The notes beneath the pieces were generated by a model. That model did not search any database. It worked only from the letters and a program-made list of their open reading frames with translations, and was not told the DNA's origin. Both the position numbers and the translations under genes were made by a program. From Ruegeria arenilitoris (lineage in GTDB: Bacteria; Pseudomonadota; Alphaproteobacteria; Rhodobacterales; Rhodobacteraceae), in NCBI RefSeq assembly GCF_013035315.1, contig NZ_WQHP01000001.1, positions 434,001 through 498,000 of the forward strand: 64,000 nucleotides of DNA. The letters run 5' to 3'. This document shows, one piece after another, positions 1 to 64,000 of this stretch (within the stretch, counting starts at the first letter, position 1; each line of letters opens with the position of its first letter).

Positions 1-218
1 GCGGTTTCACCATCGCACGCGTGTTGCGACTGAAAGGCTATACAGGCCGCTTGCGCGCCAAGGGCCACGTTCTGGCTGACCAATATGCCATGGCGCGCCG
101 CAGTGGGTTTGACGAGGTCGAGATCGACAATGCACTGGCGACACGCCAGCCCGAAGATCAGTGGCTTGCCCGTTCCGATTGGCAGAACCACAACTATCAG
201 GCCCGCCTGCGCGGCTAA
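1..218 (+). CDS. DUF934 family protein, C-terminal part (sulfate assimilation operon)
   Basis: The reading frame is open from the window edge (first full codon at position 3) and stops with TAA at 216-218; the 5' part lies outside. The visible 71 residues contain the run LRLKGYTGRLRAKGHVLADQ and end in NYQARLRG, which I recognise as the C-terminal signature of DUF934 proteins. In alphaproteobacteria these small proteins are encoded beside cysH and cysI (reductive sulfate assimilation), often followed by fpr as here, so a role in electron delivery or assembly for sulfite or adenylylsulfate reduction is inferred. Its biochemical function is not established. A hairpin with a T-run follows the stop, so this is probably the last gene of its operon. 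Confidence 0.8.
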   Translation, partial: GFTIARVLRLKGYTGRLRAKGHVLADQYAMARRSGFDEVEIDNALATRQPEDQWLARSDWQNHNYQARLRG

Positions 219-245
219 GACCGACAATCGCCAGCTTGTGACTTG

Positions 246-267
246 AAAGGGGCATTAAGCCCCTTTT
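246..267 (+). terminator. Rho-independent terminator after DUF934 gene
   Basis: An 8-bp stem (AAAGGGGC at 246-253, GCCCCTTT at 259-266) with a 5-nt ATTAA loop continues into TTTT. It lies 28 nt after the DUF934 stop and before fpr, so it probably ends the upstream operon and fpr has its own promoter. Confidence 0.75.
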
Positions 268-297
268 CCTGACTTGGATCAAAGATTAAACGGAGAT

Positions 298-316
298 GTC
301 GGTTTACCGAACCGAC
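298..316 (+). promoter_or_regulatory. Perfect inverted repeat just upstream of fpr start
   Basis: GTCGGTT (298-304) and AACCGAC (310-316) form a perfect 7-bp inverted repeat with a 5-nt spacer TACCG, ending 10 nt before the likely fpr ATG at 327. It could be an operator or an mRNA hairpin that limits ribosome access; no good Shine-Dalgarno sequence is visible between it and the start. Which role applies is not decidable from sequence. Confidence 0.45.
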
Positions 317-326
317 AGTGACAACG

Positions 327-1160
327 ATGACAGAGATGAAGCCCGTGACCGAAGCAACCGCCGTTAAGGCCCCCGTCCTTCCGGACGCCCAGACAGTAAC
401 AGATGTCAAACACTGGACCGACAGCCTGTTCTCGTTCAAGGTGTCGCGTCCTGCGTCCTTGCGGTTCCGCTCGGGCGAGTTCGTGATGATCGGTCTGCTG
501 GGCGACAACGGCAAGGCGCTGCTGCGCGCCTATTCGATCGCCTCGCCTTCGTGGGACGAAGAGCTGGAGTTCTACTCAATCAAGGTGCAGGACGGTCCGC
601 TGACCTCAAAGCTGCAGCACATCAAGCCGGGCGACCAGATCATCCTGCGGCCCAAGCCGGTTGGCACGCTGGTGCATGACGCTCTGCTGCCCGGTAAACG
701 CCTGTGGTTCTTTGCCACCGGCACTGGTTTCGCCCCCTTCGCGTCGCTGCTGCGCGAACCGCAGACCTATGAGGATTACGATGAGGTCATCATCACCCAT
801 ACCTGCCGCGAAGTGGCCGAGCTGGAGTATGGCCGTCAGTTGATCGAAAGCATCCGTCAGGACGAAATGCTGGCCGAGTTGATGGGCGAAGGTTTCGCGG
901 ACAAGATCCGCTATTACCCGACCACCACGCGGGAAGAGAGCCCCAAAATGGGCCGCATCACAAACCTGCTGAAAGACGGCACCGTGTTTGCTGATCTGGG
1001 TATCGAAGGCGGGATCAAACCGGACACCGACCGCGCCATGGTTTGTGGTTCGCTGGCCTTCAACCTGGACATCAAAGAGATTCTGGAAGAGTTCGGCCTG
1101 CGCGAAGGCGCAAACTCCGAACCTAAGGAATTCGTCATCGAAAAAGCCTTTGTTGGTTAA
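327..1160 (+). CDS. fpr: Ferredoxin/flavodoxin-NADP(+) reductase
   Basis: This cytoplasmic FAD enzyme moves electrons between NADPH and ferredoxin or flavodoxin. The FAD motif RAYS is near residue 67, the NADP-binding GTGFAP near 132, and VCGSLAFN plus the C-terminal EFVIEKAFVG follow, as in bacterial FPRs. The protein closely resembles my recollection of Rhodobacter capsulatus FPR, including the stretch HWTDSLFSFKVSRP. The start was placed at ATG 327 (277 aa) because the N-terminus then begins MTE, like relatives; a GTG at 318 in the same frame would add three residues, and no clear ribosome site decides between them. Its place after a sulfate-assimilation gene fits delivery of reductant to sulfite reductase, but the terminator between them suggests separate transcription. 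Confidence 0.93.
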   Translation: MTEMKPVTEATAVKAPVLPDAQTVTDVKHWTDSLFSFKVSRPASLRFRSGEFVMIGLLGDNGKALLRAYSIASPSWDEELEFYSIKVQDGPLTSKLQHIKPGDQIILRPKPVGTLVHDALLPGKRLWFFATGTGFAPFASLLREPQTYEDYDEVIITHTCREVAELEYGRQLIESIRQDEMLAELMGEGFADKIRYYPTTTREESPKMGRITNLLKDGTVFADLGIEGGIKPDTDRAMVCGSLAFNLDIKEILEEFGLREGANSEPKEFVIEKAFVG

Positions 1161-1171
1161 TCCAACACAGC

Positions 1172-1198
1172 GGTTCCGGGGTAAATTGCCCCGGAACC
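1172..1198 (+). terminator. Strong hairpin after fpr
   Basis: A perfect 10-bp GC-rich stem (GGTTCCGGGG at 1172-1181, CCCCGGAACC at 1189-1198) with a 7-nt loop begins 11 nt after the fpr stop. No T-run follows, so it is either a weak or factor-assisted terminator or an mRNA-stabilising hairpin. Confidence 0.5.
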
Positions 1199-1307
1199 CA
1201 CAAAAACCTCTGACAAAACCCGGAATTTTCATGTTGGCTGTTGTTTATGCCGCTTGAATCGGCGTGCAGGCCGGTCTAAATTTCGGGCTCGAATTTCTGC
1301 AATCATC

Positions 1308-1313
1308 AAAGGA
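1308..1313 (+). promoter_or_regulatory. Ribosome binding site fixing the AUA start of infC
   Basis: AAAGGA at 1308-1313 sits 8 nt before the ATA at 1322, ideal spacing. The only nearby ATG (1314) touches the Shine-Dalgarno sequence directly and is out of frame, reading just ATG-AAC-CCA-TAG, so it is not a usable infC start. Confidence 0.7.
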
Positions 1314-1321
1314 ATGAACCC

Positions 1322-1870
1322 ATAGCCCGCAGACCTCACAACGCGCCGCCGCAACGAGATACCGGACCGCGCGTCAATGAAAGAATCCGTGCCCCCGAAA
1401 TTCGCCTGATTGGCGCAGACGGTGACAACGTCGGGGTGGTTCATCCCGCCAAAGCCATGCAACTTGCCGCCGATGCCGGCCTCGACCTGGTTGAGATTTC
1501 GCCCAACGCGAACCCTCCGGTCTGCAAGATCATGGACTTTGGTAAGTTCAAGTACGAACAGCAAAAGCGCGAAAGCGAAGCCCGCAAGAAGCAAAAAGTC
1601 ATCGAGGTGAAAGAGGTCAAGTTTCGGCCCAACACCGACACGCATGACTATGACGTCAAAATGAAGAACGTCGTGAAGTTCTTGGAAAAAGGCGACAAGG
1701 TCAAAGTGACCCTGCGCTTCCGTGGCCGCGAAATGGCGCACCAGAACCTGGGCCGTGAGCTGCTGGAACGTGTGGCCGAGGACATCAAAGAAATCGGCAA
1801 GGTCGAAAACATGCCGAAGATGGAAGGCCGTCAAATGATCATGATGATCGGCCCGCTGCCTCAAAAGTAA
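1322..1870 (+). CDS. infC: Translation initiation factor IF-3, apparent AUA start codon
   Basis: IF-3 binds the 30S subunit and checks start-codon and initiator-tRNA pairing. The frame reads from ATA at 1322 ([12 protein letters not shown] after the start) through [14 protein letters not shown], the N-domain, the linker rich in Lys/Glu ([16 protein letters not shown]), and the C-domain ending MIGPLPQK; 182 residues is normal for the family. The first in-frame ATG, at 1436, would cut away about 38 residues of conserved N-domain, so it is not the true start. There is no ATG, GTG or TTG in the right place, while an AAAGGA is 8 nt before ATA. Non-AUG starts (AUU, AUC, AUA) are known for infC and serve autoregulation: low IF-3 allows more initiation at the poor codon. 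Confidence 0.9.
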
Positions 1871-1892
1871 GCCCGGCACTTATCGAAATTGG

Positions 1893-1927
1893 AACCCTGT
1901 CGAACAGCGCTCTGACAGGGTTTTTTT
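1893..1927 (+). terminator. Rho-independent terminator after infC
   Basis: A 9-bp stem (AACCCTGTC at 1893-1901, GACAGGGTT at 1914-1922) with a 12-nt loop runs into seven T's (1921-1927). It lies 22 nt after the infC stop and ahead of a convergent gene. Confidence 0.9.
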
Positions 1928-1954
1928 GTGGACTTAAACGAGAGAAGAAGTGTC

Positions 1955-3280
1955 TCAAGCCGGGATCGACGCAGCGATTGCCCGGCTCAACTTGCCGACC
2001 AGTTCGTCGATCTGAGTGTCTTCAATGATGAATGGCGGGGCCAGCAGTACGTGATCCCCAAGCCGCCCGTCCCGCGTGCCGGACATCGGATAGCAAATCA
2101 GTCCCTCGGCCAGCGCGGCCTTTTTGATTTTGCCTGCAACGCCATGTGTCGGATCAAAAGGCGTTTTCGTTTCACGGTCTGAGACCAGTTCGACCGCGCG
2201 GAACAGACCCCTGCCACGGATATCGCCGACATTTGGGTGTTGGCCGAATTCGGCCTGCAGCGCCGATTGCAGCTTGTTCCCCATAACACCGGCCCGCGCA
2301 GGCAATTCGCGCGAGGTCAGTTCGGTTACGACCGCCAAGGCTGCCGCTGTGGCCACCGGGTGGCCGATATAGGTGTGACCGTGCTGAAAAAACCCCGAGC
2401 CATCCCCGATCGCATCGTATATCTTGCCGGTGCACATCATCGCCCCGATCGGCTGATACCCGGCCCCCAAACCCTTGGCGATGCAAAGAATGTCCGGCGC
2501 AACACCGTCATGATCGCAGGCAAACAGATGCCCAGTCCGCCCCATGCCGCACATCACTTCATCCAATATCAACAAGACGCCATACTGATCGCAAATCTCG
2601 CGGATACGTTTGTAGTACCCCTCAACCGCAGGCACCGCGCCCAAGGTCGCCCCGACAACCGGTTCTGCCATGAAGGCCATGACCGTCTCGGGACCAAGAC
2701 GCAAAATCTCGGTCTCCAATTCGTTGGCGACGCGCTGGCCATAGTCATAGCTGCTCTCACCATCCGGCTTTTCGGCATATTCATAACACGGAGCAATATG
2801 CGTCATCTCAATCAGCATCGGGGCGAACTGAGCCCGTCGCCACTCATTGCCCCCTGCGGACAAGGCACCAAGGGTATTGCCATGATAACTCTGCCGCCGC
2901 GCAATCACCCGGCGGCGCTCGGGCTGTCCGATCTCAAGGAAGTACTGCCGGGCCAGCTTCATCGCCGCCTCGGTCGCCTCGGACCCACCGGAAACAAAAT
3001 AGACACGGTCAAGATCACCCGGCGCATGTTCGATAAGCAGGTCCGCCAAGGCTTCCGCCGGTTCGGATGTCATGAAACCGGTATGCGCAAAAGCAATCCT
3101 TTCGACCTGCTCCTGCACGGCGTTGATTACCGCAGGGTTTGAATGCCCCAGACATGACACTGCAGCATCACCGCAATCCAGATACCGCTGCCCCTGCGCG
3201 TCGATCAGGTAACACCCGTCGCCACCCACAGCGACCGGAAGTTCCGATTTCGTGTGACGTGGAAAAACATGACTACTCAT
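1955..3280 (-). CDS. Class III PLP-dependent aminotransferase (omega-aminotransferase type)
   Basis: The protein (441 aa) is a fold-type I, class III aminotransferase. SGGSEATEAAMKLAR near residue 97 binds the cofactor phosphate, ILDEV holds the Asp240 that contacts the pyridine nitrogen, and AKGLGAGYQP carries the Schiff-base Lys269. Such enzymes move amino groups from omega-amino acids, diamines or beta-amino acids to pyruvate or 2-oxoglutarate; the substrate cannot be read from sequence. The start codon overlaps the stop of the upstream BKACE gene by 4 bases, showing a co-translated pair. With a beta-keto acid cleavage enzyme as partner, a plausible route is deamination of a beta- or omega-amino acid and cleavage of the resulting keto acid, in either order. 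It converges on infC across the terminator. Confidence 0.85.
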   Translation of the reverse strand: MSSHVFPRHTKSELPVAVGGDGCYLIDAQGQRYLDCGDAAVSCLGHSNPAVINAVQEQVERIAFAHTGFMTSEPAEALADLLIEHAPGDLDRVYFVSGGSEATEAAMKLARQYFLEIGQPERRRVIARRQSYHGNTLGALSAGGNEWRRAQFAPMLIEMTHIAPCYEYAEKPDGESSYDYGQRVANELETEILRLGPETVMAFMAEPVVGATLGAVPAVEGYYKRIREICDQYGVLLILDEVMCGMGRTGHLFACDHDGVAPDILCIAKGLGAGYQPIGAMMCTGKIYDAIGDGSGFFQHGHTYIGHPVATAAALAVVTELTSRELPARAGVMGNKLQSALQAEFGQHPNVGDIRGRGLFRAVELVSDRETKTPFDPTHGVAGKIKKAALAEGLICYPMSGTRDGRLGDHVLLAPPFIIEDTQIDELVGKLSRAIAASIPA

Positions 3281-4056
3281 TCCTGCGCTCCTTTCAAAGC
3301 CGCAACCAGCGACGCTACGGACGTTGCATTATCTGCCCAAGTATTTCCGTCCTTGTCAGTCAAACTGTTTTCGAACCCGACCCGAACGTCACCTCCGCGC
3401 TTTGCGGCCGTCAACAAACATGCATGTTCCTGCCGGCCAAAGGCACAGACCATCCATCGCGAGGGGTCTTGCGGAAACTGATCCAGATCTTCTGGCGCGG
3501 ATTGCTGACCCGAGCTGTATCGCCCCAGAACCAGCAACCGATCTGTTTGCTCTGTGCGCACAATTCCGCGCCCCTGCCAGTCCGCCAGCAAGGCCGCATC
3601 TTCTCGGTCGTAAAGGATGTGCTGAACACGAGTTCCCTGATCCTCGCACAATCCATACAAAGTACTGACAAGCTCACGCGCACGAGCAACCTCTCGCACC
3701 GAGATCGAGGCCCATTCCGGCCGCACCTTCCGCAGACACTCCAATTGCGCGGCCACATCAAAAACGCCCGCAGCTTCGGTCGTGATTTGGACATCCATAT
3801 CTGGCACTACCCGGCGCAACTCGGCAATCGTTTCCAGATAGCGCCCCGCGTCCAGCGTATGCTGCCCCCGATCATCGCGCACATGCAGGTGAAGGCCGTC
3901 CGCACCCGCCCGAAAGCAATTCTGCGCAGTGGCAACGATATGCTCTAAACCAACCGGCAACTCTGCATGATCCACTGATCCCCGGCGCGCACCGTTTGGC
4001 GCGACAAGAACATACGGTTTGGGCGCAGTTTGAGTATGAGACACGGGTTCAGACAT
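3277..4056 (-). CDS. Beta-keto acid cleavage enzyme family protein (BKACE, DUF849)
   Basis: This 259-aa protein belongs to the DUF849/BKACE family, zinc TIM-barrel enzymes that condense a beta-keto acid with acetyl-CoA and yield acetoacetate plus a CoA ester. Visible hallmarks are VAPNGARRG near the N-terminus, the zinc-binding HLHVRDD, and TTEAAG in the middle. The start chosen, ATG at 4056, is preceded by AAGGA with 7-nt spacing; an upstream in-frame ATG at 4110 lacks one. It is shorter than the roughly 270-310 aa usual for the family, mainly in the C-terminal half, so substrate range may differ. It shares a 4-base overlap with the aminotransferase and is divergent from an RpiR regulator, which is the likely controller. 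Confidence 0.82.
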   Translation of the reverse strand: MSEPVSHTQTAPKPYVLVAPNGARRGSVDHAELPVGLEHIVATAQNCFRAGADGLHLHVRDDRGQHTLDAGRYLETIAELRRVVPDMDVQITTEAAGVFDVAAQLECLRKVRPEWASISVREVARARELVSTLYGLCEDQGTRVQHILYDREDAALLADWQGRGIVRTEQTDRLLVLGRYSSGQQSAPEDLDQFPQDPSRWMVCAFGRQEHACLLTAAKRGGDVRVGFENSLTDKDGNTWADNATSVASLVAALKGAQE

Positions 4057-4145
4057 CGGGCAATCCTTAGCAAGTTGCCCCTCAGTTATCCGTCTAGCAC
4101 TCGTTTTCAATTTGCAATCTTCATAACATTTGTTTTTCTAAGGTC
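4057..4145. promoter_or_regulatory. Divergent promoter region between BKACE unit and rpiR gene
   Basis: This 89-bp, A/T-rich gap separates two divergently transcribed units and must contain both promoters and probably the RpiR operator. No clean palindrome stands out by eye. Confidence 0.45.
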
Positions 4146-5045
4146 ATGACCCAGCCTTTGAACCAAATCACCGAAGCGTTGCGACAACAGATCGACCAAT
4201 TGCCCCCCGGTCTGCAGGCAGCCGCGAAGTACATCCTGGATCACCCAGCGGATTTCGGATTGGACCCAATCCGCGAAACCGCTGCCAAGATCGGCGTCAG
4301 CTCAAACGTGCTGGTTCGCTTGGCCCAACGCATGGGTTTCGACGGATTCGAGGCTTTTCGCGCCCCGTTCCGCACCGCCCTTGTGACCGACAGCGAGGAC
4401 CATATGAGCCAATCTTGGCTCAGCGACATGCAAGACGGCGATACCTTCAGTGAAGCTCAGGCCCAATTCGCTCAGAACGCGCAGAACGTGGTCATGCGGT
4501 CCCTGCGCCTCATGCATCCGGACAAAGTCAGGCAAGCGGTTGAGATCATGACCCGGTCTGACAGGTGCTTTGTTACGGCAACGCGCGCAAGCTATGCGTT
4601 GTCGTACTATTTTTCCTATACCGGTCGCATGGCGCACCCCGGCCTGCGCCTAGTCCCGCGCCACATGGGGGCCGCTACCGATGATCTGTTGGACGCCACC
4701 CCCGGTGACTGCCTGATCGCGATCACAGTCAGCCCCTATTCCTCTGATACTATCCAGTCCATGCGCTTAGCCCGGCGCAAATCCATGCCAATAATCCTGA
4801 TCGCCGACAGCGAGGTGATCGCCCCCGGCATTGAACCAGATGTTGTCTTTCCGGTCAGCACCCGGTCGCTCCACCATTTTTCAAGCTACGCCGGGGCAAT
4901 GGTGGTTCTGGAATGCCTTCTGGGCCACCTGTTCCAAGCCGGTGGAGACGCCGCGCGCGAGCGGGTCGACGCTTACCAAAAATCCCGAGAGGACACGGGC
5001 GCCTATTGGCGGCCGTCCCAGCCCCCCAGAATCAGGCGCACATAG
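4146..5045 (+). CDS. MurR/RpiR family transcriptional regulator
   Basis: The 299-aa protein has the RpiR layout: an N-terminal helix-turn-helix of about 75 residues (IRETAAKIGVSSNVLVRLAQ is the recognition region) and a C-terminal SIS domain with TATRASYALSYYFSYT, the sugar-phosphate-type ligand pocket. RpiR regulators answer to phosphosugars or, in many catabolic loci, other small acids. It is divergent from the BKACE/aminotransferase pair, making it the probable local regulator. A short AAGG lies only 2 nt before the ATG, so the ribosome site is weak. Effector unknown. Confidence 0.85.
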   Translation: MTQPLNQITEALRQQIDQLPPGLQAAAKYILDHPADFGLDPIRETAAKIGVSSNVLVRLAQRMGFDGFEAFRAPFRTALVTDSEDHMSQSWLSDMQDGDTFSEAQAQFAQNAQNVVMRSLRLMHPDKVRQAVEIMTRSDRCFVTATRASYALSYYFSYTGRMAHPGLRLVPRHMGAATDDLLDATPGDCLIAITVSPYSSDTIQSMRLARRKSMPIILIADSEVIAPGIEPDVVFPVSTRSLHHFSSYAGAMVVLECLLGHLFQAGGDAARERVDAYQKSREDTGAYWRPSQPPRIRRT

Positions 5046-5047
5046 AA

Positions 5048-5073
5048 AAGCCCCGGCGGTGACGCCGGGGCTT
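5048..5073 (-). terminator. Terminator hairpin between convergent rpiR and coxM-like genes
   Basis: An 11-bp stem (AAGCCCCGGCG at 5048-5058, CGCCGGGGCTT at 5063-5073) with a 4-nt GTGA loop. Read on the minus strand it is followed by TTTTC, so it best serves the CoxM-like gene; it may also stop the plus-strand regulator transcript. Confidence 0.75.
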
Positions 5074-5090
5074 CTCGGATTGTTTGGAAT

Positions 5091-5882
5091 TTACATACAG
5101 GCTTCGATGGCCCGCTTGGTCATGACACTCACCAGATGCGCACGGTACGCTTTGCTGCCATGCAGGTCTGCGATCATGTTAGCCGGGTTGATGCTCAGCC
5201 CGGTCAGGGCATCCGCACGGAATTCCTTATTCAGGGCTTCTTCCGCTTCGGACCAGCGGAACACACCATCTTCACTGGCTCCCGTTACGGCGACACGCAC
5301 CCCATCTGCAAATCGCGCCAGATAGACACCGACAAGCGCAAAACGTGACGCGGGCTGAAGGAACTTTTGATAGCTCGCAGCCTGTGGCACCGGGAAGCGC
5401 ACCGAAGTGATAATCTCGCCCTCATCCAAAGCCGTTGAGAACATCCCCTCAAAGAACTCATCTGCTGCAATCTGACGAGTGTTGGTAATGATCGTCGCAC
5501 CTGATCCCAAGGCACCGGCCGGGTAACAGGCTGCCGGATCGTTGTTCGCCAGCGATCCGCCGATCGTACCGCGGTTGCGGACCGCAGGATCACCGATCTG
5601 CCCCGCCAGCGCCGCCAAAGCGGGATAGCTGCTGGCCGCCTCGCTCGCGACAACGGCATGCGGAGTTGCTCCGCCGATGGCGACAGACCCATCATCCTCG
5701 ACGCAGACCCCCTGCATCTCGGCTATCCCACTCAGCGAAACCAAGGACGAAGGCGCTGCCAACCGTTGTTTCAACGTCGGGATAAGCGTCTGCCCGCCTC
5801 CTAACGCCTGCGCGTCCTCGGGCCCCAACGCGGCGACCGCATCAGCTATGGTCGAGGGTTTCTCAAACTCGAAATTGTACAT
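5091..5882 (-). CDS. CO-dehydrogenase-like FAD subunit (medium, CoxM family)
   Basis: The FAD-binding subunit of a molybdenum hydroxylase; it passes electrons from the Fe-S subunit onward. The N-terminal ALGGGQTLIP and the central RNRGTIGGSLANNDPAA are the two FAD-contact motifs of the CoxM/XdhB family. The start is ATG 5882 (263 aa) with AGGA a few bases upstream; a longer frame reaching 5975 would include GC-repeat sequence and is not credible. It is the last gene of the S-L-M set, the order typical of form II enzymes. The 93-bp gap to coxL holds a GC-rich repeat. Natural substrate unknown. Confidence 0.88.
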   Translation of the reverse strand: MYNFEFEKPSTIADAVAALGPEDAQALGGGQTLIPTLKQRLAAPSSLVSLSGIAEMQGVCVEDDGSVAIGGATPHAVVASEAASSYPALAALAGQIGDPAVRNRGTIGGSLANNDPAACYPAGALGSGATIITNTRQIAADEFFEGMFSTALDEGEIITSVRFPVPQAASYQKFLQPASRFALVGVYLARFADGVRVAVTGASEDGVFRWSEAEEALNKEFRADALTGLSINPANMIADLHGSKAYRAHLVSVMTKRAIEACM

Positions 5883-5935
5883 TTCGTTTTCCTTTCCGAA
5901 AGGCGCGGATCCGCCCTTCATCTGGCTAAAAATAC

Positions 5936-5966
5936 CTCGGGGGTCCGGGGCCGGCCCCCGGTCCAC
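5936..5966. repeat. GC-rich imperfect palindrome in the coxL-coxM gap
   Basis: The gap has a G/C block centred on GGGGCCGGCCCC (5947-5958) flanked by GGTCC and GGTCC-like arms. Blocks of this look (beginning ATACCTCGGGGG) are common between genes in roseobacters, so a dispersed intergenic element is likely; I saw no second copy in this window. It may form an mRNA hairpin that sets the ratio of subunits. Confidence 0.4.
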
Positions 5967-5975
5967 CCTTGTCAC

Positions 5976-8336
5976 TTAGCTGTTCATCGCCGCCCAGACG
6001 CGCGACGGGCTCACTGGCATGTCGATATGATCGACGGCCTTGCCACCCGAGTTCAACGCATCCAGAACCGCATTGACGACCGCAGGAGGTGAGCCAATCG
6101 CGCCAGCCTCACCACAGCCCTTCACACCCAGCGGGTTATGCGTGCACGGCGTCTGGCTGGAGTGATCGACACCATAGAACGGAACATCGTCAGCACGCGG
6201 CATGGCATAGTCCATGAAGGACGCGCTCAGCAGCTGGCCGTTCTCGTCATAGGCACAGTTCTCAAGCAATGCCTGACCGATCCCCTGACCAATGCCGCCA
6301 TGGACCTGTCCATCCACGATCATCGGGTTGACGATGTTGCCAAAGTCATCCGCCGCCGTGAACTTCTCGATGCTGACCTGACCGGTTTCGGGGTCAACCT
6401 CGACCTCGCAAGCATAAGCACCTGCCGGGAAGGTAAAGTTGGCCGGGTCATAAAACGCGGTCTCTTCCAGACCCGGCTCAACTTCCAAAGGATAGTTGTG
6501 CGGGACATAGGCCGTCAGGGTCACATCACCCCAAGCCACCGATTTGTCGGTGCCAGCAACGCTGAACTGACCATCCTTCAGCTCGATATCGGCTTCGGAC
6601 GCCTCCAGCAAATGAGCTGCGATCTTCTTGGCTTTCTCGATCACCTTTTCGGTCGCCTTAACCATGGCCGAACCACAGACTGCCAGCGAACGGGACCCAT
6701 AGGTACCCATCCCAAACGGGATCTTCGAGGTGTCTCCATGCACGATCTCGACCATCGACTCGTCGATGCCGATCATGTCGGCCACGACCTGCGGGAAGGC
6801 GGTCTCATGCCCCTGCCCGTGGCTGTGTGCACCGACCATAACGCTGATCGACCCGGTAGCATTCACCCGAACGGTCGCGGCATCATAGAGTCCTGCGCGG
6901 GCTCCCAGCATACCAACGATGTTAGACGGCGCGATGCCGCAGGCCTCAATGTAGCAATTGATGCCCAGACCACGCAGCTTGCCATTGGCCTCGCTTTCAG
7001 CCCGGCGCGCGGCAAAACCTGCCAGATCAGCAGCAGATTCCAGCTTGTCCATCGTGCCGTTGTAGTCCCCGGTGTCGTAGGTCAATGCGACCGGCGTGTC
7101 ATAGGGGAACTGAGTGACAAAGTTCTGACGACGCAATGCAATCGGATCAACGCCCAGCTCGCGTGCAGCTTTGTCAACCACGCGCTCTAGCTGATAGGTC
7201 GCCTCGGGCCGGCCAGCACCGCGGTACGCGTCGACCGGCACTGTGTTGGTGAACATCGCCTTAACATTCACCTGAATGACTGGCGTCTTGTAGTTGCCCG
7301 CCATCAAAGTGCCGTGCAGCCAGGTCGGAACCGAGCTGGAGAAGGTCGACAGATAAGCGCCCAGGTTTGCGTAGGTATCGGTGCGCAGACCGATGAAGTT
7401 GTTGTCCGCATCCAGCGCCAGTTCGATCCTGCTGACGTGATCGCGGCCTTGCGCGTCCGACATGAACGCTTCGGACCGGCTGGCGGTCCACTTGACCGGA
7501 CGGTTGCAGACTTTTGCGGCAAAGGTACAGAACGCCTCTTCGGCGTAGTGGAAGATTTTGGTGCCAAAACCGCCACCCACATCCGGGGCCACTACGCGTA
7601 CTTTGTGCTCGGGCAGTCCCAGAACAAAGGCGCACATCAGCAGCCGGATCACATGCGGGTTCTGCGAGGTGGTGTAGAGCGTATACTCTTCGGTTCCGCG
7701 GCTATACTCGGCCACAGCCACACGCGGTTCCATCGGGTTGGCGACGAGCCGGTTGTTGACCAGATCCAGCGTCGTCACATGGGCCGCATTGGCAAAAACC
7801 TCGTTAACCTTTGCGTCGTCGGTTTCGCCCAACTGCCAGTCGTAGCAGATGTTGTTCTTCAGATCGTCATGGACCAGCGTCGCCCCGTCTTGGGCGGCGG
7901 CTTTCATGTCTAGAACGGCGGGCAGCTCCTCGATATCAAGGTCGATCGCCTCGGCCGCGTCACGCGCCTGCTCCAGACTGTCGGCCACAACGGCTGCAAT
8001 CGGGTCACCCACATGCCGTACCTTGCCCTGCGCCAGAATTGGGTGCGGCGGTTCCTGCATGGGCGCGCCATGCTTATCCGTGACTTCCCAACCGCATGGG
8101 ATACCCCCCACGCCTTCAAAGTCTTTTCCGGTGAATACCTTGACCACGCCGGGCATGGCCTCAGCTGCCGAAGTGTCGATGTTTTTGATCCGACCATGCG
8201 CAATATCGGACCGCAGGAAATGCACATAGGCCTGGCCATGCACGTTGATGTCGTCGGTGTAATTGCCTGCTCCGGTCAGAAAGCGTACGTCCTCACGCCG
8301 CTTGGAACTGGCTCCGATGCCACTGTCTTTGGGCAT
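5976..8336 (-). CDS. Form II CO-dehydrogenase-like molybdenum subunit (CoxL family)
   Basis: The 786-aa catalytic subunit binds the molybdenum-cytosine-dinucleotide cofactor. The active-site loop is AYRGAGR at residues 370-376. This marks form II (putative) CoxL; true CO-oxidising form I has AYXCSFR with the copper-ligating cysteine. GGGFGTK near 253 and the C-terminal GCGEAG, holding the catalytic glutamate, are intact, so the enzyme should be an active hydroxylase or dehydrogenase, but of an unknown substrate rather than proven CO. It lies between the Fe-S subunit gene (54-bp gap) and the FAD subunit gene, with maturation genes upstream on the same strand. Confidence 0.92.
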
Positions 8337-8390
8337 TGCTTGTTCTCCTCCCTGGAAAGGAATTTTCGTCGAAAATTCTCAATCTCTGCC

Positions 8391-8876
8391 TTACTCGGCA
8401 GCGATGTGACCTACGTCCTGGCCTGATGCGGCCATGATCGCCTTGACGATGTTGTGGTATCCCGTGCAGCGGCACAGGTTGCCTTCCAGATACTTGCGTA
8501 TCTCACCTTCGGTCGGGCGCGGGTTCTCTTTCAGCAGGGCCGCCGCGCTCATGACCATTCCGGGTGTGCAGAACCCGCACTGCAAGCCGTGATGGTCCTG
8601 AAATGCCTGCTGGATCACGTTCAAGGAGCCGTCCTGATTGGCTTGTCCTTCGATGGTGCCTACGTCAGCCCCATCCGCCTCAAGCGCCAGCATGTTGCAG
8701 GATTTCACCGCTTCACCGTTCACATGGACAACGCAGGCTCCGCATTGAGCGGTATCGCAGCCCACATGGGTTCCGGTCAGCGACAGGTGGTCACGCAGGA
8801 AACTGGACAGCAGTGTCCGGCCCTCGACATCACCGCTCACGGATTTCCCGTTCACGGTCATTGAGACCTGTGTCAT
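8391..8876 (-). CDS. CO-dehydrogenase-like [2Fe-2S] subunit (small, CoxS family)
   Basis: At 161 aa this is the two-cluster iron-sulfur subunit. The plant-ferredoxin cluster motif [12 protein letters not shown] and the second-cluster motifs QCGFCTPGM and LCRCTGY are complete. ATG 8876 was chosen because GGGAGG lies directly upstream; an in-frame ATG at 8918 would add 14 non-conserved residues. It is first of the three structural genes (S-L-M). It carries electrons from the Mo site to FAD. Confidence 0.93.
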
Positions 8877-9025
8877 ATTTTCCTCCCAATATGAAATCTC
8901 CCGTTCCGAGTTAAACACGGGAAAAATTGTTTGAGAACAAAAATATTTAGCGCCTGTATCCGACGTTCGTAGGGGTCGCCTTTGGCGTTAAATCCACCTA
9001 GGCCATTCGAAAATCGGCGGTCGGG
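8877..9025. other. Intergenic region upstream of the CoxS-like gene
   Basis: This 149-bp A/T-rich gap precedes coxS on the minus strand and probably contains the promoter for the structural genes. It holds a short inverted repeat TCCCGT (8899-8904) / ACGGGA (8917-8922). No gene is visible. Confidence 0.4.
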
Positions 9026-10027
9026 TTACGCTTTGCGCCCTGATCTTGGCTGCGGTCGTGTGGGAATTTCCTTGAGCAGCCCTCCGACCCCCATACCCGC
9101 GATATCAGCCCCGGTCGTTTCCACCCCACAGGCCACGCGGGACAGAACCCAGTCCGCGCCGTTCAGCGCCGGAGAGCGCGCGCAGCCCGGCAGACCGATC
9201 ACCGGACGCTGTTCAAGCGCGCCAATAAACAGCAGGTTACCGGGATCGACCGGCATACCAAAGCGATCCACATGACCGCCTGCGGCGCGCACGGCCTGAG
9301 GCGCGACATCGAACACATCCGACGTGGCCGAGCCGGTCAGGATCATCACAATATCACCCGATGCCTCCGAAATTGCCTGCGCCAATGGTTCGGGTTTGTG
9401 AGGTACGATCTGCACCTCATCCAATTCAAGCCCCAGCGCCTCGACCCGGCCGCGAATGGCCGCGATGCCCTTTTCGTTGGAGGGGCCGCCCGGAATATCC
9501 GTTACGATCAGCCCAGCGGTTTTGTGGACCGGGGCCGCCAGGCGAATGGACGCGCGGGCCAGATTGGTGGCTTTCAACACATCCTCGCGCGGAACAGCGT
9601 AAGATATCACCTTGATCGTGGCGACCATACCACCCGGGCCCATCTGCTGATATTGCGGCACCGTCGCGACGGTGATCATCGGGTTTACGCAATTGAACGC
9701 CTGCAACGCCTCGGCATCCAGGTCCACGACACCGGGCCCGTCCGCCAACAGGTTCACACGCCCCGTAAAAGGCTGCGTCACGCGCAAACCCACAGCTTGC
9801 GGGTCCGGTGCAAGGGCTGCAGCCAAAAGCTCGGCGGCTTCGTCTTCGTGACAATCTCCGGTTTCCAGCCGCGCCACTGTGACTTCGTCATACCCGGCAT
9901 CAGCAAGCTGGTCACAATGGTCGGCTGTCAAAACAAGCCCTTTGCGCAGCTTGGCATCCTGGACTTGCACCGAATGCGCCAGAATTGCGCCCGTGGCCTC
10001 TGCGATAGGAACGGGACCGAACTTCAC
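9026..10027 (-). CDS. Molybdopterin-binding (MoeA/MoCF-like) protein of the cox-type cluster
   Basis: A 333-aa protein with a MoeA-like N-terminal part and a MoaB/Mog-type molybdopterin-binding domain (GDIVMILTGSATSDVFDVAP near residue 240, then RFGMPVDPGNLLFIG). It is shorter than MoeA (about 400 aa) and its N-terminal half differs, so it is not the housekeeping molybdenum transferase; these proteins are usually found beside XdhC/CoxF and molybdenum hydroxylases and are thought to act in preparing the cofactor. Its start overlaps the XdhC stop by 4 bases, indicating co-translation. Confidence 0.82.
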   Translation of the reverse strand: MKFGPVPIAEATGAILAHSVQVQDAKLRKGLVLTADHCDQLADAGYDEVTVARLETGDCHEDEAAELLAAALAPDPQAVGLRVTQPFTGRVNLLADGPGVVDLDAEALQAFNCVNPMITVATVPQYQQMGPGGMVATIKVISYAVPREDVLKATNLARASIRLAAPVHKTAGLIVTDIPGGPSNEKGIAAIRGRVEALGLELDEVQIVPHKPEPLAQAISEASGDIVMILTGSATSDVFDVAPQAVRAAGGHVDRFGMPVDPGNLLFIGALEQRPVIGLPGCARSPALNGADWVLSRVACGVETTGADIAGMGVGGLLKEIPTRPQPRSGRKA

Positions 10028-10992
10028 GCTTTGCCCCTTAGAACAGCTGTCATCTGGGCAAGAATGGCCACCGCAATCTCGGATGGGTCCGCCGCGCCAA
10101 TGTCCAAGCCGATGGGACCGTGGATCTGAGCGATCTCAGCCTCAGAAAACCCGGCTTCGGTCAACCGCGCTACACGTTTCGCGTGGGTCCGCGTGGAACC
10201 GAGCGCCCCGATATAGAACACTCCCGCGCGCAAGGCAGACTCCAATGCCGGATCATCCAGCTTTGGGTCATGGGTCAAAAGAACCACGGCGGTCCGTGTG
10301 TCCATGCCCAGCTTGGCAACGGCCTCGTCCGGCCAGTCGGTCAGGATCTTTTCGCCGGGAAAGCGCGCGCTTGAGGCGAAGGCGTCACGCGGATCGATGA
10401 TGGCGGGGTCATACCCGGCAATCCGCGCCATAGGTACCAGCGCCTGAGCGATATGGACGGCCCCCACAATGATCAGCCGTAGCGGAGGGTTGTGGACGGC
10501 AACGAATGTCTGCCCGTCTTCTTCAAAACCGGATCGGTCCATACGCATTCGGTTGGCATAGGCATTGCGGCGCAACGCTCTGTGGCCGGTTTCAACGTTG
10601 ACCTCGTATGCCACAGGCTCCCGCCGGGCGCGGGCCGCAACCAAGTCACGCAACATGGGTTCTGGAAGGACCGATCCTATAGGCTCGACCAAAACGCGGA
10701 TCGTACCGCCGCAGGCCAGACCGACGGCAAAGGCATCCTCGTCACTAACGCCGAATTCCAGTAACCGCGCCTCGCCCTCGTCCATCGCCTCCAGCGCTTC
10801 GACGATGACGGCACCTTCGACGCAGCCGCCAGAGACCGAACCCTCGATCCGGCCGTCGCCAGCGATCACCAACTGAGCACCCACGCGGCGCGGCGCACTG
10901 CCCCAGGTTTCAACAACCGTAGCCAGTGCCGTCGGATGACCCTCGGCATGCCATTTCAGGGCCGTCTCAGGGCTGTTGTCGAATCTGTCCAT
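10024..10992 (-). CDS. XdhC/CoxF family molybdenum cofactor insertion protein
   Basis: The 322-aa protein has the two XdhC parts: an N-terminal domain with HPTALATVVETWGSAPRRVG and GSVSGGCVEGAV (the conserved Cys motif), and a C-terminal Rossmann domain with IIVGAVHIAQAL and ending in IHGPIGLDIGAADPSEIA. XdhC proteins bind molybdenum cofactor, aid its sulfuration and hand it to the apo-hydroxylase; CoxF is the homologue in CO-dehydrogenase clusters. It overlaps the MoeA-like gene by 4 bases. Confidence 0.9.
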   Translation of the reverse strand: MDRFDNSPETALKWHAEGHPTALATVVETWGSAPRRVGAQLVIAGDGRIEGSVSGGCVEGAVIVEALEAMDEGEARLLEFGVSDEDAFAVGLACGGTIRVLVEPIGSVLPEPMLRDLVAARARREPVAYEVNVETGHRALRRNAYANRMRMDRSGFEEDGQTFVAVHNPPLRLIIVGAVHIAQALVPMARIAGYDPAIIDPRDAFASSARFPGEKILTDWPDEAVAKLGMDTRTAVVLLTHDPKLDDPALESALRAGVFYIGALGSTRTHAKRVARLTEAGFSEAEIAQIHGPIGLDIGAADPSEIAVAILAQMTAVLRGKA

Positions 10993-11233
10993 TGCACCCT
11001 CCCGGCGTGTTCAGGTCCAACATAGGCAGGTTTGGCGCAATGAAAAGTAAGCCTAAAGGCGAACATCCTGTATTTCGCCGTCACTTAGCCCTGGGCCGGC
11101 ATCGGCGTATACAAGCCCAGATGCCACTGTCGCCCACAAATCATTGATTGCGCCGAACCCAGATTCTAGCCTACACGGGCAATTGCTGCATTCCAGTATG
11201 CGCATATAAATTTTTCACAACGGAGACAGAGAG
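10993..11233. other. Divergent intergenic region, XdhC gene / secreted-protein gene
   Basis: In these 241 bp I see no supported gene. Short frames in it lack ribosome sites and family resemblance. The half next to 11234 is A/T-rich (around 11200-11220) and may hold the promoter of the secreted-protein gene. Confidence 0.4.
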
Positions 11234-11734
11234 TTGAAACGAATTCTTACACTCGGACTGGCGCTTGGCCTGTTTACTTCGACCGTCGCAGCTGCGGACA
11301 CATATCTGCGCTACGGCGAGGTTGAGGGCTGGAAAGTATTCATCGACCAGGACAAGAAATCCTGCCTGATCGAAGCCGCTGATGACTCGGAAAACGTGGT
11401 CCAGATGGGCCTGACCGAAGACCGTGGCGTCGGCTACGTGGGTGTGTTCACCAAGGCAGAAACCGACATCAAGCGCGGTGAGAAAGAAGCCGTGGCGATT
11501 TTGCTGGGCGAAAATCTTTATGTGGGCGAAGCCACCGGCATGCGCGGCAATATCACCAAAGGGTACTCGGGCGGGTATGTTCTGTCGGATGATCCGCAGT
11601 TCGCCGATGACATTGCCAAACAAAAGGTCATGGTCGTTTTCCCGGAAAAGGACTTCGGATTTACCGTTGATTTGACCGGCACCTACAAGGCCATGGAAAT
11701 GGCGCGTAAGTGCAACGAAGAACAGCTGAGCTGA
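11234..11734 (+). CDS. Small secreted protein of unknown function, TTG start
   Basis: I do not recognise a named family. The 166-aa product starts with a clear Sec signal (KRILTLGLALGLFTSTVAAA, cleavage after the AAA near residue 20), so the mature protein is periplasmic, with an even mix of charged residues, two Cys (in KKSCLIE and ARKCNEE) that could form a disulfide, and a possible resemblance to invasion-associated locus B (IalB) type proteins. The only start in place is TTG at 11234, with GGAGA 7 nt upstream. It lies on the opposite strand inside the molybdenum-hydroxylase cluster and ends 3 bp before the stop of the CoxE-like gene, so it interrupts the maturation genes. Confidence 0.78.
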   Translation: MKRILTLGLALGLFTSTVAAADTYLRYGEVEGWKVFIDQDKKSCLIEAADDSENVVQMGLTEDRGVGYVGVFTKAETDIKRGEKEAVAILLGENLYVGEATGMRGNITKGYSGGYVLSDDPQFADDIAKQKVMVVFPEKDFGFTVDLTGTYKAMEMARKCNEEQLS

Positions 11735-11737
11735 CCC

Positions 11738-12994
11738 TCAGGTCGAAAGCGCGGTCATCAGCCGCGCTTTCTCACCCACATCGTCGGGTTTTGAAATAAC
11801 GGCAGCCAGATCTTCGAGCGACGCAATCGAGTGGCCTGCCCTGAAACTGTCCACATGGGGCAGCATAGCCGCCACGCCTTGGGCCTTGGGTGCGAACCCA
11901 TCCCACCGCAGCAATGGATTCAGCCAGATCAATCGACGTGCGGACAGGTGCAGTCGTTCCATCTCTTTTCCCAACGCTTCGGGATCACCCCGGTCCAGCC
12001 CGTCCGAGATCAGCAGGACGACCGCGCCCTGCCCCATGACCCGCCGCGACCAGTCCCGATTGAAGGCATGCAAGCACTCTCCGATCCGCGTGCCGCCTTC
12101 CCAATCCTGCGCCTCGGCCCCGGCAGCGGCCAGCGCGGCATCCACATCGCGGTGCTGAAGGTGGCGGGTGATGTTGGTAAGCCGCGTGCCAAAGGTGAAG
12201 GCGTGCACCTTGGCCCAGCCTGCCCCCTTGGCGTTCGAGACGGCATGCAGGAAGTGCAGAACAATCCGGCTGTACTGGCTCATCGACCCGGAGATGTCGC
12301 AAAGCACAACCAGATTGGGCCAACGCGGCTTAGGCTTTTGACGCAAAATTTCATGCAGCTCTCCGCCCTGCCGCATGGCGGCGCGCAGCGTTCTGGCCCG
12401 GTCGATGCGATGCCCTAAATGGCTTGCCTGGCCGCGCCGAGATTCAATGGGCTTCACCGGAAGCGTCAACCGCGCCAGCATCCGCTTTGCTTGTGCGATC
12501 TCGGACGTGCTCATCTGCTCAAAATCGAGGCTCCGCAGACGTTCCTCGGACGATGCCGTCTGCGAGGCGTCAATCTCAAGCTCATTCTCTTCTTCTTGCT
12601 CTGCGACATCTGGCAAGTCTTGTTCGACACCGTCCAGCAACGCCTCGGCCGCGCGCTTTTCGGCAGCGTCCGCCTTACGTTCTTCCTGAACGCCGCGAAT
12701 AGCAGGCAGCATCATGGACATCATGTGCTCCAGATACCGGGGGTCGCGCCAATACAGCCGAAAGACCTGCGCGAATACGGTTCGATGTTCCGGTCGGTTC
12801 ACGAAACAGGCGTGCAGCGTCCAATAAAAGTCCTGTTTCTCGGTAAATCCAGCCACCTGCACGGCGCGAATGGCGTCAACAACCCTGCCCGTCCCAATGG
12901 GCAACCCGGCCTTACGCAAGGCACGCGCGAAATGGGTAATGTTTTGCGCCAGCTTGGGATTGTCGGGGATGTCCAGTGGTATCTGCTCAGCCAT
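11738..12994 (-). CDS. CoxE-like von Willebrand factor A domain protein
   Basis: The 418-aa protein ends in a VWA domain whose MIDAS motif DISGS is intact in VVLCDISGSMSQYS; the middle is rich in Glu/Asp and Ala. In CO-dehydrogenase clusters CoxE works with the MoxR-type ATPase CoxD to assemble the active site after cofactor insertion. The start is ATG 12994, preceded by GGAG; an ATG at 13009 is also in frame. The start overlaps the end of the kinase gene by 8 bases. With CoxD and CoxF nearby it forms the expected maturation set. Confidence 0.88.
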   Translation of the reverse strand: MAEQIPLDIPDNPKLAQNITHFARALRKAGLPIGTGRVVDAIRAVQVAGFTEKQDFYWTLHACFVNRPEHRTVFAQVFRLYWRDPRYLEHMMSMMLPAIRGVQEERKADAAEKRAAEALLDGVEQDLPDVAEQEEENELEIDASQTASSEERLRSLDFEQMSTSEIAQAKRMLARLTLPVKPIESRRGQASHLGHRIDRARTLRAAMRQGGELHEILRQKPKPRWPNLVVLCDISGSMSQYSRIVLHFLHAVSNAKGAGWAKVHAFTFGTRLTNITRHLQHRDVDAALAAAGAEAQDWEGGTRIGECLHAFNRDWSRRVMGQGAVVLLISDGLDRGDPEALGKEMERLHLSARRLIWLNPLLRWDGFAPKAQGVAAMLPHVDSFRAGHSIASLEDLAAVISKPDDVGEKARLMTALST

Positions 12995-13532
12995 GCGCTT
13001 GCTCCACATGCTGGCAAATGACAGCCGCTGCAGCCTCAGCGGTCAAATCGGTTACATCCAGGACAATCGCAGTCTCGGGCACAAACAACTCCTCCGAACT
13101 CCGAATGGCTGCAAGAACGTCAGGGTCTGTTAGTTTGCTCCCCCCAATGCGGCCCGGTTCCCGCAGCCGTCGCTGGTTTTCCTGCACCGAAGCGTCCAGC
13201 ACAAACAAATGCAATTGCGCGTTCCGACTTTTTGCAAAATCCAGTGTTGGCTGAAACAACGGAACAGCAGCCGGTTCGTCCGCCAAAGCGTCGGTGAAGA
13301 CAATCGGTACTTCTTTTGGTAGCCGCCGCGCGTGACTTAGAATGGCGTTACGCACGTCTCCCCGCATTTCAACGCTTTCCGGTGTGTTTCGCGCGTAGAT
13401 TGCCCGAGCCGCGTCCAGCATCAAATGATTGTGGATCAAGCGCCCGCCCAGTTTCTCTGCAACAATCCGTCCAATCGTCATTTTGCCGACACCCGGCCAA
13501 CCGCCAATATGAATGACCGGAGCCGTCGCCAT
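12987..13532 (-). CDS. P-loop nucleotide/small-molecule kinase-like protein
   Basis: A 181-aa P-loop protein. The Walker A motif is GWPGVGKMTIG near residues 11-21: the residue directly after the lysine is Met and the Thr follows, a pattern seen in the small AAA kinase group where Leu-Thr follows GK. A lid-like Arg-rich segment (ENQRRLREPGR) lies near residue 120. It resembles shikimate- or nucleoside-kinase-like proteins but I cannot name a substrate. It is embedded between the CoxD and CoxE genes (4-bp gap, 8-bp overlap), so it must be co-expressed with the molybdenum-hydroxylase maturation genes; a maturation role is only inferred. Confidence 0.75.
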   Translation of the reverse strand: MATAPVIHIGGWPGVGKMTIGRIVAEKLGGRLIHNHLMLDAARAIYARNTPESVEMRGDVRNAILSHARRLPKEVPIVFTDALADEPAAVPLFQPTLDFAKSRNAQLHLFVLDASVQENQRRLREPGRIGGSKLTDPDVLAAIRSSEELFVPETAIVLDVTDLTAEAAAAVICQHVEQAHG

Positions 13533-13536
13533 CGGA

Positions 13537-14445
13537 TCAGGCAGGCTCCAACACCGCTTTGGCTTCGTCCAGAATGCGCTTGGCCTCGGACCCCTGCAGC
13601 TTTTGGATGTCGTCCTGGTATTTCAGGATCGCACCCAAAGTATCCCCGATCACCTCGGGGCTCAGGTTGATGACGTCCAACGCCAGCAGGCATTTCGCCC
13701 AGTCGATGGTTTCGGCCACGCCGGGTTTCTTGAACAGATCCTCGGTGCGCAGGTGCTGAACAAAGGCTACGATCTCGCGGCTAAGCGCCTCGGCGGCTTC
13801 CGGGGCACGAGCGTGCAGGATTTCGATCTCACGGTCGAAATCGGGATAGTCGACCCAATGATAGAGGCAGCGCCGTTTCAGCGCATCATGCACCTCGCGC
13901 GTGCGGTTTGAAGTGACGATGACAATGGGCGGTTCCGGGGCCTTCACAGTGCCCAACTCGGGGATCGTCACCTGAAAGTCGCTGAGCGCCTCAAGCAAGA
14001 AGGCCTCGAACGGTTCGTCCGTTCGGTCCAGTTCGTCGATCAACAGAACCGGAGCGCCATTTTCGTCCGGCCGCATCGCCTGCAGCAGCGGGCGTTCGAT
14101 CAGGTACTCGTCCGAAAACAGCTCGGACTGCAGCGCGCCGCGATCTGCGCCACCCGAGGCCTCGGCCGTGCGGATTGCAACCATTTGCGCCGGAAAGTTC
14201 CATTCATAGACGGCGGAAGAGGCATCCAACCCTTCATAGCACTGCAGCCGGATCAGGCGACGGTTCAGACCGGCAGCCAGCGCTTTGGCAATCTCGGTTT
14301 TGCCCACGCCGGCCTCACCTTCCAGGAACAATGGTCGGCCCAGTTTCAGTGACAGGAACACCACTGTCGCCAACGCCCGCCCACAGACATAACCTTGTTC
14401 GCCAAGCATGGATTGAACGGCGTCGATGGATTCTGGCTGTGTCAT
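13537..14445 (-). CDS. CoxD-like MoxR family AAA+ ATPase
   Basis: The 302-aa ATPase has Walker A GEAGVGKTE near residue 42, Walker B LLIDELDRTD, sensor-1 IVTSNRTRE and the MoxR C-terminal lid. CoxD uses ATP to help form the final metal centre of CO dehydrogenase and pairs with the VWA protein CoxE, encoded downstream. The start is ATG 14445 with GGAGAG upstream; an open frame extends to 14871 but crosses the pyrC start and promoter region and is not credible. First gene of the minus-strand maturation group. Confidence 0.9.
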   Translation of the reverse strand: MTQPESIDAVQSMLGEQGYVCGRALATVVFLSLKLGRPLFLEGEAGVGKTEIAKALAAGLNRRLIRLQCYEGLDASSAVYEWNFPAQMVAIRTAEASGGADRGALQSELFSDEYLIERPLLQAMRPDENGAPVLLIDELDRTDEPFEAFLLEALSDFQVTIPELGTVKAPEPPIVIVTSNRTREVHDALKRRCLYHWVDYPDFDREIEILHARAPEAAEALSREIVAFVQHLRTEDLFKKPGVAETIDWAKCLLALDVINLSPEVIGDTLGAILKYQDDIQKLQGSEAKRILDEAKAVLEPA

Positions 14446-14598
14446 GTTCTGGTCTCTCCCTTGGCACAACAGGTCACGACCATGCCCGCGCGTCAAGGCC
14501 GTGTCCTTTCCGGGACTTACGACGATCGGATGAGTTGACAAGGTCTGGGACCCATTGAGGGTCTTTCGCCATCGGGTCCGCTGTGCTAGCGGAAGGCC

Positions 14599-15636
14599 AT
14601 GACCGATACCCTCACGATCCGCCGCCCCGACGACTGGCATCTGCACCTGCGCGATGGCGCTATGCTGCAGGCCGTCCTTCCCGAAACCGCGCGCCATTTT
14701 GGACGTGCGATCATCATGCCCAACCTTGTTCCGCCCGTTGTACGCGGAGATCAGGCCGCCGCCTATCGCGACCGTATCCTGGCCGCGCTGCCCGACGGCA
14801 TGACGTTTGAACCGCTGATGACACTGTACCTGACCGAGGATACAGACCCCAAGGACATGGCAGCGGCCCACGCCAGCGGTCTTGTCAAGGCGGTCAAGCT
14901 ATACCCGGCGGGTGCCACGACGAACTCGGCCTCGGGCGTTCGCGATTTCGACAAGGTGCGCCCGGTGCTGGAAAAAATGGCCGAGATTGGCCTACCGATG
15001 TGCGTGCATGGTGAGGTCACGGATGCCGAGATCGACATCTTCGACCGCGAAGCCGTGTTCATCGACCGCGTGCTGGATCCGATCCGCAGGGCAACGCCCG
15101 GCCTGCGCGTCGTGATGGAGCATATCACCACCTCGAACGGCGTCGATTACGTCAAAGCCAACGACGCCGACCTTGGCGCTACGATCACCGCGCATCACCT
15201 GATCATCAACCGCAACCACATTCTGGTGGGCGGGATCAAACCGCACTACTACTGCTTGCCCGTTGCGAAACGCGAGGAACACCGGCTGGCACTTCTGGCC
15301 GCCGCAACCTCGGGCGACGCGCGATATTTCCTGGGAACCGACAGTGCCCCGCACACGGATGACAACAAGGAAATGGCGTGCGGCTGTGCCGGCTGTTTCA
15401 CCGCGACCAACACGATGTCACTGGTGACCGAGATGTTCGACCGCGAAGGCGCATTGGACAAGCTGGAAGGGTTCGTGTCGCTGAACGGACCGGGTTTCTA
15501 TCGCCTGCCGGTCAACGACGAGACCATCACAATGACAAAGGGCGAACCGGTTGAGTATCCCGCCAAGATCGAATCCGGCGATGGACCGGTGACGGTTTTT
15601 AATCCGGGCTTCCCGCTTCACTGGCGCGTGGTTTAA
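14599..15636 (+). CDS. pyrC: Dihydroorotase (homodimeric class II)
   Basis: PyrC makes dihydroorotate from carbamoyl-aspartate in pyrimidine synthesis. The metal-binding HLHLRD is at residues 14-19, the lysine that becomes carboxylated is in [10 protein letters not shown], and MCVHGEV, ITAHHL and FLGTDSAPH give the remaining metal and catalytic residues. The 345-aa length matches E. coli PyrC. Its TAA overlaps the stop of the convergent MmgE/PrpD gene in a shared TTAA, leaving no room for a terminator. Confidence 0.96.
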
Positions 15637-16928
15637 CCCGCCAGCATCTTTGACAAATCGCGGGCGCGGCCTCCGGTTCGCAGCATCGACCAGGTCGCGT
15701 CCGCCGCATCATTCCCGATCAGCTTGGCGGCCTTGCCGCGCACGCGATCCTCACGATCTGACAGCGGCATCGGGGCCAGCAGATCATGCGTGGCCTCCAT
15801 CCGGGCACCGTCACGGCGCAGCAGCGTCAGATGCGCCTGCGTTTCTGACAGGGTTTCGTCTGCCTCAACGGCGACCCGGTCCCGCAGAGACCTCAGCCGC
15901 GGATCAGCGCAGACCTTTTCCGAAAAACTGGCGGGCAAGGCCGTATCGTAACCAAGCGCCTGCATCGCAATCACGGTGCGATATGAGAATTTGGCACCCA
16001 AACCAGTTGTCGGCGACGTTTGATTGCAAACGCTCATCCAACGCGGGTGGGTCTTGACCTTGATCTCGGCCACCTCGGGCTCGGCAATGTCCAGATCCCG
16101 TGCTGCTTCAAGCGCGGCATGCAGGCCGTGGCAACAGGCGTGAAACTTGTGACTGACGCTTTCGAACAGCCAGTCCTCTCCTAAACCATCCAGAGCTGCC
16201 GCCGTATCCGCCTGTCCCTTATGCGTTGCACCAAAGCCATAAGCGCCTTCCAGTGCCTGTGTATTGGGATCAAATCCTCCCGCCACAAGCAACGCGGCCT
16301 CGACCCCGGCAGAGGCCGCAAGACCAGCGTTGTAGGGTTTGCCCATCGTGCCAAACTGCGCTTTCAACCCAGCGGCGCGGGTCGCCGTCAGGCCCAGAAC
16401 TTTTTGCATCTGCACCGCATCAAAGCCCAGTATGCGCCCTGCAGCCACAGCTGCACCAAATGCCCCGGATGTCGCAGTCTGGTGAAAACCCGCTTGATAA
16501 TGGTCGCGCCCGAGCCAGAGCCCGATGCGGATTGAAGTTTCCATGCCTACCAGAGCCGCCTCAAGGAAATCGACCAGAATGCGATCATCCCATTCACTTG
16601 CCGCCAATGCAGCAGGCAGCACGGCAACCGATGGATGGCCGATATGGGCGAAATGCGTGTCATCGTAGTCCAACGCGTGGGAGACCGTGCCGTTCACCAA
16701 GGCCGCTCCGCGCAATGGCGCAGCACCTCCGCCGAACAACCGCGCCTGTTCTGCACCACCTTCGCCCAGAACCAAATCACGCACGGCGCGCGACACAGGC
16801 TCATCCACACCTGCGCGCCCGACAGCGATCCAGTCCAAAACAGAGAGAGACGTGACAACTCGCGTTTGCAAGGTCGTCGTGATGGGGCCCGCCGCAAAGG
16901 CTGCCAGAGATGCGGTAAAGTCTGTCAT
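15633..16928 (-). CDS. MmgE/PrpD family protein
   Basis: A 431-aa protein of the 2-methylcitrate dehydratase (PrpD) / MmgE family; hallmarks are [20 protein letters not shown] near residue 85 and [15 protein letters not shown] near 265. The same fold also includes cis-aconitate decarboxylase and other lyases, so the substrate is open. No prpB or prpC lies nearby, which argues against assigning it to the methylcitrate cycle. Its coding end overlaps the pyrC stop tail-to-tail. Confidence 0.85.
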
Positions 16929-16965
16929 GGCCGCAGTCTAGCGACCACCGACGGGTGGTAAAGGG

Positions 16966-17412
16966 CTAGCTGTACAAGTCCTTTGCCCGGGTTTCAAAAG
17001 CCTGCACGATCCGGTGCATGGCTTCGTTGAACACCACACCAATGATCCCCTGCAAGATGGCATTCTTGAACTCGAAGTCCACATGGAACGAGATGTTGCA
17101 GCCGCCATCGTCTGCGTCTTCAAACTGCCAATCGGACTTCATGTATTTGAAGGGGCCGTCCAGGTATTCGGTGTCGATGCGTTTTTGATCAGCAAACAAG
17201 GTCACCCGGCTGCCGAACCGTTCGCGGAAAACCTTGAACGAGATCACCAGATCGGCCTCCATCACCTGCGCCTCGCCCGCTGCATAGGTCCGCCGAATAC
17301 GGGCAGCTGCACACCATGGAAGGAACTCGGGGTACTTGGCCACATCGGCGACCAGCTCGTACATCTGCTGGGCAGTGTAAGGGAGGTGACGTGTTTCCGA
17401 ATGTGTAGGCAT
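16966..17412 (-). CDS. Coenzyme Q-binding protein COQ10-like (START-like, RatA family)
   Basis: The 148-aa protein has the Polyketide_cyc/START-like fold of the COQ10/RatA family: [20 protein letters not shown] at the N-terminus, YPEFLPWC and a C-terminal helix [19 protein letters not shown]10 homologues bind ubiquinone and support respiration; the toxin label RatA is given to the same family in enterobacteria. The start ATG at 17412 gives the canonical MPTHSETR; a longer frame to 17466 overlaps the hpt promoter. Confidence 0.83.
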
Positions 17413-17483
17413 GGCGTCCGGTTTTACAGGTGACAATGGCGCGTCATGTCGTATGTTGCGCGCCAAAGATCAAGGGGGCTGCG

Positions 17484-18026
17484 ATGACTGACCGCGCTTA
17501 TGTGATAGATGAGATGATCTCGGCCAAGGCCATCGCTGCAAGGATCGAGGAATTATGCCGGGAAATTACCGCTGAATTTGGGGATACGGACAAGCTGGTT
17601 GTCGTAGGCCTATTGCGCGGCAGCTTTGTCTTCATCGCCGACCTGGTCCGGGAGTTGGACCTGCCGATCGAAGTCGATTTCCTTGAGGCGTCATCGTACG
17701 GTGATTCGATGGAAAGTAGCCGCGAGGTGCGTATTCTCAAGGACTTGCGTGGTGCAATTGAAGGGCGCGATGTTCTGGTCGTCGAGGATATCGTCGACAC
17801 CGGTCACACCCTGAACCACGTCACCAAGCTGTTGCGCAGCCGAAAACCCAGCCGCCTGAAATCAATCGCCTTGCTGGACAAGCCCAGTCGGCGCGAGGTC
17901 GACTTCCGTTCGGACTGGATCGGTTTTGAGATACCGGATGAATTTGTCGTGGGCTACGGGATCGACTACGCGCAGCGCAACCGAAACCTGCCCTTCATCG
18001 GCAAGGTTCGCTTTGTTGAAGGCTGA
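17484..18026 (+). CDS. hpt: Hypoxanthine phosphoribosyltransferase
   Basis: This 180-aa purine-salvage enzyme transfers the phosphoribosyl group from PRPP to hypoxanthine or guanine. The PRPP-binding motif [14 protein letters not shown] is near residue 95, with the flexible-loop motif LEASSYGDS and the C-terminal base-recognition residues in [11 protein letters not shown]-like context. ATG 17484 was chosen over an upstream in-frame ATG (17430) because an AAGGGGG ribosome site precedes it. It is divergent from the COQ10-like gene. Confidence 0.93.
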
Positions 18027-18157
18027 GCAGATCCAAAATGATCCCGGATTCCTATGATCAAAGTGGCTACACAACTTTGAATTCACCAAATGGAATATTA
18101 TTAGACAATTTACCCAATACCGGATTACCCTCCGATTAACTCGGGAGGTCTATTCTA

Positions 18158-18517
18158 ATGAAAGTATTGTCTATTGGGCTTCTGGCGGCTTGCGCAGTCA
18201 CCGCAACGGTTGGTCTTGCAGACGCAAAAGACAACAAGGGCAAGGGTAAAGGTCCAGACAAGTCGAAAATCGAAAAGTCGATAAAAACCAATAAAGGCGT
18301 TGGTGTACCGCCTGGACAGATAAAGCGTTACACGCGAGGGCAGAAACTCCCAAACGATCTGGCGTTCGACTATATTGACAACTTGGATGGCTGGAAATTG
18401 AAGCCCCTGCCCGCCGGTCAGCGATATATTCGCTTGAATGACGAAATCTTGTCGATATCAGAGGACACTAGGACAGTCATTGATGCCGTCGGAATAGTGA
18501 GCGATCTCGCAAACTGA
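18158..18517 (+). CDS. RcnB-like small periplasmic protein
   Basis: The 119-aa product has a signal peptide (cleavage near ADA, residue 23), a strongly basic Lys/Gly stretch (KDNKGKGKGPDKSK), then a domain ending LPAGQRYIRLNDEILSISED, which resembles RcnB-type periplasmic proteins (YHWVRVGND-like pattern). RcnB of E. coli affects nickel/cobalt balance, but most relatives are uncharacterised. CGGGAGG provides a good ribosome site. Upstream DNA is A/T-rich and likely contains the promoter. It ends 4 bp before the stop of the convergent hydrolase gene. Confidence 0.6.
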   Translation: MKVLSIGLLAACAVTATVGLADAKDNKGKGKGPDKSKIEKSIKTNKGVGVPPGQIKRYTRGQKLPNDLAFDYIDNLDGWKLKPLPAGQRYIRLNDEILSISEDTRTVIDAVGIVSDLAN

Positions 18518-18521
18518 AGTT

Positions 18522-19664
18522 TCAGCCAGTAAGAGATCGAATTGCGGCAACAAAGACATCCATTCCTACCGGGATAAGTGCGTCAGGGAAATCGTAGTCC
18601 GGGTTGTGCAACTGTGAATGATCCACGCCGGCCCCGAGCCAGAACATCGCCGTTTTTGCACCCTTGCCGAACTGACCAAAGTCTTCCGAGAATTTTTGCG
18701 GAACCACGGTTAATTCGCATGGCACCGCGCGTTCAGCGCATGCCGTAACGATTGTTTGGACGGCCTGTTCATCGTTCGTGCAGGCTTCGAAGACATCGTC
18801 ATAGCTGACAGAAACATCCAAGCCATCCATGGCTGCGGCCTGTTTTGCCAACGCTTCGGCCCCGGCGATCAAGCTTTCCATCCGCGCATCGGACACGGTT
18901 CTCAGCGTTACCCAAATCTGGGCTAGGCCCGGCGCGACGCCAAATGTGGGCTCGCCCAACCGGGCATGGGTCACTGTGGTCAGCGCAAAATCGGCATCCA
19001 ACGCGCCGCCTGATCCCAGATCGGCAAGCTTGACCATCAGATGTGACATGGCCCGCGCCGGGGACACCCCATCCTGAGGTGCAGCAGCATGCGAAGTCTT
19101 GCCGGTCAATTCGATCTTCATCCCGCGCGATGCGCAGTTTGCTGGTCCCTTACACAGCTCAACCGTACCAAGGGCCAAACCCGGCAGGTTGTGAAGCGAA
19201 AACACGTAGTCCGGCGCGATCTGATCGAACTTCGGGTCTGCACGAAAGGCAATCGCGCCTTGCCCGGTTTCCTCGGCCGGTTGAAAGATCAGAACAACCC
19301 GACCCTTTGCGGGCTGTTGTCGCGCCAGCTCTTCGGCCACGCCCAGCACCATTGTCATGTGGCCGTCGTGGCCGCACAGATGCCCTTTGCCGGGCACCTT
19401 AGACACATAGGGCTTCGAACTGAGCTCCTGGATTGGCAGCCCATCCAGTTCGCACCGGATCCCCACAGTTGGTCCTGCGTGCCCACTGTCAAAGACCGCG
19501 GCAACGCCGTGTCCGCCCAGACCGGTCAGCACCTGATCGGCACCGTACCCTTGCAACAGGGTGGCCACGCGAGCAGCAGTCTCACGCTCCTGCCCTGAGA
19601 GTTCGGGGTATTCGTGCAGTTCGTGGCGCAGTCGGGTTAACCGGGCGCAGGTTTCAGGTGTCAC
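18522..19664 (-). CDS. M20 family amidohydrolase (hippurate hydrolase/IAA-amino acid hydrolase type)
   Basis: The 380-aa protein belongs to M20D amidohydrolases: [14 protein letters not shown] at the start, [15 protein letters not shown] (metal ligands Cys/His) near residue 93, and [11 protein letters not shown] with the catalytic Glu near 128. Such enzymes cleave N-acyl amino acids or small amides in the cytoplasm; no export signal is present. The start overlaps lipA's stop by 4 bases, so it is translated from the lipA transcript, though no functional tie to lipoate is known. Confidence 0.87.
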
Positions 19665-20611
19665 CCTTGCTCCAGCTTTTTCTGGCGCGCGTCGCGCAGC
19701 CGGGCAAAGTCATCCCCCGCGTGGTAGGACGAACGGGTCAGAGGCGTCGCTGACACCATGAGGAACCCTTTGCCATAGGCGGCCTTTTCATATGATGCGA
19801 ACTCTTCCGGGGTCACAAACCGGTCGACGCCGTGATGCTTTGGCGTGGGCTGCAGGTACTGACCGATGGTGAGAAAATCGATAACGGCAGCGCGCATGTC
19901 GTCCATGACCTGACGCACCTGTTGTTCGTTCTCACCCAGCCCGACCATGATGCCGGATTTCGTGAAAATCGACGGATCGAGTTCCTTGACCCGTTGCAAC
20001 AGCCGCAGCGAGTGGAAATAGCGCGCGCCTGGACGAACCTCAGGGTAAAGGCCCGGTACGGTCTCAAGATTGTGGTTGAACACGTCCGGTTTGGCCTCAA
20101 CCACGGTCTCCAATACGGAGGGATCACATTTCAGGAAGTCCGGCGTCAGGATTTCGATGGTCGTCTTCGGCGACCGGTGCCGAACCGCTCGGATCGTTTG
20201 CGCGAAATGTTCCGCGCCGCCGTCCTTGAGGTCATCACGGTCCACCGAGGTAATCACCACGTGGTTCAGACCCAGTTTCTGGACGGCATGCGCCACGCGC
20301 CCGGGCTCGAACGCGTCCAGTTCATCCGGGCGACCGGTGGCGATGTTGCAGAAGGTGCAGCCGCGGGTACAGATCTCGCCCATGATCATCATGGTGGCGT
20401 GGCCCTGGCTCCAACACTCGCCCACGTTGGGGCACCCGGCCTCTTCGCAGACAGTGACCAGATTGTTTTCACGCATGATCTTGTGGGTATCGGCATAGCC
20501 TTTCCCACCGGGCGCTTTGACGCGAATCCACTTTGGCTTTTTAGGCTGCGCGTTATCGGGACGATGCGCTTTTTCGGGGTGACGTTGTTCTGGGATCTTC
20601 AGATCACGCAC
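19661..20611 (-). CDS. lipA: Lipoyl synthase
   Basis: LipA is the radical-SAM enzyme inserting two sulfurs into octanoyl groups on E2/H proteins. It has the auxiliary cluster [12 protein letters not shown] (near residue 55) and the radical-SAM motif [10 protein letters not shown] (near 81), followed by [12 protein letters not shown] and the C-terminal [10 protein letters not shown]; 316 aa matches the family. It is co-transcribed with the M20 hydrolase and divergent from the peroxiredoxin gene. Confidence 0.96.
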
Positions 20612-20652
20612 GGCTGGCTTTCCTGACTTTGGGTCAATTTGCTTAGCTGTAA

Positions 20653-20676
20653 CATAGTACGCCTGCGGCGACTATG
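20653..20676. promoter_or_regulatory. Inverted repeat in the lipA/peroxiredoxin divergent region
   Basis: CATAGT (20653-20658) and ACTATG (20671-20676) flank a nested CGCC-TGC-GGCG, giving a 10-bp bulged hairpin. It lies just upstream of lipA in a 265-bp divergent gap that is otherwise A/T-rich near the peroxiredoxin start. It may be a regulator site or a lipA 5'-leader hairpin. The outer ATAG/CTAT halves recall OxyR boxes, but their spacing does not match the usual ATAG-N7-CTAT. Confidence 0.4.
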
Positions 20677-20876
20677 CCAGCCGGTCATACCCGCCATGCA
20701 AGGCCGCATTGCATGCGCAGCAACTCAGGCCAGAGGATTAGCCAGATCGCTGGGATAAATGTCGTTTTGTTAGACACTTGCCCACATATTGCAATTGCGG
20801 CATTTCTGACATTGAAGGCCATTTAGAACTGTTTTAAATCCCTTTCAATTCCAATTTGAATCACAGGAGCCTGTAG

Positions 20877-21425
20877 ATGAAAACCGGCGCAAAACTGCCC
20901 TCCGTTACCTTCCACACCCGCGTTCGCGATGAAGCTATCGAGGGGTCGAATCCTTTCCGCTGGGAAGACAAAACCACTGCGGATTACTTTGCAGGCAAGC
21001 GCGTCATCCTGTTTTCGCTGCCGGGCGCATTCACGCCCACATGCTCGACCTACCAGCTGCCCGGGTTTGAAAACGGCTATGCCGATTTCACCGCTAAGGG
21101 CATCGACGAAATCTACTGCATGTCGGTGAACGACAGCTTTGTCATGAACAAATGGGCGCAGGATCAAGGTCTGAAAAACGTCAAGGTCATTCCAGATGGT
21201 TCGGGCGAGTTCACTCGCAAGATGGGCATGCTGGTCGACAAGGACAATCTGGGCTTCGGTATGCGCTCGTGGCGCTATGCTGCCATCGTAAACGACGGTG
21301 TTGTAGAGGCATGGTTCGAAGAACCCGGCCTGATTGACAACTGCCCCGAAGACCCATATGGCGTGTCGTCGCCGGAAACTCTGATGAAGCACCTGGACGA
21401 AGCCAAGCAGCCTGAATTGGCTTAA
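20877..21425 (+). CDS. Peroxiredoxin, Prx5 type
   Basis: A 182-aa thiol peroxidase of the Prx5/AhpE-like group that reduces H2O2 and organic peroxides in the cytoplasm. The peroxidatic Cys is in PGAFTPTCSTYQLPG near residue 57, and the second conserved Arg is in FGMRSWRYAA. No signal peptide. CAGGAG provides the ribosome site. It converges on an OxyR gene, with one terminator between them; joint function in peroxide defence is likely. Confidence 0.93.
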   Translation: MKTGAKLPSVTFHTRVRDEAIEGSNPFRWEDKTTADYFAGKRVILFSLPGAFTPTCSTYQLPGFENGYADFTAKGIDEIYCMSVNDSFVMNKWAQDQGLKNVKVIPDGSGEFTRKMGMLVDKDNLGFGMRSWRYAAIVNDGVVEAWFEEPGLIDNCPEDPYGVSSPETLMKHLDEAKQPELA

Positions 21426-21450
21426 GCCCGTCCGATTTCAAAGCAAATTA

Positions 21451-21475
21451 GGCTCGCCACTGGCGAGCCTTTTTT
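21451..21475. terminator. Terminator between peroxiredoxin and oxyR genes
   Basis: An 8-bp stem GGCTCGCC (21451-21458) / GGCGAGCC (21462-21469), 3-nt loop, followed by TTTTTT on the plus strand. It ends the peroxiredoxin transcript and overlaps the last bases of the convergent oxyR gene. Confidence 0.88.
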
Positions 21476-22403
21476 ATTGGCGTGTCGCGGTCACGATTTC
21501 TTCGCCGACGCGTCGGATAACCTCTGCCAGACTGTCAAACCAGTCCTCTCTGCCAGTCGATAACCGCCGCACCAGACCCACCGTTCGGGCCGGTTGCGGC
21601 GCACCAAATCGCATGAGCTTAAGCCCCGGGACCGCCTCAGTTTCTGACCGCGCGGCAAGTTCAGGCATAAGTGTCAGGCCGAACCCGTCAGCAACCAATC
21701 GCGACAGTGTCGCCAACGAGGATGCGCCCATATTAATCAAACCGCTGCTGCGGTCCTGCCCGCAAACCTCCAACGCCTGATCCGTCAGGCAGTGACCGTC
21801 ATCCAGCAACATCAATTGCGCTTTTTGCAGATCAATAGGGCGCAATGCATCCGGGTTGGTCGGAACAGTTTGCAGCCGCCCTGCACTGCCCGCCAGAAAA
21901 AAGCGATCTTCAAAAAGCGGCAGTTCGAACATCTCGCTTCCACCTGATGGCAGGGCCATGACACCGGCGTCGATCTCACCGGCGCGCAACATGGCCAGCA
22001 ACCGCTCGGTCCGGGCCTCGCGGATCTGGACCCGGAGTGAGACGTCAGTCGTGCGTAAACCGGCCAAAACGCCGGACAGCAGGTAAGGAGCAATTGTCGG
22101 TATGATCCCGATCGACAAAGACCTGTGCCCGCTGGAGTTATCCTTTGCGAATTGATCTAGCCGATCCGCAGCGCCCAGAACTTGCCGCGCGTAGTCCAGA
22201 ACATCCCGACCCAACGGGGTTAGCAGAATGTCACGCGCCTGCCGTTCGAACAGCGGACCGCCCAAAGTTTCCTCGAGCGACTTGATCTGAACGGACAGCG
22301 CAGGCTGAGACACATGGCACACCTGCGCGGCCCGGCCAAAATTGCGTTGATCAGCAACCGCGCTGAAATACTGAAGCTGTCTGAGGGTAAAATTCATAGG
22401 CAT
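21474..22403 (-). CDS. oxyR: Hydrogen peroxide-sensing LysR regulator OxyR
   Basis: A 309-aa LysR-type activator with an N-terminal winged helix (QVCHVSQPALSVQIKSLEE) and a C-terminal sensing domain. The stretch LLDDGHCLTDQALEVC matches the OxyR redox loop: Cys205 and Cys214 are 9 residues apart, as are Cys199 and Cys208 in E. coli OxyR, so the disulfide switch should work. This lifts the call from generic LysR to OxyR. It faces the peroxiredoxin gene. Starts at 22403 or, two codons later, 22397 are both possible. Confidence 0.88.
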   Translation of the reverse strand: MPMNFTLRQLQYFSAVADQRNFGRAAQVCHVSQPALSVQIKSLEETLGGPLFERQARDILLTPLGRDVLDYARQVLGAADRLDQFAKDNSSGHRSLSIGIIPTIAPYLLSGVLAGLRTTDVSLRVQIREARTERLLAMLRAGEIDAGVMALPSGGSEMFELPLFEDRFFLAGSAGRLQTVPTNPDALRPIDLQKAQLMLLDDGHCLTDQALEVCGQDRSSGLINMGASSLATLSRLVADGFGLTLMPELAARSETEAVPGLKLMRFGAPQPARTVGLVRRLSTGREDWFDSLAEVIRRVGEEIVTATRQ

Positions 22404-22450
22404 TACCTATCACCACCACCAAAAAGCTCAATCAGAAACTATGGCAAACT

Positions 22451-23554
22451 TCACCCGATCAAACGTGTTTTTTCGGCCTGATCTTCATAGTGCCGCTTAA
22501 GACGCTGCAGAGCGATGCGCAGAACGATTTTTCCAGATCGCGCCGACCAGCCCATGCGTTTCTCGGCCAGTTCCAACCCTTCCAGATAACAGCAGCAACG
22601 CAGCGCAACGTCGCTGAGCCCCGGCCCAAGATCCGACAGCGCACGTTCGACCCGTGCCCGTGCATCAGACGACCCTTGCCCCGCATGAACTCCGGCACCA
22701 AAACTGCCACGCCTCCCAGCGGTCAGAAAGTGATCCCAGTTCTGCGTGACCTGAGGGCCAATCTGCGCCAGCTCAAAGTCCTCACGCAGACGCTCACCCG
22801 CGCTGACAAGGGCTTCGTCCAGAAACGGCTTGCCATCCCGATCCCGTCGGCGTGCCAGGGCGATCAAAGGGCTTTCGGCTGCGCTGTAGCGAATGCGCCG
22901 AGCACGGGGTGAGGACGTGATTTTGCTACCCTGCGCCTGAAAAGGCGTTTGCGCCTCGGCCATACCGAATTCGTTTCTCGCACGCGCCTTGTTCTCGGCC
23001 TCGGCAATCAGTTGGCTCAGTGCAGCGCGCCCTGAGGACGAGATACGATAGCGCGAAATACGTCCCGGATTGCCGCAAGAAATCCAGTCCTTTAGCGCCA
23101 AGGCCTGCGCGATCCGGCAATCTACAACGGCTGTTCTGGTAGCGGCATTGTCACCGCTGTCACGGACGACCACGGCCTTGTCCATCTCTTCCGCCACCGC
23201 CAGCACCGCGCCGGTTTCGCACAATCTGCGCAGGATCCGCAGGGCCTCGCGGTTGAACTCTTCGTCCTTGGCCGCTACGTCTTCTGGCTGCAGGCCCAAC
23301 GCTTCAGAAGCGGCCCTAGATTGCCCTTCGAGATCCGAGAAATGAGTTTCCGCAAGCGATTGCAGCGCGGCATCCACAAGCGGGTCGTCGCGACGCATTT
23401 CGATGCGCCGAATTTGTCTGAGTATGGTTGACGCATGGCACCCAACAGACCGCGCTATGTCGCGGATCGACTGGCCGGTTTCGGTGTGCGCCAGGTATCT
23501 TTGCGCCCCCTCAGGTACCCAAGCCGGAATGGTGAAAGCCATGCTATCTTCCAT
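22451..23554 (-). CDS. DUF6456 domain protein with N-terminal helix-turn-helix
   Basis: The 367-aa protein has an N-terminal helix-turn-helix (GQSIRDIARSVGCHASTILRQ near residue 35) and a C-terminal DUF6456 region (PLIALARRRDRDGKPFLDEA, then CCCYLEGLELAEKRMGWSAR) typical of Rhodobacterales. The middle is a second winged-helix-like segment. It is likely a DNA-binding regulator, but no target is known. The start was set to ATG 23554, preceded by GAGGG; ATG 23542 is a close alternative. Two TTAACC half-sites (23611, 23651) lie upstream, a hint of cell-cycle (CtrA-type) control only. Confidence 0.78.
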   Translation of the reverse strand: MEDSMAFTIPAWVPEGAQRYLAHTETGQSIRDIARSVGCHASTILRQIRRIEMRRDDPLVDAALQSLAETHFSDLEGQSRAASEALGLQPEDVAAKDEEFNREALRILRRLCETGAVLAVAEEMDKAVVVRDSGDNAATRTAVVDCRIAQALALKDWISCGNPGRISRYRISSSGRAALSQLIAEAENKARARNEFGMAEAQTPFQAQGSKITSSPRARRIRYSAAESPLIALARRRDRDGKPFLDEALVSAGERLREDFELAQIGPQVTQNWDHFLTAGRRGSFGAGVHAGQGSSDARARVERALSDLGPGLSDVALRCCCYLEGLELAEKRMGWSARSGKIVLRIALQRLKRHYEDQAEKTRLIG

Positions 23555-23794
23555 AGTTACTTGCCCTCGTCGACAATCCAATCTGTTCTCAATCGCCCCC
23601 GGAAAATTTGTTAACCAATCCTAACTAGAGTTGCTTTCGTTACTCGTTCGTTAACCGGAGGAGACAAGAGCCAGATTTGATTCAAAATCATAAACACTCA
23701 TTAAGTCAGAGTTCGGAGAGAGCCCAAACAAGGCTACACCCGCTTAGATTGTGTGAGAAATGCGCATCTTCTGTTCAACCAAGGGAACACTGAA

Positions 23795-24094
23795 ATGCAG
23801 GACCTGATGACCATGATTACAACGCTCCGCCGCCCTCCTCTGCTGGCCCGGGCCGCTAAACACGGAGCGCAGGATTAAGATCGGGAACGGCACCTGCAGC
23901 GTATCCTGGGGTACGGGTCCTTGCCCGGAACAGGTGCTGCCTTGGTACGGCTAATGGAAATGGAACGAGAGGTTAACGCCCAAAGACAGGCCGAAGATGC
24001 CGCCTATTCGCTGGTTCGCCATCTGGATCTGTTGATTGCGCTTTTGGGCGAGGCGCAACTGTTCAAAGCCAGCCGCGCCTCGCAGTATCAGTGA
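23795..24094 (+). pseudogene. DUF6477 family gene broken by one in-frame TAA
   Basis: The frame opens at ATG 23795 (GGGAA upstream) and reads LRRPPLLARAAKHGAQD, then TAA at 23876-23878, then continues in the same frame without a shift: DRERHLQRILGYGSLPG, ALVRLMEMEREVNAQRQA, EDAAYSLVRHLDLLIALLGE, to TGA at 24092-24094. Without the stop it would be 99 aa, the usual DUF6477 size and pattern, where a Tyr (TAT/TAC) normally stands at codon 28. One base change thus explains it. Coding quality is kept on both sides, so the lesion is recent or is a sequencing error; downstream restart at an internal Met is possible. DUF6477 function is unknown. Confidence 0.8.
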
Positions 24095-25639
24095 TCAGGT
24101 AAAGGCATCCGGCATGGATGCTTTCTTCTCCGCAATATACTCATTCAACGCAGCGTTGATTGACGGGTCGAGTTGCGGTTGCTGATAGTTGGCCAGCAAA
24201 TGCTCGACCCGCGCCGAGGCGAGTTGCCGCGTATCGCGCGCGCCTTCATCTTCCCAGGTCTCGTAGGGTTTGTAGTCCAGCAGATCGGATTTCCAGAAGG
24301 CCTCTTTGAAGTTCGCCTGCGTATGGGCACATCCAAGATAGTGACCACCGGGTCCTACCTCGCGGATCGCGTCCATGGCCTGCGCGTTCTCGTCATAAGC
24401 CACGCCTTTTGCCAGACCGTGCAGAACGCCCAGTTGATCCGCGTCCATCACGAATTTTTCGAAGTCGGCGACCAGACCGCCTTCCAGCCAGCCGCAGGAA
24501 TGCAGCATGAAGTTCACACCAGCCATCAGACCCATGTTCAGCGAGTTTGCAGTCTCGTACGCCGCCTGCGCATCAGGCAACTTCGAGCCACAGAAAGACC
24601 CCGCAGACCGGTACGGCAGGTTCAGACGCCGTGCCAGTTGCCCTGCGCCATACGTGATGTGCGCGGCTTCTGGCGTTCCAAAAGTCGGCGCGCCCGAGTT
24701 CATGTCGATCGATGTCACAAACGCACCAAAAATCGCGGGTGCGCCCGGACGGATGATCTGGCTGTATGCGACCCCGGCCAGAACTTCGGCCAGAACCTGT
24801 GTCAGCGTACCGGCAACCGAAACCGGTGCCATCGCTCCGCCCACGATGAACGGCGAGATGATGCAGGCCTGATTGTTGCGCGCATAAACTTCGAGCGAGC
24901 CCATCATTACATCGTCGAAGGTCATCGGCGAGTTGATGTTGGTCAGCGAGGTCATGACGGTGTTTTCCTGCACGAACTCTTTGCCGAACAGAATTTCGCA
25001 CATTTCAACCGAATCCTGCGCACGCGCCGGGTCAGTCACCGAGCCCATGAATGGCTTGTCCGACAGGGTCATGTGCGCCATCAGCATGTCCAGGTGACGC
25101 TTGTTCACCGGAATATCCGTCGGCTCACAAACCGTACCGCCCGAGTGGTGCAGCCACTTGGACATATAGGCCAGTTTCACGAACTTGTTGAAATCGTCCA
25201 TGGTCGCATAGCGACGGCCACCCTGTGCATCCCGCACGAACGGAGGGCCATAGACCGGGGCAAGAACCATGTTGCGGCCGCCGATGACCACCGATTTTTC
25301 GGGGTTGCGGGCGTGCTGGGTGAACTGGCTGGGCGCTGTCTTGATCAGCTCGCGAGCCAGACCACGCGGAATGCGCACACGCTCGCCGTCCACGTCGGCA
25401 CCGGCGTCTTTCCAGCGCTGCAACGCGCCTGGATTATCGACGAAGTTAACACCGACTTCGGCAAGAATGGTTTCCGCGTTGGTTTCGATGATCTCCAACG
25501 CCTCTTCATTGAGAATTTCGAAGTTCGGAATATTCCGTTCGATATACTTCGCGGTTTCGATACGAACTGCGGTGCGTTCGGCCCGGCGAGCGGCGCCACC
25601 GCCACCTCGTGCCCTGCGCCGGGTATTTGCCTCTGCCAT
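24095..25639 (-). CDS. Trimethylamine methyltransferase (MttB) family protein, non-pyrrolysine
   Basis: A 514-aa MttB-superfamily methyltransferase. Features are an Arg/Gly-rich N-terminus (RRRARGGGGAARR), FEILNEEALEIIETNAE, YGPPFVRD, and a conserved core with SAGSFCGSKLPDAQAAYE. There is no in-frame TAG, so it lacks pyrrolysine; such proteins demethylate quaternary amines (glycine betaine, carnitine and others) to a corrinoid protein. No corrinoid protein gene is adjacent, so partner and substrate are unknown. It ends one base from the DUF6477 remnant. Confidence 0.85.
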   Translation of the reverse strand: MAEANTRRRARGGGGAARRAERTAVRIETAKYIERNIPNFEILNEEALEIIETNAETILAEVGVNFVDNPGALQRWKDAGADVDGERVRIPRGLARELIKTAPSQFTQHARNPEKSVVIGGRNMVLAPVYGPPFVRDAQGGRRYATMDDFNKFVKLAYMSKWLHHSGGTVCEPTDIPVNKRHLDMLMAHMTLSDKPFMGSVTDPARAQDSVEMCEILFGKEFVQENTVMTSLTNINSPMTFDDVMMGSLEVYARNNQACIISPFIVGGAMAPVSVAGTLTQVLAEVLAGVAYSQIIRPGAPAIFGAFVTSIDMNSGAPTFGTPEAAHITYGAGQLARRLNLPYRSAGSFCGSKLPDAQAAYETANSLNMGLMAGVNFMLHSCGWLEGGLVADFEKFVMDADQLGVLHGLAKGVAYDENAQAMDAIREVGPGGHYLGCAHTQANFKEAFWKSDLLDYKPYETWEDEGARDTRQLASARVEHLLANYQQPQLDPSINAALNEYIAEKKASMPDAFT

Positions 25640-25776
25640 GAGAAGATCCCGTCTGGTTGATTTGATTGATCAACTTGTTATAGCAGCCTTAACTGCCTCA
25701 GCATCAGGATTGCGGCGCTCTGGGGGAAAAAGCGACATTGACGGTCGTCGCAAACAACAGATCAGCCAGTGTCAAC

Positions 25777-26472
25777 TCAAGCCTCGGACACAACATCCCA
25801 CTCGACACTTTCGATGCTCGGTTCGAGCATAAGCGGAGCAACGATTTTGTGCTGCACGGCTTCGGGCTGATCCTCCATTGAAACGATGATTTCAATCGTT
25901 TGAAGCCCGTTGGAGATATCACTTTTGTCGAACCCGACGATCCGTACGTCATTCTGTGCAAGAGCTTTAAGCACTGACATGCGCGCATCTGCCTGCGTGT
26001 TTTCGTGACAACGCAACAAAATTCGAAACTCCTGCGTCAACGGAACACCAGCTCGAGTCGTGCGTTTGAGCCATTTTACCAGCGGTCTTAGCCCGAGATT
26101 CACAAAGATAACGAACCCGGTCATCATAACGGCAAAGTACCAAGCTCCAGCGCCTGCCATCATTCCCACTGCAGCCGAACACCAAAGCGTCGCGGCGGTA
26201 TTCAGCCCATGGATCGTAAATCCGTTGCGAAAAATGATCCCTGCCCCAAGGAAGCCAATTCCTGACACCACTTGCGCAGCGACCCGCGTGGGACTTACTT
26301 CTTCTGGAAAAAGCGCCGAAAAAACAACAAACGCCCCCGCACTTAGTGCAACCAATGCATTTGTGCGCAGCCCCGCCATACGCTGGCGAACTTGCCTTTC
26401 CGACCCAATCAACGCGCCGCAGAACATTGCGAGTGCCAAATTCAAAGCCGCAATTTCAATAGCAATTGGCAT
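25777..26472 (-). CDS. MgtC/SapB family membrane protein
   Basis: At 231 aa, the N-terminal ~140 residues form several membrane helices with the MgtC motifs GALIGSERQVRQRMAGLRTN near residue 22 and GIGFLGAGIIFRNG near 70; the C-terminal part is a cytosolic ACT-like domain (RIVGFDKSD, TIEIIVSMEDQ). MgtC proteins affect ATP synthase activity and survival in low magnesium; whether this one does so is unknown. It is upstream of the MttB gene on the same strand but 137 bp away. Confidence 0.86.
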   Translation of the reverse strand: MPIAIEIAALNLALAMFCGALIGSERQVRQRMAGLRTNALVALSAGAFVVFSALFPEEVSPTRVAAQVVSGIGFLGAGIIFRNGFTIHGLNTAATLWCSAAVGMMAGAGAWYFAVMMTGFVIFVNLGLRPLVKWLKRTTRAGVPLTQEFRILLRCHENTQADARMSVLKALAQNDVRIVGFDKSDISNGLQTIEIIVSMEDQPEAVQHKIVAPLMLEPSIESVEWDVVSEA

Positions 26473-26632
26473 CGCGTTTTTCCCGTCTTTCTAGTGTCTT
26501 CGCGCCGCGGCACCCGGACCGTCATATTTTTGTTACAAAACTTTTACAATTGGTTTTTTTGTTTCCCCCACTTCGGCGGTGATTCAAGAGCTTCCTCTTG
26601 CGAAAGCACCTGTCTTGCCATATGGCGCAACC

Positions 26633-28192
26633 ATGACCCAAGACACCCATGACCGCCTTCTGATCATCGACTTCGGCAGCCAGGTTACGCAGCTTATTGC
26701 CCGCCGCCTGCGCGAGTTGAATGTCTATTGCGAAATCCACCCCTATCAGAACGTCACGATGGACTTCGTTCGGGAAATGGCTCCGAAAGCCGTGATTTTC
26801 TCGGGCGGTCCAGACAGTGTGACGCGCGAAGGGTCGCCTCGTGCGCCGCAAGAGATCTTTGACTACGGCGTGCCGATTTTGGGCATCTGCTACGGCCAAC
26901 AGGTGATGATGCACCAGTTGGGCGGCAAGGTTGAAAGCGGGCATGGCACGGCGGAATTCGGGCGCGCGTTTGTAACACCGAAGGAACAGCTGGACATTCT
27001 GGACGGTTGGTTTGCTGATGGGGACGAGCAGGTCTGGATGAGCCACGGCGATCACGTCAGTGAAATCGCCCCCGGCTTCGACGTTTACGGCACCTCGCCC
27101 AACGCGCCTTTCGCGATTACGGCGGATACCAACCGTCACTTCTATGCGGTGCAGTTCCACCCCGAGGTGCACCACACCCCCAAGGGCGCAAAGCTGTATG
27201 AGAATTTCGTTAAGCTAGCAGGGTTCCAGGGCGATTGGACCATGGGCGCTTATCGCGACGAGATGATCCGCAAGATCCGCGAGCAAGTTGGCGACAAGAA
27301 AGTCATCTGCGGGCTTTCCGGCGGTGTAGACAGCTCGGTCGCGGCTATTCTGATCCACGAGGCGATCGGCGATCAGCTGACATGCGTCTTTGTCGACCAC
27401 GGATTGCTGCGCAAAAACGAGGCCGAAGAAGTCGTGGGCATGTTCCGCGACAACTACAACATTCAGCTGATCCACGCGGACGAAAGCGATCTGTTCCTGG
27501 GCGAGCTAGAGGGTCAGAGTGACCCCGAGACCAAGCGCAAGATCATTGGTAAACTGTTCATCGACGTGTTCCAGAAACACGCCGACACAATCGACGGAGC
27601 CGAATTCCTAGCGCAAGGCACGCTGTATCCGGACGTCATTGAATCAGTTTCGTTCTCGGGCGGCCCATCGGTCACGATCAAGTCGCACCACAATGTCGGC
27701 GGTCTGCCCGAAAAGATGGGCCTGAAACTGGTCGAACCCCTGCGTGAATTGTTCAAGGACGAGGTTCGCGCCTTGGGTCGCGAACTGGGTCTTCCGCAGA
27801 GCTTTATTGGCCGTCACCCCTTCCCCGGCCCTGGCCTAGCGATCCGCTGCCCCGGTGAAATCACCCGCGAAAAGCTGGACATCCTGCGCGAGGCAGATGC
27901 TGTTTATATCGACCAAATCCGCAAGCACGGGCTCTATGACGACATCTGGCAGGCTTTTGTGGCCATTCTGCCCGTACGCACCGTGGGTGTCATGGGCGAC
28001 GGACGCACCTATGACTACGCCTGCGCGCTTCGTGCCGTGACGTCAGTGGACGGCATGACCGCGGACTACTACCCGTTCAGCCACGAATTCCTTGGTGAAA
28101 CAGCCACGCGGATCATCAATGAGGTCAAGGGCATCAACAGGTGCACCTACGACATTACCTCAAAACCACCCGGAACGATTGAGTGGGAATAA
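26633..28192 (+). CDS. guaA: GMP synthase (glutamine-hydrolysing)
   Basis: GuaA turns XMP into GMP using glutamine and ATP. The class I glutamine amidotransferase part has ICYGQQVM (catalytic Cys) and the His/Glu of QFHPEVHHT; the synthetase part has the PP-loop [10 protein letters not shown] and the C-terminal dimer domain ending KPPGTIEWE. The start ATG 26633 gives 519 aa, as expected; a GTG at 26579 in frame is less likely. Divergent from mgtC. Confidence 0.96.
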
Positions 28193-28260
28193 GTACCCGA
28201 TTATGTTTTTTTTACACGATCTAAAGTACACTAATCACCTTCCTTGGAATGAGGCCATTC

Positions 28261-28971
28261 ATGAAGAACACGCATTTCTGGATATTGCGAAAGATCCTGA
28301 AACGTGCGTCTAAGGCGTCATTGGAACAGGTCAAAACCTACCGGATTTTGGGTGAAACCTATGGGCAGTACGACTCCATGGAAAACTGGGACTGTCGCGA
28401 TGGCGAAGGCCGTGAAATCCCTTGGTACACTTATCCGGCGATAGAATATCTTGACAGCTTTGATCTGAACGGCATACGCGTTCTGGAATATGGCAGTGGG
28501 AACTCCTCGATCTTCTACCTGAATGCAGGCGCAGAGGTAACATCGATCGAAAACGACAAAGGCTGGTTTGACAAGATTTCTGCTTCTCTCGCTGACAAAC
28601 CGTATTTCACCTATTTCTTCGAACAGGACGAAGCGCAATACGTCGAGCGCGATGAAATACAAAATGCCGATATCGTCGTAATCGACGGGCGCTATCGCAA
28701 CGCCTGCGCCAGATTTATGCGGAAACGGCTCCAACAGAAACGGATCGATCCGGTTATGATTGTCTTCGACAATTCGGACAGGCACCCGGACTGCATTGCC
28801 TTGCTGGATGAGGCCACGGGCTGGAACAGATGCGATTTCAACGGCTTCGGTCCGATCAATTCTTACACATGGACCACGTCGGTCTATCTCAACCCATCGC
28901 GGCAACTGTCCAGAAAGAATCGTTTGGCCCCAATAGGCGGGCTGGGTGACGTGAGTGCAGACGACAGTTAG
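28261..28971 (+). CDS. SAM-dependent methyltransferase-like protein
   Basis: The 236-aa protein has a Rossmann SAM motif VLEYGSGNSSIFYLN near residue 75, a motif-II-like acidic IEND and ADIVVIDGRYRN, a class I methyltransferase pattern close to those found in cell-surface glycan clusters. Substrate unknown. GAGG lies 6 nt before ATG 28261; an ATG at 28249 is in frame. Composition is visibly richer in A/T than neighbouring genes, and with the next gene it may be an acquired pair. Confidence 0.72.
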   Translation: MKNTHFWILRKILKRASKASLEQVKTYRILGETYGQYDSMENWDCRDGEGREIPWYTYPAIEYLDSFDLNGIRVLEYGSGNSSIFYLNAGAEVTSIENDKGWFDKISASLADKPYFTYFFEQDEAQYVERDEIQNADIVVIDGRYRNACARFMRKRLQQKRIDPVMIVFDNSDRHPDCIALLDEATGWNRCDFNGFGPINSYTWTTSVYLNPSRQLSRKNRLAPIGGLGDVSADDS

Positions 28972-28986
28972 GACCCAGCGGACGCG

Positions 28987-29718
28987 ATGCCACCGACACT
29001 TGATAGGACGGGCGCTTTGAAACTACTTAGCAGAATAAAAAGGTCGATTTCAAAGCGGCTCAGTCCACCAAATACCAAATATTACGGTTTGAACGCTCTC
29101 GATCAAAAGATTGAGCCCTATCTGGATTTCGACAACGGTTTCTTTGTGGAACTCGGGGCAAATGACGGCGTCACACAATCCAACACCTACTATTTGGAAA
29201 AAGATAGGGGATGGCAGGGTGTTCTGGTCGAGCCGGTACCGCATAACTTTCTCAAATGTGTCTCAACACGGGGAAGCCGGAGCAAAGTGTTTTGCAATGC
29301 CTGCGTCGACTTCGGTTTTCCTGATCGCTTAATCGAGATGGACTACGCAAACCTGATGAGCGTAGGTGTCGGACAGGAATTGGACCTTTCGGATCGAGAC
29401 GAGCATCTAAGGATTGCTCAACTACACATGAAAGACACCGAGGTCAGTTTCTCGTTCGGCGCGGTCGCCCGCCCGCTCAATGATCTTCTCATCGAGGCAC
29501 ATTCACCAAAAAACATAAACCTTCTCTCATTGGATGTCGAGGGAGCAGAACTGAGTGTGCTAAAGGGGATTGATCACGACCAGTTTCGCTTTGACTTTTT
29601 ATTGATCGAGTGCCGCGATCTTGGCCGGTTGCAGAAATATCTGAGCACAGTTGAATACGAACTTGAAACCGCCCTCACTCGGCACGACTATCTTTTCCGC
29701 AACAACCGACAGGCTTAG
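28987..29718 (+). CDS. FkbM family methyltransferase
   Basis: The 243-aa protein has the FkbM layout: FVELGANDGVTQSNTYYLE near residue 53 (SAM motif), WQGVLVEPVPHNF, and the later LLSLDVEGAELSVLKGI, which carries the conserved DVEG-E motif. FkbM enzymes O-methylate sugars or polyketides. It follows the preceding methyltransferase at 15 bp and shares its A/T-rich composition. No glycosyltransferase is next to it, so its acceptor is unknown. Confidence 0.85.
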   Translation: MPPTLDRTGALKLLSRIKRSISKRLSPPNTKYYGLNALDQKIEPYLDFDNGFFVELGANDGVTQSNTYYLEKDRGWQGVLVEPVPHNFLKCVSTRGSRSKVFCNACVDFGFPDRLIEMDYANLMSVGVGQELDLSDRDEHLRIAQLHMKDTEVSFSFGAVARPLNDLLIEAHSPKNINLLSLDVEGAELSVLKGIDHDQFRFDFLLIECRDLGRLQKYLSTVEYELETALTRHDYLFRNNRQA

Positions 29719-29808
29719 TTCGTTCATGCTAAGAAGACCCAAGTGGAATTGGCCCGTTTCGAACACCTACTTCGCAGTCTTGCTTCTTTGTGTTGAGTTG
29801 TCCTCGCT

Positions 29809-30714
29809 TTGAAGCGTGCACCTAGTCATCTTGGCAAGGCAGCGCTCTGGATGACCGGGGCGATTGCCTCATTTTCCTCCATGGCAGTCGCGGGACGCGA
29901 GTTGAGCGTTACCCATGACACGTTCGAGATCATGTTCTATCGCAGCCTCGTGGGTATTTGCGTCGTCGCTCTGGTCCTGACGGCAACAGGGAAATGGCAT
30001 CAGGTCTCGACCAAACGGATTGGCTTGCACGGCGTTCGCAACTTGCTGCATTTCACTGGCCAAAACCTCTGGTTTTATGCCGTAAGTGTCATCCCGCTGG
30101 CGCAGGTTTTCGCGTTGGAGTTCACACAGCCCATCTGGGTCATCCTACTGTCGCCCTTGCTGTTGAAAGAGCGTCTGACAACCGTACGCATGATGTCGGC
30201 ATTGATTGGTTTTGCGGGCATCCTGATGGTAGCGCGCCCGGGTGCCGTACCCCTCAGCGCGGGTGTGTTAACGGCCGCCCTGTCCGCCGTTTTCTTTGCT
30301 TTGACAACCATATCGACCAAGTCCCTCACCCGCTTTGCCAGCATTGGGTGCATCATGTTCTGGCTGACGGTCATGCAAGCCGCGTTGGGGTTGATTGCGT
30401 CCGGGATCGACGGTCAGATCACGCTACCTTCGGCCAGCACCGCTCCGTTCTTGCTGTTGGTGGGGCTGGCCGGGCTTTTGGCGCATTACTGCATTACCAA
30501 TGCGCTCGCCATTGCGCCGGCAACTGTTGTGGTCCCCTTTGACTTTGCTCGCCTTCCGACCATCGCGGTGGTGGGCATGGTTTTGTATCACGAACCCTTG
30601 GATCACTGGACGCTTCTTGGTGCTGCCGTGATCTTCTCAGGTATCTTTTTGAACGTCCAGGCCGAGAATCGTAACAGTTTGGCAACACTCTCCGGCGACA
30701 CTCAACGCAAGTAA
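29809..30714 (+). CDS. EamA/DMT family permease
   Basis: The 301-aa product has about ten hydrophobic helices and two EamA repeats (FTQPIWVILLSPLLLKERLT ends the first, LYHEPLDHWTLLGAAVIFSG the second), a drug/metabolite transporter topology. Export of small metabolites is usual; substrate unknown. The frame begins with TTG 29809 but no good ribosome site is visible; ATG 29850 is an alternative that would remove the basic N-terminus. Confidence 0.85.
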   Translation: MKRAPSHLGKAALWMTGAIASFSSMAVAGRELSVTHDTFEIMFYRSLVGICVVALVLTATGKWHQVSTKRIGLHGVRNLLHFTGQNLWFYAVSVIPLAQVFALEFTQPIWVILLSPLLLKERLTTVRMMSALIGFAGILMVARPGAVPLSAGVLTAALSAVFFALTTISTKSLTRFASIGCIMFWLTVMQAALGLIASGIDGQITLPSASTAPFLLLVGLAGLLAHYCITNALAIAPATVVVPFDFARLPTIAVVGMVLYHEPLDHWTLLGAAVIFSGIFLNVQAENRNSLATLSGDTQRK

Positions 30715-30835
30715 CGCACGGTCACCAGTTGACGATAAAGTAAAGCTTAGAAAAGTATCGAGCACCGCATTACAGGTCAGTCCGCACCACAACATTACAG
30801 GCACTGACCTTCAGGAGACCTAGAGGGAGGAAATA

Positions 30836-31960
30836 ATGAAAAAAGCGCTTCTACAGGCGTGCGCGGTGTGCATTGGCGCAACTGGGGCATACGCTGGCGG
30901 TCTGGACCGTAGTGGCCAGGGCGTCAACATCCTGTTCGAGGAAGGATCTGTTGTACAGTTCCGTTTCAGCTACACAAACCCCAGCGTCAGCGGTGAGCAA
31001 AACGGGGTTCCGTCAGGGAACGTCGCCAACAGCTTCTTCACCCCGCACCTGGCATATAAACACGCGTTCACAGACCAGCTGGATTTTGCACTGATCTATG
31101 ACGAGCCTTTTGGCGCCGATGTCCGCTATCCGTCGAACTATCCGCTGTCGCGGAACCCGACTGCAGCCGTGGGTGGACGCACGGACGTTCTGCGTGCAAA
31201 GGCAGATGTTGATGCGATCACAGCTCTGCTGCGTTACAAGTTCGATGGTGGATTCAGCGCCATTGGTGGTATCCGCGCACAGCGCGCCGATGCGAATGTC
31301 GCTGTACCCATCGTAGCCGGATATGAATTTGAATCCGGTGCCGAGATTGATTTCGGCTATGTTGTAGGTGTCGCATGGGAACGCCCGGAAATCGCGGCAC
31401 GCGTTGCACTGACCTACAACTCGAAAATCACTCACAAGTTCGACTCGACCGAATCCATCAACCGCGTTCCGCCGATCCCGGCCGCGCTGGTGACGGCACA
31501 GACTCAGACCGAAGTTGTAACACCCCAGTCGGTTAACCTGGACTTCCAGACAGGCGTTGCGCCCAACACGCTGCTGTTCGGTTCGATCCGCTGGGTTGAC
31601 TGGCCGCAGACCGTACTGGCCCCGCCGGTATATCTCAGCGCTGCAAACCAGAACCTGGTCGACTACGACGACGACACTTTCACCTACTCGCTTGGTGTGG
31701 GTTATAAGTTCTCGGAAGAGTTTTCGGGCGCGATCACTGCAGGTTACGAAACCTCCGGCGACACCACCGTATCGAACCTTGGCCCGACTGATGGCTTCTG
31801 GAGCCTGGGCGTCGGCGGCACCTACTCGTTCGAGCAGGCACAGCTGTCGGGCGGTATCCGCTACACCGACATCGGCGACGCGACCACCACAACCGGCGGC
31901 CAGTTCTCGGGCAACTCGGCCTGGAGCGTCGGTCTGCAGCTGACTTACTTCCTGCAGTAA
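30836..31960 (+). CDS. OmpP1/FadL-type outer membrane channel
   Basis: The 374-aa product has a signal peptide (cleaved near AYAGG, residue 20-22), then GLDRSGQGVNILFEEG, and a body of alternating amphipathic strands ending in aromatic YF-LQ: a beta-barrel of the FadL/TodX/OmpP1 family, channels for hydrophobic compounds such as fatty acids or hydrocarbons. A strong GGAGGAAATA precedes the ATG. A terminator follows, so it is probably a single-gene unit. Confidence 0.88.
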   Translation: MKKALLQACAVCIGATGAYAGGLDRSGQGVNILFEEGSVVQFRFSYTNPSVSGEQNGVPSGNVANSFFTPHLAYKHAFTDQLDFALIYDEPFGADVRYPSNYPLSRNPTAAVGGRTDVLRAKADVDAITALLRYKFDGGFSAIGGIRAQRADANVAVPIVAGYEFESGAEIDFGYVVGVAWERPEIAARVALTYNSKITHKFDSTESINRVPPIPAALVTAQTQTEVVTPQSVNLDFQTGVAPNTLLFGSIRWVDWPQTVLAPPVYLSAANQNLVDYDDDTFTYSLGVGYKFSEEFSGAITAGYETSGDTTVSNLGPTDGFWSLGVGGTYSFEQAQLSGGIRYTDIGDATTTTGGQFSGNSAWSVGLQLTYFLQ

Positions 31961-31982
31961 GCAGCACAGCTCAAGACTTTTG

Positions 31983-32009
31983 AAACCCCGCCATTAAGGC
32001 GGGGTTTTT
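31983..32009 (+). terminator. Rho-independent terminator after the FadL-type gene
   Basis: A 10-bp stem AAACCCCGCC (31983-31992) / GGCGGGGTTT (31998-32007) with a 5-nt loop, continuing in T's to 32009. Confidence 0.92.
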
Positions 32010-32046
32010 CTTTGCGCAGGTTTCGGGTCGAACGCCACGCCAGAGA

Positions 32047-32958
32047 GTGCAACAACACCTTATGGAAACGCAAAAACACCTTTCTCCAAGGGCTTGGGCT
32101 GAACTTCTGCTGCTGGGCCTGATCTGGGGCGCATCATTTATCTCGATCCGCGTCGCGCTGGACACGATTCCGGTAATGACCTCGGTCCTGCACCGGGTCT
32201 TCTGGGCAATGCTGGCGCTTTGGCTGGTTGTCTGGGTCAAACGCCTTAACGTTCCACGCAGCCCCAGAATCTGGGGCGCGTTCCTGGTTATGGGACTTTT
32301 GAACAATGCCGTCCCGTTTTCCCTTATGGCCTGGGGGCAGTTGTACATCGAGACAGGCCTGACCTCGATCCTGAATGCCGCCACAGCGGTGTTCGGCGTG
32401 TTGATAGCAGCCATCTTTTTCAAGGACGAGCGCCTGACACCCGCACGCGGAATCGGAGTGGGTTTGGGTTTTCTGGGCGTGGCCATGGCAATCGGCCTGC
32501 AGAATTTCACCACGTTCAACCTGCAAAGCGCCGCACAACTCGCGATTCTGGCGGGCACCGTGTCCTACGCTCTGGCCAGCGCCTGGGCCCGAGCCAATTT
32601 GACGGGCCTGTCCCCGATTGTTGCCGCAGCCGGTATGCTGACCGCCTCGACCCTTTTGATGCTGCCGATCACTTTGATGATCGACGGCATCTCGTCCCTG
32701 AACCTGCCAGCGATCACCTGGGCAGCGATCGCATACTATGCCCTGTTCGCGACCGCGGGCGCGTATCTTTTGTACTACCGCGTTTTGGCGATGGCCGGGG
32801 CTGGCAACCTGATGCTGGTCACGCTCATCATCCCGCCCGTGGCGATCATCCTAGGTGCCGTCTTGCGCAATGAAGCCCTGCCACCACAAGCCTTCTTGGG
32901 ATTTGCAGTACTTGCCATAGGGCTGGTGATCCTCAACCGCGCCCGACCACGTGATTGA
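32047..32958 (+). CDS. EamA/DMT family permease
   Basis: A second DMT transporter of about 300 aa with ten predicted helices and two EamA halves (LLGLIWGASFISIRVAL at the start of the first; YYRVLAMAGAGNLMLVTLI in the second). Substrate unknown. GTG 32047 and ATG 32062 are both possible starts; neither has a strong ribosome site. Confidence 0.86.
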   Translation: MQQHLMETQKHLSPRAWAELLLLGLIWGASFISIRVALDTIPVMTSVLHRVFWAMLALWLVVWVKRLNVPRSPRIWGAFLVMGLLNNAVPFSLMAWGQLYIETGLTSILNAATAVFGVLIAAIFFKDERLTPARGIGVGLGFLGVAMAIGLQNFTTFNLQSAAQLAILAGTVSYALASAWARANLTGLSPIVAAAGMLTASTLLMLPITLMIDGISSLNLPAITWAAIAYYALFATAGAYLLYYRVLAMAGAGNLMLVTLIIPPVAIILGAVLRNEALPPQAFLGFAVLAIGLVILNRARPRD

Positions 32959-33007
32959 CGCCGCCCCCTGCCCGTTTTAGCTAGGTCACAAAAAGGGACA
33001 GCGGACG

Positions 33008-33880
33008 ATGATCTACAGCTCGGCAAAAGACTGGCGCGATGCAGCGCGAAAAAAGGTGCTGTTTTTCGGCATGTCGGGGCTGGGCAAAACCTACGTGTCC
33101 AATGTGTTGCGCGAATCCGGCGATTGGTTCCACTATTCGATCGATTATCGCATCGGCACCCGTTACATGGGCGAGTACATCATCGACAACGCCAAGGCAG
33201 AGGCGATGAAAGTCCCGTTCCTGCGCGAATTGCTGCTGACGGATTCGATCTATATCGGGTCAAACATCTCATTCGAAAACCTGACACCGGTCGCCGCTTA
33301 TCTGGGCAAACCCGGCAACCCGGATCTAGGTGGCCTGGACCTGACCGAGTATCGCCGCAGGCAGGAACAGTTTCGCCAGGCTGAAATCCATGCCCTGCTG
33401 GATACCCAGTATTTCATCGACCGGGCAGAACGTCTGTATCAGTACCCGAACTTTATGTGTGATACCGGTGGATCGATCTGTGAATGGGTCGACCCCAACG
33501 ACCCTGCTGATCACGTTCTTTCCGAATTGTCTCGCCAGACCCTGATGATCTGGATCAAGGGGGATGACGAACACACCGCAGAACTGATCCGGCGCTTTGA
33601 CAAGGCTCCAAAGCCGATGTCCTACCAACCCGAATTTTTGACCCGCGTCTGGGAGGAATACCTGGCCGAACACGATTGCGCCGCAGACGCGGTCGACCCG
33701 GATGCTTTCATCCGATGGACCTATGCGCGGGCGCTGGCGCATCGCCAACCCCGCTATGAAGCAATGGCTGAAAACTGGGGCGTGACCGTCACCGCCGAAG
33801 ACATGCACAAGGTCCGGGACGCCGCTGATTTCGATGAGTTGATCGAACGCACCCTTGAGACGCGGACAAACCGCGCTTAA
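33008..33880 (+). CDS. P-loop ATPase of unknown function
   Basis: The 290-aa protein has a Walker A motif GMSGLGKTY near residue 21 and an acidic, Tyr-rich body; no membrane segment or signal. I recall similar single-gene ATPases widely conserved in Rhodobacterales without an assigned role. A GCGGACG region precedes ATG 33008. It is followed at 39 bp by metA on the same strand. Confidence 0.75.
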   Translation: MIYSSAKDWRDAARKKVLFFGMSGLGKTYVSNVLRESGDWFHYSIDYRIGTRYMGEYIIDNAKAEAMKVPFLRELLLTDSIYIGSNISFENLTPVAAYLGKPGNPDLGGLDLTEYRRRQEQFRQAEIHALLDTQYFIDRAERLYQYPNFMCDTGGSICEWVDPNDPADHVLSELSRQTLMIWIKGDDEHTAELIRRFDKAPKPMSYQPEFLTRVWEEYLAEHDCAADAVDPDAFIRWTYARALAHRQPRYEAMAENWGVTVTAEDMHKVRDAADFDELIERTLETRTNRA

Positions 33881-33919
33881 TTACCGCCTCTACACTGAAA
33901 CTCCAAAGGCTTGCACCTG

Positions 33920-34837
33920 ATGCCGATCAAGATTCCTTCCGACCTTCCTGCATATGACGTTCTCACCAAAGAGGGCGTCATGGTCATGGCTGAGGATCAG
34001 GCGATGCGTCAGGACATCCGGCCTTTGCGGATCGGCCTGCTGAATCTGATGCCAAAAAAGATTCAGACCGAAAACCAGTTCGCACGCCTGATCGGAGCGA
34101 CTCCGCTGCAGATTGACCTGTCTTTGATCCGCATGACCGAGCATCGCACTAAGAACACAGCTGCCGATCACATGGCCGAGTTCTATCAGCCTTTCCAGGA
34201 TGTGAAGGATCAGAAATTCGACGGTCTGATCATCACCGGTGCGCCCATCGAGCATCTGGAATTCGATGACGTCACCTATTGGGACGAGATGACCGAAGTG
34301 TTCGAGTGGACCCAGACTAACGTTCATTCCACATTCGGCGTCTGCTGGGGTGGGATGGCGATGATCAACCATTTCCACGGCGTCCAAAAACACATGCTGG
34401 ATGCAAAGGCGTTCGGGTGTTTCCGCCATCAGAATCAGGTCCCGGCGTCTCCGTTTTTGCGCGGGTTTTCTGACGATTGTGTGATTCCGGTCAGCCGCTG
34501 GACAGAGATGAAACAGGATGAGATCGACGCAGCTGATGGTCTGACCACATTGCTGGGCAGTGATGAAGTCGGCCCCTGTCTGGTCGAAGATTCCAAGCAT
34601 CGCGCGATCTACATCTTCAATCACTTCGAATATGACAGCGATACGTTGAAGCAGGAATATGACCGCGACGTCGCCAATGGGACGCCGATCAATGTTCCGA
34701 TGAACTACTACCCCGACGACGATCCTTCGCAGCCGCCGCAAAACCGGTGGCGCAGCCATGCGCACCTGCTTTATGGCAACTGGATCAACGAGATCTATCA
34801 GTCCACACCGTTCAACATGGATAACATTGGCCGTTAA
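33920..34837 (+). CDS. metA: Homoserine O-acetyltransferase of the MetA type
   Basis: MetA acylates homoserine as the first step of methionine synthesis. The catalytic Cys142 is in FGVCWGG, His235 and Glu237 in FNHFEYDS. At position 111 the family discriminator is Glu ([10 protein letters not shown]), the residue reported to select acetyl-CoA, whereas E. coli MetA has Gly there and uses succinyl-CoA; so acetylation is predicted even though the fold is the 'succinyltransferase' one. ATG 33920 gives [11 protein letters not shown], the usual start (305 aa). Its end overlaps the TTG start of the downstream hydrolase. Confidence 0.93.
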
Positions 34838-35780
34838 AGTTCTCATAGCCCTCGGCCTGGTTGTGACGGGTCTGATCGTGCTGACCGCTTGGCGGGCCGC
34901 ACAAAACGAAGCTGCGGCCGAGGCCAGTTTTCCGCCTGAGGGCGAGATCGTTGTGGTCGACGGCGTCGCAGTACACGCCGAGATCATGGGCGAAGGGCCG
35001 GATGTGGTTCTGATTCACGGGTCCAGCGGAAACACCCGCGACATGACATTTGCTCTGGCCCCGATCCTGGCAGAAAACTTCCGGGTGATCGTCTTTGATC
35101 GCCCGGGTCTAGGGTATAGCGACAGCTTCAATCCCACCGGGGAAACCATTGAAGAGCAAGCACTGATCCTACAAAAAGCTGCTGCGCAACTGGGCGCGGA
35201 CAAGCCTATTGTGGCGGGTCAAAGCTATGGTGGGTCTGTGTCTTTGGCTTGGGCTGTGACGCGGCCCGAGAATATTTCGGCCTTGGTGCTCATCGCGCCT
35301 GCGGCGATCCCTTGGGAAACGCCTTTGGATGGGTTCAACAAGCTTGCGTCCACGCCAACCGGGAACGCGCTGGCCCTGCCGCTGATCACGGCTTTTGTAC
35401 CTGAATGGTATGTCGAGCAGGCGCTGGATCGGGTCTTTGCCCCTCAGACTGCACCCGATGGCTATTCGGACCACTTCGGTCCTGGCCTGACCATGCGACG
35501 CGCGTCAATGCATGCCAATGCTAAGCAGCGGGCAAACCTGTTGGACGAGGTCCGTGCCCTACAACCCCGCTATGGTGAGATTTCTGTTCCAACCGAGGTT
35601 GTCCATGGAACCGCGGACACGACCGTAAGCTTTGGTTGGCACGCAGAACAATTGGTCGAACAGATCCCCAACGCTGAACTGATCGAGCTTCCGGGGATCG
35701 GCCATATGCCGCAGGTTGTTGCTGCCCCCGAAGTTGCGGCGGCAATCGAACGCGCGGCTGAACGAGCGGGTTTGCGTTAA
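34827..35780 (+). CDS. Membrane-anchored alpha/beta hydrolase
   Basis: After a single N-terminal membrane helix ([20 protein letters not shown]) the protein is a standard alpha/beta hydrolase: oxyanion LIHGSSGN, nucleophile Ser in AGQSYGGS, Asp in HGTADTTVS and His in PGIGHMPQ. The probable start is TTG 34827 within the last codons of metA; a frame to ATG 34758 would overlap metA by 80 bases and break the helix start. Substrate unknown; location should be the inner membrane facing the periplasm. Confidence 0.82.
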
Positions 35781-35829
35781 ACCTGCGGCTAATCCATAGT
35801 TGGAACTGGATTTTATCGCGAGGTAGACC

Positions 35830-36699
35830 ATGACCCGTTCCGAAAAAGGTTCCATTGAAAAGTATTTTCGAAAAGAAGCGCCAAAAGAGGTGCGATCAGC
35901 CATCGAAAAGGCGGGTAAGGACGACATCCTGAACCCATCTTATCCTTACGACGAACGCATGAAGCGTAAGGACTATGAGCAAGAGATGGAATTGCTGCAG
36001 ATCGAGCTGGTCAAAATGCAATCCTGGGTCAAAGAGACCGACCACCGCGTGGCAATCATCTTTGAAGGGCGTGACGCAGCAGGAAAAGGCGGTACGATCA
36101 AACGCTTTCGCGAAAACCTTAACCCTCGAGGCGCCCGCAATGTGGCACTAAGCAAACCGTCCGATACTGAACGCAGTCAGTGGTATTTCCAACGGTACAT
36201 TCCACACCTGCCGGCTGCCGGTGAAATCGTGTTTTTCGACCGCAGCTGGTACAATCGCGGTGTAGTGGAAAACGTTTTCGGCTTTTGCGAAACAGATGAG
36301 CGTGAAAGGTTTTTCCGACAGGTCCTGCCGCTAGAGACCGGATTGGTGAATGACGGGATCAAGCTGTTCAAGTTTTGGCTCAACGTCGGGCGCGCGGAAC
36401 AGTTGAACCGTTTTCTGGCACGTGAGACAGACCCGCTAAAGCAATGGAAACTCAGCCCAATTGACGTTGCGGGCCTTAGCAAGTGGGATGAGTACACGCA
36501 GTCCATCTCAGAGACTTTGACGCGCAGCCATTCGGATCACTGCCCGTGGACCATTGTTCGCTCGGACGACAAAAAGCGCGCCCGGCTTGCCGCCATTCGA
36601 ACCGTCCTGCACGCGCTGGACTATGACGAGAAGGACAAGAAGGCGATTGGCAAGAACGATCCTCTGATCTGTGGTGGCCCCGAAATTTGGGAGGCGTGA
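35830..36699 (+). CDS. ppk2: Polyphosphate kinase 2 (PPK2, class I)
   Basis: The 289-aa protein is a one-domain PPK2, which uses polyphosphate to phosphorylate nucleoside diphosphates. Walker [12 protein letters not shown] near residue 79, the lid-module Arg residues, and Walker [13 protein letters not shown] are present. A GAGGTAG ribosome site precedes it. Class I by the single domain; ADP versus GDP preference cannot be read. Confidence 0.93.
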
Positions 36700-36803
36700 T
36701 GACATTTCCGTGCCCCATCCCTGCTGAGCATTGGACGAATGGCGCAGCGTGAATTATCTCTTGGCTCTCCAAGGCTTAAACAAAAAGGGCTCGTGACACA
36801 GGC

Positions 36804-37418
36804 ATGACCAAACGCGGGTATCACCACGGCAATCTCAAACAAGCCCTGATCGAGGCCGCGCTGTCGCTGATCGAAGAAAAGGGGCCGACCGGCTTTACCC
36901 TGTCCGAGGCTGCAAAAACCGCGGGCGTCACTCCGGCTGCCGTGTATCGCCACTTCCACGGTCGCGAGGATCTGATCGCCGAAGCGGCACGTCAGGGGTT
37001 CGAGATGTTCGCGGATCTGATGCAATACGCCTATGACAAGGGCCAGCCCTCGGCACTGGCAGCCTTCGAGGCAACGGGCCGCGCCTATCTGGCCTTTGCC
37101 CGAAAACATCCCGGGCACTACATCGCGATGTTCGAAAGCGGTATCTCGGTCAACCGAACGCCGGAACTGTCGCTGGCTGCGAACCGGGCGCGCAATGTGT
37201 TGGAAAAAGCCGCTGCGGATCTGTCGCAACATATTCCGCCGGAAAAACGCCCGCCTGCCTCGATGTTCAGCGCACATATCTGGGCCATGAGCCACGGCGT
37301 AGTCGAGCTTTATGCGCGAAATACCGGTGCAAGCTCGCCCTTCTCGCCAGAGGACTTGCTAGAGAGTGGAATCGGTATCTATCTGCGCGGGCTTGGCCTG
37401 GTCCCGCAGGACGAATGA
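36804..37418 (+). CDS. TetR/AcrR family regulator with WHG-type C-terminal domain
   Basis: A 204-aa TetR repressor: the N-terminal helix-turn-helix is FTLSEAAKTAGVTPAAVYRHF near residue 33, and the C-terminal part has AHIWAMSHGVVELY, the WHG motif of that ligand domain. Ligand unknown. It is convergent with the adenylate cyclase gene (7-bp gap) and downstream of ppk2, so its target may be itself or an unlinked gene. Confidence 0.87.
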   Translation: MTKRGYHHGNLKQALIEAALSLIEEKGPTGFTLSEAAKTAGVTPAAVYRHFHGREDLIAEAARQGFEMFADLMQYAYDKGQPSALAAFEATGRAYLAFARKHPGHYIAMFESGISVNRTPELSLAANRARNVLEKAAADLSQHIPPEKRPPASMFSAHIWAMSHGVVELYARNTGASSPFSPEDLLESGIGIYLRGLGLVPQDE

Positions 37419-37425
37419 GCGTTGG

Positions 37426-38484
37426 TTAAATTATCGGTCTGGGCGACGGCATGCTGAGCCCGGATGTGACGTTAATCAAATCCATTTCGCCCATGCCCTT
37501 GATATCGACAGGCCCCAGGTCCGACACCTGAAACTCGTCGATCAGAGCATATTTCATTTCTTCCGGGGCCACGATATTCATTGGGTTTGCAAAGACTTGC
37601 AGCCGAGAGGCAATGTTAACCGCCGGTCCAAACACGTCATAAACGTATTTCTGAATACCAACGACCGATCCCACGGCCGCCCCCATACCCAGACCCACGC
37701 GCGCCTGCCACTTGTGCGGATGGCTTTCGTTGCGCCGTTCCAGGTACCTCAAGAACCGGACCGCACAATGAGCCACCGCCGTGGCATGATCCGGAGTGGG
37801 ATCAGGCATCCCTGAGACCGCCAGATAGGCGTCGCCTATGGTCTTGATCCGCTCGCACCCGAACTGTTCAACGATCCGGTCAAAGGCGGTGAATATGTCA
37901 TTGAGCTCGCTGAGCGTAACCGTCGGATCGGTTTTGGCCGCGAAATCCGTGAAACCAACGAAATCCAGCATCACAACCGAGACCTGATCAAATAGCTGTG
38001 GTGTCACGACGCCAAAGGTCTTGAACTCTTCATACACGGCCCGCGGCATCAGGTTCAGCAACAGCCGCTCGACCCGTTCTTTTTCACGTTCCAACTCGCG
38101 CGTGTTGCGCTCGACCATGGTCGAGTAGCTGTCGATCATACTCTCCAGTTCGCGAATACGGGTGATGTTCTGGAACTCGACCACCAGCAGCTGTTCGGTA
38201 ATCCCTTTTGCCAAAGACACCGCAACTGCAAAGATCAGCGTTCGGCGCTTGGGTTTGACCTGTAACTCGACCGAATAGCGCAGTCCTGACTGTTTAACGT
38301 CCTCAAGCTCTTTTGCGTCGAGGCCGGGAAAATAGTCCATCAGGGTCTGCTCATCGCTGGGCGCACCAAACCACTCTGCAAAAGGCCCGTTGTGAAACAC
38401 AAATGTCAAATCCGAGGCACGCACAACCGCAACACCAACGCCTATCGCGCGCAGCAGTTGTTCGTTTATGGCCAGAATGCTCAT
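37426..38484 (-). CDS. PAS-linked class III adenylate cyclase
   Basis: A 352-aa cytosolic cyclase. Residues 1-105 form a PAS-like domain, 110-148 a helical linker (ERNTRELEREKERVERLLLN) of the signalling-helix type, and 165-340 the class III catalytic domain. Metal-binding Asp174 (VVMLDFVGF) and Asp218, transition-state Asn290 and Arg294 (VNIASRL) are present. The base-selecting pair is Lys214 (IKTIGD) and Asp283 (VYDVFG), which specifies ATP over GTP; hence cAMP. The start overlaps the truncated-haemoglobin stop by 4 bases, so the two proteins are made together; the globin is a candidate gas-sensing partner. Confidence 0.9.
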   Translation of the reverse strand: MSILAINEQLLRAIGVGVAVVRASDLTFVFHNGPFAEWFGAPSDEQTLMDYFPGLDAKELEDVKQSGLRYSVELQVKPKRRTLIFAVAVSLAKGITEQLLVVEFQNITRIRELESMIDSYSTMVERNTRELEREKERVERLLLNLMPRAVYEEFKTFGVVTPQLFDQVSVVMLDFVGFTDFAAKTDPTVTLSELNDIFTAFDRIVEQFGCERIKTIGDAYLAVSGMPDPTPDHATAVAHCAVRFLRYLERRNESHPHKWQARVGLGMGAAVGSVVGIQKYVYDVFGPAVNIASRLQVFANPMNIVAPEEMKYALIDEFQVSDLGPVDIKGMGEMDLINVTSGLSMPSPRPII

Positions 38485-38861
38485 GCGGCATCCCGTGTGA
38501 CAATGATTGATCTTTTGGATTCAATGGCATCCAAGGCAACTTTGATATGCGCGTCTTCCATTCCGTGCATTGAAAGCGCTTCGCTGAACAGCGCCGCCAT
38601 TTCATCAAAATCCTCGTGCGATATGTTCAGATGTCGATGGACCGCCTCAATCCTGTCGTCGCTGAAAGAGGCTGGCCCCCCTACCAGAGATGAGACAAAC
38701 TTGGTCTGATGGTCGATGAGGCGCGGCATGTCTATGTCTTCGAAATGGCCGCCGATCTGTTCCGAGTCCAAGGCCATTTCATAGAATGTCATCACGACCC
38801 GACTGATCGTTTTGAACCCGCCATACCGTTCGTAAATCGTTTGCCCCACACCGAAACCCAA
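38481..38861 (-). CDS. Truncated haemoglobin (group I-like)
   Basis: The 126-aa protein aligns by eye with Mycobacterium trHbN: IYERYGGFKTISRVVMTFYE matches the A/B helices with distal Tyr27 (B10 position) and AVHRHLNIS gives proximal His75 (F8). LVGGP and the E-helix stretch RLIDHQTKFVSSL also fit. It should bind haem, O2 and NO. It lies directly upstream of, and overlaps by 4 bases with, the PAS adenylate cyclase gene, which suggests haem-based control of cAMP production rather than simple NO detoxification. Confidence 0.85.
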   Translation of the reverse strand: MGFGVGQTIYERYGGFKTISRVVMTFYEMALDSEQIGGHFEDIDMPRLIDHQTKFVSSLVGGPASFSDDRIEAVHRHLNISHEDFDEMAALFSEALSMHGMEDAHIKVALDAIESKRSIIVTRDAA

Positions 38862-38940
38862 GCGTTACCCAGCACTAACGTCACAAGGTTATATCATATT
38901 GACAGTTTTGTTAACGCTTATGACGGAATCGCGCGCAGTT
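38862..38940 (-). promoter_or_regulatory. Promoter region of the globin-cyclase pair
   Basis: This 79-bp A/T-rich gap lies upstream of the globin gene on the minus strand and after the glycosyltransferase gene, so it should hold the operon promoter. TTGACAG, read on the plus strand near 38903, does not face the gene; no clear -35/-10 pair was assigned. Confidence 0.35.
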
Positions 38941-39783
38941 TCAGACCTGCAGATCCTCAGCGCAGGGGATGAAGCCCACAAATCCACCGCTCTGCAGCAA
39001 ACGTTTCTGTCCGCCCATACGCCAATACAGTTTGCGCTGAGCGGCCAACAGTTCGCGCCGGATGCGAAACCAAGCCGGCCCCTTGTCCAAACCGCTGTTG
39101 ATCTTGCGGTCCTGCGACCGTTCGCTGACCTTGACCTCTTCGACCGTGTGATCCTGCTGTTTGGACCAGATCATCTGAACGCCGACGGCAGGGAAACACT
39201 GATACATCCGCCAGTTAGGCCGGGGGATCGATATGAAGTCATCCAGATGATCTGAGAAACGTTCAGACCAAGACAATAGCATACGGCACCCTTCATGGGA
39301 CAGCACATATGCAGCGGCGCTAGGGGCCATTTCCAGCATAGGACGGACGGGCACGCCTGCGATGTTTGTCTCGGACCCAAAACGGAGCAGTCGTGGAGAA
39401 TAATCCAGCTTAACCATGTCATAGGCCCCGGCATCAGCCAGCAGCGCCGAAATAACTGCACCTGCCTGTGCGGACATTTCGACGTCATCCTCAAAGACCG
39501 CCACGGCCTGCAGATTTTGGTCCACAGCCGCCTTCCAAACGGAACGGTGGCTTTCGAAACAGGCGATCTCACTTGTTTTCAGCCCCCACCGGCTGCCGGT
39601 TCCGGGGACATAGCCATTAGCGATCAGCGCGTCGGGATCCTGCGCGTCGATCGCGCTGAACCGAGTGGCGCTCGTCAATCCGGAGTGTGCAAACTGCGCC
39701 TCCATGAAGGCTCGGCGTGCCGGGACCCGATCCAGGTTGATGTAACAAGCACCGGTATCTGCTGGCAATTCGTAACGTCCCAA
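38941..39783 (-). CDS. Glycosyltransferase family 25 (LPS-type)
   Basis: A 280-aa GT25 enzyme: CYINLDRVPARRAFMEAQF near the N-terminus is the family motif, CFESHRSVWKAAVD follows, and VFEDDVE carries the metal-binding acidic residues. Such enzymes add galactose or glucose to lipooligosaccharide. The start is TTG 39783, preceded by AAAGGA at good spacing; the in-frame ATG at 39819 has no ribosome site. Isolated, with no other surface-glycan genes nearby. Confidence 0.8.
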   Translation of the reverse strand: MGRYELPADTGACYINLDRVPARRAFMEAQFAHSGLTSATRFSAIDAQDPDALIANGYVPGTGSRWGLKTSEIACFESHRSVWKAAVDQNLQAVAVFEDDVEMSAQAGAVISALLADAGAYDMVKLDYSPRLLRFGSETNIAGVPVRPMLEMAPSAAAYVLSHEGCRMLLSWSERFSDHLDDFISIPRPNWRMYQCFPAVGVQMIWSKQQDHTVEEVKVSERSQDRKINSGLDKGPAWFRIRRELLAAQRKLYWRMGGQKRLLQSGGFVGFIPCAEDLQV

Positions 39784-39932
39784 AGCGTTTCCTTTCAAGC
39801 GGCCTCGCCAGATACACACCGCCGATGCTTGCGATCAACCCCGCGCATGATCGACGGGTATTTGCGATTTCCTATCCAACTGTAGGTCTGCCGTCTAAGT
39901 TGAGAAGGCAATTCAAAAACGGGAATCATGTA

Positions 39933-40907
39933 ATGACATCTCATGGCTATGCCAGTGGTCGCCTAAACCTACCATTCGTGGGGATTTCGACGTTCGGAAA
40001 ATCGCCGTATGTCGAGGATTGGGACCAAATCGACGCCGATGTGGCCATCATGGGTGCGCCATTTGATTTCGGCACTCAATGGCGTTCCGGTGCCCGGTTT
40101 GGACCTCGTGCCGTGCGCGAAGCGTCGACCCTATTCAGTTTTGGACATGCAGGGGCCTATGACCACGAAGATGACGCCACTTACCTGGATGCCTCCGTTC
40201 GGATGGTCGACATAGGCGACGCAGATATCATCCACACCAAGACCGACGAAAGCCACGCAAACATCCAGTTCGGTGTCGAAAAGATGCTGAGCGCGGGCGC
40301 CCTGCCCATCACAATCGGCGGAGACCACTCGGTCAACATCCCTTGCATAAACGCCTTCCAGGAGGACTGTAAAAAGAGCGGGCCAATCCACATCGTCCAA
40401 ATTGACGCACACCTGGATTTCGTGGACGAACGGCACGGTGTAACTGCCGGGCATGGGAACCCAATGCGGCGCGCGATCGAGAAATCTTATGTTTCCGGCA
40501 TGACCCAATTGGGCATTCGAAACGTATCTTCGACCGCCAAAGAAGGCTACGAAGACGCCCGGGCCCGAGGATCAGACATCCTGTCTGTGCGGCAAGTGCG
40601 CAAGCTTGGTACCGAAGGGGTATTGGATCGCATACCAGAAAGCGCGCGATACTATGTGACTATTGATATAGATGCATTTTGCCCCTCCATTGCGTCTGGC
40701 ACCGGAACCCCTAGCCACGGCGGTTTTCTTTACTATGACGTGCTGGAAATCTTGCAGGGGTTGGCAAAACGCGGAGACGTGGTCGGCATTGATCTCGTTG
40801 AAGTGGCGCCGAATTACGACCCGACAGAAAGTACCCAGATTCTGGCCGCTCAAGTGCTACTGAATTTTATCGGGTTCATCTTCCACGAGCGTGGCAAGAA
40901 GAGCTGA
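39933..40907 (+). CDS. Ureohydrolase (agmatinase/guanidino-acid hydrolase family)
   Basis: A 324-aa manganese ureohydrolase. Metal ligands are in GGDHSVN, DAHLDF and TIDIDAFCPS; the last motif has Cys where many agmatinases have Asp before the Pro. It should release urea from a guanidino compound (agmatine, guanidinobutyrate, guanidinopropionate or similar). ATG 39933 with GGGA upstream was chosen over an upstream ATG at 39825, giving the normal length. It converges on the creatinase gene (21-bp gap), suggesting a joint guanidino theme. Confidence 0.86.
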   Translation: MTSHGYASGRLNLPFVGISTFGKSPYVEDWDQIDADVAIMGAPFDFGTQWRSGARFGPRAVREASTLFSFGHAGAYDHEDDATYLDASVRMVDIGDADIIHTKTDESHANIQFGVEKMLSAGALPITIGGDHSVNIPCINAFQEDCKKSGPIHIVQIDAHLDFVDERHGVTAGHGNPMRRAIEKSYVSGMTQLGIRNVSSTAKEGYEDARARGSDILSVRQVRKLGTEGVLDRIPESARYYVTIDIDAFCPSIASGTGTPSHGGFLYYDVLEILQGLAKRGDVVGIDLVEVAPNYDPTESTQILAAQVLLNFIGFIFHERGKKS

Positions 40908-40928
40908 ACGCCCTTCTTGCCGGATCTA

Positions 40929-42149
40929 TTACGCGCTAATCGTGTTGTGTTCTGGCCCGTACGGGAAGCCGGTGATATTCTCAGCGCCGGTTTCCTCGAC
41001 CACCAGAATGTCATGCTCGCGATATCCGCCGGCGCCCTTTTGACCTTCCGGAATCCACAGCATTGGTTCGATCGAAACGACCATACCGGGTTCCAGAACA
41101 GTGTCGATGTCCTCGCGCAGTTCCAAACCTGCCTCACGGCCATAGTAATGACTGAGGATACCAAAGGAGTGCCCGTAGCCGAACGATCGGTATTGCAGCA
41201 GGCCCTCGTCGGCAAAGAACCGGTTGATTTCTTCACAGATGCCAGAGCAGGTCGCGCCGGGTTTGATCAGGCTCAAACCCAGCTCATGTGCTGCAACGTT
41301 GGCCTTCCAGATGCGCAGGCTGTCCGCATCAGGCTCGCCCAGGAACAGGGTGCGTTCCAGTGCGGTGTAATAGCCCGAGATCATCGGGAAAGTGTTCAGA
41401 GAAAGGATATCGCCTTTCTCCAGCGCGCGTTTGGTGACGGGGTTGTGCGCTCCATCGGTGTTCAGGCCGGATTGGAACCAAACCCAGGTGTCCCGGTATT
41501 CTGCGTCCGGATAGGCACGCGCGATTTCCGCCTCCATCGCGTCACGACCGGCCATTGCAATCTCGATCTCGGTTGCTCCTTCGCGGATGGCTGCGTGAAT
41601 GGCCGCGCCACCCACATCCGCCGTACGCGCGCCGCCCTTGATCAGCTCGATCTCTTCAGCGGATTTCACCATACGCGCGGCCATCGTATCTGGTGCGATA
41701 TCTATCAGTTCCGGCACACCCAGAATGTCCAGCGCGGTGTCACGCATGGCAAGCGTCATGTGATCACCTTCAATACCGATCCGGCCCACCGAACCAATCA
41801 GGCTCGCCACTGCGCGCCAGTAATTGTTCCGCTTCCAGTCGGTATAGATCACGTTCTCTTCAACCGAACGCCGCCACGGCTGCCCCGCGTCGATATTGGC
41901 GGACACGGTCGTACAGGCATCCTGTGTCACGACACACCCATACGGGCGGCCAAACGAACAATACAGAAAACCCGAATAATACGCGATGTTGTGCATCGAC
42001 GTCAGAAGCACAACGGGGATATCACGCGCTGCCATCGTCGCACGCAAACTGGCCAGACGGCGGGCATATTCCGCCTTACTGAATGGCAGCGGGGCTTTGT
42101 CGCCATTGTGGCTGATGAAAAACTCGGGGCGATTTTGCAAATCAGTCAT
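40929..42149 (-). CDS. Creatinase (creatine amidinohydrolase)
   Basis: This 406-aa M24-fold enzyme hydrolyses creatine to sarcosine and urea. It matches the Pseudomonas creatinase almost motif by motif: SANIDAGQPWRRSV, YTDWKRNNYW, WFQSGLNTDGAHNPVT with active-site His235, GHSFGILSHYYGREAGLELRE and GGYREHDILVV. Length 406 against 403 aa. ATG 42149 is preceded by GGAGAG. It follows the polyamine-type ABC transporter genes on the same strand, 160 bp downstream of the last permease, and faces the ureohydrolase. Confidence 0.93.
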   Translation of the reverse strand: MTDLQNRPEFFISHNGDKAPLPFSKAEYARRLASLRATMAARDIPVVLLTSMHNIAYYSGFLYCSFGRPYGCVVTQDACTTVSANIDAGQPWRRSVEENVIYTDWKRNNYWRAVASLIGSVGRIGIEGDHMTLAMRDTALDILGVPELIDIAPDTMAARMVKSAEEIELIKGGARTADVGGAAIHAAIREGATEIEIAMAGRDAMEAEIARAYPDAEYRDTWVWFQSGLNTDGAHNPVTKRALEKGDILSLNTFPMISGYYTALERTLFLGEPDADSLRIWKANVAAHELGLSLIKPGATCSGICEEINRFFADEGLLQYRSFGYGHSFGILSHYYGREAGLELREDIDTVLEPGMVVSIEPMLWIPEGQKGAGGYREHDILVVEETGAENITGFPYGPEHNTISA

Positions 42150-42248
42150 TTGGTCTCTCCTCAATGCCGGACAGGCATCGCCCGGCCACAAGTCCCGGCG
42201 TTCAGGACAAGCGGCCTCGGGAACCGAGAGCCATGCCCCCCGCTTTGC

Positions 42249-42267
42249 GTCACGACGCCATCGTGAC
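42249..42267. promoter_or_regulatory. Inverted repeat upstream of creatinase gene
   Basis: GTCACGA (42249-42255) and TCGTGAC (42261-42267), 5-nt spacer, a perfect 7-bp repeat in the 160-bp gap between permease 2 and creatinase. It may be an operator, or an mRNA hairpin that tunes creatinase expression relative to the transporter. Confidence 0.45.
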
Positions 42268-42309
42268 CGAGGTGCATGATAAAATCGCTAAATCAGCTTT
42301 CGAGTCGCG

Positions 42310-43521
42310 TCAAGCCGGGCTGAGACCCCGCAAACGTTCCGACCGACGACGCAACAACTCGACGGTTGTCAGCAAGGCAATCGAGATCACGACAAGGATG
42401 GTCGCAACCGCAAGAATTGTCGGGCTGATCTGCTCGCGCAAGCCGGTGAACATCTGCCACGGCAGTGTTTTCTGACTGGCTGAGCCAACGAACAACACCA
42501 CGACAACCTCGTCGAAAGACGTGATGAAGGCGAACAGCCCGCCTGATATCACACCGGGCAGGATCAGCGGCATCTGGATCTTGAAGAATGTCCGGACCGG
42601 ACCGGCCCCCATGTTTGCGGCGGCCCGCGTCAGCGATTGATCGAAGCCGACCAGAGTGGCCGTCACGGTAATGATCACGAAGGGGATACCCAGCACTGCA
42701 TGCGCAAGGATGACCTTGATATAGCCGACAAAGTTCTTATCCATCCCCAGCGTGCCTTCAAGAAAACGCCCGATGTCGCTGTAAAAGAAGAACATTCCGG
42801 TGGCTGAGATAATTAGGGGTACGATCATTGGCGAGATCAAGATGCCCATGATGGCCCGACGCCCCGGAACGTGGGACTGGCTGAGCCCGATCGCAGCGAG
42901 GGTACCCAGTGTCACGGAGATGACGGTCGCAATCGGAGCGATTATCAGCGAATTTTTGAAGCTGCGTTGCCATTCATTGTTGGTGAAGAAATCACGATAG
43001 TGCTTCAGCGAATACCCCTCAGGGTCCAGCCGCAACATCTCCGGCGTGAAGGTGAAAAAGTCCTGGGCGTTGAAGGACAGCGGCAGAACCACAAGGATAG
43101 GGGTGATCAGGAACACGAAAATCGCCCCGCAGATCACCCGGAAGGTATAGTGCCAGAGGACCTGACCACCAGTCATGTAGGGCAGCAGCTTTTGACGGTA
43201 CCGCCCCTCGTAAAGCCAAAAGATGAAGAAGGCAAAGAACCACCCCACCAAAAGCCCGACGATCAGCCCCGTCATTCCGGCAAAGAAAAAGCCGATCGCG
43301 CCAATGCCCAGTATTGTGATCCAGCGCGCGATCCGCTCGTTGTCGAGAATTGTGATGTAGAGCCAGGCAAGCCCTGCCATCAGAGCACCGCCGATCAGAA
43401 TGCCAAGCAGGACGTTGCCCTGCCCGGCACCGACGAACATGCCGACAAAGCCTCCTGCGATGGCGACAGCTGGTAGGACCACTGACAACGGTTTGCGGGA
43501 TATAGGAGTAAGTGCAGCCAT
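42310..43521 (-). CDS. ABC transporter permease (PotC-like, spermidine/putrescine type)
   Basis: A 403-aa inner-membrane permease: an N-terminal extension of extra helices (about residues 10-120), then the binding-protein-dependent permease domain with the EAA-like loop ARAAANMGAGPVRTFFKIQMPL before the last helices. Pairs with the upstream permease (4-bp gap). It is the last gene of the transporter group; creatinase follows. The substrate is probably a cationic or zwitterionic N compound, creatine by context. Confidence 0.87.
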   Translation of the reverse strand: MAALTPISRKPLSVVLPAVAIAGGFVGMFVGAGQGNVLLGILIGGALMAGLAWLYITILDNERIARWITILGIGAIGFFFAGMTGLIVGLLVGWFFAFFIFWLYEGRYRQKLLPYMTGGQVLWHYTFRVICGAIFVFLITPILVVLPLSFNAQDFFTFTPEMLRLDPEGYSLKHYRDFFTNNEWQRSFKNSLIIAPIATVISVTLGTLAAIGLSQSHVPGRRAIMGILISPMIVPLIISATGMFFFYSDIGRFLEGTLGMDKNFVGYIKVILAHAVLGIPFVIITVTATLVGFDQSLTRAAANMGAGPVRTFFKIQMPLILPGVISGGLFAFITSFDEVVVVLFVGSASQKTLPWQMFTGLREQISPTILAVATILVVISIALLTTVELLRRRSERLRGLSPA

Positions 43522-43525
43522 GTTT

Positions 43526-44803
43526 TTATCCCAGCTTGACGTTATCAATGCCCACGATCTTGTCGTAGCACCAGTAGAGAAGCAGAACGACCGCAAGCAG
43601 GATCGTCCCCAGCGCCGCAGCCAGTCCCCAGTTAAGCGAGGACGAGATGTGGTACGCAATCCGGTTCGAGATGAAGACGCCCTTGGTGCCGCCGACGATC
43701 TCGGGTGTGATGTAGTAGCCAATCGCCAGAATGAACACGAGGATCGACCCTGCCCCGATACCTGGTATCGATTGCGGGAAGTAAATCCGCCAGAAAGTCG
43801 TCCAGTTCGTGGCCCCCATAGATTTGGCAGCGCGCGTGTAAGACGGCGGGATCGTCTGCATCACCGAATACATCGGCAGGATCATGAACGGCAGCAGGAT
43901 ATGCGTCATTGCAATGATCGTGCCGATTTGGTTGTTGATGATCACAAGCCGCGCGTCATCTGCCACAAGCCCCAGCCAAACCAGTGTGTCATTGATCACC
44001 CCCTGTTGTTGCAGCATCACTTTCCACGCCGACGTCCGCACCAGCAAGGATGTCCAGAATGGCAACAAAACCAATATCATAAGCATGTTAGAAACACGCA
44101 TCGGTAAGTTCGCCAGCAGATAAGAGATCGGATAGGCCAGCAATATGCATGACCCGGTAATGACCAGAGACATGAACAACGTCCGACCGAACAGCTTGAT
44201 CAAAATCTGCTTATCTTCGGGTTGAGCCTCCGCCCCTTCAGGGGTACGGCGCATGTCGACAGCGTTCAGGAAATAACCGTTGGTGATGGCGGGCGAATGG
44301 GTCTTGATGACGGCCCATGTCTTTGGGTCGCCCCAGCCATCATGAATCTCGATCAACTGGTCTTTGAACGGCCCGTCGGTTTCAGGGTCAAGTTTGCCGA
44401 CCTTACGACCCGAGCGGCGGAACATCGAAGACATTCCGGTTTCTTCGTAGTTCAGACGCGAGCCCAAGCGGGTGTGGGTCTTGTTATCAACTGCAACCAC
44501 CATGTCGCGAACAAAGGCATCAAACACAGCCTCATCCGGCAGTTCACCGCTGTTTTCATCCCAGCTTTGCAACGCCTCGACTGTCAGGGGCAGAATCTCT
44601 TGCACGATGCCGTTTTCCACCGACCGAAATAGCATTGAGGCAATCGGTATGATGAAGGAAAACATAACGAACAGGAGCAACGGTGCTATCAGCATAAGGG
44701 CTCGTAGCTTTTGTCGTCGCAGCGACCGCGCCAGAGATTGCTTGAGCGGCGTTCCATCAGCGGCCAGCATTGGACCGGTGTTTTGGTGGGTGGCGTCAGT
44801 CAT
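43526..44803 (-). CDS. ABC transporter permease (PotB-like)
   Basis: At 425 aa, it has one N-terminal helix (LMLIAPLLLFVMFSFIIPI), a periplasmic loop of about 140 residues with many charged positions, then five helices and the EAA loop TRAAKSMGATNWTTFWRIYF. AAGGGG precedes the ATG. It completes the heteromeric channel with the PotC-like permease. Long periplasmic insert is unusual for PotB proteins (usually below 300 aa). Confidence 0.87.
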   Translation of the reverse strand: MTDATHQNTGPMLAADGTPLKQSLARSLRRQKLRALMLIAPLLLFVMFSFIIPIASMLFRSVENGIVQEILPLTVEALQSWDENSGELPDEAVFDAFVRDMVVAVDNKTHTRLGSRLNYEETGMSSMFRRSGRKVGKLDPETDGPFKDQLIEIHDGWGDPKTWAVIKTHSPAITNGYFLNAVDMRRTPEGAEAQPEDKQILIKLFGRTLFMSLVITGSCILLAYPISYLLANLPMRVSNMLMILVLLPFWTSLLVRTSAWKVMLQQQGVINDTLVWLGLVADDARLVIINNQIGTIIAMTHILLPFMILPMYSVMQTIPPSYTRAAKSMGATNWTTFWRIYFPQSIPGIGAGSILVFILAIGYYITPEIVGGTKGVFISNRIAYHISSSLNWGLAAALGTILLAVVLLLYWCYDKIVGIDNVKLG

Positions 44804-44827
44804 CAGTGCCCCTTGGGTACTCTTTGG

Positions 44828-44853
44828 GTCGGGGGCGATGAGCCGCCCCCGAC
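44828..44853 (-). terminator. Intercistronic stem-loop between binding-protein and permease genes
   Basis: A 10-bp GC stem GTCGGGGGCG (44828-44837) / CGCCCCCGAC (44844-44853) with a 6-nt loop, in the gap between the binding-protein stop and the permease start. No T-run follows, so it is likely a stabiliser or partial terminator that allows more binding protein than permease, as known for many ABC operons. Confidence 0.7.
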
Positions 44854-44873
44854 AGTCTCATGAGAGCAAACGC

Positions 44874-45965
44874 TTATTGCGCGAGCCAGGCCTGGAACTT
44901 GGCGTCGATATCGTCGCGGTAGTCTGCCCAGAACTCATAGTTATACAGGAACGTGTTCTTGGCGTTTTCCGGGTCGGTCGGCATATGCGGTGCCATGTCG
45001 ATACCCAGTTCAGCGTGCTGACCGACCAACGGGGCCGAGGACGCACGTGCAGGACCATACGAAATCCACTTTGCCTGATCGGCCAGGCGCTGTGTGTCGG
45101 TCGCGAACATGATGTAGTCCAGCGCGCGTTTCTGACGTTCTTCGCTCAGACCTGCGGGAATGATCCAGCCATCAAGATCGAAGACCTGTGCATCCCACAG
45201 CATAGCAACGGGCTGCTTCTGCTCTTCGATCACACTGAACAGTCGACCATTGTAGGTCGAGCCCATGATGACCTCGCCATCTGCCAAAAGCTGAGGCGTG
45301 TCGGCACCGGCAGACCACCAGACGACGCTGTCCTTGATGGTGTCGAGCTTGGCCAAGGCCTGATCCTGACCTTCCGGTGTGGCCAGAACATCATAGACGT
45401 CATCTTTTGCAACGCCGTCGCACAGCAGAGCCCATTCCATGTTGTTGATCGGACGCTTTTCCAGCGAGCGTTTGCCCGGGTAAGCTTCTAGATCGAACAC
45501 GGCGCAAACATCGGTCGGCGGCGTGTCACCAACCAGATCGGTACGATAGCCGAACGTGGTTGAATAGACGATTTGCGGGATAAAGCAGTCGCTAACCAGC
45601 AGGTCGCCGAAATCATCAGCTGCGGATGTCCCATCGGGTGCCGGGGCCAACATGGTGTCCGGGTCGATCTCCATCGCTAGACCTTCGTCGCATAGACGGA
45701 TGGCGTCCGCAGCAACCACATCCACAACATCCCAGGTGATGTTGCCCGCTTCGTTCATCGCTCGCAGCTTGGCAACCGCTTCGGCCGAGCTGTCATCGTT
45801 CAGGATGGTAACGCCTGTCTTTTCCGAATAGGGCTCGTGATACGCTTTGAGCTGCGACTTGGAATAAGCTCCGCCCCACGAGACGATCGTCATCTCTTCG
45901 GCCATTGCGCCACCGGCAATAGCGGCAACCGCACTTGCCAAAAGAGTGGTTTTAGTAACTTTCAT
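44874..45965 (-). CDS. ABC transporter substrate-binding protein (PotD/PotF family)
   Basis: The 363-aa periplasmic protein has a Sec signal (cleavage after AMA, residue 22) and the polyamine-binding fold: MTIVSWGGAYSKSQ, TYNGRLFSVI, and a C-terminal WFD-type segment. GGGAG lies just upstream of ATG 45965; a longer in-frame N-terminus to 46031 is not credible. Family members bind polyamines and related amino compounds; creatinase downstream suggests creatine or another guanidino compound. Confidence 0.88.
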   Translation of the reverse strand: MKVTKTTLLASAVAAIAGGAMAEEMTIVSWGGAYSKSQLKAYHEPYSEKTGVTILNDDSSAEAVAKLRAMNEAGNITWDVVDVVAADAIRLCDEGLAMEIDPDTMLAPAPDGTSAADDFGDLLVSDCFIPQIVYSTTFGYRTDLVGDTPPTDVCAVFDLEAYPGKRSLEKRPINNMEWALLCDGVAKDDVYDVLATPEGQDQALAKLDTIKDSVVWWSAGADTPQLLADGEVIMGSTYNGRLFSVIEEQKQPVAMLWDAQVFDLDGWIIPAGLSEERQKRALDYIMFATDTQRLADQAKWISYGPARASSAPLVGQHAELGIDMAPHMPTDPENAKNTFLYNYEFWADYRDDIDAKFQAWLAQ

Positions 45966-46079
45966 TGTTAACTCCCTGTTATACCCGTTAATTTTAACTT
46001 TGAAGACCGGGTCACGGGGCAACCCGATCATCTGATTGTCCCACGTGCCCGGGCGGACGACGCGGGTCGTTTCTCGGTC

Positions 46080-47171
46080 TCAGGCGTCGAGCGCGCGACA
46101 GTCCTGCGCCAACCAGCCGATTTCGACTTCCTGCCCCGGTGAAAGCCTGACCGCATCCGGAGCATTTCGTGTCTTGATGATAAAGTCGTCGTTACCCGCA
46201 ACCGACAGACGGAAACGGAATACGTCGCCCATGTAAATGAACTCTTTCACGGTCGCCTTCAGTGTGTGCGCATCCGCATGCAGGCGGTCCTTATTGAACT
46301 CGACCCGCTCAGGCCGGATCGACACTTTGGTCCGCTCACCAGCCGAATGCACATTGACTGGCTTGGCGTCAATTTCGGATCCATCGTCCAGAGCCACAAC
46401 ACAGGTGTCACCGTCAATAGATTTAACCACACCCTCCAACGTGTTGTTTTCACCGATAAACTGCGCGACAAAGCTGTTTTCCGGCTCTTCGTACAGCAAA
46501 TCCGGTGGCGCAAGCTGCTGAATGCGTCCGTCATCGAATACCGCCACCCGATCCGACATCGTCAGTGCTTCGGTCTGGTCATGCGTCACGTATACGGTCG
46601 TGATCCCCAAATCGTGCGCCAGGCGCGTGATCTCAAACTGCATATGTTCCCGCAGTTGCTTGTCGAGCGCGCCCAGAGGTTCGTCCATGAGAACCAGCTC
46701 GGGTTCGAAAACAAGCGCACGTGCCAGCGCGATCCGCTGCTGCTGACCGCCCGACAACTGCGCCGGTCGGCGACTGCCAAAGGCCCCCATCTGAACCATG
46801 TCCAGCGCGCGCCTGACTTTTTCTTCCCGCTCGTCCTTACCGATTTTCCGCACTTCCAGAGGGAAGGACAGGTTTTCGGCCACCGTCATGTGCGGAAACA
46901 AGGCGTAGTTCTGAAAAACCATGCCGATGCCACGTTTATGCGGTGGGATGTTGTTGATTGGACGTCCGTCCAACATGATTTCGCCATGAGTGGCCGTTTC
47001 AAACCCTGCCAGCATCATCAGGCAAGTCGTTTTACCCGACCCCGAAGGCCCAAGCATTGTAAGAAACTCACCCTTCGGCAAGGAAAGGTTGAGGTCTTTT
47101 ACAACGAGGATCTCACCATCATATGATTTCTGGACATGCTGAAACTCGACGAACGCTGCGTCATCTGACAT
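46080..47171 (-). CDS. ABC transporter ATP-binding protein (PotA-like)
   Basis: A 363-aa ATPase: Walker A GPSGSGKTT near residue 41, signature LSGGQQQR, Walker B LVLMDEPLGALD, His-switch VTHDQ, plus a C-terminal TOBE domain (about residues 280-360). It is first in the operon order ATPase, binding protein, permease, permease, creatinase. It drives uptake by the polyamine-type transporter. Confidence 0.92.
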   Translation of the reverse strand: MSDDAAFVEFQHVQKSYDGEILVVKDLNLSLPKGEFLTMLGPSGSGKTTCLMMLAGFETATHGEIMLDGRPINNIPPHKRGIGMVFQNYALFPHMTVAENLSFPLEVRKIGKDEREEKVRRALDMVQMGAFGSRRPAQLSGGQQQRIALARALVFEPELVLMDEPLGALDKQLREHMQFEITRLAHDLGITTVYVTHDQTEALTMSDRVAVFDDGRIQQLAPPDLLYEEPENSFVAQFIGENNTLEGVVKSIDGDTCVVALDDGSEIDAKPVNVHSAGERTKVSIRPERVEFNKDRLHADAHTLKATVKEFIYMGDVFRFRLSVAGNDDFIIKTRNAPDAVRLSPGQEVEIGWLAQDCRALDA

Positions 47172-47320
47172 TTACCGAATTGTCTCCCCTGTGCGGTCCT
47201 TGCCTGCCCGGTTCATCCGGATCTCAAGGACCTGTCCGCCCCATTTAAGGACATGCGGGGCGCAGCACGCAACCAAAATATGTCACTCGTGTAACGATTG
47301 AGTATGCCAATGCGTAAATC

Positions 47321-48028
47321 TCAGTCACAGTTCAACTTGCGCATGTGCCACGCAAGGCTTTGATTGCTGGTCAAGACAGGTTTTTGCAACCGTTCTTCAA
47401 TCTCATCAATAATATCAAAAGTTCTTAAATTGGTGCAGCTTATGAAAACAGCTTCAACCGATTTTTCCCGTCCAAGCTTCGTCGCTGCATCGATCAGGGA
47501 CTGCCGGGATATCCTGGCAACCCTGGCCTCTTCAGCTTCGCCGAATGTGCCAAAAACATCCATCAAAATACCGTTTCGCGCAAAGGCCTCGCGGATGGGA
47601 TCGTTCACTTCTTCAATGTATGGAGACAATAGGGCGAACTTTCCGACACCGAGGTCGTGCGCGCAGGCTGCCGCCGCCCGCAATGGGTTCGTGACAATCG
47701 CAACATCGCAGGTTTTCTGCACCATTCTCTCGACCTGCTCTGACCCAATGACCGAACTGGCAGAAGTGCAACCATACCCAACGACCCGGAAAGGCCGGGT
47801 TTTGGGCAGTAGGTCGGCAGCAACCGGAAGCGCAGTTTCCATTTCCGCCAAAGTGTTGGTCGTCACCTCTTTGCCGCTGGGAATTCTGGACACGTAAATC
47901 GGGCAAGTCCGGTCCGAAAAATACGCGGAGAACTCGGGTTCTAGCGTTTCGTCGGTCTGCAAAACGATCAGCCCCATCGGGGATGCGGTCAGGTCGTCGG
48001 CATCAATTGAATAAGCCAGGCGCGTCAT
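47321..48028 (-). CDS. EutA-like Asp/Glu racemase-superfamily protein
   Basis: A 235-aa protein of the maleate isomerase/arylmalonate decarboxylase group. The two catalytic cysteines lie in VGYGCTSASSVIG and VFISCTNLRTFDI. EutA proteins occur in ectoine-degradation loci, where their role is unclear. The start at 48028 overlaps the stop of the upstream M24 peptidase gene by 4 bases. The third gene of a minus-strand unit; convergent distance to the transporter ATPase is 149 bp. Confidence 0.78.
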   Translation of the reverse strand: MTRLAYSIDADDLTASPMGLIVLQTDETLEPEFSAYFSDRTCPIYVSRIPSGKEVTTNTLAEMETALPVAADLLPKTRPFRVVGYGCTSASSVIGSEQVERMVQKTCDVAIVTNPLRAAAACAHDLGVGKFALLSPYIEEVNDPIREAFARNGILMDVFGTFGEAEEARVARISRQSLIDAATKLGREKSVEAVFISCTNLRTFDIIDEIEERLQKPVLTSNQSLAWHMRKLNCD

Positions 48029-49170
48029 ATCTCGGGCAACTCCTGACATGCCCGAGGGCTGATATAGCGAGGTGCCCCATCGGTGATGACAATGTTTTCT
48101 TCGTGAACAAGTATCTTTCCACCAACAGCAATCCCTGGTTCGAGGGTCAGAACCATACCGGGTTTCAGCACCGTGTGATCGGTTGGAATCAAAGATGGCC
48201 ATTCGGTAAGCGACATACCCAAACCATGCCCCAACCGCCCTGCTCCGGTATCGGCATCGTGGCGCGAAAGGACCGAGTTCATTGCCTGAAACAGGTCTGC
48301 GGCAGTCGCACCCGGACGGGCGATGTCAAATGCGGCGTCCGAGGCCTCAATGAGTGCAGAATAAGCGCTGCGAACCTGTGCACTGGTCGGGCCGATCGAC
48401 CAGTTGCGGTCGTAGTCGCTGAAATATCCGTCCCAGACCAAACCGGTGTCCAGCATCAGAACGTCACCTTGCTGCAACAGCGTATCGGCTGCCGGAGAAA
48501 TCACGTCCGTGTACCCGCCCTGTTCCGCGCCGCCGGCCAGATAAGGCACCCAGTCCGCGCCTTCCTCGAGACACAACATCTGGAACCGGCGAAAAACTGT
48601 ATCCAGCCCAACACCCACACCAGCAATTTCGGGAACGCGATGAAATGCGCGCCCGGCAATGGAACAGGCCGTTTCGATTTTGGCGATTTCTGCGGGAGAC
48701 TTGACCATTCTAAGCGCCCGCACGATTCCCTCATCACTGCACAGATCGCGCTTACCGACCGCTTCCTGCAATTGCCGAAAATCCGCCAACGGCATTCTCA
48801 CATGCGTTTCATGTCCGTCGGGCAACCCAATTCTGGCGCCAGTTGGAGTGACCTCGCGAAGGGTATCGGCCAAAAGGTTGACGCCATCATCTGTCAGGTC
48901 CGGAGCGGCCCAAGTTCGGATGTCGTCTATCCAGGTTTCTGCCATAAGCGCGGCCCCGATCGACGGGATCACTGCGATTGGCTTGCCACTGGCGGGTACG
49001 ATCAAAAACCACGGGCGCGTCGGGCTTTCCCAGAAACGGGTCAAGTAGCCGGTGAAATATCGGATTTCGGGTTCCGTGGTCAGCAACAACGCTGACGGGC
49101 CGGCGTCGCGCATCATATTCTGCGCGCGTTCCATGCGCATCGCAAATTCTGACGCGTCAAACCCCCTCAT
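48025..49170 (-). CDS. M24 family metallopeptidase (Xaa-Pro type)
   Basis: The 381-aa protein has the pita-bread fold with all five metal ligands: DTGLVWDGYFSDYD (two Asp), GHGLGM (His), EPGIAV (Glu) and HEENIV (Glu). It is therefore a true metal-dependent aminopeptidase/prolidase, unlike creatinase. Shares 4-base overlaps with both neighbours, EutA-like downstream and ammonia-lyase upstream. Substrate perhaps a dipeptide or a modified amino acid; unknown. Confidence 0.85.
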   Translation of the reverse strand: MRGFDASEFAMRMERAQNMMRDAGPSALLLTTEPEIRYFTGYLTRFWESPTRPWFLIVPASGKPIAVIPSIGAALMAETWIDDIRTWAAPDLTDDGVNLLADTLREVTPTGARIGLPDGHETHVRMPLADFRQLQEAVGKRDLCSDEGIVRALRMVKSPAEIAKIETACSIAGRAFHRVPEIAGVGVGLDTVFRRFQMLCLEEGADWVPYLAGGAEQGGYTDVISPAADTLLQQGDVLMLDTGLVWDGYFSDYDRNWSIGPTSAQVRSAYSALIEASDAAFDIARPGATAADLFQAMNSVLSRHDADTGAGRLGHGLGMSLTEWPSLIPTDHTVLKPGMVLTLEPGIAVGGKILVHEENIVITDGAPRYISPRACQELPEI

Positions 49171-50210
49171 TCAGGGACCTCGGAGAGAATACACAAAACC
49201 CGCGCATCCGGGCCAATTCCCAAAGCGGAGCGCACATCGGCATTCATAACGGCGGCAACGCCTGCCGCTCCGGACGCCGTTGTGGCAATGCCCGCGTTCG
49301 CCATAGCCGGCAACGCACGCGCAACCTCGTCATCTCTCAGCGTCAGGAAGCGGTCCGCATCGCGCGCCAACCCGTTCAACGCGATCAACGATGGTTCCTT
49401 GCAGTCCAAACGCCCCATAATGCTGTCGGGACCATCCGCAAAGACGCAAGCGCCTGCATCGATACTCGCCTGCAGCGCGGGTGCTGAGTCGGGCTCAACC
49501 ACGATGATCTGAGGTTCATCCCCCCAGACTTTGCGCGCATAAGCAGCCACTGCTCCGGCCATACCGCCGACACCGGCCTGCAGCATGATATGTGTTGGAG
49601 TTTCCGGACATTGCTCGGCAGCTTCGGCGGCCATCTTCAGATAGCCTTCCATCAACGTATGCGGCAGTTCATAGTAGCCGTCCCATGAACTGTCAGACAG
49701 CAAGGTCCATCCATTTTCCTGTCCAGCCTGGCTAGCCGCATCCATGCTGGCGGCGTAATCCGCGCCGCTTCGCACAACTTCAGCACATTGCGCCCGAAGG
49801 CGATCAGCAAAACTCTCCGGAACAGATTCCGCAATGTAGACGACGGCTTTTGCGCCGAACTTCTTTGAGCCCGCCGCGACGCTCAAGCCGTGGTTGCCCG
49901 CACTGGCGGTCACGTATGTACGACCGGACAGAGTGGTGTCATTCGGTGCCACGGCCAAATCTGCGGCGTGACGTGCGATAACATAAGCCGCGCCCAACGC
50001 CTTGAACGACCCCAGCCCCATCCGACCACGTTCATCCTTGACCCACAGGTCAGCTACCTCAGCCAGTCCGTCGACCTGCACCAAAGGGGTTTCGTCAGAG
50101 GGCAAACAACGCGCCATCAACTCCGATGCTCTTGCGACATTGATTGAAGGACACGGAGCGCAGTCGATCAGCTTGGGACCGCCGCGATAGGGGTTGGATG
50201 AGATTTTCAA
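49167..50210 (-). CDS. Diaminopropionate ammonia-lyase-like PLP enzyme
   Basis: A 347-aa fold-type II PLP enzyme with the Schiff-base Lys in GLGSFKALGAAYV and ASAGNHGLSVAAGS binding the phosphate, the pattern of diaminopropionate ammonia-lyase (DpaL), which yields pyruvate and ammonia; threonine dehydratase-like EutB is a relative. The start is TTG 50210 with GGAAG 8 nt upstream; a frame to 50414 would overlap the divergent gene. First of the minus-strand unit. Confidence 0.82.
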   Translation of the reverse strand: MKISSNPYRGGPKLIDCAPCPSINVARASELMARCLPSDETPLVQVDGLAEVADLWVKDERGRMGLGSFKALGAAYVIARHAADLAVAPNDTTLSGRTYVTASAGNHGLSVAAGSKKFGAKAVVYIAESVPESFADRLRAQCAEVVRSGADYAASMDAASQAGQENGWTLLSDSSWDGYYELPHTLMEGYLKMAAEAAEQCPETPTHIMLQAGVGGMAGAVAAYARKVWGDEPQIIVVEPDSAPALQASIDAGACVFADGPDSIMGRLDCKEPSLIALNGLARDADRFLTLRDDEVARALPAMANAGIATTASGAAGVAAVMNADVRSALGIGPDARVLCILSEVPE

Positions 50211-50235
50211 TTTGGGGTCTTCCCTGTGATGCCCA

Positions 50236-50274
50236 TTGACGTGAACGTATTCGTCAAGTTCTGTCAACAGAACT
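50236..50274. promoter_or_regulatory. Two overlapping inverted repeats in a divergent promoter
   Basis: In the 85-bp gap between two divergent units: TTGACG (50236-50241) / CGTCAA (50252-50257), and directly after it AGTTCTG (50257-50263) / CAGAACT (50268-50274) with a TCAA spacer. They share base 50257. Two adjacent palindromes between divergent operons suggest a shared regulator operator; no regulator gene is adjacent. Confidence 0.6.
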
Positions 50275-50295
50275 CGCCCCAGACAGGAACCCATA

Positions 50296-51480
50296 ATGCC
50301 CCATGCTGATCCGGCCTTTAGCCGCGCCGAGTACGACCGCAGATTGGCCAAGACGCGCGCTGCCATGTCTGCCGCAGGACTCGACGCGATGTTTGTCGAG
50401 GATCCGTCGAACATGGCGTGGCTGACCGGTTATGAAGGCTGGTCGTTCTATGTGCACCAAGGGGTTCTGATCCTGCACGATGCCGACCCGATCTGGTGGG
50501 GGCGAAATCAAGATGCCAACGGGGCACGCAGAACGGTTTGGATGTCGGACGAGCGCATCCATTGCTATGCGGACGAATATGTACAATCGACGGTTCGCCA
50601 CCCGATGCAGGACCTCGCCACACTGATTGCAGAATTAGGTTTGGCAAAAGGCCGTATCGGCGTTGAACTGGACAATTATTACTATTCAGCCAAGGCGCAT
50701 CTGACGCTGCTAGCGGAACTCCCAGAGGCGGAGTTGATCGATGCAAACGCGCTGGTGAATTGGCAGCGCACAGTAAAATCCGACGAAGAAATCGCCCTGA
50801 TGCGAAAGGCCGCTCGGATTTCCGAACATGTGATCGATGGTGTTCTGGACCGCATAGAACCGGGCATGCGCAAGAATGACATTGTCGCGCAAATCTACCA
50901 TGATGCGATCACCGGGGTTGGTAGCGATTGGGGCGATTACGCGGCCATCGTTCCCCTGCTCCCGTCCGGTGCTGACGCTGCCGCCCCACATATGACATGG
51001 GATGGAGCGCCGTTCAAATCGGGTGAATGCACGTTTTTTGAGCTGTCCGGCTGCTATCGCCGGTATCACACACCGTTCTGCCGCTCCGTGTTTCTGGGTG
51101 ATCCGCCCGAACATCTGTTGCGGGCCGAAGCTGCTTTGGTCGAGGGGCTGGAGGCCGGTCTGGACGCCGCTCGCGCCGGAAATCAGGCACGCGATATTGC
51201 GTTAGCGCTGGCTGCACCACTGGAGCGGGCCGGTATCGAACGCGGCGCGCGGTGCGGGTATCCGGTTGGCCTCAGCTATCCACCGGACTGGGGTGAACGC
51301 ACGATTTCCCTACGCCCCGAGGATGAGACTGTATTGGAGCCCGGCATGACCTTTCACTTTATGCCCGGCCTCTGGATGGACGATTGGGGTCTTGAAATCA
51401 CCGAGTCGATCCTGATCACTGAAACCGGGCCTGCCGAGTGTTTCTGCAATCGCCCCAGAAAGCTGTTCGTTAAGCCATGA
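50296..51480 (+). CDS. Ectoine hydrolase-like (DoeA/EutD family) protein
   Basis: A 394-aa M24-fold hydrolase. The signature SYPPDWGERTISLRPED and FHFMPGLWMDDWGLEITES matches DoeA/EutD, which opens the ectoine ring to N-acetyl-diaminobutyrate without using metal. FFELSGCYRRYH also fits. No ectoine transporter or EutC/EutB set is present here, so a related cyclic amidine is as likely. Overlaps the ArgE-like gene by 4 bases. Confidence 0.82.
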   Translation: MPHADPAFSRAEYDRRLAKTRAAMSAAGLDAMFVEDPSNMAWLTGYEGWSFYVHQGVLILHDADPIWWGRNQDANGARRTVWMSDERIHCYADEYVQSTVRHPMQDLATLIAELGLAKGRIGVELDNYYYSAKAHLTLLAELPEAELIDANALVNWQRTVKSDEEIALMRKAARISEHVIDGVLDRIEPGMRKNDIVAQIYHDAITGVGSDWGDYAAIVPLLPSGADAAAPHMTWDGAPFKSGECTFFELSGCYRRYHTPFCRSVFLGDPPEHLLRAEAALVEGLEAGLDAARAGNQARDIALALAAPLERAGIERGARCGYPVGLSYPPDWGERTISLRPEDETVLEPGMTFHFMPGLWMDDWGLEITESILITETGPAECFCNRPRKLFVKP

Positions 51481-52634
51481 GCGTACAAAGATCCAAAGAA
51501 TTGCTCGCCAACCTAATCGCCTTTGAAACAGTGTCGGCGGACTCGAACCTGGACATGATCGTTTATCTGACCCAACGGTTGGAAACGCTGGGTGCGCGCT
51601 GTATCGAGACCCGTGATGAAACCGGCGCAAAGGCCAATGTGTTTGCCACGTTAGGGCCCGACATGCCGGGCGGCATCCTTTTGTCCGGCCATACGGATGT
51701 GGTTCCGGTGGCCGATCAGGACTGGACCTCCGATCCCTTTCAGATGACCGAGCGCGACGGCAAGCTCTACGGTCGCGGCACTTGCGACATGAAGGGTTTT
51801 GTCGCTGCTGCTCTGGCCTTTGGCGAAACGTTAGACACCAGCAAACTAACCCAACCGCTACACTTTGCCTTTACCTATGACGAAGAAGTCGGCTGTCTTG
51901 GCGCGCAAACCCTCGTCAATGATCTGTCCGAGCGTGGCATAGTTCCAGACATCGCCATCATCGGCGAACCGACAGAAATGCGGGTGATCGAGGGTCACAA
52001 AGGTTGCTTTGAGTACACGACGCGGTTCACTGGTTTGGAGGGGCACAGCTCGGCCCCCGATGACGGCGTGAATGCTGCGGAGTACGCTGCGCGCTATATC
52101 GGAAAACTGTTGGAGCTGCGCCATATTCTCAAGTCGCGCGCCCCAGCCGAAAGCAGGTTCGAACCGCCCTGGACAACAGTCAATATCGGACGAATCTCAG
52201 GCGGCGTTGCGCACAATGTCATCGCAAGTAAGGCAGAGGTCGCGTGGGAGATGCGCCCCGTGCAGGCCAGCGATGCGGATCTCGTCAAAAGTACGCTCGA
52301 CCACTACGTCGAGCATTCTCTATTGCCCGCGATGCAGGCAGTTCACAACGAGGCAAGCATCACGCAAGAAGCCGTCGCCAAGGTCGAAGGCCTTGAAACC
52401 ATGGAGGACAACGAGGCCCGTGATCTGGTTGCAGAACTGACGGGCGCAAATGGAACCGGTGTTGTCGCCTTTGCCACCGAAGCTGGGCTTTTCCAAAAAC
52501 TGGGCGTCCACGCGATAGTGTGCGGACCGGGCTCAATTGCACAGGCGCACAAGGCCGACGAATTTCTAGAAATCGAACAGTTGGAGTTGTGTTGCCGAAT
52601 GCTGAACCGGTTGGGACGCCGCCTGATGGGCTAA
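51477..52634 (+). CDS. Acetylornithine deacetylase-like M20 peptidase
   Basis: A 385-aa di-zinc M20A deacetylase: LLSGHTDVVPV (His/Asp), GRGTCDMKGFVA, YDEEVGCLGA (catalytic Glu), and the late AQAHKADEF His. ArgE removes acetyl from N-acetylornithine. Co-translated with the DoeA-like gene, it more likely deacylates the product of that enzyme, such as an N-acetyl-diamino acid. The stop codon overlaps that of the convergent DUF1989 gene. Confidence 0.88.
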   Translation: MSVQRSKELLANLIAFETVSADSNLDMIVYLTQRLETLGARCIETRDETGAKANVFATLGPDMPGGILLSGHTDVVPVADQDWTSDPFQMTERDGKLYGRGTCDMKGFVAAALAFGETLDTSKLTQPLHFAFTYDEEVGCLGAQTLVNDLSERGIVPDIAIIGEPTEMRVIEGHKGCFEYTTRFTGLEGHSSAPDDGVNAAEYAARYIGKLLELRHILKSRAPAESRFEPPWTTVNIGRISGGVAHNVIASKAEVAWEMRPVQASDADLVKSTLDHYVEHSLLPAMQAVHNEASITQEAVAKVEGLETMEDNEARDLVAELTGANGTGVVAFATEAGLFQKLGVHAIVCGPGSIAQAHKADEFLEIEQLELCCRMLNRLGRRLMG

Positions 52635-53497
52635 GTGGTCCCGTGCGAGCGGTCGTACTTTGATCGATCCGGTTGCACATGAGCGGCGCGTGCGTCTTTG
52701 CCGGGGTCATAGACCTCCATCAACAGCGGATAGCAGGCCGCTACGTCCGAGGAGTGCTCCGAAGAACAATCCCCGCCCGGACAAGCCGAAAGCCCGACAA
52801 TTAGGTCAATCTCGGCGTAGAACTCAAGGTAATCGCCGGGCCGAACCGGGCTGGCCTTCATGAAGTACTGGCCGGTGTCTCGGGTGAAACCGGTGCACAT
52901 GAATACGTTCAGCACATCATGCACCAGCATTTCAGCCTCTTGCAGCGGCAAGTCGCAGTGATCTGCCAATGCGCGCGTCAGGTTCGAATGGCAACAGTGG
53001 TGATAGTCATCCCCAGAGAGCAGACGCCCCGTATACGGATCACACCGCGTCCCGATCACGTCATGGACCGAACCACCATAGGCATCAAACCCATACCAAT
53101 CCAACGTATCTGCAACGATAGTTGCCATGGGCCGCATGTTGGGAAAGCTCGACCACATTCGGTCACCGGTCGACAGATGCGTGCCATGCAAAGCCCGGGT
53201 TTTGCCAGAGTAAAACCGCTCAGTCAGGTCATGTTTGTTCCAAATGTTCAGGTCACCGACCTGCGGGCCATCCACCGAAACCACTCGGATAAAAGCACCA
53301 GCCGGAACCTCGATACACGCCGCGTCGCGGGGCGCCGCAGTGGCTTCCGCAGATTTGGTCGCCCCCTCGCGAAGCTTTTGCAAAGCGGCCAGATCGGGCT
53401 GCTTCAGTGTGTCCGGCGGATAGCAGATAACCGGCGTGATCGCTTTGCGTTCCGAAGCGTCTTGCGGCGGCGGGAAGTTTGGTTTTGCAAGTTTCAT
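52631..53497 (-). CDS. DUF1989 (urea carboxylase-associated) family protein
   Basis: A 288-aa DUF1989 protein: GPQVGDLNIWNKHDLTERF, HGTHLSTGDRMWSSFPNM, and the Cys/His-rich HHCCHSNLTRAL near residue 166 are the family's ligand-like motifs. Some DUF1989 pairs act as carboxyguanidine deiminase in guanidine breakdown, but a lone copy here is not the two-subunit CgdAB. It is the last gene of a minus-strand six-gene unit, 43 bp after the aldehyde dehydrogenase gene. Function in that pathway is unknown. Confidence 0.82.
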   Translation of the reverse strand: MKLAKPNFPPPQDASERKAITPVICYPPDTLKQPDLAALQKLREGATKSAEATAAPRDAACIEVPAGAFIRVVSVDGPQVGDLNIWNKHDLTERFYSGKTRALHGTHLSTGDRMWSSFPNMRPMATIVADTLDWYGFDAYGGSVHDVIGTRCDPYTGRLLSGDDYHHCCHSNLTRALADHCDLPLQEAEMLVHDVLNVFMCTGFTRDTGQYFMKASPVRPGDYLEFYAEIDLIVGLSACPGGDCSSEHSSDVAACYPLLMEVYDPGKDARAAHVQPDRSKYDRSHGTT

Positions 53498-53540
53498 AAG
53501 CGCCTCCCTTCCCGCCCTATAGCCCTGCTTTTGCGCATCT

Positions 53541-55019
53541 CTAGCGCATTACAAAAGGGTTCGCCATCGGCTCTTGCGCCGTGCTGATCCAGGTCGTCTT
53601 GGTTCTGGTGTAATCCAGTATCGCCTCGACCCCTGCTTCGCGACCATATCCGGACTGATTGAACCCGCCAAACGGCGCGATCGGAGAGATCGCACGATAA
53701 GTGTTCACCCAGCAGATCCCGGCCTTGATCCGTTTCGACACTCGATGCGCCCGCGCAAGGTTTTGAGTGAAAACTCCGGACCCCAACCCATAAGGCGTTT
53801 TGTTGGCCAGGGCGACGGCCTCTTCTTCGGTGTCGAATGGCAGTAGCGACATCACCGGCCCGAACATTTCAATTTTCAGCGTTTCGGTCTCGGGCGACGT
53901 ACATTCTACCAGAGTTGGGTTCATGTAGTTCCCGGGACGATCGGCAACTTCTCCGCCAAAATGGATCACGGCGCCCTGCCCTTGCGCCTTGCTCAAAGTG
54001 TCTTCGATCTTGCGGACCTGCGCCGCCGTGCAAAGCGGTCCGACATGGGTTTCGGCGTGCAAAGGATCACCTAAACGGATGGCACCGGCTTTTTCTGCGA
54101 TCCGTTCGATAAGCGGCTTTAGGATAGACCGATGCACCAACCCGCGTGTACCCGCCACGCAACTTTGGCCTGACGCGCCAAAGTTTCCTGCGATCAAGCC
54201 ATTGGCCGCGCCATCCAAATCGGCATCGTCGAACACAAGGACCGGCGACTTCCCTCCTAGCTCCAGCGACGTGACGGCGAAATTCTCGGCCGAGTTGCGC
54301 ACCACGTGACGCGCAGTTTCCGGCCCACCGGTAAAGGCGATACGGTCGACATCTGGATGTCGGGTCAACGGGATGGCGCAGTTCTCAGCGTCCCCGGCGA
54401 TGACGGACACAACGCCGGGCGGAAACCCCGCCTGTTCGATCAGCTTAGCGAATTCCAGCATCGGAGCTGGCGCGACTTCAGACGCCTTCAACACAACAGA
54501 ACATCCAGCTGCCAGCGCCGGACCCAGCTTGGTCGCGGTCAGGAACATCTGGGCGTTCCACGGCACGATCGCAGCGACAACGCCAATCGGTTCGCGCGTG
54601 GTAAAGACATGCATATCGGGTTTATCGATGGGCAAAACTGTCCCTTCGACTTTGTCGGCAAGCCCGGCATAATAGCGGTAGTAGTCGGCGACATAGCCGG
54701 TTTGCGCCGCCGTCTCCGCCAACAATTTGCCGCTGTCAGTCGTCTCCAACTCACCCAAACGAGCGGCGTTCTCAGCCACCAGATCCGCGAGCCGGTACAG
54801 CAGTTTTCCCCGCTGGGTTTGCGTCATATCCCGCCATTCCGGATCGTTCAGAACGCGTTTTGCGGCTGCAATGGCCCGATCGACATCCTGAGGCGCGGCA
54901 CAGGCGAACGTGGCCCATTCCTGACCGGTCGCCGGGTTTTCGGACATCATGACCTGCGCCTCAGATCCTTCGGTCCACTCACCATCGATGAAAAGCTGAA
55001 AATGCGGTAGGTTTCCCAT
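53541..55019 (-). CDS. Aldehyde dehydrogenase family protein (TgnC-like context)
   Basis: A 492-aa NAD(P)-dependent aldehyde dehydrogenase: VPWNAQMFLTATKLGPAL, catalytic Glu in LELGGKSP, catalytic Cys in GASGQSCVAG, and EMFGPVMS. ATG 55019 is preceded by GAGG. By position in the operon it should oxidise the aldehyde or lactol formed by the flavin oxygenase. The same order (oxygenase, reductase, hydrolase, ALDH) is seen in trigonelline degradation. Confidence 0.88.
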   Translation of the reverse strand: MGNLPHFQLFIDGEWTEGSEAQVMMSENPATGQEWATFACAAPQDVDRAIAAAKRVLNDPEWRDMTQTQRGKLLYRLADLVAENAARLGELETTDSGKLLAETAAQTGYVADYYRYYAGLADKVEGTVLPIDKPDMHVFTTREPIGVVAAIVPWNAQMFLTATKLGPALAAGCSVVLKASEVAPAPMLEFAKLIEQAGFPPGVVSVIAGDAENCAIPLTRHPDVDRIAFTGGPETARHVVRNSAENFAVTSLELGGKSPVLVFDDADLDGAANGLIAGNFGASGQSCVAGTRGLVHRSILKPLIERIAEKAGAIRLGDPLHAETHVGPLCTAAQVRKIEDTLSKAQGQGAVIHFGGEVADRPGNYMNPTLVECTSPETETLKIEMFGPVMSLLPFDTEEEAVALANKTPYGLGSGVFTQNLARAHRVSKRIKAGICWVNTYRAISPIAPFGGFNQSGYGREAGVEAILDYTRTKTTWISTAQEPMANPFVMR

Positions 55020-55027
55020 GATGGTCC

Positions 55028-56062
55028 TCACTGAAATGCCGGCATAACGTCGTCGATGAACCGCGCCAGCGAGGCGCGCTTGCGTTCGTTGGTCATACCG
55101 CTGTCGACCCAGAACGAGAATTCATCATAGCCCAGATCCTCGTACCGTTTGATCCGGTCTATCACCTGCTGAGCGGTTCCGACGGTCAAGTCCTGCGCCA
55201 GTTTCTCGTTGGTATAAACTGGGTTCCCGTCCATTTCGGTCTCGGAAATCGGTTCGATCAGACCCTGTTGGATCGGTCGCTTGTTCAGGAACCACGCGCC
55301 GAAATAGTTGTAGTACCGGCGCAGGTCGTTCACGCCCTGTGCTACGTCCTCATCGTCTTTTCCGACATAGGTGTGATGCAGCAGCATGATCTTCGGGCGG
55401 GGACCCGAGTAGCTGTCGCACGCATCATTGAACCGACCCATAAGGGTTTCGATTTCTTCCATACCCTGCCACAACGGTGTGACCTGAATATTGAACCCGT
55501 TGTGGACCCCGAACTCATGGCTGTTTGGGTCACGCGCCGCAATCCAGATCGGCGGACCATCATCCTGATAGGGTTTCGGCGCTGAAGTCGCGGCCGGGAA
55601 AGCATAAAACTCACCTTCATGGGCACAATCACCCTGCCAGATCTTTGGCAACAAAGGGGTAGATTCGCGCATTCTCTGCCCGGCTTCCCAAGCATCCATC
55701 CCCGGCATCAGGCGTTCGTACTCAAAGGAGTAAGCGCCACGGGCCACTCCCAGCTCAATGCGCCCCTTTGTCATCTGATCCGCTGCGGCTGCCTCGCCTG
55801 CAAGTTTGATGGGGTGCCAAAACGGAGCGATAACAGTGCCCGTCCCCAGCCGCACGTTGCGTGTGTGATGCGAAAGATCGACCAGCGAAAGAAAAGGGTT
55901 CGGTGCGATTGTGAACTCCATCCCATGATGCTCGCCCGTCCAGACCGCGCGCATTCCCCCATCGTCGGCCATTTTCACCAGTCTGACGAACTCATCGTAC
56001 AGCACATCGTGCGGCTGGTCCGGCGTCAGACGTTCCACATGGGCAAACAGTGAAAACTCCAT
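55028..56062 (-). CDS. LLM-class flavin-dependent monooxygenase (oxygenase component)
   Basis: A 344-aa luciferase-like TIM-barrel oxygenase: AVWTGEHHGMEF near residue 40, GTGTVIAPFWHPIKLA, and KGRIELGVARGAYSFEY. It uses reduced FMN supplied by the reductase encoded next to it to attack a ring or C-N bond. ATG 56062 with AAAGGAG upstream is the start. Substrate by context: an N-methylpyridinium carboxylate (homarine or trigonelline) is one candidate. Confidence 0.87.
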   Translation of the reverse strand: MEFSLFAHVERLTPDQPHDVLYDEFVRLVKMADDGGMRAVWTGEHHGMEFTIAPNPFLSLVDLSHHTRNVRLGTGTVIAPFWHPIKLAGEAAAADQMTKGRIELGVARGAYSFEYERLMPGMDAWEAGQRMRESTPLLPKIWQGDCAHEGEFYAFPAATSAPKPYQDDGPPIWIAARDPNSHEFGVHNGFNIQVTPLWQGMEEIETLMGRFNDACDSYSGPRPKIMLLHHTYVGKDDEDVAQGVNDLRRYYNYFGAWFLNKRPIQQGLIEPISETEMDGNPVYTNEKLAQDLTVGTAQQVIDRIKRYEDLGYDEFSFWVDSGMTNERKRASLARFIDDVMPAFQ

Positions 56063-56074
56063 CAAATGGCTCCT

Positions 56075-56983
56075 TTACCGAAAACTGTGAATTTCGCCGC
56101 GTTCGGCGTCGCCAAGATAAAGCCCGAAAACGCCTTCGCGGGCTTCAACGGCATAGCGGGTCATCATGTGGTGGATACCCCGGCTGGCATAGGTCAGATC
56201 AGGCAGGTCGCTGACGCTGATCCACTCGGCATCATCCGTCGGAGTGTTCCGATCGGAAGAGGCCAGAAAGAACGTGTAGTGCAGGTTCGTTTCGATATCG
56301 TTGAACGAAGAATAGACCTGTTCGATCTGCGCGTTGATGCCGCGTCCGGATAAACCCTCAGCCAGTCGGTTGCGTTGCCCGCCGGGTTCGACGCTGGCGA
56401 TTTGGACCGGTCGCAGCGCTCCATCGTTTCGTTCCAGCAGCACCTTGCCGTTGGCCTCGATAATCGCCCCGCAGACTGTTGGCACTTTGGCGTCCATCTC
56501 GCGTTCTAGGCCAAGGCTGAAATAGGATCCATTCACGTAGCCAAGACCGTTCCCCTTGGCGTGAGTGAATGCATTGACCTTACCGATCAGGACCGTGTGA
56601 TCTCCGGCTGGTATTGCCTGATGCGTTTCACAGCAAAACTGAGCCAATGCGCCATCAATCAAGGGCAACCCGTGATGGCCCTCGCTATTTGCAGCCTTCG
56701 CGAAACGATCGCCTTTGAAACCCGCAAAAGTGTTCGAGATGTCTTGCTGTCCGTCTGCCAGTATATTCACGGCGAAATGCTCGCATTCCGCAAAATTGTC
56801 GTGGCTCGACAAAAATTTGCCGGGACACACAAGTAACAACGGTGGATCTAGGGACACGGACGAGAAAGAGTTGGCGGTAAATCCAACTGGCGCTCCGGAT
56901 TTATCGCGGGTCGTAACGACCGTTACGCCTGTCATGAAACTGCCGAACGCATCGCGCAGGGCTCGGGTATCGATTTCTGTCAC
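56075..56983 (-). CDS. Flavin reductase with C-terminal Nudix-like domain
   Basis: The 302-aa protein combines a FMN reductase (residues 1-165: FMTGVTVVTTRDKSGAPVGF, TANSFSSVSLDPPL, FAVNILAD) with a C-terminal Nudix-like fold lacking a proper Nudix box (VPTVCGAIIEANGKVLLER). The GTG at 56983 follows GGAGG by 8 nt and overlaps the hydrolase stop by 4 bases. The extra domain is about twice the length of ordinary reductases and may control pairing with the oxygenase or effector sensing. Confidence 0.83.
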   Translation of the reverse strand: MTEIDTRALRDAFGSFMTGVTVVTTRDKSGAPVGFTANSFSSVSLDPPLLLVCPGKFLSSHDNFAECEHFAVNILADGQQDISNTFAGFKGDRFAKAANSEGHHGLPLIDGALAQFCCETHQAIPAGDHTVLIGKVNAFTHAKGNGLGYVNGSYFSLGLEREMDAKVPTVCGAIIEANGKVLLERNDGALRPVQIASVEPGGQRNRLAEGLSGRGINAQIEQVYSSFNDIETNLHYTFFLASSDRNTPTDDAEWISVSDLPDLTYASRGIHHMMTRYAVEAREGVFGLYLGDAERGEIHSFR

Positions 56984-57759
56984 GGCAGGCACCTCCGAAC
57001 AAAACTCAGCAAACTGGAATTGACCTCGAACGGATGTGTCATGGGCATCATGTGCGCCGCATTCGCGATGACTTCTACCTGCCCTTTTGGTGCCAAAAGG
57101 GCCATGTCGCGCGACATCCGGGGTGTCGAATTGGGCTCTTCCTCGCCCGTTAGAAAAAGAGCAGGACAGTTAGTTTGCGCCAGTTGCGTGTCGGCTGGCC
57201 CATCACTTTCGGCAAAGACAGTATAAGCCGCCTTGTACGCAGCCGGATTGACCTCTTGGAGCCAACGCAAACAGGCAGCAAATTCCTCCGACGGATTGCC
57301 GCCGAACCAGCGCTGCAAGGTCGCAGTCGGGTCATTCGTTCTCGTTTCATCCAACGCAGCGGCGCGTGACAACACAGCCTTTTGGGCTTCCGGCGAACGT
57401 CGGTAGACAGCGTTCAGCGCCGCCACACCTTTCACCTGTTCGTGGCCGGACGCTGCGATATCCAGCGCAATCAATGCGCCCATCGAATGGCCAACCAGAA
57501 CGACCGGTTCGTTCATTATGCCCGTGACCAGACCAGCATACCCTTCCAACCCGATGGAATTGCAAAACTTAGATTCCCCATGCCCGGGCATGTCGGGGCA
57601 CAAAACGCGATACCCGGCCCCGCACAGTGCATCGATCTGCGCGCCCCAGGCTTCGGCCCGCAGCCCAACTCCGTGGAGCAGCACCACAAGCGGACCCTGG
57701 CCCGCCTCAATTGCGGCCAGATCGCCGAAGTCAGACCGAGGCCGGGTTGTCCACGTCAT
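56980..57759 (-). CDS. Alpha/beta hydrolase (TgnD-like context)
   Basis: A 259-aa alpha/beta hydrolase: HGVGLRAEAWG, DMPGHGESKF, nucleophile Ser in VGHSMGAL, His in NAAHMMPMTHP. By order in the operon it should cleave the ring-opened amide or lactone intermediate. GAAGGA precedes ATG 57759. It overlaps the DUF1185 gene by 28 bp. Confidence 0.87.
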   Translation of the reverse strand: MTWTTRPRSDFGDLAAIEAGQGPLVVLLHGVGLRAEAWGAQIDALCGAGYRVLCPDMPGHGESKFCNSIGLEGYAGLVTGIMNEPVVLVGHSMGALIALDIAASGHEQVKGVAALNAVYRRSPEAQKAVLSRAAALDETRTNDPTATLQRWFGGNPSEEFAACLRWLQEVNPAAYKAAYTVFAESDGPADTQLAQTNCPALFLTGEEEPNSTPRMSRDMALLAPKGQVEVIANAAHMMPMTHPFEVNSSLLSFVRRCLP

Positions 57760-58342
57760 GGCCCAAATCCTTCAAGTCCTGATAACGGTCTCCGATACGG
57801 TGATGCGGGCGGCCCGTGGTCGCGCCCCCCAGAACCACGACAATCTCATCGGCACGCGGAGCATCGGGAATGGCAAATTGCAGCGTTAGGTAATGTGACC
57901 GGCGGCCCACGTCGTTCTTGTCCATCAGCGGCACCATGATCGGTGCGTTGGCGGCACCCCGGGTGTTTGTGAACGACAGGTAAGACTTTGCGCCAACGGC
58001 TTGCCGGAAGATGTTCCCGAAGTGCAACGTGTGGATCAGTCCCGAGGCATGTTCGACCTCTCCGTCCAATCCCACAACTGCGGCTTTTCCATAGGCTTCG
58101 ATTGCCTTGCCATCTCCGGCAAGTGCGATCACCCGACTGGACAGTTCTTTGCCCAAGATCGGGCCATAAGCCAGAATTTCCGGACGCAGGTCCGCGACGT
58201 ACCGACCGGCCCAAGGGTTGGCGACAACCGCCGCCACAGCGAACATACGCCACGGACGGTCAGCTTTGCGGTACCCTTCGACAAAAACTTCCTCATCGAA
58301 TGTCACTATTTTTCGAATTTTCGGCTGCACGGTTTCCCCCAA
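57731..58342 (-). CDS. DUF1185 (amino acid synthesis) family protein
   Basis: A 203-aa DUF1185 protein: AVVANPWAGRY near residue 40, LIHTLHFGNIFRQA, and TNTRGAANAPIMVPLMDKND. This family is often found with LLM oxygenases and flavin reductases in catabolic loci; its own activity is unknown. First gene of the minus-strand unit, divergent from the LysR gene. Confidence 0.8.
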   Translation of the reverse strand: MGETVQPKIRKIVTFDEEVFVEGYRKADRPWRMFAVAAVVANPWAGRYVADLRPEILAYGPILGKELSSRVIALAGDGKAIEAYGKAAVVGLDGEVEHASGLIHTLHFGNIFRQAVGAKSYLSFTNTRGAANAPIMVPLMDKNDVGRRSHYLTLQFAIPDAPRADEIVVVLGGATTGRPHHRIGDRYQDLKDLGHDVDNPASV

Positions 58343-58437
58343 TCTTGAGTTTAGGAAATATCATTTGCCGGCCTGCTCTTTGACAAACGAAAGAAGTTGG
58401 GTCTTAGGTATAAACAACACTACTAGGTAACTTGCAG
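58343..58437. promoter_or_regulatory. Divergent promoter between the DUF1185-led operon and the LysR gene
   Basis: This 95-bp A/T-rich gap controls both directions. A TAGGTA direct repeat (around 58405 and 58423, 18 bases apart) lies close to the LysR start and could be part of the regulator's binding site; no perfect T-N11-A palindrome was found. Confidence 0.4.
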
Positions 58438-59301
58438 ATGCCCAAAACCCTGCCCCCCCTTACATGGTTCCGATCCTTCGAAGCTGCGGCGCGGAGGCTC
58501 AGTTCAACCGCTGCCGCGGATGAAATCGGGTTGACCCAATCCGCTGTAAGTCAGCAGATCAGATCGCTGGAATCGCGCCTTGGTGTTGTTTTGTTTCATC
58601 GGCATCCGCGCGGCCTGTCGCTGACGGATGAGGGTCGCAAACTGCTACCGCAGGTCGAAGCCGCACTTGAGATGTTGCAAAACGCGGCCTCGCCTTATCT
58701 GACCGAAGAACGCGCGCGACACGTCACTGTGGCGGCCTCGATTAGTGTCATTGAGTGGGTAATCTCTCCGGCCCTGCCCAGGTTCCAGGAACAACACCCA
58801 AACACGTCAGTGCGTTTCGTCAGTACAATCTGGCCGGATGAGTATTCTGCACTTCGGGCGAACGTCGAGATTCGGTTCGGGTCGGAAAAACAGGTCGGGC
58901 GTGACGCGCTTCCTTTGAAGCCTAACCACCTTATCGCTGTTAAGGCTCCCGGCCTGAGCGGAGAATTCAAGGACCTGCCGTTGATCGAAGCCGTAGGAAC
59001 ATCCGACAACTGGACCTCTTGGTCCGAAGCCACAGGTCACGCGATCCACGCACCGGCGTTTTTCGTCGATTCCTATGGCTTGGCTCTGCAATTGGCCTCG
59101 ACCGGTAGCGGGGTGGCACTTGTAAATTCTTTGATCGCTGAACACGCCCTGAATTCAGGCCAGGTTGAGCGCATTTTCGATGCATCCGCGACAGCAACCG
59201 AGGGGTATTTTCTTGCTAAGCAAGACACGACGCCCGAGGTTGATGCATTCGTATCTTGGTTTTTACAATTGATACCTGAAACAGCACCCGAAAGGGTCTG
59301 A
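58438..59301 (+). CDS. LysR family transcriptional regulator
   Basis: A 287-aa LysR-type regulator: the helix-turn-helix is DEIGLTQSAVSQQIRSLES near residue 30 and a GcvA-like sensing domain follows. It is divergent from the flavin-oxygenase operon and upstream of soxBDAG-like genes on the same strand, so it may control both. ATG 58438 is favoured over TTG 58432 by the AGGTAA ribosome site. Confidence 0.87.
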   Translation: MPKTLPPLTWFRSFEAAARRLSSTAAADEIGLTQSAVSQQIRSLESRLGVVLFHRHPRGLSLTDEGRKLLPQVEAALEMLQNAASPYLTEERARHVTVAASISVIEWVISPALPRFQEQHPNTSVRFVSTIWPDEYSALRANVEIRFGSEKQVGRDALPLKPNHLIAVKAPGLSGEFKDLPLIEAVGTSDNWTSWSEATGHAIHAPAFFVDSYGLALQLASTGSGVALVNSLIAEHALNSGQVERIFDASATATEGYFLAKQDTTPEVDAFVSWFLQLIPETAPERV

Positions 59302-59378
59302 TTCAGACATGTCGATGTCGCATCTGAGGATATCACCCTGCAAAAAAATAGTGAATTCTGGCAAAAAAGGTCCGATTC

Positions 59379-60629
59379 ATGCGATATTCCGGCTTTCGAG
59401 TCATCAAAGAGGCGCTTACCGGCCACAAAGGGTGGAAACCGGTCTGGCGTGACCCACAACCCAAGGCCCATTACGACATCATCGTCATTGGCGGCGGTGG
59501 TCATGGACTGGCGACTGCGCACTACCTGTCCAAAGTCTATGGTCAGCGCAATGTGGCCGTGGTCGAAAAGGGTTGGATCGGCGGCGGCAATGTCGGGCGG
59601 AACACGACTATCGTCCGCTCGAACTATATGCTCGATGGGAACGAACCGTTCTATGAGTTCTCGATGAAGCTGTGGGAAGGTCTTGAGCAAGACCTGAACT
59701 ACAACGCGATGATGAGCCAACGCGGGATCCTCAACCTGTTCCACTCGGATGCGCAACGTGATGCTTACACCCGCCGCGGCAACGCCATGATCCTGCACGG
59801 CGCGGATGCCGAACTGCTGGATGCCGATCAGGTGCGCAAGGAACATCCCTATCTGAATTTTGACGACGCGCGCTTTCCGATCAAGGGAGGGTTGGTTCAG
59901 CGCCGCGCCGGAACGGCGCGTCATGACGCGGTCGCCTGGGGTTTTGCCCGATCCGCCGACAGCCACGGCGTGGACATTATCCAGAATTGTGAGGTCACGG
60001 GCCTGCGCATTGAAAACGGCAAGTGTCTGGGCGTTGAGACCTCAAAAGGCTTTATCGGGGCCAACAAGGTCGGCTGCGCGGTTGCCGGCAACTCGGGCCG
60101 CGTGATGGGGATGGCCGGAATGCGTCTGCCCATCGAAAGTCACGTATTGCAGGCGTTTGTGTCTGAAGGTCTGAAACCTGTCCTGCCCAGCGTCATTACA
60201 TTTGGGGCCGGGCATTTCTATGTCAGCCAGTCCGACAAGGGTGGGCTGGTCTTTGGCGGCGATATCGACGGCTACAACACCTACGCCCAACGCGGAAATC
60301 TGCCTGTGGTCGAAGACGTTTGTGAGGGCGGGATCGCCCTGATGCCGATGATTGGTCGTGCGCGCCTGCTGCGCATGTGGGGCGGTGTGATGGATATGTC
60401 GATGGACGGCTCGCCGATCATCGACCGCACTCCGGTCGAGGGGCTCTATTTCAACGGCGGCTGGTGTTATGGCGGGTTCAAGGCGACCCCGGCCTCTGGC
60501 CATTGCTTTGCGCATCTGCTGGCAAAGGACGAACCGCATCCCGTCGCCACGGCTTACCGTTTGGACCGCTTCCGCACCGGTCGTCTGATTGACGAAAAAG
60601 GCGTGGGCAATCAGCCCAACCTGCACTGA
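59379..60629 (+). CDS. soxB: Sarcosine oxidase/N-methylglutamate dehydrogenase beta subunit
   Basis: A 416-aa FAD/FMN oxidoreductase subunit: dinucleotide fold VIGGGGHGLATAHYL near residue 36, RNTTIVRSNY, and the covalent-flavin His182 in GTARHDAVAWG. In the four-subunit complex beta carries the amine oxidation site. SoxB and MgdA are homologues and not told apart by eye. First gene of the plus-strand soxBDAG-like set; 77 bp after the LysR gene. Confidence 0.87.
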   Translation: MRYSGFRVIKEALTGHKGWKPVWRDPQPKAHYDIIVIGGGGHGLATAHYLSKVYGQRNVAVVEKGWIGGGNVGRNTTIVRSNYMLDGNEPFYEFSMKLWEGLEQDLNYNAMMSQRGILNLFHSDAQRDAYTRRGNAMILHGADAELLDADQVRKEHPYLNFDDARFPIKGGLVQRRAGTARHDAVAWGFARSADSHGVDIIQNCEVTGLRIENGKCLGVETSKGFIGANKVGCAVAGNSGRVMGMAGMRLPIESHVLQAFVSEGLKPVLPSVITFGAGHFYVSQSDKGGLVFGGDIDGYNTYAQRGNLPVVEDVCEGGIALMPMIGRARLLRMWGGVMDMSMDGSPIIDRTPVEGLYFNGGWCYGGFKATPASGHCFAHLLAKDEPHPVATAYRLDRFRTGRLIDEKGVGNQPNLH

Positions 60630-60642
60630 GGGGAGCACGAGT

Positions 60643-60930
60643 ATGATTATCAACCACCCCCTTTTGGGCCCGCGCGACGCCGCTGAATTCACCTATTTGG
60701 GCGACGCCTCCATGATCGACCGCCCCGACTGGCAAGCCGAGGACGCGGCCGAGGCGTTCTATGACTACGCCTATCTGCGCGACAACCTTGCAGGCGAGCA
60801 CAGAGAGCTTTGGTATCACGAGGCGGGCGACCGATCATGGCTGGTTGTCACGCGCGACACCACCACACACGAGATTTCCAAGGTAGAACTGGCCCGCGAC
60901 GTGGCCCGCGCGCGGGGGAGATCCAAATGA
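60643..60930 (+). CDS. soxD: Sarcosine oxidase-like delta subunit lacking the zinc-site cysteines
   Basis: A 95-aa SoxD/MgdB homologue. In canonical SoxD a zinc is held by Cys6, Cys9, His59 and Cys63. Here the N-terminal motif reads NHPLLGPR (Cys to His5, Cys to Leu8), and the second reads HEAGD (His59 kept, Cys63 to Asp). The zinc site is thus degenerate, so structure or partner may differ. ATG 60643 follows GAGGGGAG. Its stop overlaps the soxA start (ATGA). Confidence 0.82.
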   Translation: MIINHPLLGPRDAAEFTYLGDASMIDRPDWQAEDAAEAFYDYAYLRDNLAGEHRELWYHEAGDRSWLVVTRDTTTHEISKVELARDVARARGRSK

Positions 60931-63872
60931 CCCAAAGCAACCGACTGAGCGGCGGCCAGATCGACCGCAACACCACTGTAAACTTCCGGTTCGACAATCG
61001 CAGCTATACCGCCCATCCCGGCGATACGCTGGCCTCGGCGCTGCTGGCAAATGACGTGCGGCTGATCGGGCGGTCGTTCAAGTATCACCGTCCGCGCGGG
61101 CTGCTGACTGCGGGGTCGGAGGAACCGAATGGCATCGTCGAGCTGCGCACAGGTGCCCGCAAAGAACCAAACACCCGCGCCACGACAATCGAGATGTTCG
61201 ACGGGCTGGAGGCAACCTCGCAGAACCGCTGGCCGAGCCTGAAGTTTGACGCCTTGGGCGTGAACGATCTGTTTTCGAACTTCCTGTCTGCCGGGTTCTA
61301 TTACAAGACCTTCATGTGGCCGGCGGCCTTTTGGGAAAAGGTTTACGAGCCGATCATCCGCCGTGCCGCGGGCCTTGGCTCACTGTCGATGGAAGATGAT
61401 CCGGACGAATATGACAAAGGTTTCCGCCACTGCGATCTGCTGATCATTGGCGCGGGTCCATCCGGTTTGATGGCCGCGCTGACCGCAGGACGCGCCGGAG
61501 CGGACGTCATTCTGGCCGACGAGGATTTCCAGTTTGGCGGACGTTTGAACAGCGAGACACTCTCGGTCGGCGATCAAAACGCCAGCGATTGGGCCGCGCA
61601 GGCCGTAGCCGAGCTGAGTTCTATACCCAACGTCCGGCTGATGCCCAGAACCACCGTCATCGGCGCGTTCGATCATGGTATCTACGGCGCGGTCGAGCGG
61701 ACTGGCGACCACCTGCCCTCTCTGCCCGCCGGTAAGCCCCGCCAGATCTTGTGGCGTATCTATACCAAGAAGGCACTTCTTTGCGCGGGCGCAACCGAAC
61801 GGCCTATCGCGTTCGAGAACAACGACCGTCCCGGCGTCATGATGGCCAGTGCGCTGCGGACCTATGCCAACCGGTTTGCCGTCACTGCGTCATCCCGTGT
61901 CGCGATCTTTACCAACAACGATGACGGTCACCGTACGGCTGCAGATCTACACGCCAAAGGTGTTCACATCTGCGCCGTTGTCGACGTGCGCGAGGATGCT
62001 CCGGTTAACTACGACTACGAAGTCCTCAGCGGCGCGAAAGTCATTGATACCAAGGGGCGCTTGGGATTGACCTTCGTCGAGGTCGCCCTGCCCGACGGCT
62101 CGACCCGAACGCTGGATTGTGGCGCGCTGGGCGTGTCCGGTGGCTGGAACCCGAACGTTCACCTGACCTGTCATCAACGGGGACGCCCGGTCTGGAACGA
62201 GGCTCTGGCAGCTTTTGTACCCGGTTCGAACCTGCCTGTTGGTCTGACCGTCGCTGGGGCTGCGAACGGCCGGATGTCGACCTTTGGTGCGCTGCAATCC
62301 GGGGCCGAGGGTGCTGCGGCGGCATTGGACCTGAAAGGTGCCCCGCCCAAACTACCCGAGGCCGAAGACGCCCCGGTTGCACAGAAACCGTTCTGGTATG
62401 TCGAAGGGTGCAAACGCGCCTGGGTAGATCAGCAGAATGATGTGACCGTCAAAGACGTCAAGCTGAGCTACCAGGAAGGGTTCCGCTCCGTCGAGCACCT
62501 CAAGCGGTATACGACGCTGGGCATGGCGACTGATCAGGGCAAAACCTCGAACATCACCGGATTGGCGATCATGGCCGAGGTTGCCGGAAAGTCGATCCCT
62601 GAAACGGGAACGACGATCTTTCGTCCGCCATATACCCCCGTTCCGATCAGCACCTTCGCAGGCCGGATGAAAGGACAGGAATTCCACCCGACCCGCCTGA
62701 CGCCATCACATCACTGGGCCAAGGAACGCGGCGCTGTGTTTGTCGAGGCTGGCAACTGGTTGCGCGCGCAGTGGTTTCCCCTGCCCGGCGAGACCCATTG
62801 GCGGGAGTCCGTGGATCGAGAGGTGCGGCAAACCCGTGCGTCGGTCGGCGTCTGCGATTGTACGACGCTGGGCAAGATCGATGTTCAGGGCACCGATGCA
62901 GCCGAATTCCTGAACCGCGTTTACGCCAACGGCTTCGCCAAACTGGCCGTGGGCAAAACTCGCTATGGCCTGATGCTGCGCGAAGACGGCATGGTGATGG
63001 ATGACGGCACTGCCGCACGTATGGCCGAGGATCATTTTGTCGTCACAACCACCACAGCCAATGCCGTAAGTGTCTATCGACACATGGAATTCGTGCGCCA
63101 ATGCCTGTTCCCGGATATGGACGTACAGCTGATCTCGACCACCGATTCGTGGGCGCAATATGCGGTTGCCGGGCCAAACTCGCGCAAGCTTCTGCAAAAG
63201 ATCGTCGACCCCGAGTTCGACATCTCGAACGAGGCTTTCCCATTCATGGCCTGCGGAAACATCACCGTTTGCGGCGGGCTGCGCGCACGGTTGTTCCGCA
63301 TCTCCTTCTCAGGCGAGCTGGCGTTCGAAATCGCCGTTCCCGCGCGGTATGGCGACGCCCTGATGCGGCGCTTGATGTCCGAAGGAGAAGAGTTTGATGT
63401 TGTTCCCTATGGTACCGAAGCGCTGGGCGTGATGCGGATCGAAAAGGGCCACGCGGCAGGCAACGAACTGAACGGGACCACCACGGCGCTGAATCTGGGC
63501 ATGGGCAAGATGGTGTCCAAGAAGAAGGACAGTATCGGCTCGATCCTGTCTGAACGCGAGGCTTTGGTGGAACCGGACGTTTTGCGGCTGGTGGGCCTGA
63601 AACCCGTATCCCCGGAAGACAAAATCACCCCCGGCGGTCATCTGATGAACGCCGCCGGTCCGGTCGATGCGGCAAATGACCAAGGCTACGCCACCTCGGC
63701 TGCGTACTCACCCATTCTGAACAGCAATATCGGGCTGGCACTTTTGAAGGACGGCGCAAATCGGTTGGGTGAGAAAATGAGGCTTGTGTCTCCCCTGACC
63801 GATTTGACCGTCGAGGTCGAAATCGTGTCGGCCCATTTCGTTGACCCTGAAGGAGAGCGTCTGCGTGCATGA
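60927..63872 (+). CDS. soxA: Sarcosine oxidase/N-methylglutamate dehydrogenase alpha subunit
   Basis: A 981-aa alpha subunit: N-terminal 2Fe-2S-like fold remnant (residues 1-100, FKYHRPRGLL), an NAD-binding fold (IIGAGPSGLMAALTAGRAG near 170), and a C-terminal GcvT-like folate-binding half (about 590-980) that collects the methyl group as 5,10-methylene-THF. Length fits the family. ATG 60927 overlaps the soxD stop; the soxG start overlaps its end. Confidence 0.9.
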   Translation: MTQSNRLSGGQIDRNTTVNFRFDNRSYTAHPGDTLASALLANDVRLIGRSFKYHRPRGLLTAGSEEPNGIVELRTGARKEPNTRATTIEMFDGLEATSQNRWPSLKFDALGVNDLFSNFLSAGFYYKTFMWPAAFWEKVYEPIIRRAAGLGSLSMEDDPDEYDKGFRHCDLLIIGAGPSGLMAALTAGRAGADVILADEDFQFGGRLNSETLSVGDQNASDWAAQAVAELSSIPNVRLMPRTTVIGAFDHGIYGAVERTGDHLPSLPAGKPRQILWRIYTKKALLCAGATERPIAFENNDRPGVMMASALRTYANRFAVTASSRVAIFTNNDDGHRTAADLHAKGVHICAVVDVREDAPVNYDYEVLSGAKVIDTKGRLGLTFVEVALPDGSTRTLDCGALGVSGGWNPNVHLTCHQRGRPVWNEALAAFVPGSNLPVGLTVAGAANGRMSTFGALQSGAEGAAAALDLKGAPPKLPEAEDAPVAQKPFWYVEGCKRAWVDQQNDVTVKDVKLSYQEGFRSVEHLKRYTTLGMATDQGKTSNITGLAIMAEVAGKSIPETGTTIFRPPYTPVPISTFAGRMKGQEFHPTRLTPSHHWAKERGAVFVEAGNWLRAQWFPLPGETHWRESVDREVRQTRASVGVCDCTTLGKIDVQGTDAAEFLNRVYANGFAKLAVGKTRYGLMLREDGMVMDDGTAARMAEDHFVVTTTTANAVSVYRHMEFVRQCLFPDMDVQLISTTDSWAQYAVAGPNSRKLLQKIVDPEFDISNEAFPFMACGNITVCGGLRARLFRISFSGELAFEIAVPARYGDALMRRLMSEGEEFDVVPYGTEALGVMRIEKGHAAGNELNGTTTALNLGMGKMVSKKKDSIGSILSEREALVEPDVLRLVGLKPVSPEDKITPGGHLMNAAGPVDAANDQGYATSAAYSPILNSNIGLALLKDGANRLGEKMRLVSPLTDLTVEVEIVSAHFVDPEGERLRA

Positions 63873-64000
63873 TCTAATTGCAATAACCGCTTTGGGCGGG
63901 ACAACGCCGCGTGTCGACACTGTTGCCGGGGTCACCTGCACGGAAAATCCCGCCGTTGCGCTTGCGTCCGTCGCGGCGCGTCTGGGACAGGAAGCCAAGG
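63865..64000 (+). CDS. soxG: Sarcosine oxidase/N-methylglutamate dehydrogenase gamma subunit (partial)
   Basis: The frame from GTG 63865 reads HDLIAITALGGTTPRVDT, VAGVTCTENPAVALASVAAR and is open at the window edge; the first 45 codons fit SoxG/MgdD. The nearby ATG at 63869 reads only ATG-ATC-TAA and is excluded. It overlaps the soxA stop by 8 bases, so the four genes form one operon. Confidence 0.75.
   Translation, partial: MHDLIAITALGGTTPRVDTVAGVTCTENPAVALASVAARLGQEAK

Follow-up and report, generated by a model that had tools for sequence, protein, structure and literature searches.

What does a small truncated haemoglobin (trHb) do when its gene overlaps that of a nucleotide cyclase? This question is raised by a locus of Ruegeria arenilitoris that lies within a stretch of 64,000 nucleotides, which we call the window (the whole stretch of DNA that was analysed). 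As a rule, known gas-sensing cyclases consist of one chain, as in sGC and the globin-coupled sensors. The reading that we favour, at a rough probability of 0.62, is that the two proteins form a split haem sensor in which the trHb would be the sensor subunit and the output would be cAMP and, in one branch, a phosphorelay. The features of the locus are as follows.

38481..38849, minus strand: predicted group-1 truncated haemoglobin (trHb), 122 aa, GTG start at 38849; a TTG at 38861 is a possible upstream start
38481..38484, minus strand: overlap of the trHb stop (TGA) and the cyclase start (ATG), ATGA, 4 bases
37426..38484, minus strand: predicted PAS / signalling helix / class III nucleotide cyclase, 352 aa, ATG start
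38167..38439, minus strand: PAS-like domain, cyclase residues 16-106, from the structure model; PAS_8 match weak
38050..38163, minus strand: long signalling helix, cyclase residues 108-145 (38 residues), from the AlphaFold model and the HNOBA profile
37480..38004, minus strand: cyclase catalytic domain, residues 161-335, from Pfam Guanylate_cyc and aligned residues
38888..38915, minus strand: AT-rich promoter-like stretch 5' of the globin, GTTAACAAAACTGTCAATATGATATAAC, picked out by eye

Two open reading frames on the minus strand encode 126 aa (38861-38481, from the TTG) and 352 aa (38484-37426, from the ATG). We read the globin as a protein of 122 aa that begins with the GTG at 38849 because the start codons of its orthologs align there. 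The first-pass annotation had described a 4-base overlap of the two genes and a cyclase without a fused globin domain; the overlap is the ATGA on the minus strand, and a Pfam scan of the window protein agrees with the second statement. Upstream of the globin on the same strand is a glycosyltransferase-25 gene, at a distance of 79 or 91 bases depending on the globin start, and the promoter-like stretch looks alike by eye across the 8 Ruegeria upstream regions compared. A convergent TetR gene lies downstream of the cyclase. In the window's genome, a profile search recovered one Bac_globin domain in total, and the cyclase query gave 19 matches, of which the 18 besides the pair's own cyclase are distant (E ≥ 6e-15).

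The globin matches the Pfam Bac_globin model (E 2.4e-14, 54 bits with a cut-off of 21), and its best PDB relative by sequence is 3aq5, labelled group 1 truncated hemoglobin (E 3.5e-13). M. tuberculosis HbN (1idr) matches it at 8.3e-10 and HbO, which we take to be a group 2 trHb, more weakly at about 4e-4. On these sequence comparisons the protein is assigned to the group-1 truncated haemoglobins, and the Bac_globin match and PDB relatives bear out the earlier description of a group I-like trHb. In the 122-aa numbering, the predicted haem pocket comprises Y23 (TyrB10), F36 (PheCD1), L44 (LeuE7), Q48 (GlnE11) and H71 (HisF8), where the B10, E7, E11 and F8 labels come from an alignment with the Tetrahymena protein and from the customary residue numbering. 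The residues previously called Tyr27 and His75 do occupy the B10 and F8 positions, and correction of the start renumbers them Tyr23 and His71. This pocket resembles that of HbN (Tyr B10, Leu E7, Gln E11, His F8). When the globins of all pairs are aligned, His F8 and Gln E11 are present in 110/110 and Tyr B10 and Phe CD1 in 109/110, the remaining globin being partial; position E7 is Leu in 100 of the 110, Gln in 5, Met in 2 and Ile in 2. The window globin and its counterpart in Ruegeria sp. R14_0 share 97% identity, and the identities of other pair globins to the window's are as low as 38%, which argues against all loci stemming from one recent transfer.

The partner protein matches Pfam Guanylate_cyc (E 5.7e-41) and carries Asp174, Lys214, Asp218, Asp283, Asn290 and Arg294. 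In class III cyclases, we take the roles of these residues to be metal binding (Asp174/Asp218), substrate recognition (Lys214/Asp283) and stabilization of the transition state (Asn290/Arg294). By its catalytic residues, the protein is a predicted class III adenylate cyclase, with ATP specificity predicted because of the K214/D283 pair. The first-pass annotation had called it a PAS-linker-class III cyclase whose Lys214/Asp283 pair selects ATP; both residues are indeed present, and the selectivity is to be read as a prediction from them. The full catalytic set (DKDDNR) is intact in 101/110 partner cyclases, and the nine exceptions include a fragment (L212). Pfam also gives matches to PAS_8 (6e-3) and HNOBA (1.2e-3) in the window cyclase, both under the Pfam cut-offs. 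The HNOBA match, at 18.8 bits where the cut-off is 23.4, aligns profile positions 159-214 of 216 with residues 96-152. At E ≤ 0.1, HNOBA is found in 15/15 cyclase members (best 2.4e-5) and PAS_8 in 11/15. The same Pfam scan gave no match to the HNOB domain in the window cyclase at E ≤ 1.

An AlphaFold2 model of the cyclase, built with 51 sequences (pLDDT 83.4, pTM 0.54), consists of a PAS domain (16-106), a helix (108-145) and the cyclase domain. Its best Foldseek matches are 5o5l and 5o5k, the soluble domain of a bacterial adenylyl cyclase. Chains of sGC, human and Manduca, account for 17 of the best 50 matches (E 6.8e-19 to 1.8e-14), and their alignments span 336-404 columns including gaps, compared with about 180-220 for chains comprising only a cyclase domain. 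Superposition on sGC is poor (RMSD 11-22 Å), and the sGC TM-scores, normalized to the query length, are 0.44-0.49 and do not exceed what the cyclase-domain-only chains reach. Therefore, only the domain order is supported and not the three-dimensional arrangement. As modelled, the partner looks like the sGC domain order (PAS, coiled coil, cyclase) minus H-NOX, and it falls outside the HNOBA family as defined. Elsewhere in the window's genome there is one HNOB (H-NOX) domain, at G000:C18:9726-10190, so a second haem sensor may coexist with the pair.

The PAS-like domain is a candidate docking site for the globin. Correlation of the globin distance matrix with those of the PAS (r 0.72), the linker (0.64) and the cyclase domain (0.71) gave similar values for all three regions, so no single docking surface, the PAS included, is singled out. 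A role in Pycsar anti-phage defence was considered and rejected, given that no cyclic-nucleotide effector was found among nine neighbouring proteins scanned; the PycC profile matches the cyclase at 5.7e-10, which is unsurprising for any class III cyclase.

The pair is widely conserved. When 198 genomes of the family were searched with the globin query, 23 matches were obtained, and each of the 16 at E ≤ 6.5e-30 (in 15 genomes) has the cyclase directly downstream (16/16). None of the 7 weaker family trHb matches (E ≥ 5.6e-7) adjoins a cyclase match at E ≤ 1e-40. We then surveyed 385 genomes of the class, with globin and cyclase profiles searched independently. The cyclase was present at E ≤ 1e-60 in 17 genomes (all at ≤ 1.1e-106), and in 17/17, drawn from 12 families, a trHb lies just upstream; one of these (G224) is a damaged copy with a partial globin and stops within the cyclase. 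The adjacency in 16/16 and 17/17 survey cases exceeds what chance would give. Counted in reverse, 16/18 trHbs at E ≤ 1e-30 have the cyclase, the two without it being in G236 and G506. In a scan that covered 84,980 species, the globin had 282 relatives; the best 80 come mostly from Ruegeria and other Rhodobacterales, and the cyclase lies beside 77 of these 80. The only plasmid record at E ≤ 1e-35 is megaplasmid pLA3 of Novosphingobium pentaromativorans, on which the two genes are annotated as "group 1 truncated hemoglobin" and "adenylate/guanylate cyclase domain-containing protein". A survey of 398 genomes of the phylum gave 5 that match the cyclase alignment at 1e-50, 3 of which belong to the window's class; the other two (G592, G598) match in the catalytic part only and have no trHb within 1.5 kb flanks. 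The first-pass annotation had proposed a survey of genomes for conservation of the pair, and the 12 families among the 385 class genomes, together with the Novosphingobium megaplasmid, carry that conservation beyond close strains and thereby exclude one of the objections that the annotation had itself named.

Loci were read in detail at 115 places (15 from the family survey, 1 plasmid record, 80 named relatives and 19 from the class and phylum surveys), which are not independent because some genomes occur in two sets. Of these, 109/115 are paired, and the unpaired ones are L086, L094, L104, L210, L211 and L214. For comparisons we used 55 representatives, including the window, whose cyclases are less than 90% identical. 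Flanking genes differ between loci. Throughout the paired loci, globin and cyclase are separate genes, with the globin stop preceding the cyclase start region, and no trHb-cyclase fusion was noticed among the family and class survey matches. Some large open reading frames around distant trHbs turned out to be CheA-type kinases, which are described below.

The arrangement of the two genes points to translational coupling. A 4-base overlap occurs in 83/109 paired loci. Among 53 representatives, the overlap is 4 bases in 31 and 1-11 in 7, and the genes are 1-35 bases apart in 11 and farther in 4, some of which reflect uncertain starts. Within 20 bases upstream of the cyclase start, 42/53 representatives have none of four Shine-Dalgarno-like tetramers, and none was seen by eye before the window cyclase. 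For 12 Ruegeria loci that were picked for comparison, the globin gives a dN/dS of 0.02-0.05 (obtained for 4 loci) and the cyclase one of 0.03-0.10 (obtained for 11), and many of the dS values are close to saturation. Upstream regions contain FNR-like sites (≤2 mismatches) in 18/55 cases versus about 6.7 in shuffles, and CRP-like sites in 2/55 versus 2.5. We do not claim FNR operators, because AT-rich promoters may explain the excess and the shuffles preserved base composition only.

At some loci a possible second output gene accompanies the pair. Homologs of a PAS-PAS-HisKA-HATPase kinase lie near the pair at 10 distinct loci. In four of them (L056, L058, L059, L065) the kinase gene comes after that of the cyclase and is read the same way; under a crude choice of starts the spacing is -38 to +28 bases. 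The kinases of L056 and L059 are 47% identical and those of L059 and L065 45%. Hybrid kinases with a receiver domain lie divergently upstream at L055 (which equals L136), L057, L060, L061 and L196, and one runs in the same direction as the pair at L205. An OmpR/PhoB-type regulator homolog is present at 8/10 kinase loci (missing from L056 and L059) and was confirmed by Pfam in four (L065, L055, L196, L205). Other kinase matches (L129, L200, L203, L204, L214; E 3e-32 or worse) were taken as general kinase kinship and set aside. A search of 20 chosen genomes gave 12 kinase hits at E ≤ 2.4e-61, none of them more than 10 kb from the pair, and these hits fall in nine genomes that had been chosen because the kinase was already seen there; five of the 20, the window's included, have no kinase match at 1e-30.

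The kinase loci coincide in part with decay of the cyclase. Asn290 or Arg294 has been lost in 6/54 representatives (L056, L058, L059, L061, L062, L065). The kinase is near 5/6 of these residue-loss cyclases versus 5/48 of the others (Fisher p 0.0004, ignoring kinship), and among the 27 loci with long flanks the counts are 5/6 versus 5/21 (p 0.015, again ignoring kinship). Because a single globin clade (95/97) unites L056, L058, L059 and L065, the residue losses are not independent, and the events may number two or three. The remaining locus, L062, has no kinase nearby, and one is present beside the other copy of the pair in the same genome. A histidine kinase with a response regulator is therefore a possible second output at some loci. 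As a separate observation, an OsmC-like protein is encoded near the pair in L055, L056, L058, L059, L060, L063 and L065 (7/7), and these seven loci also have varying mixes of an MSMEG_0569-like flavin oxidoreductase (an assignment under the model cut-off), an FAD_binding_3 monooxygenase, a histidine kinase and an OmpR-type regulator. The OsmC-like, flavin oxidoreductase and FAD monooxygenase neighbours suggest that an older role may concern oxidative chemistry. A UbiE-like methyltransferase is found near the pair in L057, L142 and L196.

In our surveys the cyclase was not encountered without a trHb. Taken with the coupling of the genes, the persistence of pairing with degenerate cyclases and the sGC-like domain order, this makes the trHb as sensor subunit of the cyclase the simplest account. 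We infer contact between the two proteins, haem loading of the globin and a response of the pair to haem ligands and gases, along the following lines. The trHb would bind O2 and meet NO or CO in its HbN-like pocket, and co-translation across the ATGA would deliver both proteins to the same place in similar amounts. The globin would then dock on a cyclase homodimer at its PAS-like domain. When the haem ligand or redox state changed, the signalling helix would convey this to the catalytic dimer, and cAMP synthesis would be altered. In the branch that combines decayed catalytic residues with a PAS histidine kinase, the partner might serve as an adaptor that relays the globin signal to a phosphorelay. 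The split O2/NO sensor feeding cAMP of the first-pass annotation stands in so far as the coupling and the PAS, signalling helix and cyclase order fit it. The general statement that the globin feeds cAMP has to be qualified, given the 9/110 partners without the full catalytic set, the loci with kinase and regulator, and two Ruegeria strains that have only the globin.

In R. meonggei (L086) and Ruegeria sp. EL01 (L094) the globin is kept and the cyclase is gone; the stretch concerned is at about 5000-5400 in both loci. A Ruegeria/Silicibacter locus (L104:5330-5638) retains only a degenerate cyclase remnant beside its globin. L210, L211 and L214 are further loci with a close trHb and no cyclase. 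The trHb of L210 adjoins a Rieske-type oxygenase and that of L214 a dienelactone-hydrolase-like gene (both named by eye), and both globins fall in the pair clade. Retention in L086 and L094 and the neighbours in L210 and L214 indicate that the globin can have an independent role. The trHb of L211 has a 4-base overlap with an open reading frame of 146 aa (L211:8629-9066, minus strand) and no cyclase; by eye, this frame has a PAS-like start as in the cyclase and a helix at its end. It has no Pfam match and no cyclase-profile match at E ≤ 1, and we do not claim it as a PAS-only partner (hhalign E 0.046 at 1% probability, model pLDDT 48).

Since an independent role is possible, we keep as the main rival that the globin works as an NO dioxygenase or peroxidase and has no part in signalling by the cyclase, the two sharing an operon and one stress response with no contact. 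The globin outlasts the cyclase in L086 and L094, its pocket is of the HbN type, and HbN-like pockets are known for NO dioxygenation. Several pairs also have flavin oxidoreductase, FAD monooxygenase or OsmC-like genes nearby, which would suit this rival; the flavin oxidoreductases might reduce the globin, and two NAD(P)/FAD oxidoreductases adjoin the Novosphingobium trHb. Furthermore, passages of one paper describe another bacterium in which a trHb gene and a ferredoxin reductase share one operon (PMC3820574). However, co-regulation of two enzymes does not predict that pairing should persist with a degenerate cyclase, and the trHb upstream of 17/17 class cyclase orthologs and the ATGA coupling in most loci likewise count against it. 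We consider this rival unlikely, and it is the strongest that we weighed.

A second alternative is that the globin acts indirectly, clearing NO or O2 near a cyclase whose PAS senses another ligand. The cyclase does carry its own PAS-like domain, in which N32, F35, W38, F39, E73, R81, Q105 and N106 are conserved in at least 90% of the aligned cyclases. However, no His or Cys is among these positions, so the PAS itself is unlikely to bind haem (another small ligand is possible), and we regard the indirect role as improbable. That the genes are neighbours by shared descent in roseobacters and functionally unlinked would suit the predominance of Ruegeria and other Rhodobacterales among the best 80 of 282 relatives, but the differing flanks, the 12 families of the class and the Sphingomonadales plasmid leave this explanation with almost no credence.

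Beyond the pair, related globins are found inside larger signalling proteins. Distant trHbs of the class survey, located about 1.5 kb into L165, L167, L168, L169 and L173, belong to CheA-like proteins. By Pfam, L168 and L169 encode CheA-type kinases of alphaproteobacteria with the order Hpt, globin, dimerisation, HATPase and CheW. L173 has two globins, one inside the CheW-like region, plus a receiver, and its start lies beyond the available stretch. L165 and L167 have similar CheA-like sequence after the globin, as judged by sequence only. The CheA globins form one tree group (94/88) outside the pair globins, and no paper on trHb-in-CheA kinases was among the matches listed in the open-access literature. 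We count these globin-bearing kinases, and the kinases and regulators near the pair, in favour of the split-sensor reading. Other distant trHbs differ again in context. Those of L031 and L027 are preceded, by eye, by a lipoprotein-like signal (LALSACAG, LLLTACDK) and are possibly exported; in L026 and L028 a trHb-like stretch sits near the C-terminus of a longer open reading frame (553 and 524 codons, respectively) whose tail contains Cys. A broader reading would make the alphaproteobacterial trHb lineage a plug-in gas sensor, used with a PAS-cyclase, with a dead cyclase leading to a kinase relay, or built into CheA, and so a general split-receptor design. We put this forward tentatively, as possible rather than probable.

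Several known systems provide comparisons for the pair read as a split haem sensor. sGC and the bacterial H-NOX-HNOBA proteins have in common with it the order of PAS-like domain, coiled coil and class III cyclase and, if our reading is right, a haem protein as sensor. In sGC the haem domain is a fused H-NOX, whereas the pair has a separate truncated globin and no H-NOX, and the substrate is GTP in sGC versus predicted ATP in the pair cyclase. The globin-coupled adenylate cyclase of Leishmania is a single fused eukaryotic protein in which a globin controls an adenylate cyclase, and the pair may be likened to it in that control. The catalytic domains of 5o5k and Rv1625c (4p2f) are 36-37% identical to that of the pair cyclase over 183-218 columns, and 5o5k shares the K/D substrate pair in the alignment. 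Unlike Rv1625c, which is a membrane protein, the pair cyclase lacks any evident membrane part and carries a PAS-like domain. HbN is of the same family as the pair globin and has the same pocket residues, and it is not known as a cyclase partner. Globin-coupled sensors include HemAT and globin diguanylate cyclases.

The globin of a globin-coupled sensor is the gas-sensing input to a signalling output (PMC3287990, PMC3820574). It is an S-family globin fused to that output, whereas the pair has a 2/2 trHb encoded apart; the globin-output fusion that defines these sensors is absent from the window genes. M. tuberculosis HbN is described as an NO dioxygenase (PMC3493545). One paper places the trHb of the roseobacter Roseobacter denitrificans in group II and nowhere uses the word "cyclase" (PMC4319818). 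A signalling helix is described in cyclases including HNOB/HNOBA receptors, with globin among its contexts, and the signalling-helix passages of that paper do not name a separate trHb (PMC1592074). Among the matches listed in a search of the open-access literature, the trHb-cyclase pair does not appear in titles or the beginnings of abstracts.

If the split-sensor reading is true, a defined signalling role would fall to small free trHbs, for which NO detoxification is the function mostly argued. The system would be one in which the sensor can be added or withheld in vitro, and marine bacteria that are easy to grow would allow a direct test of what purpose free trHbs serve. The branch with pseudo-cyclase and kinase would then represent an unusual case of a dead cyclase turned transducer.
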